Virus record (IMG/VR): IMGVR_UViG_3300008110_000428
Span: 1 to 23,320 of that record
Length of the DNA: 23,320 bases
From: a virus
Reading direction: 5' to 3' (one strand)
The notes under the pieces were generated by a model. The model saw nothing but the letters and a program-made list of their open reading frames with translations, had not been told where the DNA came from and ran no database searches. The translations under genes and the position numbers were made by a program. Positions 1 to 23,320 of this stretch are shown here, piece by piece. Every line of letters begins with the position of its first letter. Position 1 is the stretch's first letter.

Positions 1-1043
1 TCTGGGCTCGTGGCCGCCGATCGCGGGATGATAATTTCGCCCGGACTAGCGTTGATTGGCACCACGTCATTCTTGGGACTATCACCGGGGACGAGTGCTT
101 GGCCATCAATCCGCCCACCGGAATACTTAAACGCACTTTTAGCACCGGCTTGGGCAAAAGCCCCTGTGATTCCGCCAAGAATATCCGCCGCCATCTGCCT
201 ATCGCCCATTTTAGCGGCTTGATTAGCAGCTGCGACCTTAGCCCGAATCTCGTTTTCGCTAATCCCGGTTTTCGCCTGCAATTCTTTAATACCAGTGTCA
301 GAAGCCGCTAGGGTACTAAGACGCTTTAGAGCTGCATCAGAGGTTGCGGTTGCTTGGGCAATATCTTGGGTACGCATTTGGCCATACATCTCACCCGCCT
401 TCGAGCCGAGTTGAGCCGCACCGCTCGTCAACTGGCCTAATAGCTGTTGTGCGCCTAGCTGTTGCTGTAGACCAAGGATGCCAGCTTGCTGAGCGGTTTG
501 ACCGCCTAGCTGGGCGGTTTGCTGGGCAGCATACCTTGCAGCTAGAGCCGGGCTAAGACCACGCTGGCTAGCTAGCTGAGACCGCACCCCAGCGATATTT
601 TGGCCAAGACCTTGCTCAAGAATTTTCTGCGCGAGGCTTCCACCCGGTCCAAAATCACCGCCTTGTTGACGTTGCAGGGTACCGATCAAACCAGTCAAAC
701 CAGCCGCACCTGTTCCATACAGACCTTGTAACGCTTGAGCAAACTGACCTTGTTGGCCAGCGGTAGTCTGGGCTCTAGCAAAATCCGGAGCTGTGTTTTG
801 AGATAGCGCAGCTTTTAATTGTTGCTCGTAAGGATTTTCTACGTTTACAGGCTTATAAAAATCCTCAAATTTGATAAGAGGATTTTCGCCAAAAATCTGC
901 TTTCCACTAGGGAGATTTGCACTGGGATCTCCAGCTCTACCAAAAGACTCCTGCATTTGTTGCTCTTGTTGTTGTTGCTCTTTTGGTTTTCCCATCCATG
1001 TATCAGTTAATTTTTTAAACGGATTTGGTAAAACTAAGGCCAT
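1..1043 (-). CDS. Ala/Gln-rich virion protein, probably internal or tail-associated (partial, C-terminus off window)
   Basis: The open frame begins at ATG 1043 and runs without a stop off the left edge (about 347 codons visible). The start follows the stop of the upstream 987-aa gene by 3 nt and has a GGGG-type SD. The N-terminus is charged and Gln-rich, followed by a long Ala/Gln/Gly-rich region, probably helical (about residues 85-290). Near the visible end is a segment reading PGDSPKNDVVPINASPGEII (about 320-339) then IPRS. This SPKND..P...SPGEI.IPRS pattern recurs in tail-associated or internal virion proteins of many phages; I know it as a family pattern and did not search it. As the last visible gene of the virion module, an internal (ejected) or tail-associated protein is likely. 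Exact role unknown. Confidence 0.8.
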   Translation of the reverse strand, partial: MALVLPNPFKKLTDTWMGKPKEQQQQEQQMQESFGRAGDPSANLPSGKQIFGENPLIKFEDFYKPVNVENPYEQQLKAALSQNTAPDFARAQTTAGQQGQFAQALQGLYGTGAAGLTGLIGTLQRQQGGDFGPGGSLAQKILEQGLGQNIAGVRSQLASQRGLSPALAARYAAQQTAQLGGQTAQQAGILGLQQQLGAQQLLGQLTSGAAQLGSKAGEMYGQMRTQDIAQATATSDAALKRLSTLAASDTGIKELQAKTGISENEIRAKVAAANQAAKMGDRQMAADILGGITGAFAQAGAKSAFKYSGGRIDGQALVPGDSPKNDVVPINASPGEIIIPRSAATSP

Positions 1044-1046
1044 AAA

Positions 1047-4010
1047 TCACCCCACAGATTTGGAAGCTATTACTTTGTTGAGACCACGCTTAATGCCTAC
1101 TTCCATAGCCATGTTAGCCAAGGTATAGGCTTCGTTCCAAGAGCCTGCAGCTGGTGCAAGGTCTTGGATGGTGAACTTTACAGACTGGCATTTTTGTCTG
1201 GTCATGAATACTCGGTATTGATACGGAGCTGAGGCATCTGCTGTTATGGTACTAGTTTGTACCATAGTATCATCAAAGTTAACTGCAACCTGCACTTGCA
1301 GCCTATGAGCAGATTTGTAATCGCCGAGGAGTAAAAGCTTATAAATTCTTTGAAAACCTTGAATATCTGCAAAAGACATCCATCCTGTCGTGACCTTCAT
1401 TGCATAACCAACTCCTGCCCGTTGATAACTTCCTAGCGTTTCTTGGGCTATAAATAGATCGGTTAAGCTGGTGAATTTGTTTTGAAATACGCAGGCATGG
1501 ACCAAACGCCATTTGAGTGTAGACCATTGATTAAAATAGTAATTATAGACTAAAAGATTATTGTCTGTATCAGTACCGAACCATACTTCGTTTCTGTCAT
1601 ACATAAGCACAGAAACAAGGCATTGTGACGTATTGTATGCCTCTACAGGTGCACCGATATAGGAAACGCTCAAGGACCTGTCGCAAAGGTAATAGCCTTT
1701 GGGCGACTGAAACATGATGCCTAGCGGAGTAAGGACTAAAGACCTTCCATAGCTTGCACCTGTATCAGAGGCAATAATCTGAGGGGTGGTAAAATCATTT
1801 TGAAAACCACTATTGCTAGGCCCTTCACCAGTAACAATTGAAATAGTGTTACTTTTAAATATGAGAAGTTTATCGTCTAGCTGAATACAGCCAGTCACCG
1901 GACCAGCCCGCTCGTCTACTGATAAAACAAACTCATTCACAAAACTAACAGGTGTCCCAATAGCTCCAGCTGTAGCCGGGATGATTTCTTTTGAATACCA
2001 AACAGAGTTAGTGTCCTCTGATGGCACCAGAATCATCCTGCGCTTATAGACTGAGATGTGAGTACAGGCTGGAGCGCTAGCATTAGATAGCTCACCCCCA
2101 GAGGTATAAAGATATGGCTGGCCTGCAATTTGTGCAGCTGTTGTGCCATCTGTAAAACCATACGAGACGTTATTTTTGAGTGACTGCACTACTGAACCAA
2201 ACCCTGTTCCAGGAAGCTTTTGAAACAGCACACCATCAGTAGAGCGGTAAACAGCTATGTATACTTGGCTGGTGCGGTTAGTAAAATGCAAAGCGCCACA
2301 CCGCACACTGACAAATGAAACAGCTGCCAAAGTGATTTTTACAGGGTCACTAGGAGCACTCTCATGGATTTGCCCATAAGCGTCCTGCCATTCGTAAGTG
2401 TAACAGTAAAAATAGGTACCAACAGGAACGGTACCAGGGGCAGCGGTGCTAGAGAGTAGGCATTGAATTGGTTGCTGCAAAAATCCATGCTCAGCAAACT
2501 CATTGCCGTCAAACATACCAAGATACCCGCCGGTGACGTGCAGGTTATTGGCTAGCTCGGCAAAGATAGGCTTATGCTTAAATTCAATCTTACAAAGGCT
2601 GGCATTACCTACCTTTTCTTTTACTAATCCATAGTAATTATTAGCCGTGGATTGGTTAAGAACAAAGGTAATGTAATCTGGATGACCATCGGAGGAATAT
2701 ATCTGAGGTGCGTTTAAATCGTAAAATTTGCCAGCGATATAGTTATTTTGTACCGGGCTTTCAAATGCGGATGCCCGCACTAAATACAGACTATAGAAAC
2801 CTTTGTATCCTGTGTTCACATTAGCAGCGTCATAAGACTGGAGCGCTGTTACCGGAAGGTAATAACTACCTGTTGTACTGTCATAGTCATACATTAAATT
2901 TCCAGCAACAGCTGCACCTAAAATGAAATCCCTTTGTGCTGTTACTGTTGTGCTAGGCGTCACAACCGCCTGTTGCACCCGAGGGAGCTCATCAACACCA
3001 AAACTATCTAAAACTGTCGTAAATACCTGCATGTTGCCGGATTCATTCAATCCGACTACTACCCCATTCATCTTGGTCGCATACCCAGGGGTAGTCATGA
3101 TTGTGCGCGAAGTCTGCGTCACACTGGTCAACGTGTCATTGTAGCCAATAAGCTTAAGCTGGCTGCCGCTATTGGTAAAAATAATCACGTTGTTTGCATA
3201 AGCAAACATGGCCGAGCCATTTTTACAGCTAGAGCCAGAGATAGTGATGGGCGTAGGAGCCGCAAAAGATGCATAAGTTAAGGGAAAATATGCAACCTTA
3301 GTATTAACACCAGCATTGACCGACCATGCTACATACGCAGCGCCATAACTATAAACGCTATAGCCATACGTGTCATAGTTTGCAGAGCTGTCTAATGTGA
3401 CAGTCGTGAAGAAATCAAAATTATTTTTTCTAATAGCGGAGGCAAGAAGTGTGCCAGTTGAGTCCTCATAAATTACCAAAAAGTAATCCATGGCGCTGGT
3501 AGTGACTACTCTAGGCTTTTGGCCTTGATTTAATAATGCTTCATTATAACAAATACTATTAGTAACAATATCAATGGCTAAATATTTTATCTTTGCGTAT
3601 GGAAATGATGATGCATCATATTCTTCCCATACAAATAATAAAGTGTTTCTAGCCTCATCAAAAGCACAGCAGGCATAGTTAGCATCTTGGTTGATACCAT
3701 TAAATTTGCTTATAGTAAGGGGCAGGTATTTACCCACAATATTCAGTGTGTCTCGGGTAGGACTATAAGCAAAAGCCCGTCTTTGCCCTACAGCAAAAAA
3801 GCCATCTTTTAAGGTAGCACAAGCCAGGGGGGTGTCGGGAAATATGGGAGCTTTGTAAGCATACCCATTACATTTTTGGATCATGCCGTTTTTCAAAAAA
3901 ACAGCGTTTTCCAAAGTCAAAAACTTTCCAGGTTGCACCTGCTTTGGATCGGATTTTGTATCTAAACCTTGAGCAAAAGAAATAGGCACCTTGTTTTTGT
4001 CTAAAGCCAT
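1047..4010 (-). CDS. Large tail nozzle / DNA-stabilisation-like structural protein (987 aa)
   Basis: A 987-aa protein that opens with an FAQGLDTKSDPKQV segment, then GKFLTLENAVFLKNGMIQKC. This GLDTK-D...L.N..F...G...KR/CNGY-type N-terminus is typical of phage tail-stabilisation or nozzle proteins that cap the short tail (functional analogues of T7 gp12 or P22 gp10). The rest is rich in beta strands, aromatics and Thr/Ser, with repeated short blocks consistent with a beta-propeller. ATG 4010 has a GAGGG SD and lies 7 nt past the stop of the 102-aa gene, so the two are co-transcribed. Position after the connector gene supports a distal tail role. The family assignment is by pattern memory; a fibre-like or other structural role is possible. 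Confidence 0.65.
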   Translation of the reverse strand: MALDKNKVPISFAQGLDTKSDPKQVQPGKFLTLENAVFLKNGMIQKCNGYAYKAPIFPDTPLACATLKDGFFAVGQRRAFAYSPTRDTLNIVGKYLPLTISKFNGINQDANYACCAFDEARNTLLFVWEEYDASSFPYAKIKYLAIDIVTNSICYNEALLNQGQKPRVVTTSAMDYFLVIYEDSTGTLLASAIRKNNFDFFTTVTLDSSANYDTYGYSVYSYGAAYVAWSVNAGVNTKVAYFPLTYASFAAPTPITISGSSCKNGSAMFAYANNVIIFTNSGSQLKLIGYNDTLTSVTQTSRTIMTTPGYATKMNGVVVGLNESGNMQVFTTVLDSFGVDELPRVQQAVVTPSTTVTAQRDFILGAAVAGNLMYDYDSTTGSYYLPVTALQSYDAANVNTGYKGFYSLYLVRASAFESPVQNNYIAGKFYDLNAPQIYSSDGHPDYITFVLNQSTANNYYGLVKEKVGNASLCKIEFKHKPIFAELANNLHVTGGYLGMFDGNEFAEHGFLQQPIQCLLSSTAAPGTVPVGTYFYCYTYEWQDAYGQIHESAPSDPVKITLAAVSFVSVRCGALHFTNRTSQVYIAVYRSTDGVLFQKLPGTGFGSVVQSLKNNVSYGFTDGTTAAQIAGQPYLYTSGGELSNASAPACTHISVYKRRMILVPSEDTNSVWYSKEIIPATAGAIGTPVSFVNEFVLSVDERAGPVTGCIQLDDKLLIFKSNTISIVTGEGPSNSGFQNDFTTPQIIASDTGASYGRSLVLTPLGIMFQSPKGYYLCDRSLSVSYIGAPVEAYNTSQCLVSVLMYDRNEVWFGTDTDNNLLVYNYYFNQWSTLKWRLVHACVFQNKFTSLTDLFIAQETLGSYQRAGVGYAMKVTTGWMSFADIQGFQRIYKLLLLGDYKSAHRLQVQVAVNFDDTMVQTSTITADASAPYQYRVFMTRQKCQSVKFTIQDLAPAAGSWNEAYTLANMAMEVGIKRGLNKVIASKSVG

Positions 4011-4017
4011 GGCACCC

Positions 4018-4326
4018 TCAAAAAACGTAAATATCGACTGTTACGTTAGCGCTACTAGTTAAGGTAAGAAACAGGATAGGATCCGGGTTACTGTCCTGAG
4101 TATCGTATATTGACGCACTAGCTCTTTGCCTGACAATAAACCAGCCCAGTAACTTTCTACCTAGTTTGTGCGCTACCCTGTTTGAACCACTAACTAACAC
4201 AATATTGGTCAAAATTTGACCTTGTAAGATTTCTTTAGAGCTATATGGATCCAAGATATTTGAAACGTTGTCTTGAATCATATTCAAAACACGGTCGCCT
4301 GTTTGGATACGTTGCAGCTTGGGCAT
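4018..4326 (-). CDS. Small conserved virion-module protein (102 aa)
   Basis: The 102-aa protein overlaps the upstream connector gene in a TAATG junction (stop 4328-4326, ATG 4326-4324), so translation is probably coupled. The N-terminal third is polar and helical. The C-terminal two thirds (from about residue 36) look like a small beta domain, with the pattern NIVLVSG..RVAHKLGR.L.GW.IVRQRA.A..YD, ending in VTVDIYVF. Short proteins with this HKLGR.L.GW signature sit next to connector genes in many podovirus-like phages, which suggests a minor structural or connector-associated component. No enzymatic motif is seen and the precise role is unknown. Confidence 0.75.
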   Translation of the reverse strand: MPKLQRIQTGDRVLNMIQDNVSNILDPYSSKEILQGQILTNIVLVSGSNRVAHKLGRKLLGWFIVRQRASASIYDTQDSNPDPILFLTLTSSANVTVDIYVF

Positions 4327-5051
4327 TAGTACGTTCCCCAGTTGGTGCCAGCACCAGAACCAGTAGGGAACCAGAAATCGGCGTACAGGTTATCAGAGAC
4401 CTTCGCTGGGCTACCTGCATCACGGCTTTCGGCCATGGCTTCAATGCGCCTAATAAGCATTTGCTTTTGAGCCATCAAAGCGGATACGTCAGATTCTTCT
4501 TTTTGCATGGCTTTGATTGCAGCGTCGACGATGATGTATTCAGTCCACCCAGAAATACCATCAGCTGCATCGGTATCAGATGCCAACGTAGTCATGCGCG
4601 GAACGTACCATAGGCGAATCCTTTGGTTTGCAGCGGGTACTGGTGTGAACCAGATTTTATCGCCATTCAACCGATAACGTAAATTTGTGAGACCATAAAA
4701 TGATTGAAAATTAGGGACAGCATACCGATTGCGATCAATGAATTCAAAAGGACGAACAGTAACGTAACTGTCAGAACTATTAGATAGGCCAAGGTCCACA
4801 CCCAAGAGCTTGTATACAGGCGGAGAAGTAGGGAGCGAATATTGGTCGTTAGTGCCATCAGTTGTAATCGTATAAGCAGGGGCCACATAATAGTTATCTC
4901 CATATTTGGAGACGAGAAGGTCATAAAGCTCAAAATAGCTTTGGTTGATGTAACTATTAAATTCTGCATCGGTGACAAATTGACTATTAACCATATCAGA
5001 GCGTTGTCTAGCCGCAGTCCTCAATTCAAGGAGTGTCATAGTGGTTGCCAT
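4326..5051 (-). CDS. Head-tail connector / adaptor protein
   Basis: A 241-aa protein with helical ends and a beta-rich middle. It starts TLLELRTAARQRSDM, followed by a YINQSYFELYDLLV-type helix (about 33-47), a stretch with YTITTDGTNDQYSLP and LLGVDL, then IRLWYVPR and a C-terminal helix carrying KQMLIRRIEAMAESRDAG. This order (helical N-terminus, 'YSLP...YKLLGVD', 'W..YVPR', closing helix) matches head-completion or tail-adaptor proteins that dock under the portal. ATG 5051 lies just downstream of a terminator hairpin (5061-5099), so it needs read-through or its own promoter. SD is GGGG 5 nt before the ATG. Confidence 0.7.
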   Translation of the reverse strand: MATTMTLLELRTAARQRSDMVNSQFVTDAEFNSYINQSYFELYDLLVSKYGDNYYVAPAYTITTDGTNDQYSLPTSPPVYKLLGVDLGLSNSSDSYVTVRPFEFIDRNRYAVPNFQSFYGLTNLRYRLNGDKIWFTPVPAANQRIRLWYVPRMTTLASDTDAADGISGWTEYIIVDAAIKAMQKEESDVSALMAQKQMLIRRIEAMAESRDAGSPAKVSDNLYADFWFPTGSGAGTNWGTY

Positions 5052-5060
5052 AAAAACCCC

Positions 5061-5099
5061 AAAATAAAAGCCAAGGCATGGTAAAACTCACACCTTGGC
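5061..5099 (-). terminator. Rho-independent terminator / attenuator between acidic protein and connector gene
   Basis: Read leftward: stem GCCAAGG (5099-5093), 16-nt loop, CCTTGGC (5076-5070), then TTTTATTTT. It lies between the stop of the acidic-protein gene and the start of the connector gene. With continued structural genes downstream it more likely lowers than abolishes transcription. Confidence 0.65.
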
Positions 5100-5124
5100 A
5101 ACGGAGAGTGACCCGGATTTACAA

Positions 5125-5379
5125 TTAGTATTCTTCTTCTTCTTCTTCTTCTTCAGGCTTATATTCTTCATGTGGCTCAGCGTCCACTTTGAAGAAAATA
5201 GCCCTTAGAGCATTATACGCACCCATCGCATCTTTTCCAGCTACCGCATCAAGAAGGTCTTGGCCAAGGGCTTCACATTCATCGCGGTCACTAGATCCTT
5301 CATCCTCTGTCTTTAAATCTTGGCCATGCATCATCGAAACGATGACGGTAGCCGCTTTCTTTTTGTCAGGGATGATCAT
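5125..5379 (-). CDS. Small acidic protein with poly-Glu tail (84 aa)
   Basis: An 84-aa protein of unknown function in the capsid-to-connector interval. ATG 5379 overlaps the TGA of the preceding gene (ATGA), so expression is coupled to the capsid-associated protein. The first 20 residues are basic and hydrophobic; the middle is helical (ALGQDLLDAVAGKDAMGAYN, about 37-56); the end is strongly acidic, with eight consecutive Glu then Tyr, encoded by an uninterrupted (GAA)8 tract. Small acidic phage proteins of this layout occur beside capsid genes. An assembly or chaperone-like role is inference only. Confidence 0.7.
   Translation of the reverse strand: MIIPDKKKAATVIVSMMHGQDLKTEDEGSSDRDECEALGQDLLDAVAGKDAMGAYNALRAIFFKVDAEPHEEYKPEEEEEEEEY
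5131..5154. repeat. (TTC/GAA)8 trinucleotide microsatellite in coding sequence
   Basis: Eight exact TTC repeats on the + strand encode the Glu8 tail of the acidic protein. In-frame slippage would change tail length without breaking the frame. Confidence 0.95.
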
Positions 5380-5963
5380 GCCTCACCCTTTCCTTTCACG
5401 GAGCTATTGCGGTAACACACATCAAAATAAAGAGCGGAACCGCTAGCAGGATCAACAGGTGCACCAGATGCATCTTTACATACAAAATAAAGTACCGCGC
5501 CTGCAGTGCTAGGAGCATCCATCAGCTGAGGATCGCCGACCAGTTCAATGCCGTACACGCCCGAATCACCTACAGCCTTAACGGTGCCAGTACCGGATCC
5601 AGCACCAGAGGCTACAAATGCCACACCAGGCGCGGCTGTAACCCCAGCTGGCAGGCCTACAAGGCTATAGTCTGTGCTTCCTACGGTTTGAATCACATAA
5701 AGGGTACCGGAAACAAACGAGCCAGCGGTAACAGCCGAGCCAGTTACCGGTGCGACAACGCGAGCATGAAAGCTGAGGAAACGGTGATAGTTATCTTCAA
5801 GTTTTAGCTCATAAGTACCAGCGGCTTTACGGGTTAGGCTTGCCACTCCAGAACCTTTGAGAGCGCTAGTAGCACCAGAAGCGCCGATAGCTGCAGAGCC
5901 CTCAATCCATACGGGATAATGAGTAAGGGAGAAAAAGAATTGTTGGAAAAATCTGTTAGCCAT
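5376..5963 (-). CDS. Capsid-associated structural protein (decoration/fibre-like, 195 aa)
   Basis: I place the start at ATG 5963, giving MANRFFQQFFFSL, with an AAAGGT SD. An in-frame GTG at 5993 sits inside the terminator after the capsid gene and is not credible. The protein is small, Gly/Ala/Ser-rich and beta-dominated. It contains a GTLYVIQTVGSTDYSLVGLP segment (about 86-105) followed by G..FVA...GSGTGTV, a repeat-like pattern found in many phage surface proteins, and a YELKLEDNYHRFLSF segment near residue 52. The MANRFFQQF start followed by such a beta domain is familiar from proteins encoded just after the major capsid gene. A head decoration or fibre role fits but is not proven. Confidence 0.7.
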   Translation of the reverse strand: MANRFFQQFFFSLTHYPVWIEGSAAIGASGATSALKGSGVASLTRKAAGTYELKLEDNYHRFLSFHARVVAPVTGSAVTAGSFVSGTLYVIQTVGSTDYSLVGLPAGVTAAPGVAFVASGAGSGTGTVKAVGDSGVYGIELVGDPQLMDAPSTAGAVLYFVCKDASGAPVDPASGSALYFDVCYRNSSVKGKGEA

Positions 5964-5981
5964 TGCTTTTACCTTTTTTAG

Positions 5982-6012
5982 AAAAAAAGGCACACCCGGT
6001 TAAGGGTGTACC
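5982..6012 (-). terminator. Rho-independent terminator after the major capsid gene
   Basis: Leftward reading: stem GGTACACCC (6012-6004), loop TTAACC, stem GGGTGTGCC (5997-5989, one G-U pair), then seven T (5988-5982). It starts 15 nt past the capsid stop. The next gene starts only 19 nt beyond, so this is likely an attenuator that makes capsid transcripts most abundant. Confidence 0.85.
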
Positions 6013-6027
6013 TTCAAGTTAGGAAAA

Positions 6028-7260
6028 TTAAGCAGAGAGAGTTACGTTTGCATTATAGCCAGGAGCGTTGCAACTGGGCATAGCGTAGTAACCGATTCTT
6101 ACTTCCCCTGCGTCTGCGTTACTCACCCGCAACATTTCCAAACCATCTCCATACCTTAGGATCTGCGGCGCGTCTCCTAGGCTATTGAGTGTCCAGGTGT
6201 TCATCTGGAGCAGGTAAGCTTTTTGAGGTTGGCAGTTACGGTCTGGGAACACTTTAATCATGCTGTTTGCACCGTTGACCATGATGCCACGGAAGGCAAT
6301 GTCAGCAGGACCTTTCATGTCCACGTATTGCACTTTGGATCCAAGGCTCTTTTCAAGAGCTGCGTAGGATGCAAAGTTAGTGATGCAAACGTCAGGCTTG
6401 CCACCCTCTCGCGCGAGCAAGCTAGAAGAATCGATCAAGGATTCTTCGATGGATTGAGCGGATCCGTCATACCGGATTCCTGCGAGCCTCGTAACATCCT
6501 GTGACCTGTCCACCCCAAAAAAATTGTCTCCAGCGGTAGGTGCAGAGGTAGGGAGCCAAGCTGCCAAACCTTTAACCTTGGCGTTGACGTCACCTTGGAC
6601 GAGCAAGTAATCAGCAGGTGCCCAGCTTGCAGGTGTGCCAGCGGAACCGCCTAGGCCAGTAGCAGAAACCGTCACGGTTCCAGCGCTACGGTTAACAGCG
6701 ATTACGTAACCAAGAGCTGCGCGTGGAGTACCGCCATCAGTAGCGTTGGCTTGCAACGTTTGATTAACTTCAAACTGGACCACATCAGCAGGGTTGCTGA
6801 GAGTGATAACACCAGTGGAGATAGAGCCTACTTGGCCGATGGAACCAGTGCCCGAACGAAAGAGAGCAGAAGCAAGCGAGTTGGTGATGGAGCGAAATGC
6901 GCCGTCAACCACAAGTTTTGCGCCTTCGAGAAACGACATTTTGTCGGTCCGGGAAGCAAGCATCGTCTGGTTGTCGATGGTAGCGATGGAATAATCTGCA
7001 GCGCGAGTCAGCAAGAACGATTGGATCTGAACAGGAGACTGGTTGCCTTGGGCGTTAGCAAAAGTCGCGGATCGACCTTGGGAGACGCCCGTGATGATCG
7101 GAATTGGCTTATACTTACCGCCGAAGTCCGTTTTCTTGGGAATCATGGCCAAAAAGGGGTTGTCGGAATAGACGAGGTTTTCAACTACCTGGCCATCGTA
7201 CAGCTCCTTTAGAGCTGCGTTCATCGCTGTAAGGTTTAAATAAGGTCCAACCGTAGGCAT
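6028..7260 (-). CDS. Major capsid protein
   Basis: A 410-aa protein with features of an HK97-fold phage capsid protein. The N-terminal region has ALKELYDGQVVENLVYSDNP (about 16-35), then IPKKTDFGGKYKPIPI and GRSATFANAQGN. A long central helix region follows (MSFLEGAKLVVDGAFRSITN, about 108-127) with the SLASALFRSGTG segment, then beta-rich insertions and a C-terminal domain that closes with RIGYYAMPSCNAPGYNANVT. This combination strongly resembles major capsid proteins of podovirus-like phages. The gene has a strong AGGAG SD (7 nt), follows the scaffold gene by 17 nt, and is followed at once by a terminator, consistent with the most highly expressed product of the module. Confidence 0.9.
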   Translation of the reverse strand: MPTVGPYLNLTAMNAALKELYDGQVVENLVYSDNPFLAMIPKKTDFGGKYKPIPIITGVSQGRSATFANAQGNQSPVQIQSFLLTRAADYSIATIDNQTMLASRTDKMSFLEGAKLVVDGAFRSITNSLASALFRSGTGSIGQVGSISTGVITLSNPADVVQFEVNQTLQANATDGGTPRAALGYVIAVNRSAGTVTVSATGLGGSAGTPASWAPADYLLVQGDVNAKVKGLAAWLPTSAPTAGDNFFGVDRSQDVTRLAGIRYDGSAQSIEESLIDSSSLLAREGGKPDVCITNFASYAALEKSLGSKVQYVDMKGPADIAFRGIMVNGANSMIKVFPDRNCQPQKAYLLQMNTWTLNSLGDAPQILRYGDGLEMLRVSNADAGEVRIGYYAMPSCNAPGYNANVTLSA

Positions 7261-7277
7261 AGTAAGCTCCTAAAATG

Positions 7278-8120
7278 TTATTGATCTAAAGCAGCAAGCG
7301 CCCGTGACATCCTGTCAGATTCGACACGTGGAGACACAAGGCTAGGAGTGCTAGATGTGTAATTGGTATTAGTTAGTGTCTTGCGTTGCTGCGCGGAAGG
7401 CTGAGGAGTTGCATTAGGTTCTTCTTGCGGTCTAGAGACTTTCGACGAAAGCTTCTTGGTTGCAAGGGATTTTTCTACCTGTTTTTCTAGATAAGCTTCT
7501 ACTAGATCGCAGGCCTCAGGGATCGACAATACTTTATTAGTCTTCGCAAAATATTCTTCGACAGTATCATACACTAAGTCAGCTGAATCATACAAGTTAG
7601 TCAATTCATACTTGTCAGATTCGCGCTTTAAAAAGGTCCCAATCTCTGTCTTAAACTCAGTGATTACGGCTTGCTCTCTTTGTTCAGCTGCCTTCTTGGC
7701 TCGCTCTTGAGCTTCCTGCCTGTCTAGCTCGCGTTGCCGCTCAACGCTTTCAAGCTTTTCTTGCAAGGCCTTAATCTGGCTTTCGGTGCTAACTGTATTA
7801 TTGTTCAAAATATAATCAGTCAGCTCTTTGTAACTAAGTCCGTGTTCTTCGAGGAGTGCCAAGGGGTTTTGGCGGTAGCTTTCTTTTTTGGAGCGACTAC
7901 CATCGATCTCCTGCCTGAGCCGAGCAATTTCCGCCTTTTGTTGCTCCATCGCTTCCAGCTGCGCCTTGAGCTCCTGCCTTTGTTTGACAACGGCTTGTTC
8001 CTTTTTAGCTAGAAATGCAAACCTGTCGGATACTCGCTCCTTAGGTACTTCAGGAACAGGAGCCTCTGGGGTGTCTGGTGTTTCTTGGACTGGTACTTGA
8101 TTGTCTGCAATCGCTTCCAT
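7278..8120 (-). CDS. Scaffolding (head assembly) protein
   Basis: A 280-aa, highly charged protein made almost wholly of predicted helix and coil. A Pro/Glu/Val-rich N-terminus (1-27) precedes a coiled coil of Glu/Lys/Gln/Arg (about 35-80). A short NPLALLEEHGLSYKELTDYI segment (about 85-104), characteristic of phage scaffold proteins, leads into a second coiled coil (about 110-150). The C-terminus is Ser/Thr/Pro-rich and ends in a basic/aliphatic SDRMSRALAALDQ. It lies between portal and major capsid genes, the standard scaffold position. SD is AGAGG; the stop of the portal gene is 9 nt upstream. Confidence 0.85.
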   Translation of the reverse strand: MEAIADNQVPVQETPDTPEAPVPEVPKERVSDRFAFLAKKEQAVVKQRQELKAQLEAMEQQKAEIARLRQEIDGSRSKKESYRQNPLALLEEHGLSYKELTDYILNNNTVSTESQIKALQEKLESVERQRELDRQEAQERAKKAAEQREQAVITEFKTEIGTFLKRESDKYELTNLYDSADLVYDTVEEYFAKTNKVLSIPEACDLVEAYLEKQVEKSLATKKLSSKVSRPQEEPNATPQPSAQQRKTLTNTNYTSSTPSLVSPRVESDRMSRALAALDQ

Positions 8121-8129
8121 TTAAACCTC

Positions 8130-9995
8130 TTATGCAACCATTGGGACATTAGGGACTAATTCAGATGGAGCCATGGGCATTGCAGGTGCTTGAGGCTCTG
8201 GCATCATTTGTTGACCAGCGGTGAGAGCCATATTGCTGAGCTCATCAATCTCGCTGATGAAGTCTCTGAGGATTTGAATATTCTCCTCAGGTGCGCCCTG
8301 CGTCTTAGCAAAAGGCAGATATTGCAAAGCTAGCTCGCGAGCCAAGGTTAGATCATCATCTGGCTCGGGATGATACACGGTTCCATTGTCGATCATGTCT
8401 TCAATGACTTTATGTAACCACTCCTCTTGGGCGTTGCCTAAGTCTTCGGCGCGTTCAAGGTCCGGGAAATCAAGCAAACGACGGCCAGCCCTAGGGCTAA
8501 TGAAACCTGCCTGGATGTATTCGGTAATGGTCTGCAGCTGACCTGCAGGATCAGTAGGCAGTTTAGAAACAGGGTAAATTTTGAGGGTGTATTCATCATC
8601 TTCTAGATGGATTTGCTTCCAATCAAGAGTATCTAGGAATTTCTTGCCGGGGGTATTTACCCGATAAGATTTTTCCCTAGCATAGATATCTTTAACAACA
8701 TCAATAGCAAGCTTAGAAACATGGATATAAAACTGTTCATATTCATGACCTACAGACATGAATCTCTCGGTTTCAATATCATTGTATTCCCTAAGAGCCT
8801 TGCCAGAGTTGAGCCCTGCAGGTTTCTGGCTTGTCGCTGATAGCTGGCTAATCCCGGCTTGCTCAAAAGCTTGGCCTTTAAGGGTTTGCAGATGCGCGTA
8901 AATCTCAGGCGGAACGATAGGCGGGCTAACATAGGTTGGAGGAGTACCGGTGTAATTGATTAGGACGCCTATGTCGTTTGAGATATGCTCCTTAACTATC
9001 TTAGATCCATGCTCAAGGAATACTTTAAAGGTCCCTGCCATATGCATAGATCGCTGGATAACCCAAAGTAATTTATTGATTTCTAGCTGAATGTTTTGAA
9101 TTTGTTCAGCTAGTCCCTGTCCCCAAAAGCCATACAGGCGATCAGACCAATGCAGGAAAGCAAACGGGAAGTAACACTTCTCCCATAACTCTTTGAATAA
9201 AATACCCTCGGCAATGCTAATGACGTGCATCCCGTCCTTGGCGTCTTTGCCAGAAGGCAAATGCCAGGATTCGACGACCGAGATTTGATCCGCAATGTTT
9301 TGGAAAGTGCCAGTAATATCTATAGTAGCTGCATTGGCACCCATAATCAGGTCTTTGTGATCCGGGTACAGCTCGGCTAGTACCGACCTGTCTACATTCT
9401 TTACTCTGTGCATCTGTCTAGGATGCCCGTAAAAGCTTTCCATCTGATCAACGTAAATTTCGGAAGCTATCACCCGCTCAAACTTGCAGCGTCCTTCATG
9501 CTCAAAGACATGAAGAACACCAGTACCCCAAACAAGTGCATCTCGGAAGCATTTGGCTCCCAGCTTATACATCTCATTTTCGTAAAAAATACCGTCCACA
9601 AACTTGTCTAGCTGTTTGGCTTTACGTTGAACCTTCCAGGTTGCGCCCGAAGTAATAAAGCTAGGCTTTGGCCGGTTCTTGCTAATCTTGCTGACTAGAG
9701 TGTCGACGCAGCTTTGAATGACGTTATAGCTAACCCGGTCCTTTAATGTAGCCTGGGTGCTTTGGATCTTGCTGAAGCTAAGACCATTGATACCCATGAT
9801 GTTGGTATTACCGTATAACCTAGCTGAAATTTGATATTGGGTTTGCCGCTTGGCATCAGCATTTGCAAGGCTAGTGACAGTCCCGACAATAGCTTGGGCA
9901 ATCTCTTGAGGATTCTTGAGAGCCCACCATTTTTTGCCGCTATCGGTAGGACGTACATCATTAGGGTTATTAAAGGAGCGATAGTCAATAGGCAT
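8130..9995 (-). CDS. Portal protein
   Basis: A 621-aa protein at the canonical place between terminase and scaffold. Visible portal-like segments include RVSYNVIQSCVDTLVSKISK (about 89-108) followed by NRPKPSF, the FRDALVWGTGVLHVF segment (about 152-166), RVIASEIYVD, the long middle helix with QNIQLEINKLLWVIQRSMH, SGKALREYNDIETERFM (stem/crown transition) and an acidic, Met/Pro-rich C-terminus. Its length is in the range of podovirus-type portals. The dodecameric ring would be the DNA channel and terminase dock. SD is GGAG 6 nt before ATG 9995, and only 2 nt separate it from the preceding gene. Confidence 0.9.
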   Translation of the reverse strand: MPIDYRSFNNPNDVRPTDSGKKWWALKNPQEIAQAIVGTVTSLANADAKRQTQYQISARLYGNTNIMGINGLSFSKIQSTQATLKDRVSYNVIQSCVDTLVSKISKNRPKPSFITSGATWKVQRKAKQLDKFVDGIFYENEMYKLGAKCFRDALVWGTGVLHVFEHEGRCKFERVIASEIYVDQMESFYGHPRQMHRVKNVDRSVLAELYPDHKDLIMGANAATIDITGTFQNIADQISVVESWHLPSGKDAKDGMHVISIAEGILFKELWEKCYFPFAFLHWSDRLYGFWGQGLAEQIQNIQLEINKLLWVIQRSMHMAGTFKVFLEHGSKIVKEHISNDIGVLINYTGTPPTYVSPPIVPPEIYAHLQTLKGQAFEQAGISQLSATSQKPAGLNSGKALREYNDIETERFMSVGHEYEQFYIHVSKLAIDVVKDIYAREKSYRVNTPGKKFLDTLDWKQIHLEDDEYTLKIYPVSKLPTDPAGQLQTITEYIQAGFISPRAGRRLLDFPDLERAEDLGNAQEEWLHKVIEDMIDNGTVYHPEPDDDLTLARELALQYLPFAKTQGAPEENIQILRDFISEIDELSNMALTAGQQMMPEPQAPAMPMAPSELVPNVPMVA

Positions 9996-9997
9996 AA

Positions 9998-10264
9998 CTA
10001 CTCCGGCTTATCTGCTTTAATGTCTGGCTCGTATTGCGTTGACCAATATAGTAGCTCATCCTCAGTTGGAAGTTTAGTATCAGCCTCAATTTCATCTAGG
10101 GCTTGGGCAGGGTATGGCGTTGAGCCAGGCGTGAACCGCATGTGAAAATGCTGGTGCCCGTTGCTTACATTAAATTCCGTGGCATTGTTCTTCTTAGCCA
10201 GCCTAATCAAATCCCTGATCGTCGTAAGATTCAAGTCCAGGTGTCCAGGTGATCGGGTCGTCAT
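9998..10264 (-). CDS. Small protein overlapping terL, unknown function (88 aa)
   Basis: ATG 10264 has a clear AGAGGA SD 5 nt upstream, so the 62-nt overlap with the 3' end of the terminase large-subunit gene appears real. No clear family. A helix (TTIRDLIRLAKKNNATEF, about 14-31) is followed by a short beta stretch with NGHQHFHMRF and an acidic C-terminus. The helix-plus-strand pattern loosely recalls the N-terminus of biotin carrier proteins, but there is no biotinylation motif. Being wedged between terminase and portal suggests a packaging or connector accessory role; this is inference. Confidence 0.7.
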   Translation of the reverse strand: MTTRSPGHLDLNLTTIRDLIRLAKKNNATEFNVSNGHQHFHMRFTPGSTPYPAQALDEIEADTKLPTEDELLYWSTQYEPDIKADKPE

Positions 10265-11684
10265 TCGATTCCTCTAGGTCTTTTTCTAACTGTTCTAGAA
10301 TTAATCGCTCTTGCTCAGCCATCCATTCATCGCTACCAGGCTTAGATATCGGTGCCTCTACAGTCTGGCTAACCCAATGGAGGCTTTCCCGGAACGCATA
10401 GAGGACGGCATCGGCAATGTCTGAGTGATACACATCACTGATCACTAGCCTGTCGCCGTTATTCTTAGCCCGGTCCCACTCTACTAGCCTGGTATCGCTA
10501 GCAAATGGACCATCAGACTTAGCCAGCAATTGGCCGTTGCGTAGGGCGTCGTTCAGTAATTCAATGTATTCAAACTTTCGAGCCTTTTCAGCTGCCCGGA
10601 TCGGCAAGCCAAACCGCTTCTTGAGCTCCTCGACAATCTTTTTGCCAAGTCCCCCGGCATCCATGACCACGGCCAAAGGATTGTATTGAGCGACCAGCTT
10701 ATCTAGCTGTTCAGCTAATTCAGAGATACCCTGCTTTTCCTTGACCAGCTCATAAACCAGATGCACAGGGCTTGGCTGGGGTTTAGATCCTGGGTAGTGC
10801 GTGGCTTGGTTCCACCCAAGAACAGCTATGGCATCGGCATCATTGTAGCCAAGGTCAACACCGATCACATAACTGGGATTGGTCTCTTTAAATATAGCAA
10901 AGTTATTGCGGTTATCATCGTATTTGAACACCAGGGCATTGCTATCAGTCACCCACTTTCCAAAACACTCGCGCTGTATTTTAGGATCAGAGGGCAGTAC
11001 ACCCATGCGCTTACAGTCTTTTAGGATAAGATCCATGGGCTTTTTACCCGACTTGCGCTCAAGCCAGGGGTTTTGGAGCATTGTCCAGCCATGGTGCGAC
11101 CATGTATTAGATTGGCTCGCCTGATAAAAATAGCCGACAGGTACAGGAGCGGGGGTGCCAATGAGGCACAAAGTCCCATCGTAATCAAATAGTGACTTGG
11201 ATAATACATCATCAACTAGACTTTCGATGTATGGGCGGAACGCTTGGGCTTCGTCGATGTACACCTTGACGAGAGGAAATCCCCGATACTTCTCAACTTC
11301 TGTCTTATCTTTGGCACCGGAAAAATAAATGATATGTCCATTTGGAAATCTAATTGAAAGTTCAGTTTCATTGGGAACACCCCCAAGCTCATGCTTTCGA
11401 TTGATTTCCAGGATCTCTGCCCAAATGATGCGCTTGGCATTAAGGCGGGATAACGTGATGTAGAGGCTAGCGCATTTAGGCTTTTGCAGTGCGGTATCTA
11501 ATAGGTCTACAGCACAGGCGATCGTCTTACCAGCACGACGAGAGCATACCGCGACCTTATAGTTCGCCGGATCGCGGATAAAGGCTATTTGCTCATCAAA
11601 GCAAAAAGCCTCAACGCTAAAAGACGGTGGCCTTTTAGCTATCTCCTCTAGCGCAATCCTCAATTCATCATCGGTTAGCTTCAT
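10203..11684 (-). CDS. terL: Terminase large subunit (ATPase and nuclease)
   Basis: A 493-aa packaging motor. The N-terminal ATPase shows Walker A CSRRAGKT (47-54), Walker B VKVYIDEA (139-146, acidic pair D144/E145) and coupling motif LIGTPAP (174-180). The C-terminal RNase H-like nuclease has the three acidic clusters VIGVDLGYND (D277), AVVMDAGG (D342) and HSDIADAVLYAF (D422/D425). All catalytic signatures are present, so it should be active. It would cut concatemeric DNA and pump it into the prohead through the portal. SD is AAGG; the start overlaps the preceding gene by 17 nt. The last 62 nt overlap the next gene. Confidence 0.95.
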   Translation of the reverse strand: MKLTDDELRIALEEIAKRPPSFSVEAFCFDEQIAFIRDPANYKVAVCSRRAGKTIACAVDLLDTALQKPKCASLYITLSRLNAKRIIWAEILEINRKHELGGVPNETELSIRFPNGHIIYFSGAKDKTEVEKYRGFPLVKVYIDEAQAFRPYIESLVDDVLSKSLFDYDGTLCLIGTPAPVPVGYFYQASQSNTWSHHGWTMLQNPWLERKSGKKPMDLILKDCKRMGVLPSDPKIQRECFGKWVTDSNALVFKYDDNRNNFAIFKETNPSYVIGVDLGYNDADAIAVLGWNQATHYPGSKPQPSPVHLVYELVKEKQGISELAEQLDKLVAQYNPLAVVMDAGGLGKKIVEELKKRFGLPIRAAEKARKFEYIELLNDALRNGQLLAKSDGPFASDTRLVEWDRAKNNGDRLVISDVYHSDIADAVLYAFRESLHWVSQTVEAPISKPGSDEWMAEQERLILEQLEKDLEESNDDPITWTPGLESYDDQGFD

Positions 11685-11889
11685 ACTGCCTTGTGTAAAG
11701 CTTTTGAGCCTCAGTTAGAGCCAAATGCACCGCATCTTTGAGATTTGGCTTGATATCAATTAGGCTATTTTTAAAACGCATGTACCGCTTACCATCAAAA
11801 GTCTCTTGGTAAACTTCAAAAAGATTTTCGTTATCAACAATAATAATGCGTTGATCTTTAGATGTTTCAAACTTGTAAGTAGTTCTCAT
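11668..11889 (-). CDS. Small unknown protein before terL (73 aa)
   Basis: The start is taken at ATG 11889 because it forms an ATGA overlap with the stop of the upstream gene; a frame extension 5 codons longer is less likely. The 73-residue product begins MRTTYKFETSKDQRIIIVDN, an alternating beta pattern, then FEVYQETFDGKRYMRFKN and a C-terminal helix (LKDAVHLALTEAQKLYTRQY). It overlaps terL by 17 nt. No recognised domain. Its place between terminase subunits is compatible with a packaging accessory, without direct evidence. Confidence 0.65.
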   Translation of the reverse strand: MRTTYKFETSKDQRIIIVDNENLFEVYQETFDGKRYMRFKNSLIDIKPNLKDAVHLALTEAQKLYTRQYEANR

Positions 11890-12203
11890 TTCAATTTGAT
11901 CCAAACAATATTAGGAAGACCAACCACGTATTGGCTTTTATCCTGCAATTCGATGTGTAAACCATGCTCGCACAACGTCATGATGCAGTGATCTTTATCG
12001 GCGTCTAGGCTTAACACTGGTTTGTAGGCAATATGCACACCAGCATGAAAGCCCACACGCTGTACATCAGCACCAGAAGTGACCACTTCTCGGCATGGCA
12101 CATCATCGATTAGATCATAAGGAACCTGCGTAACCTCACCATCAATAGGTGGAGTTAGCTTTCTAGGTCTGCCTCTTCTTCTTGGCTCTGGTAAGTCTGC
12201 CAT
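11886..12203 (-). CDS. Unknown protein with AT-hook-like N-terminus (105 aa)
   Basis: A 105-aa protein whose N-terminus carries PRRRGRPRK (7-15), matching the RGRP core of AT-hook DNA-binding motifs. The remaining part is a mixed beta domain with several Cys/His (C37, H53, H57, C73, C78, H79, H82) and a closing YVVGLPNIVWIKLK. The first 16 codons lie within the 3' end of the acetyltransferase gene (49-nt overlap). Minor-groove binding is suggested by the motif; the rest is unrecognised. Start choice: ATG 12203 has only a weak SD, but it is the first ATG and the hook would be lost with later starts. Confidence 0.65.
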   Translation of the reverse strand: MADLPEPRRRGRPRKLTPPIDGEVTQVPYDLIDDVPCREVVTSGADVQRVGFHAGVHIAYKPVLSLDADKDHCIMTLCEHGLHIELQDKSQYVVGLPNIVWIKLK

Positions 12204-12643
12204 GTCTTCGCGTCCAATAAATACGGGTTGAATATTAGCTTAGAGTACTTAAGCGTAATTTTTCCAGCGTCATAAGTAAAAAATGGGTACCAAAATTTTT
12301 TATGCTCAGAAAAATCTGGGAACACTGACTGCAGCAAAGTCTTGGCTATCCCAAGACCTCTAAAAGCTTTCTTGACGTACAAATAAAAGATCGTGTCAGG
12401 ACAATCATTAGCCCAGAGATAGCCGAAAACAATACTAGGATCCTCAGCTAGTACGCATAGCTTGAGGATGTTGCCCTTTCTCTCTAGTACTCGGTCCACA
12501 ATGTTGTGAAGCTCTAAGTAATAGTTAGAATCAGGGATTAACCTGGTATGTGGACTAGAATGTTTGTAATGGTTGAGAAAGCTATTAAAGAAAAAAGGCA
12601 TGTCATCTGCAACAGCGTCACGAATTGCAATCTGTTCTTCCAT
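12155..12643 (-). CDS. GNAT-family N-acetyltransferase-like protein
   Basis: A 162-aa protein with the GNAT acetyl-CoA-binding signature: strand FYLYVKKAF followed by RGLGIA (95-100, the R/Q-x-x-G-x-G/A motif A) and helix KTLLQSVF. The N-terminus IAIRDAVADDMPFFFNSFL is a typical first strand and helix. ATG 12643 overlaps the TGA of the terminase small-subunit gene (TGATG); an in-frame GTG one codon earlier is possible. Acetyltransferases beside terminase genes occur in many podovirus-like phages; the substrate is unknown. The C-terminus is acidic (QSQEEEADLES) and lies in the overlap with the AT-hook protein gene. Confidence 0.8.
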   Translation of the reverse strand: MEEQIAIRDAVADDMPFFFNSFLNHYKHSSPHTRLIPDSNYYLELHNIVDRVLERKGNILKLCVLAEDPSIVFGYLWANDCPDTIFYLYVKKAFRGLGIAKTLLQSVFPDFSEHKKFWYPFFTYDAGKITLKYSKLIFNPYLLDAKTWQTYQSQEEEADLES

Positions 12644-13023
12644 CACCCTACCTTTTCCTTAACTAGCTTGATCAGCTCAGAGGTAGGCATAGATTTAATC
12701 TTGTCGGCTTTGTCAGGATTCTCAGCCAGAGGTTCCTTGACTTCGCGCCATTGGCAGCGTGTCTTAAGCCAAAAGATGGTCATAGCTGGTTGTTCGCCGG
12801 ACGTGGCCATGGTGAAAGCGGTTTGCATGACCTGCATCGCCGAATGAGCTGCGCCTACGTCTACAGCTGCCCTCAACTCGGGGTAAATTTCTAGGTGCTG
12901 TTCAAAAGCTCTAAGACACACCCCGACGATGTGAGCCATTTGCTTGTGGGTAGCGCCTAGTCCAGCATAGCGCTCAAGCATTTTAATTTCTTCGGGAGTG
13001 TACTTTCTGCGTTCCTTAGCCAT
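12643..13023 (-). CDS. Terminase small subunit-like protein
   Basis: A 126-aa protein starting MAKERRKYTPEEIKMLERYA from ATG 13023 (AGGGTGGA SD). The N-terminal half reads as a helix-turn-helix: EEIKMLERYAGLGATHKQMA then HIVGVCLRAFEQHL, typical of phage small terminases that bind the packaging start site. The middle GAAHSAMQVMQTAFTMATSG helix and the FWLKTRCQWRE segment (about 84-94) also match small terminase C-terminal regions. It overlaps the 83-aa upstream gene by 8 nt. It probably recognises pac/cos DNA and recruits the large subunit encoded three genes downstream. Confidence 0.8.
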   Translation of the reverse strand: MAKERRKYTPEEIKMLERYAGLGATHKQMAHIVGVCLRAFEQHLEIYPELRAAVDVGAAHSAMQVMQTAFTMATSGEQPAMTIFWLKTRCQWREVKEPLAENPDKADKIKSMPTSELIKLVKEKVG

Positions 13024-13267
13024 GTTGTTCCACCCTGTAATCAAAGTATGGTTGATTACATTCTGGCAGATAAGCTAGAAATTCTACATTCCTACGCTCT
13101 AAAATTTTACAGTGTTTGGCGAATTCTGCATGTATCTCATCGCTGCAATCTACTGATATCATTATAACATCATAGCATTGTTCGCCTTTAAACCTATGCA
13201 AGTATTCGCACAGGACTAAACATTTTTTCTTGAATTCTCTAGTCCGGTCGCGGTAAAACGTACCCAT
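13016..13267 (-). CDS. Unknown small protein, first gene of the virion module (83 aa)
   Basis: An 83-aa protein that I do not recognise. It begins MGTFYRDRTREFKKKCLVLC, then has a beta-alpha pattern with CYDVIMISVDCSDEIHAEFA (about 31-50) and ILERRNVEFLAYLPE (about 55-69). It contains five Cys. The alternating strand-helix-strand character suggests a small alpha/beta fold. ATG 13267 has a GGAG SD 6 nt upstream and lies just after a GC-rich hairpin at 13281-13306. As the first gene of the leftward operon it would share the promoter with the terminase genes. Confidence 0.65.
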   Translation of the reverse strand: MGTFYRDRTREFKKKCLVLCEYLHRFKGEQCYDVIMISVDCSDEIHAEFAKHCKILERRNVEFLAYLPECNQPYFDYRVEQHG

Positions 13268-13280
13268 TCAATCTCCAACC

Positions 13281-13306
13281 GCCTGGAGGGATGGCTACCC
13301 CCAGGC
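13281..13306 (-). promoter_or_regulatory. GC-rich hairpin in the 5' leader of the virion operon
   Basis: Leftward reading: GCCTGGGGG (13306-13298), loop TAGCCAT, then CCC-T-CCAGGC (13290-13281, one bulged base). It ends 13 nt upstream of the first start codon's base and leaves the SD unpaired. No T-tract follows, so it is not a terminator; transcript stabilisation or protein binding is possible. Confidence 0.5.
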
Positions 13307-13350
13307 AGGAACACAGTAACAAAACGGCGCAAGGCGTTTCGTCGACTATG

Positions 13351-13360
13351 TTAGCGCTAA
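13351..13360. promoter_or_regulatory. TTAGCGCTAA palindrome between divergent genes
   Basis: A perfect 10-bp palindrome in the 128-bp divergent interval between the leftward virion operon and the rightward mini-genes. The same core AGCGCTAA occurs in the loop of the hairpin at 16930-16958. It could be an operator; no direct evidence. Confidence 0.3.
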
Positions 13361-13395
13361 GTTTGTGCAATGACTGCTGTTAAGAGGTAAGCATA

Positions 13396-13557
13396 ATGAA
13401 GAATGGATTACAACAGGAATTATATAGGCTAGTCGATGAAATCTTAAAAGATTACTTTACCCATGTAAGAGGCCTACAAGTAGGACATGAACAGGCTAAG
13501 AAGGAGCGAGATAGTGGAAATCCTAACTGGATTGATTGGCAGCGTGATCGGGATTAG
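13396..13557 (+). CDS. Mini-gene, unknown charged protein (53 aa)
   Basis: ATG 13396 has an AGAGGT SD 8 nt upstream and the frame ends at TAG 13557. The 53-residue product begins MKNGLQQELYRLVDEILKDY, a likely amphipathic helix, and ends in a Trp/Asp/Arg-rich WIDWQRDRD. No family recognised. It overlaps the next mini-gene by 44 nt in another frame, and an AAGGAG SD for that gene is located inside it, so the pair is likely translated together. It lies opposite in direction to both flanking operons. Confidence 0.6.
   Translation: MKNGLQQELYRLVDEILKDYFTHVRGLQVGHEQAKKERDSGNPNWIDWQRDRD
13419..13447 (-). promoter_or_regulatory. Candidate leftward promoter for the virion operon
   Basis: Leftward TATAAT (13424-13419) with TTAAGA (13447-13442) 17 bp upstream. 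Transcription would start near 13412, giving a leader of roughly 145 nt that includes the hairpin before gene 13267. The site lies antisense inside the rightward mini-gene. A sequence match only. Confidence 0.35.
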
Positions 13558-13666
13558 CCTTTACTGGCTAGGCTATAATCTTGGATACAAACAGGGAATT
13601 AGATCCGGGGTACTGATCCGCGATCTAGATCCTAGAATTCGACACTGGTGGCTCAAAACAAAATAG
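13514..13666 (+). CDS. Mini membrane protein (50 aa), holin-like candidate
   Basis: GTG 13514 has an AAGGAG SD 8 nt upstream and the frame ends at TAG 13666. The 50-aa product starts with a hydrophobic segment (EILTGLIGSVIGISLYWLGY, 2-21), a probable single membrane helix, followed by a positively charged tail (K26, R30, R36, R41, R43, K48, K50). A short N-out helix plus cationic tail is compatible with a small holin or other membrane effector, but no family is recognised. The stop codon is within the leftward terminator at 13655-13686. Confidence 0.6.
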   Translation: MEILTGLIGSVIGISLYWLGYNLGYKQGIRSGVLIRDLDPRIRHWWLKTK

Positions 13667-13686
13667 CTAGGGACCACCCCTAGCTA
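13655..13686 (-). terminator. Rho-independent terminator of the leftward lipoprotein operon
   Basis: Leftward reading: TAGCTAGGG (13686-13678), 5-nt loop, CCCTAGCTA (13672-13664), then TTTTGTTTT. It lies past the lipoprotein stop and would prevent transcription antisense to the two rightward mini-genes. Confidence 0.8.
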
Positions 13687-13699
13687 CATTGTCAAACGT

Positions 13700-13740
13700 G
13701 TCTAAAACACCCGAAAGAGAGCGAGTTAAATGTTTTAGAC
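13700..13740. repeat. 10-bp inverted repeat with 21-nt loop
   Basis: GTCTAAAACA (13700-13709) and TGTTTTAGAC (13731-13740) are perfect reverse complements, separated by a purine-rich 21-nt loop. It lies just after the lipoprotein stop (13745) and before the terminator at 13686. There is no T-tract on either side, so it may be a 3'-end stabilising stem-loop or a protein-binding site. Confidence 0.7.
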
Positions 13741-13744
13741 AAAA

Positions 13745-14272
13745 TTACTGTACTAAATAGAACGTAACTTGCAAGTCTAGATCCGGGATATCTGCCTCTA
13801 GCTCTGGGACTAGGGCAGTCTGGGCGCATAACTTGCCGATGATTTCAACGGCATCAGCTCCCTTGATACTGTAGGCCTTGATCCGGTCGCAGCCTTCAGG
13901 GGTGAGCTCAAGCCATTCTAGGACTACAGCGGGCAGGATTAACCTGGTGCCTTGGCGTAATGTCGCCAAAGTAGCCAGGTTCAGAACGTCTCTTGGGATT
14001 TCCTGCTTTGAGTTGATCGGGAAGCTGCCTAGCTTGGTCTTAGCTTGGCCTACAACGTCCACACCTACCTTGTAGTCCGTTATCTCTGAGACTGTAATTG
14101 TCACCTCAGCGTCTAGGATGGCCTTGGAGCTGCGCTCTGGCACATACACATAGCGCCACCGGTCGCCTACTTCCAAAGGCTTGGATATAGGCTGAGCCAA
14201 AAACTCGCGCTTGGTTTTGGGCGTAAAGAAACCGCACCCAGTTAATAGAAATAATATTAGCAGCTTGCGCAT
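13745..14272 (-). CDS. Phage-encoded lipoprotein (175 aa)
   Basis: The N-terminus MRKLLILFLLTGCGFF is a lipoprotein signal: basic n-region, short hydrophobic stretch and lipobox L-T-G-C with C13 as the acylated Cys. The mature part (about 162 aa) is beta-rich, with VGDRWRYVYVPERSS (about 36-50), AEVTITVSEITDYKVGVDVV and a C-terminal LQVTFYLVQ. It should be exported and membrane-anchored. Phage lipoproteins are known for superinfection exclusion or lysis roles; which applies here is unknown. ATG 14272 is preceded by AAGGGG as SD, which is one arm of a hairpin, with a promoter-like box immediately upstream (see 14274-14308). It is the last gene before the terminator. Confidence 0.75.
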   Translation of the reverse strand: MRKLLILFLLTGCGFFTPKTKREFLAQPISKPLEVGDRWRYVYVPERSSKAILDAEVTITVSEITDYKVGVDVVGQAKTKLGSFPINSKQEIPRDVLNLATLATLRQGTRLILPAVVLEWLELTPEGCDRIKAYSIKGADAVEIIGKLCAQTALVPELEADIPDLDLQVTFYLVQ

Positions 14273-14273
14273 G

Positions 14274-14301
14274 ATAACCCCTTTTTGATGTATGGGGTTA
14301 T
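14274..14301 (-). promoter_or_regulatory. Hairpin that hides the lipoprotein SD
   Basis: Leftward RNA: ATAACCCC (14301-14294), 12-nt loop, GGGGTTAT (14281-14274), then C and the ATG (14272). The second arm contains the only SD (GGGG), so read-through transcripts from the upstream genes would have it paired. Confidence 0.65.
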
Positions 14302-14308
14302 TATATCA
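14300..14308 (-). promoter_or_regulatory. Extended -10 promoter candidate for the lipoprotein gene
   Basis: Leftward TGATATAAT (14308-14300) is an exact TGn-TATAAT extended -10 element. The -35 region is poor (TTAGTC at 18 bp spacing). A start about 7 nt downstream (near 14293) would fall after the first arm of the hairpin, giving a transcript with a free SD. Confidence 0.55.
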
Positions 14309-14548
14309 TGCCCAGCTGATTTGGACTAAGCGCTTGCCCTGCTCGGCTAGCTGTACCTGAGTTTGATAGCCCAGCACGGATAGGATGGGCAGGATGGCAT
14401 CTGCATCTACTTCCCGTAGGACTACCCAGTCAGAGTACATCCCTTTACGTGCAGCGCTCCTAATAGCCTTTTCTGCCATCTCCATGGCCTTGGCAGGGTT
14501 AGCAGCGTTGGCCTCGTCGGCCATGGCTTTGGCTTCGCTAGCGTTCAT
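14306..14548 (-). CDS. Small helical protein, 'ISW' family member A (80 aa)
   Basis: An 80-aa protein with an Ala-rich helical N-terminus (ASEAKAMADEANAANPAKAM, 3-22), then AIRSAARKGMYSDWVVL and a C-terminal ILPILSVLGYQTQV...RLVQISW. The pattern I..AA..G.YS ... GY/F ... ISW recurs in the 95-aa gene at 14806-15093, so the two look like divergent paralogues. Small proteins ending in a GY...I.W strand are common in phages, but I cannot name a function. ATG 14548 overlaps the upstream TGA (TGATG); SD is AAGGAAGGGA. Confidence 0.7.
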   Translation of the reverse strand: MNASEAKAMADEANAANPAKAMEMAEKAIRSAARKGMYSDWVVLREVDADAILPILSVLGYQTQVQLAEQGKRLVQISWA

Positions 14549-14775
14549 CAGTGCATCCCTTCCTTTGCCTCAGCTTCTTGTAGCACCCCACAATAGATGT
14601 AAGCCTTAAGGATCATGTTAGCTGCAAAGGCTAAAGCAGGGATTAGGCTTGTATAGGTCTCCTCGATATTCTTTTCCTGCTCATGATCGTAGTACCTCAC
14701 CACTACCTGCTCATCATCTAGCCTCTCAAACTCAAACCTAGCTCCCATAGGCATTTGCCAAACTAACTTATCCAC
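14548..14775 (-). CDS. Unknown small protein (75 aa, GTG start)
   Basis: GTG 14775 has an AAAGGTG SD 5 nt upstream. The product has an N-terminal beta segment (RFEFERLDDEQVVVRYYDHE, 13-32) and a C-terminal hydrophobic helix (SLIPALAFAANMILKAYIYC, 43-62), possibly amphipathic or membrane-associated, then a charged end. No family recognised. It overlaps the following gene by a TGATG junction and follows the 95-aa gene by 30 nt, so it belongs to the same leftward operon. Confidence 0.65.
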   Translation of the reverse strand: MDKLVWQMPMGARFEFERLDDEQVVVRYYDHEQEKNIEETYTSLIPALAFAANMILKAYIYCGVLQEAEAKEGMH

Positions 14776-14805
14776 AATTACACCTTTGAATTTTTATAGG
14801 GTGCA

Positions 14806-15093
14806 TTACCATGAAATCACTGCATATTTTTTGCCCATTAAGGGCACTCCACCTTGCCAACCCCATGTAATATTAAAACCCATGGGTTCATATATATTTT
14901 TTATGTTCCTTTCTATTCCAGATACTCCCTTTTCTGCCTCAGAATAATACACAGCACTGTAATCGCCTTGTTCAGCTGCCTCTAAAATCAGTTCATCAAT
15001 GTCTTGTTTCAACAATCGTTCCAGCCCAGCGTTGGTGTTATCGCTTACTGCCCTAGCTACCTTCGCAGTCAATGATCCTTGCTCAGTTGTCAT
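14806..15093 (-). CDS. Small protein, 'ISW' family member B (95 aa)
   Basis: First gene of the leftward operon that ends in the lipoprotein. ATG 15093 has a strong GAGGAG SD. The 95-aa product has an N-terminal helix (SLTAKVARAVSDNTNAGLER), then LILEAAEQGDYSAVYYSE and a Gly/Trp-rich C-terminus ending GKKYAVISW. It shares the I..AA..G.YS and terminal ISW pattern with the 80-aa gene two positions downstream. Function unknown. Confidence 0.7.
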   Translation of the reverse strand: MTTEQGSLTAKVARAVSDNTNAGLERLLKQDIDELILEAAEQGDYSAVYYSEAEKGVSGIERNIKNIYEPMGFNITWGWQGGVPLMGKKYAVISW

Positions 15094-15175
15094 GCTGTCT
15101 CCTCTTCCAGTGGGGCGGGATATACCTTGCTGCTCATTTAACAGGCAACAGCTTTATCAGGTTGGTGGCTAGGTT

Positions 15176-15224
15176 GGTTGCTGGCAAGTTGTTGGGTTGC
15201 TGGCAAGTTGTTGGCAAGTTGTTG
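15176..15224 (+). repeat. Tandem 19-bp direct repeats (GGCAAGTTGTTG core)
   Basis: Two exact tandem 19-bp units (15176-15194 and 15195-15213) and a third 12-bp core at 15213-15224. They form the left cluster of the candidate origin. Confidence 0.9.
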
Positions 15225-15247
15225 AGATAAGTAACTGATATCATTCT

Positions 15248-15375
15248 GGTTGTTGGAGTTGACGCCAAAAAGGGGGGGTCTACTTTCTCTAGAGAGAGAG
15301 TACTGTCTATATACCTATACACATACATACACCTGTATACATATATATATAAATATATACATCAACTCAACAACC
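15248..15375. repeat. Long-range inverted repeat around AT-rich core
   Basis: Arms 15248-15262 and 15362-15375 are reverse complements except for one extra G. The 99-bp interval holds a G7 run (15272-15278), a (GA)n stretch and the TATA-rich core. Confidence 0.85.
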
Positions 15376-15411
15376 TACAACAATATCAAAAACTTATACA
15401 CGACAACATAC

Positions 15412-15441
15412 CCAACAACTACCCAACAACCTACCAACAAC
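15412..15441 (+). repeat. CCAACAAC iterons with 11-bp period
   Basis: Exact CCAACAAC at 15412-15419, 15423-15430 and 15434-15441. Even spacing near one helical turn suggests binding of a protein array on one DNA face. Confidence 0.85.
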
Positions 15442-15447
15442 CGAGAC

Positions 15448-15475
15448 AAAAAAAAGCCTTCAGACTACTGAAGGC
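15448..15475 (-). terminator. Rho-independent terminator of the helicase operon
   Basis: Leftward reading: GCCTTCAG (15475-15468), loop TAGT, CTGAAGGC (15463-15456), then eight T (15455-15448). It starts 25 nt past the helicase stop and separates the replication genes from the candidate origin. Confidence 0.9.
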
Positions 15476-15499
15476 CTAATGACTGGTATCAAAATGATA

Positions 15500-16879
15500 C
15501 TACCTGATGTTTTGCTGGTCGGTGCGAATGTAAAGAGGGTTGATCGAAACACCTATGCCCTCCCACCAGTAATCGACGTGGTTAGTCCCTGGTCGTTTGC
15601 TGCCCTTCAATATAAATCTCTCACCTAACCACTTCTTAAAATCTAAGCGTTCTTTTTTTGTAGAAAAATGATCACAGATTAATTCCCACATTATTCCCCT
15701 AGCTGTCTTTAACTCTGGACTAACTACGCAATATTTTTCAATAATAAAATGATATGGAGTTTCATTGTCATCAATAATGCTATTAATAGAATCAGTTGAG
15801 CGTTTTATAAGCTCATTATTAGGGCAATAGTCTAAATACAATTCTATACATTTGCTAATAAAATAAGGTAGTTCTTCTCGTAACAGATCGTCATAATGAG
15901 ATTGAGGCTCACCAGAAAAAGGTTTCCATTCGCAATAAATGATCCGCCTTTTGTCGGATATCTCAGAGCTAATCCCTGGCTTGCTGTTTGAGACAAAGAT
16001 GAGCTTGGCCATGGGTTTGATCGTAAATACTCGCCCACCCTTCTTTTCCACCCTGATCGAATCATTGCCGGTTAGGGACTTGAGAAGGCCACTTGTAACG
16101 AACGAGGTGTTATTGGTGTCTGGGAATACTACTAGCCTGGCATCTTTAATACTGTAGGTCCAAAATCTGTCGTTGAAGCTCGGCTCAACTTGACTCGAAA
16201 AGGTATGCTTTAAGACTTCGCCTAAAAGCTCGACAAAAGTCCCCTTTCCATCGTTACCTTTCCCGTACATCCAAACGTATTGTTGCCTGTTAGACTTAGG
16301 AAAAAAAAGACTACCTACGAAAATCTTGAGAGCTAACCCATTGTCTATCCTGGAAAACATCTCATCAAATAAAGGTGTAGGTCCATTTTCCAGCTTAAAG
16401 GGCAGCCTCCTCATAACGAGGTGATCGTCACCCTGAAATCCATATAATGGTGGGGTTTCAATGGAAGGTGTTACCTTGGACCAGTATTTAACAGCTCCCT
16501 CAATATGTTGAGCTGTCATGTCTAGCAAGTCCCTAAACTCACCATGAACCACGCCTGAAATTTGTTCTTCTACGGCGTCAAGATGACAGTCTACTAAGTC
16601 ACGATCAGGGGTGACTTCGTAAAGCTGTTTTGAACCATCCAAACTTCTCAAAAAAACGAATGATTTTGATGGCTTTTTTAGTTTAATGCCATTTTGTTCC
16701 ATCCATTCGCAAACATTCCCGTTTAGCCAGTCAGCAAACAGAGCTTGTTTTTGGGCGGAGCTAAGTGAGGTAGGATTTTTTCCGGTAGAAGACTTTTTTC
16801 TGTCTGCGTTTTTCTTATCGGAGCGTTCTTGCAGGTTATGAATAGTTCCAAGATTGCCCTTGTTTTCTACATCTGGCAT
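15500..16879 (-). CDS. SF3-type replicative helicase (D5/P4-like)
   Basis: I use ATG 16879 (AAGGTGG SD), giving 459 aa; a GTG 13 codons upstream is less likely. The C-terminal ATPase shows SF3 motifs: Walker A GKGNDGKGT (206-214), Walker B-like RLVVFPDTN (248-256), and motif C KLIFVSNSKP (292-301) with the sensor Asn, then DKRR (309-312) with a probable Arg finger. The N-terminus is basic and low-complexity, followed by a helical accessory domain. SF3 helicases of this type unwind phage or plasmid origins as rings. The upstream neighbour encodes an AEP-like primase, so the two likely act as a split primase-helicase. It is followed by a terminator and the candidate origin. Confidence 0.85.
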   Translation of the reverse strand: MPDVENKGNLGTIHNLQERSDKKNADRKKSSTGKNPTSLSSAQKQALFADWLNGNVCEWMEQNGIKLKKPSKSFVFLRSLDGSKQLYEVTPDRDLVDCHLDAVEEQISGVVHGEFRDLLDMTAQHIEGAVKYWSKVTPSIETPPLYGFQGDDHLVMRRLPFKLENGPTPLFDEMFSRIDNGLALKIFVGSLFFPKSNRQQYVWMYGKGNDGKGTFVELLGEVLKHTFSSQVEPSFNDRFWTYSIKDARLVVFPDTNNTSFVTSGLLKSLTGNDSIRVEKKGGRVFTIKPMAKLIFVSNSKPGISSEISDKRRIIYCEWKPFSGEPQSHYDDLLREELPYFISKCIELYLDYCPNNELIKRSTDSINSIIDDNETPYHFIIEKYCVVSPELKTARGIMWELICDHFSTKKERLDFKKWLGERFILKGSKRPGTNHVDYWWEGIGVSINPLYIRTDQQNIR

Positions 16880-16929
16880 GATACAACCACCTTCGCATGG
16901 ATACAGGGTTTGATACACCCACGAATTGA

Positions 16930-16966
16930 TTGACCAGTAAGCGCTAACTACTGGTCAATTTTTTTT
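16930..16966 (+). terminator. Rightward-facing terminator or palindromic operator between primase and helicase
   Basis: Perfect 10-bp arms TTGACCAGTA (16930-16939) and TACTGGTCAA (16949-16958) with a 9-nt loop, followed on the + strand by eight T (16959-16966). In this orientation it terminates rightward transcripts, yet both neighbouring genes run leftward. The T-tract includes the end of the primase gene. Confidence 0.65.
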
Positions 16967-17765
16967 AGCTTTCGACAAAACGCTTTAAGGCGCTTGTGTA
17001 CGTAGTTTCTAATTCGTGGTCGGAAAACTCAGCCCTATCAAACGGCGAATTCCTCAAAAGTTCAAGGACTTTTTGGGCTGGGGTTCCAACGTTAAGTAAT
17101 TCTAACGTTGAAACATAAATAGAAATATTACGGCCATGCCCAAAAGTTATGCCTTTCTTAATAAAATTATCAACATGATTAGGTATTCTATTGCCTTTAT
17201 GTTTAACATAAAGTCTCATCGCATCTTGAATGGTTACAGATGGTTTTTCCACAGCTTTTACAGGCTGTTTAAAGCCATCAAAGTTAGCGAAGACGATCTT
17301 TTGGCAGGGATAAAACGCCCTTGTGGCATCCTTGCAAATACTGTCGAAAGCTTCATTGATCTTGAGGATTCTAGTTACGTTGTACTCATATTCCTCAATC
17401 GTCTCAATCCTGCGTTCCCATTGGGTGATAATTCTAAAGCGATCCTGAGGCGGGTAGACCGTGTCTTTAGTGAATTTCTCCTTTTGGTGACTGCGAGTAA
17501 TGCCAATCACACAAGCTGAATCACACCAGTCCTCAATGGCTTGAGCCAGCGGATAGATCACTTCTCCTGTATTATCGACGTCAAACCCAACAAAGTCTGA
17601 AAACAGGAAATTAGCTTTCGCTCTGTACGGTTCCTTTAAGGCGGCAGGAATCCAAGTGTATCTTGTGGCAATCGCTCCCAAATATCTTAAATCTAAATGC
17701 TCCAAGTTCTTGAAGCCCTTAGCAAATTCGTATACCCCTGGTACTATTGGGTAATAGGCAGCCAT
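16965..17765 (-). CDS. AEP-family primase-like protein
   Basis: The start is set at ATG 17765 (266 aa; GGAG SD); a 31-codon N-terminal extension would enter the divergent resolvase gene and lacks support. The N-terminal region shows archaeo-eukaryotic primase-type motifs: FDVDN (61-65, metal-binding DxD), ITRSHQ (89-94, sxH motif) and QDRFRII (107-113, third motif region). The C-terminal part is helical, with GHGRNISIYVSTLELLN and a PFDRAEFSDHELETTY segment typical of primase C-terminal domains fused or adjacent to SF3 helicases. It would make RNA or DNA primers for the downstream helicase. The family assignment rests on motif reading only. Confidence 0.7.
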   Translation of the reverse strand: MAAYYPIVPGVYEFAKGFKNLEHLDLRYLGAIATRYTWIPAALKEPYRAKANFLFSDFVGFDVDNTGEVIYPLAQAIEDWCDSACVIGITRSHQKEKFTKDTVYPPQDRFRIITQWERRIETIEEYEYNVTRILKINEAFDSICKDATRAFYPCQKIVFANFDGFKQPVKAVEKPSVTIQDAMRLYVKHKGNRIPNHVDNFIKKGITFGHGRNISIYVSTLELLNVGTPAQKVLELLRNSPFDRAEFSDHELETTYTSALKRFVES

Positions 17766-17796
17766 CTCGTGATCTCCATGTGAAGGAGTTTTATAT

Positions 17797-18303
17797 ATGC
17801 TGATCGCCGGTATCGATCCAGGCAAAAGCGGAGCATTAGCAATTGTCCAGGACGGCAAGATTATAGACTACGCCCTACTTGCTAATGTAGTGCCACGATA
17901 CTGGCTCCTTGAGCGCAAGTGTAAGATTGTCTATATCGAGCAAGCGCAATCATTCCCAAAGCAAGGGATTGCTTCGGCTTTTAATTACGGTCGGGATTTT
18001 GGCTATATGCTGGGAACACTCGCAGGTTCAGGAATGATCATTCATCTAGTACGTCCTGCAGTGTGGGCTAAGCGGATCCATCAGGGCTCTCCAAAAATAG
18101 ACGATGCCAAAGAGCGGAGCCTGTGGTGTGCTCGCCATCTTTGGCCTGAGAGGTCTTTTCTTGCCACGGAACGCAGCTCTAAACCGCACGATGGCTTGAT
18201 CGACGCTGCCCTTATAGCCCACTACGGCTATCTTAATGAGCTAAGCCCAGCGGCTTTGCAGAGCTGCCCCGCAATAGACCCAGACGCTCCAATTCTAGAT
18301 TGA
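17797..18303 (+). CDS. RuvC-like Holliday-junction resolvase
   Basis: A 168-aa RNase H-fold nuclease. Motifs: AGIDPGKSGALAI (4-16, catalytic D7), IVYIEQAQSFP (44-54, E48), and HDGLIDAALIAHYG (131-144, D132 and D136). All four acidic residues expected of RuvC-type resolvases are present, and the size is similar to bacterial RuvC. It would resolve branched DNA before packaging, fitting with the RecT-type annealing protein at 20.9 kb. The SD is AAGGAG 8 nt before ATG. It is transcribed away from the primase gene with only 31 bp between start codons, and its last 71 nt overlap the convergent SNase-fold gene. Confidence 0.85.
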   Translation: MLIAGIDPGKSGALAIVQDGKIIDYALLANVVPRYWLLERKCKIVYIEQAQSFPKQGIASAFNYGRDFGYMLGTLAGSGMIIHLVRPAVWAKRIHQGSPKIDDAKERSLWCARHLWPERSFLATERSSKPHDGLIDAALIAHYGYLNELSPAALQSCPAIDPDAPILD

Positions 18304-18577
18304 CATTATAATCACCGATCATTATATCGGCTGTCAGTGTACCGCATGGTAATTGACTAGTTTTTATATGAATATGACCTGTGCCATCCAATTTGCTATC
18401 TAGCCAAAGAACCGCTTTTTCTGCTCTTTTTACTTCAAACGGTGTTGGATCCTGTGGCATGTCCAAACCCGAAAGCCGCAATGCTACCATGGTCCAAATA
18501 TAAAAACCCAAGTCTACATAAAGTAATAAAGTATCATCATCGATCACTTGCATGAATTGCGCTTTGTATTCGTGCAT
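18233..18577 (-). CDS. SNase-fold protein, probably catalytically impaired (114 aa)
   Basis: The pattern AQFMQVIDDDTLLLYVDLGF (6-25) followed by LRLSGLDMPQ (33-42) matches the staphylococcal-nuclease (thermonuclease) family, whose members usually read DGDT...VDLGF...RLxGIDxPE. A second block, IHIKTSQLPCGTLTADIMIG (69-88) and NVNLELERLGLL, matches the family's RTSKxxYGRxLAxV...NVN..L...GL end. Compared with the family, the general-base Glu of 'PE' is Gln (Q42) and the Arg of 'YGR' is Thr (T80), while DDDT and R34 are kept. It may bind rather than cut nucleic acid. ATG 18577 follows the previous TAA directly; SD is GAGGA. It overlaps the 3' end of the resolvase gene. Confidence 0.7.
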   Translation of the reverse strand: MHEYKAQFMQVIDDDTLLLYVDLGFYIWTMVALRLSGLDMPQDPTPFEVKRAEKAVLWLDSKLDGTGHIHIKTSQLPCGTLTADIMIGDYNVNLELERLGLLRGSSAKPLGLAH

Positions 18578-18832
18578 TTAATCCTCGGCCATAGGTTCAA
18601 AGGACGCACAAATAACAGGATCACCAGCGGGAGTTACATGAAGTACCATGTATCCGCGATTAGTGACCAAATACTCCACACCCGAATCGGTGCAATAATG
18701 CTCAATCACAGTCCCAAACGGAGCCGTAATTGAGCTGGAAAATTTGAGGTCTTTAGATAATGGGCCAAGTAATGCGCTTAGCATTAAATAGGCAACCATC
18801 GTGGTAACTATCACGATTAGAGCTGATCTCAT
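18578..18832 (-). CDS. Small exported or membrane-anchored protein (84 aa)
   Basis: The N-terminus SALIVIVTTMVAYLMLSALL (3-22) is a clear membrane helix or uncleaved signal, followed by about 60 residues with a beta-like pattern (FGTVIEHYCTDSGVEYLVTN, 39-58, then RGYMVLHV) and an acidic end. No family recognised. The soluble part would probably face the periplasm. The start codon follows the TGA of the previous gene directly, with a GAGGA SD, so it is in one operon with the CAP-type proteins. Possibly an envelope or lysis-related factor; inference from topology only. Confidence 0.65.
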   Translation of the reverse strand: MRSALIVIVTTMVAYLMLSALLGPLSKDLKFSSSITAPFGTVIEHYCTDSGVEYLVTNRGYMVLHVTPAGDPVICASFEPMAED

Positions 18833-19021
18833 TCATTCCTCAAATTCCTTAAGTTCTTCTAAACATTCCACTAAATGATCAAAGGCATCAGGGTGCTCGG
18901 TTTCTGCATACTCTTCAGCTGCCCGGACTACTGCGATCATTCTGACAAGTAGCGCACGATGGAGGCTTGTCATTTTAAAAGGACGCTCACCAAATAGATG
19001 AGCAACATCATCCATATCCAT
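18833..19021 (-). CDS. Small acidic helical protein (62 aa)
   Basis: The start is taken at ATG 19021, which follows the stop of the 58-aa membrane protein by 1 nt; a TTG extension is unlikely. The product MDMDDVAHLFGERPFKMTSL then has a helix with RALLVRMIAVVRAAEEYA and an acidic C-terminus (HLVECLEELKEFEE). It looks all-helical, without motif. Unknown function; it is in the middle of the CAP/membrane-protein operon. Confidence 0.65.
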   Translation of the reverse strand: MDMDDVAHLFGERPFKMTSLHRALLVRMIAVVRAAEEYAETEHPDAFDHLVECLEELKEFEE

Positions 19022-19022
19022 A

Positions 19023-19199
19023 TTAGGCCTCGGCTTTTGGTGCTTCTGGCTTAGCAATTTTAGAGAGCTCTTTAGCAGCTACTGCGCCACACTTTTTAGC
19101 TGCAAGGTCCAGGACGTGGACAACAGGTTTAAGGACGACCACGACGAGTTGAGCCAAAAAATACACCAATGCACTAAGCAAGCATTTCCATTCGCACAT
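19023..19199 (-). CDS. Mini membrane protein (58 aa), holin-like candidate
   Basis: ATG 19199 has an excellent AAGGAG SD 9 nt upstream. The frame ends at 19023, one base before the next gene. The 58-aa product starts MCEWKCLLSALVYFLAQLVV and continues VVLKPVVHVLDLAAKKCG, so residues 6-27 form a probable membrane helix, possibly continuing to a second amphipathic helix. The C-terminus is Lys/Glu/Ala/Pro-rich (ELSKIAKPEAPKAEA). Size and layout would suit a small holin or membrane effector, but no family is recognised. It is translationally linked to downstream genes. Confidence 0.65.
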   Translation of the reverse strand: MCEWKCLLSALVYFLAQLVVVVLKPVVHVLDLAAKKCGAVAAKELSKIAKPEAPKAEA

Positions 19200-19229
19200 A
19201 TTAGAATCTCCTTAGGGGTTTCCAAAATG

Positions 19230-19523
19230 TTAACAGTCGTCCGTTTCGATGTCTAGTATCGTGACGTGGCTGGCTTTTTTGTCGGATTCGCTAGCATAAA
19301 GGGCCTCGTCCCATAGCCCTTTAACGACAAGGTAAGATTGGTTTCTAGTGGACTTAAAGAGCTGCACCCCAAACCCTATGTCGGTGCCAACAAAGTTGAC
19401 GAGCCTGCCAAACCTGTCGGTGATCTGTAAACGATACACCCCGCGCAAAACTTCCCGAACCAAGGCCACTTGCGGGGGTTGCCAAGGCAAGACAAGCGTA
19501 ACTTTGATGATGCGGGGGTACAT
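19230..19523 (-). CDS. Unknown small beta-rich protein (97 aa)
   Basis: ATG 19523 has an AGAGGG SD and starts 8 nt after the CAP gene's stop. The product begins MYPRIIKVTLVLPW and has an alternating beta pattern with RGVYRLQITDRFGRLVNFVG (27-46), GFGVQLFKS and QSYLVVKGLWDE. It seems to be a small all-beta fold. No signal peptide. Function unknown; association with the CAP proteins is by operon position only. Confidence 0.65.
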   Translation of the reverse strand: MYPRIIKVTLVLPWQPPQVALVREVLRGVYRLQITDRFGRLVNFVGTDIGFGVQLFKSTRNQSYLVVKGLWDEALYASESDKKASHVTILDIETDDC

Positions 19524-19531
19524 AAATCCCT

Positions 19532-19978
19532 CTAAGGTGTGGCTACTATTGTATAAAATCTCTCGCTCTGAGTTAAGTTAGGTCCAGCTACCCCTATCCC
19601 TACATTTGTAACGTTTGGGTTAAGTAGGACAAACCTATGGCTAGGGCTACGGAGCCAGCCAGTAATTGCATAAGTAACCCCAGGATATCCACAAGCTACA
19701 ATCTCCCAGCCACCGCGAATCAGCTGCCCACCACATAGCTCTACCCGCTCCCGGACGCCCTGGCCTGTGACTGGATCAAAGTGAGCACAAATATTGAGCC
19801 TCCACGTCCGTTTAGCCCAGCTCCTGGCAGCACAAGAGAGGGTGGTATCTAGTACTACAGGCCTAAGACCAAACTTCGCCCTAGTCGCATTGACTTGGGC
19901 TAGCATGTACTCTTGAGTCTCCGATAACGGTTCTTTAGCGTATTCTTGGACTATTGCGCTAGGATAACCACCCACCAT
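19532..19978 (-). CDS. CAP/SCP-domain protein with intact His-Glu-His set (148 aa)
   Basis: The sequence follows the CAP superfamily (cysteine-rich secretory, antigen 5, PR-1) order: helix VNATRAKFGLRPVVLDTTLS (29-48), CAARSWAK, CAHFDP (H66), then RVELCGG, WEIVAC (E92, replacing the usual GENIA Glu), and GWLRSPSHRFVLLNP (H114 in the SP.H motif) followed by VTNVGIGVAG and FYTIVATP. Four Cys (49, 64, 82, 96) could form two disulfides, suggesting action outside the cytoplasm, although no signal peptide is seen from ATG 19978 (GGGGGA SD). It overlaps the preceding CAP-like gene by 28 nt. CAP proteins in bacteria are secreted; phage roles are little known. Confidence 0.75.
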   Translation of the reverse strand: MVGGYPSAIVQEYAKEPLSETQEYMLAQVNATRAKFGLRPVVLDTTLSCAARSWAKRTWRLNICAHFDPVTGQGVRERVELCGGQLIRGGWEIVACGYPGVTYAITGWLRSPSHRFVLLNPNVTNVGIGVAGPNLTQSERFYTIVATP

Positions 19979-20376
19979 AAATCATCCCCCGCTACCCCGA
20001 TGGATTTAAATCTGTGGTCTCTGAGAAGCCGGTATTCCCTTTTGTAAATTGGCAAAGTGTCAAACCAGGACTCTTCTGTCAGGTATTGGCAAACAAGGAG
20101 CTGTTCGCCGTATGTCCAAGGGTAGCCACAAGCCTTGGACCTATCCCTGGGGGTTTCACCCTTAGGACCAATAGAGGTGCATTTACGCTCTTTAACTATG
20201 TAATCTAGCTGATACTTTGCAGCGCAATTAAGGCGGTAGTCTTCAAATAGTTCTTTAGCGTTCCAATCTTTTCGATAGTCATTTACAAGGATGGTAATAT
20301 TGTGATCACTTGGTTTAAAACCAAGGCAAAACAATATGATAGCCATGTACCGCGCCAAGAACATGCTACCCGCCAT
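19951..20376 (-). CDS. Divergent CAP-like paralogue with signal/anchor segment (141 aa)
   Basis: Hydrophobic ARYMAIILFCLGF (8-20) is a signal or anchor; ATG 20364 (5th codon) is an alternative start. The rest aligns with the next gene's CAP domain: RLNCAAKYQLDY (48-59), C66, ACGYPWTYGEQLLVC (82-96), YKREYRLLRDHRFKSIGVAG (111-130) and WWVVILAQ. All four Cys of the neighbour have counterparts (51, 66, 83, 96, first pair both 15 apart). But the His of CAH is Ser (S68 region) and the His of SP.H is Tyr (Y115), so the CAP His residues are lost. Assignment to CAP is my inference from the alignment. It is the first gene of the leftward operon. Confidence 0.65.
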   Translation of the reverse strand: MAGSMFLARYMAIILFCLGFKPSDHNITILVNDYRKDWNAKELFEDYRLNCAAKYQLDYIVKERKCTSIGPKGETPRDRSKACGYPWTYGEQLLVCQYLTEESWFDTLPIYKREYRLLRDHRFKSIGVAGDDLWWVVILAQ

Positions 20377-20394
20377 CTAAACAATTTTATATTA

Positions 20395-20403
20395 AGTATA
20401 GCA
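20395..20403 (-). promoter_or_regulatory. Extended -10 promoter candidate for the CAP operon
   Basis: Leftward TGCTATACT is a TGn extended -10 close to consensus. No -35 match at 16-18 bp. The start codon of the CAP-like gene lies 18 nt downstream of the box. Confidence 0.4.
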
Positions 20404-20471
20404 CAGACTAGTATGGACATGGTGAGAAGCGGTGAGAAATAAGGCAGGAGTCCGAGAGGGCTAGTCTGTGC

Positions 20472-20500
20472 TTTACTGCAGAAGCCTTATATTGTATAAC
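20472..20500 (+). promoter_or_regulatory. Promoter candidate for the recT operon
   Basis: TTTACT (20472-20477), 17-bp spacer, TATAAC (20495-20500). A start near 20507 would give a leader of about 28 nt with the AGAGGTG SD. Confidence 0.55.
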
Positions 20501-20534
20501 TATCGTCCCTTAAGCAAGCTAAAAGAGGTGAGCT

Positions 20535-20918
20535 ATGGACGAATGTAAATGGAGCTATGCGAAGGACGGAACGCATAGGGAATTTATCTTGCCCGGTCCT
20601 TTCTTTAACGCGAAGGGCAAGAAGATTTGCCAGGACTGCTGCAAATACCTCGGCTTAGTCGATCCTATTGAAAAAGAGCCAGCTGGACCTGCTACCTTAG
20701 TCACCCAGGAAGACCGGGACATTTTCCATTTGTTGCAAGCCGCGCCTCTCCCTGAATGGGACCAGAAATTTATTTCCGATATTGCAAAACGTCATGAATT
20801 ATCAGCTAAGCAAAGAAAAGTATTTGACCGTATTAAGTCGCAACATCTCAAAACTACTGCGAAAACAGAGGAGCCAGCAAAATATGACATCCCAGATGAC
20901 GCTTTCGACCTATTCTAA
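20535..20918 (+). CDS. Cys-cluster protein with SSB-like acidic C-terminal tip (127 aa)
   Basis: The N-terminal part has C4 and the cluster C32, C35 and C36 (KKICQDCCKYLG), a possible zinc site. A helical middle follows with WDQKFISDIAKRHELSAKQR (75-94) and KVFDRI; an L(S)xKQ..V(F/L)..I helix of this sort appears in several phage DNA-metabolism proteins. The C-terminus YDIPDDAFDLF resembles the acidic-aromatic tip used by single-strand-binding proteins to recruit partners. ATG 20535 has an AGAGGTG SD. It overlaps the recT-like gene by 35 nt. A role in DNA recombination or replication is inferred from context and tip. Confidence 0.65.
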   Translation: MDECKWSYAKDGTHREFILPGPFFNAKGKKICQDCCKYLGLVDPIEKEPAGPATLVTQEDRDIFHLLQAAPLPEWDQKFISDIAKRHELSAKQRKVFDRIKSQHLKTTAKTEEPAKYDIPDDAFDLF

Positions 20919-21741
20919 TAACCTGCCAGCCAATCAAAACGAATGGGCATTATTGCTAGATCAGGCTAGGTGCTTCCTACAGTCTGGATTATTGCCCAAA
21001 GCCCTGCAAAAGCCTGAGCAAGTCGTCCTAGTCATGCTTAAGGGCAGGGAGCTAGGTATCCCACCCCTGCAAGCCCTGAGCCATATTAATGTCATAGGCG
21101 GCAAGCCAGCTATGTCGGCTGAGCTTATGCTTGCTCAAATTCTTAAGCTGCATCCCAAGACACAGTTTAAATTCCCTGAGCGCACTAATGAGCGCTGCAC
21201 TATCTCAGTCAAACGGGCAGGGTTTGACTTTGAAAGCTTTACTTTCACCATTGATGATGCGCGGAAAGCCGGGCTACTCAGTAACCCTAGCTGGAACAAA
21301 TACCCTCGGGCTATGCTCCACGCTAGAGTAGTGTCTGAGATGGCTAGGAGCTTATTCCCGGACGCCATCGCCGGAATTAGCTATACCCCTGAGGAGCTAG
21401 GTGCGGTAGTCGACGAAAATGGAGATGTAATTGAAATCTTGAGCGAGACTCAAGAGGCATTACCCGCACCTGAGCCGAAGCCTGTGACACAAACTAGTGC
21501 CCCTAGTGCCACTCCTTGCGCCCCAACGGTTTCACCTGAAAAGCGCATTATGATTTTCCAGGCTCATAACAAGAAGCTGGTGCAGGTGGCTCGGGAAGTC
21601 CTAGCGCAACAGCTCAAGCCCGAACAGGTAGAACGCGCCCTGACTCTGCTGGAAGGCAAACAGTGGTCTAAGGCTACTGTGACCGAGATTATTGACACGG
21701 TTAAATTTGAATCTGAAGTATACGAAACATTTGCAAACTAG
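20884..21741 (+). CDS. recT: RecT-family single-strand annealing protein
   Basis: I use ATG 20884 (GAGGAG SD 10 nt upstream; 285 aa); a longer frame extends into the previous gene without support. The RecT signature is clear: LPKALQKPEQVVLVMLKGRE (37-56), LGIPPLQALSHINVIGGKPA (57-76), MSAELMLAQIL (77-87), then FTIDDARKAGLLSNPSWNKY and PRAMLHARVVSEMARSLFPD, then AIAGISYTPEELG. The C-terminal 100 residues are a Pro/Ala linker and a helical tail. It anneals complementary single strands and drives homologous recombination of phage DNA. No partner exonuclease (RecE or lambda Exo type) is visible in the window. It would work with the RuvC-like resolvase. Confidence 0.9.
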   Translation: MTSQMTLSTYSNNLPANQNEWALLLDQARCFLQSGLLPKALQKPEQVVLVMLKGRELGIPPLQALSHINVIGGKPAMSAELMLAQILKLHPKTQFKFPERTNERCTISVKRAGFDFESFTFTIDDARKAGLLSNPSWNKYPRAMLHARVVSEMARSLFPDAIAGISYTPEELGAVVDENGDVIEILSETQEALPAPEPKPVTQTSAPSATPCAPTVSPEKRIMIFQAHNKKLVQVAREVLAQQLKPEQVERALTLLEGKQWSKATVTEIIDTVKFESEVYETFAN

Positions 21742-21748
21742 GTGATAT

Positions 21749-21952
21749 ATGCAATTAACAGTCCAAGAATTAATGGTACTGGCCACGCTCAAAGGCCAAG
21801 CTGAAAGCCGGGTTAAATTTGAAACCCAGGAAGGCTATCAATTTACCTTTGAAGACTATGCCGTCCTAGCAAAAGTCCTCGAAGGTTTTTCTAGCTCTCA
21901 GATTAAGGTAAGGCTCAGGAAGCCAAAGCGTCTAGCTCAGCCCAAAACCTAA
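21749..21952 (+). CDS. Small unknown protein at the end of the recT operon (67 aa)
   Basis: ATG 21749 has an AGGTGA SD just upstream and starts 7 nt past the recT-like stop. The product has an N-terminal helix (TVQELMVLATLKGQAESRV) and a hydrophobic, helical middle (YQFTFEDYAVLAKVLEGF, about 30-47), and ends with a very basic tail (KVRLRKPKRLAQPKT). A nucleic-acid-binding accessory role is possible from the charge, no family known. Its last 38 nt overlap the convergent endolysin gene. Confidence 0.65.
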   Translation: MQLTVQELMVLATLKGQAESRVKFETQEGYQFTFEDYAVLAKVLEGFSSSQIKVRLRKPKRLAQPKT

Positions 21953-22373
21953 GAATACCTTGAGAGCGGACCAAAGCCTCCGACACTGTGAGGCTTGGTT
22001 TTTTTCTCCATTCATAGTGCGGTCCATCTGCGCTTTTAAATGTCCCACCCCATATCAGCTTATCTAGATCAAAAAACTTAGAAATGACTTTGGGATCAAA
22101 GTCCCAGCTCCACCGTTTATCATCAAACAGTGCTACATCAGCCGCTATACCGTATTGATGCCATGATTGATATGCTTTGGAATTGGACACTACCTTCCCT
22201 GGCTGTGTCCTGCCCTGGGCATATATTTGATCTTGCCTAGCTGGAGACCTGAAGGTCTCAAATACAGCTAGAGGGTAGCCCGCTTTATTCGCCTCAGCTA
22301 CGCCCAAAAGTAGTACGTCCCTCATTGGACTGTACAGTAGGTTAAGCGAATTCAAGCGGGCAGGTTCCTTCAT
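21915..22373 (-). CDS. Endolysin, M15-type L-Ala-D-Glu / D-Ala-D-Ala peptidase
   Basis: A 152-aa zinc peptidase of the M15 (VanY-like) family. Visible motifs: FETFRSPARQDQIYAQGRTQ (38-57), then SWHQYGIAADVAL (70-82, SxHxxGxAxD with zinc ligands H72 and D79), and DGPHYEW (116-122, third ligand H119). The full domain is present, with a short C-terminal helical tail. Such proteins cleave peptidoglycan peptides at lysis. There is no signal peptide, so export would depend on a holin. ATG 22373 overlaps the upstream TGA (ATGA). The 3' part overlaps the rightward terminator and the convergent 67-aa gene. Confidence 0.9.
   Translation of the reverse strand: MKEPARLNSLNLLYSPMRDVLLLGVAEANKAGYPLAVFETFRSPARQDQIYAQGRTQPGKVVSNSKAYQSWHQYGIAADVALFDDKRWSWDFDPKVISKFFDLDKLIWGGTFKSADGPHYEWRKKPSLTVSEALVRSQGILRFWAELDALAS
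21970..22005 (+). terminator. Rho-independent terminator of the recT operon inside the endolysin gene
   Basis: ACCAAAGCCTC (21970-21980, one bulged A), 9-nt loop, GAGGCTTGGT (21990-21999), then seven T (21999-22005). It sits past the 67-aa gene stop but within the C-terminal codons of the opposite-strand endolysin gene. Confidence 0.85.
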
Positions 22374-22543
22374 AGCACACCTACAATAATTTCATAGCAA
22401 GATTTGAATACCTCAGCTGCCTTATCGTCGATAGGGCTAGACGTATCTTTTACCGCTTTATCAATAGCCTTAAAAATATTGGCTTTTGTTTCGCGATCTA
22501 AAAGAATACTTTTAAGAGTTTTTAAAAGCCAAGCTTGTAGCAT
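22370..22543 (-). CDS. Small helical protein next to endolysin (57 aa)
   Basis: Start set at ATG 22543, which follows the previous stop by 1 nt (TAAC-ATG); a longer in-frame form would overlap the upstream gene by 53 nt. The product, MLQAWLLKTLKSILLDRETK (1-20) then IFKAIDKAVKDTSSPIDDKAAE-like helix and VFKSCYEIIVGVL, is amphipathic without a real membrane segment. It is coupled by ATGA to the endolysin gene. Proteins of this type are common near phage lysins, but I cannot assign a function. A holin role is not supported by its hydrophobicity. Confidence 0.6.
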   Translation of the reverse strand: MLQAWLLKTLKSILLDRETKANIFKAIDKAVKDTSSPIDDKAAEVFKSCYEIIVGVL

Positions 22544-22544
22544 G

Positions 22545-22880
22545 TTAATACCCGTTGGTTTTAAGGTGTACTCGCAGCGTCCCAGTCCCACTAGCATGGT
22601 CCCAAAATATACGAACCCAGTTAGCGCATACGTCGGTAAAGGAATAGGCTTGTAGTTCGGAACCAGTTAAGTCTGCACCTGATCCGTATGTTACAAAATT
22701 AGCTGGAGTGCTGCCAATTGGATCACAGCTTACTTGGAAATAAGCTTTACCTTTGGCTGTTCCTGTCAAAACATGAGCATGCATACCCATGCTAAAGACG
22801 GAAGCAATTTCTATAGGATCACTGTAGGCATCTGCAGTAGCTGTAATTTCAGGTAGCGGTTCAAATTGAATAAATCTCAT
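22545..22880 (-). CDS. Beta-rich virion-like small protein (111 aa)
   Basis: The protein has a beta-sandwich-like pattern: FEPLPEITATADAYSDPIEI (6-25), HAHVLTGTAKGKAYFQVSCD (34-53), then the AYSFTDVCANWVRIFWDHAS block (78-97) and GTGTLRVHLKTNGY. Small phage proteins with this 'G.F.LQ.S.D ... W.RI.. ..SGTGTL.V' pattern are abundant and probably structural (decoration, fibre or tail). ATG 22880 overlaps the upstream TGA (ATGA). It lies in the leftward module with the endolysin. Confidence 0.7.
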   Translation of the reverse strand: MRFIQFEPLPEITATADAYSDPIEIASVFSMGMHAHVLTGTAKGKAYFQVSCDPIGSTPANFVTYGSGADLTGSELQAYSFTDVCANWVRIFWDHASGTGTLRVHLKTNGY

Positions 22881-23320
22881 TTTACCCTCTTTTTCAGTGC
22901 AGTGACGATACTCATCTCGTCCTCAGGATCATACTCAGGGGTAATATCAGTTTTTCCAAGGTGCTCAAGTACAGGTGATTTATAGTCAGGTGATTGATGA
23001 TAAGTATAGCTGAGACCGGCTGGGCTGTCAGGTCCCTCGTTTAAGAAATTTTGCGCTTTACGTTCTTCAGCATGAGGCTCACCGGTAGAATCGACGCGCT
23101 CAGGTAGGGGTTGCTTAAGGTCCCATGATTGATTATCAGGAGCTACCCTACCCTGTTCCTGCTCAACCCTACCCCCCATCCATTTCCCTGCACGTTTTTT
23201 AGCTTCGCGGGCTTTCTCAAGAGCAATAGCAATAGCCTGCTTTTGAGGTTTTCCAGAGCCCATCTCTGTAGAGATGTTTTTGGAAATAGATTTTTGAGAG
23301 TATCCAGATTTGAGAGGCAT
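22877..23320 (-). CDS. Charged phage protein with GKPQKQAIAIAL N-terminus (147 aa)
   Basis: The ATG is the last three bases of the window. I accept it because MPLKSGYSQKSISKNISTEM followed by GSGKPQKQAIAIALEKARE (21-39) is the usual N-terminal block of a small basic phage family. The rest is low-complexity and charged: a Gly/Arg/Gln part, PHAEERKAQNFLNEG, a Tyr/His segment and an acidic DPEDEMS before a VTALKKRVK end. Function unknown; a DNA-associated or virion role is possible. A longer N-terminus beyond the window cannot be excluded. Confidence 0.75.
   Translation of the reverse strand: MPLKSGYSQKSISKNISTEMGSGKPQKQAIAIALEKAREAKKRAGKWMGGRVEQEQGRVAPDNQSWDLKQPLPERVDSTGEPHAEERKAQNFLNEGPDSPAGLSYTYHQSPDYKSPVLEHLGKTDITPEYDPEDEMSIVTALKKRVK

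Follow-up and report, generated by a model that had tools for sequence, protein, structure and literature searches.

A candidate SaPI/PICI-type replication origin directly downstream of the helicase gene in an uncultured phage with its own virion genes

The window analysed here is a stretch of 23,320 bp, positions 1 to 23,320 of the partial IMG/VR record IMGVR_UViG_3300008110_000428. Another record of this phage, 3300031951_001173 (24,230 bp), showed 99.8–99.9% identity to the window and overlapped both of its ends (positions 1 and 23320), and joining it to the window closed a circular map of 34,496 bp. This second record begins 38 bp inside the 3′ end of the helicase gene, adjoining the candidate origin. 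The window phage encodes TerS, TerL, a portal protein, a major head protein, tail proteins, an endolysin, a RecT-like protein, a Holliday junction resolvase, an endonuclease-like protein, a putative primase and a helicase. Inspection of the ORFs read recognised neither a DNA polymerase gene nor an integrase, and Rfam and tRNA scans found nothing. A (TTC)8 microsatellite was observed in the structural gene cluster (window 5131–5154); read on the minus strand, it encodes the poly-Glu C-terminal tail of an 84-aa protein.

The helicase gene (15500–16918, minus strand) encodes an SF3 helicase of the P4 family (primase_Cterm, DUF5906), which is the proposed initiator. Its product matched TIGR01613 (7.5e-20, below the curated cut-off), PF19263 (2.6e-18, above the cut-off) and a PHROG DNA primase family (4e-22). 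The putative primase gene (16965–17858, minus strand) was assigned from AEP-like motifs seen by eye (FDVDN and SHQ) and from weak matches to PHROG primase/helicase families, and it is conserved in the two relatives described below. As called, the primase ORF overlaps the opposite-strand resolvase gene (17797–18303); the relatives point to the ATG at residue 31 (17768) as the probable true start, and a start at this position removes the overlap. The AlphaFold models (mean pLDDT of 30 for the helicase and 42 for the primase) lacked the quality needed to reveal a C-terminal DNA-binding domain or winged helix, and a profile search against PDB sequences gave no real match. Searches of IMG/VR with the helicase and the primase returned only the window phage itself and the same two relatives, and a search of GTDB genomes with the primase gave no match.

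The helicase gene ends directly at a 406-bp intergenic gap (15094–15499), which separates its stop codon from the start of the next, late-side gene (14806–15093, minus strand), which encodes a 95-aa protein of unassigned function. An intrinsic terminator of the helicase transcript, consisting of a 10-bp stem and a T run (15454–15477, minus strand), lies between the helicase stop and the nearer of two repeat arrays. A first-pass annotation, made from the sequence alone, had proposed an iteron-type origin in a gene-free stretch downstream of the helicase and primase genes; the position was borne out, and no convincing gene was found anywhere in 15094–15499. A DNA search of the region against phages gave no match.

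The gap contains the word GTTGTTGG (at most one mismatch) in seven plus-strand copies at the left and five inverted copies at the right. The left array, GTTG(T/C/G)TG(G/A), occupies 15161–15256 on the plus strand, with starts at 15161, 15177, 15188, 15196, 15207, 15218 and 15249 (spacings of 16, 11, 8, 11, 11 and 31 bp). The right array, (C/T)C(A/T)ACAAC, occupies 15367–15441 on the minus strand, with starts at 15367, 15374, 15412, 15423 and 15434, the last three copies being at an exact 11-bp pitch. Every left copy is oriented rightwards and every right copy leftwards, with an AT-rich core between the two convergent arrays; the most frequent spacing, 11 bp, is about one helical turn. Two smaller repeats that the first-pass annotation had singled out were found as described: a 19-bp tandem within the left array (GGTTGCTGGCAAGTTGTTG at 15176–15194 and 15195–15213, 100% identical), after which a third copy follows in 11-bp register, and CCAACAAC every 11 bp at the right (starts 15412, 15423 and 15434). 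Its outer limits, 15176–15441, enclosed these repeats but were slightly narrow, since a GTTGTTGG copy at 15161 falls outside them, and a further copy lies inside at 15249. Similarly, its 15-nt inverted pair around the core is present (15188–15202 and 15360–15374, 87% identity), but longer arms of 30 nt exist (15195–15224 and 15413–15442, 83%).

We scanned the whole 34.5-kb circular map for words that recur in two arrays facing each other, and the gap was the top-scoring region of the genome, well ahead of every other. The gap scored 9 for 6-mers, compared with at most 5 elsewhere (4 in a coarser rescan), 8 for 7-mers, compared with 4 elsewhere (0 in the coarser rescan), and 11 for 8-mers with one mismatch, compared with 7 elsewhere. 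None of 300 shuffles of the gap equalled its convergent array, and none of 2000 dinucleotide shuffles matched the observed six GTTGYTG and four CARCAAC. These scans revealed no second GTTGTTGG array in the map. Exact-pattern matches to GTTGYTGGCAAGTTGTTGG were rejected, as by eye they resembled unrelated coding sequence, and they had no facing copies.

Between the arrays lies the AT-rich core (TATATACCTATACACATACATACACCTGTATACATATATATATAAATATATACAT, 15306–15363), a proposed DNA unwinding element that is nearly free of G on the plus strand. According to nearest-neighbour stability, the weakest 50-bp duplex of the 34.5-kb genome is 15309–15358 (−50.1 kcal/mol; genome mean −68.0, s.d. 4.7). From 15306 to 15442, the plus strand contains exactly two G residues (15335 and 15402), the number given in the first-pass annotation, and no other stretch of the window limited to two G comes close to it in length.

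Two IMG/VR relatives with a common gene order, G002 (L010) and G003 (L011), were used for comparison. G002 shared 82% identity with the window phage in terL, 87% in the portal protein and 57% in the primase; its helicase was too diverged for BLAST and gave a weak DUF5906 match only. G003 shared 79% identity in terL and 46–48% in the helicase. The gap after the helicase gene of G002 contains that genome's best convergent array of exact 7-mers (GTTTGAC, 3 + 2 copies; reached by 0 of 300 shuffles), although the gap became unremarkable in the scan once mismatches were allowed. The G003 gap failed the exact-word scan and carries a loose facing GTAGT/ACTAC set (8 + 2 in a 400-bp window, against a mean of 0.8 per 400 bp), a count equalled at a second GTAGT-rich place, which is a coding Thr-rich repeat. 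The homologous gaps include the weakest 100-bp duplex of the G003 contig and the third weakest of G002. In each of the three genomes, the longest single-strand stretch with at most two G falls within this gap, measuring 137 nt in the window phage, 109 nt in G002 and 71 nt in G003, where it leads other stretches by a small margin. In the comparison of repeats among sister phages proposed in the first-pass annotation, G002 keeps the facing layout with a different word; G003 retains the weak, strand-asymmetric core but has only the loose set. At the level of sequence, the layout is conserved in G002 with a changed repeat word, and weakly in G003.

More distant carriers of the helicase family were also considered. 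Eleven records from a tblastn helicase list were put through the convergent-array scan, and the six in which the helicase gene is followed by a gap of at least 268 bp entered the 6-mer count: Lacticaseibacillus phage R23.1, Leuconostoc phage LLC-1, the Streptococcus satellites Javan434 and Javan419, Staphylococcus PI-Sepi-HH2, and phiSP119-3. For every one of these, the top-scoring 6-mer facing array at the locus sits in the post-helicase gap, a count to be read knowing that the carriers are partly non-independent (two Javan satellites, two staphylococcal elements) and that intergenic DNA is prone to repeats. At least five different words occur across the six (GGACAC, TTATTG, TTATAC, AGACAC and TTGGAA). 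The full-size cultured phage phiSP119-3 carries a facing TTGGAAG array of the PICI type (4 + 3 copies, L080 3790–4066), and it is a complete phage with terminase, portal, capsid and tail genes. The other five carriers have no gap or a short gap after the helicase gene: the scan detected no convincing facing array in the Silvanigrella phage, Finalfrontier or VEsP-2, a modest array overlapping the 121-bp gap of Mischief19, and a strong GGACAG array (5 + 5) two genes downstream of the helicase in Rhizobium phage RR1-A (L076 5822–6245), likewise a full-size cultured phage with facing iterons of the PICI type. As a whole, a gap lies directly 3′ of the helicase stop in the window phage, G002, G003 and loci L044, L045, L047, L075, L077 and L080.

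The alpha protein of phage P4 belongs to the same helicase family (TIGR01613, primase_Cterm). Phage P4 uses two separated sites, ori and crr. The window phage differs in having one compact gap, and a distant second array of the P4 type was not found in the 34.5-kb map. The closest resemblance is to the SaPI/PICI origin, in which, according to PMC6092414 (Fig. 2) and to PMC7581432 citing Ubeda et al. 2007, two iteron sets flank an AT-rich presumed melting region 3′ of rep. The C-terminal domain of SaPI Rep recognises iterons directly downstream of rep (PMC7581432). As in SaPIs and PICIs, the region in the window phage lies directly 3′ of the rep helicase gene and has short facing iteron sets around an AT-rich region; the iteron word varies between elements, and the primase and helicase may be separate or fused. 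The PICI-type initiator, an SF3/D5 primase_Cterm helicase with an adjacent primase gene, is likewise present, the primase being called on weak matches, and the window matches all of the sequence-level features, with 7 + 5 facing copies around the weakest helix of the genome. It differs in that one strand of the core and right array is almost devoid of G over about 137 nt, and in that the region belongs to a phage of about 34.5 kb with terminase, portal, capsid and tail genes, not to a satellite. PICIs lack a capsid, portal and terminase set of their own and depend on a helper, whereas TerL, TerS, portal and major head protein are all encoded here; with virion genes of its own, the window phage is not a PICI. 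SCCmec Cch2 is also similar, being a D5/P4-type helicase whose C-terminal domain binds direct repeats just downstream of its gene, but the Cch2 site contains three 5-nt iterons, and the inverted repeats there are dispensable for binding (PMC7581432); moreover, SCCmec, a cassette of staphylococci, has a different polymerase.

We consider it very probable, judging from sequence, that the gap at 15094–15499 is the replication origin of the window phage and that it is of the SaPI/PICI type. Position, architecture, duplex stability, the layout in G002 (and weakly in G003), the distant carriers and the SaPI/PICI precedents all support the iteron-type origin that the first-pass annotation had suggested. 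The gap is most likely bound and melted by the phage's own helicase. We infer that the P4-family SF3 helicase would bind the iterons through its C-terminal domain, that two facing helicase rings would assemble on the GTTGTTGG arrays, and that the TATA core would then melt. Each ring would travel outward on one strand, and the phage primase (16965–17858), together with a host DNA polymerase, would begin bidirectional synthesis. The C-terminal part of the helicase is its least conserved portion (25% identity, compared with 60% in the ATPase), in keeping with a domain that recognises a variable iteron word.

A different kind of origin is found in pRN1 and Bordetella phage BIP-1, where an element also follows a terminator directly 3′ of a primase/SF3 replication gene (PMC4234260), and pRN1 requires a 100-nt stem-loop after the terminator, downstream of its primpol-SF3 gene (PMC4234260). 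By analogy, the inverted arrays of the window phage might extrude or fold into one very long stem-loop, the structure of which would be recognised by the initiator. The minus strand of 15155–15450 indeed folds far better than shuffled sequences (z = −8.8), as does the G002 gap (z = −5.5), but any two facing iteron arrays would fold in this way by construction, and the G003 gap yields a composite fold only (z = −3.1). In addition, pRN1 and BIP-1 have one conserved long stem-loop, whereas the window has helically spaced facing iterons: its repeats are also direct, at helical pitch, and include scattered copies (15161, 15249 and 15367) that a hairpin does not need. Folding by itself does not separate the two kinds of origin; overall, we regard a stem-loop origin as improbable.

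The first-pass annotation had also suggested that the two halves of the region could be Rho-entry (rut) sites. On such a reading, outward G-poor, C-rich RNA would recruit Rho and stop antisense transcription or attenuate the late operon. The composition that the annotation described is present in the window, where the arms read outward contain 31 C/3 G and 37 C/10 G, but the C-richness is not conserved in either relative (13 C/19 G and 25 C/14 G in G002; 20/18 and 20/17 in G003). Moreover, relative to the operon, the G-poor strand is the antisense one in both the window phage and G003, and the sense one in G002. This flip between relatives argues against a role at the RNA level, while a DNA element could survive it. 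The helicase transcript already has its intrinsic terminator at 15477–15454, and a Rho-entry function appears very unlikely. We attach equally little weight to the proposal that the gap is a promoter/operator region of the late operon, with the repeats serving as operators for a phage regulator rather than as an origin. Because the gap lies between an early transcript that has been terminated and the opening gene of the next same-strand module, it probably contains a promoter; however, no sigma-70-like promoter was found on the minus strand, and operators would account neither for arrays that face each other around the genome's weakest helix nor for their recurrence after SF3 helicases in unrelated phages. 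A late-operon promoter in the gap could coexist with origin function. The chance of a packaging (pac) or partition site is close to negligible: the region is gene-free and repetitive, lies about 2 kb from terS and adjoins the start of the second assembly, but its repeat word differs between relatives while terS and terL keep 57–82% identity, its layout follows the helicase and not the terminase, and no parA-like gene was recognised.

Cumulative GC skew, which the first-pass annotation had named as a check on the origin, showed no minimum at the region (raw minimum at 34465, detrended minimum at 749 and maximum at 14397 of the 34.5-kb map), nor was there an extremum at the G002 gap; skew is uninformative here because nearly all genes lie on one strand. 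DnaA boxes were not enriched (17 observed versus 21.8 expected, allowing one mismatch), with two one-mismatch boxes in the gap. One exact DnaA-box consensus, TTATCCACA, is located at window 14768–14776, about 320 bp outside the gap.

The two-iteron-set origin was described in 2018 as common to all PICIs and as present in ‘no other known bacterial replicon’. The SaPI/PICI-type layout is already published; what is new is its occurrence in a phage with its own virion genes, and the type is not confined to satellites. On balance, we lean towards the view that origins of this kind are general to P4-family (SF3) initiator helicases, among them those of complete tailed phages such as the window phage and phiSP119-3, and that the iteron word and the helicase C-terminal domain are rewritten in concert. 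This suggests that a layout thought to be special to satellites would belong to the whole helicase family. If the layout is general, origins would be predictable in many phages from the gap after the helicase gene, and the variable word and the fast-changing helicase C-terminus would form a testable specificity system. The gap and helicase also provide a concrete, cloneable candidate origin and initiator for an uncultured phage group in which most genes lack a functional assignment.

In a dozen or so other viral contigs, three to four copies of CCAACAAC stand at an exact 11-bp pitch ahead of (GAAAAGAAT)n-like repeats, in a single orientation; these contigs include L060 (6460–6500), L063, L064 (7073–7103), L065 (863–903), L068 (1771–1801) and L070 (5526–5566). 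In the three that were checked (L060, L068 and L070), the CCAACAAC array is embedded in the gene for a small protein with the look of an O-like/DnaD-like initiator. These one-orientation arrays are possible gene-embedded origins that share the word of the window phage.
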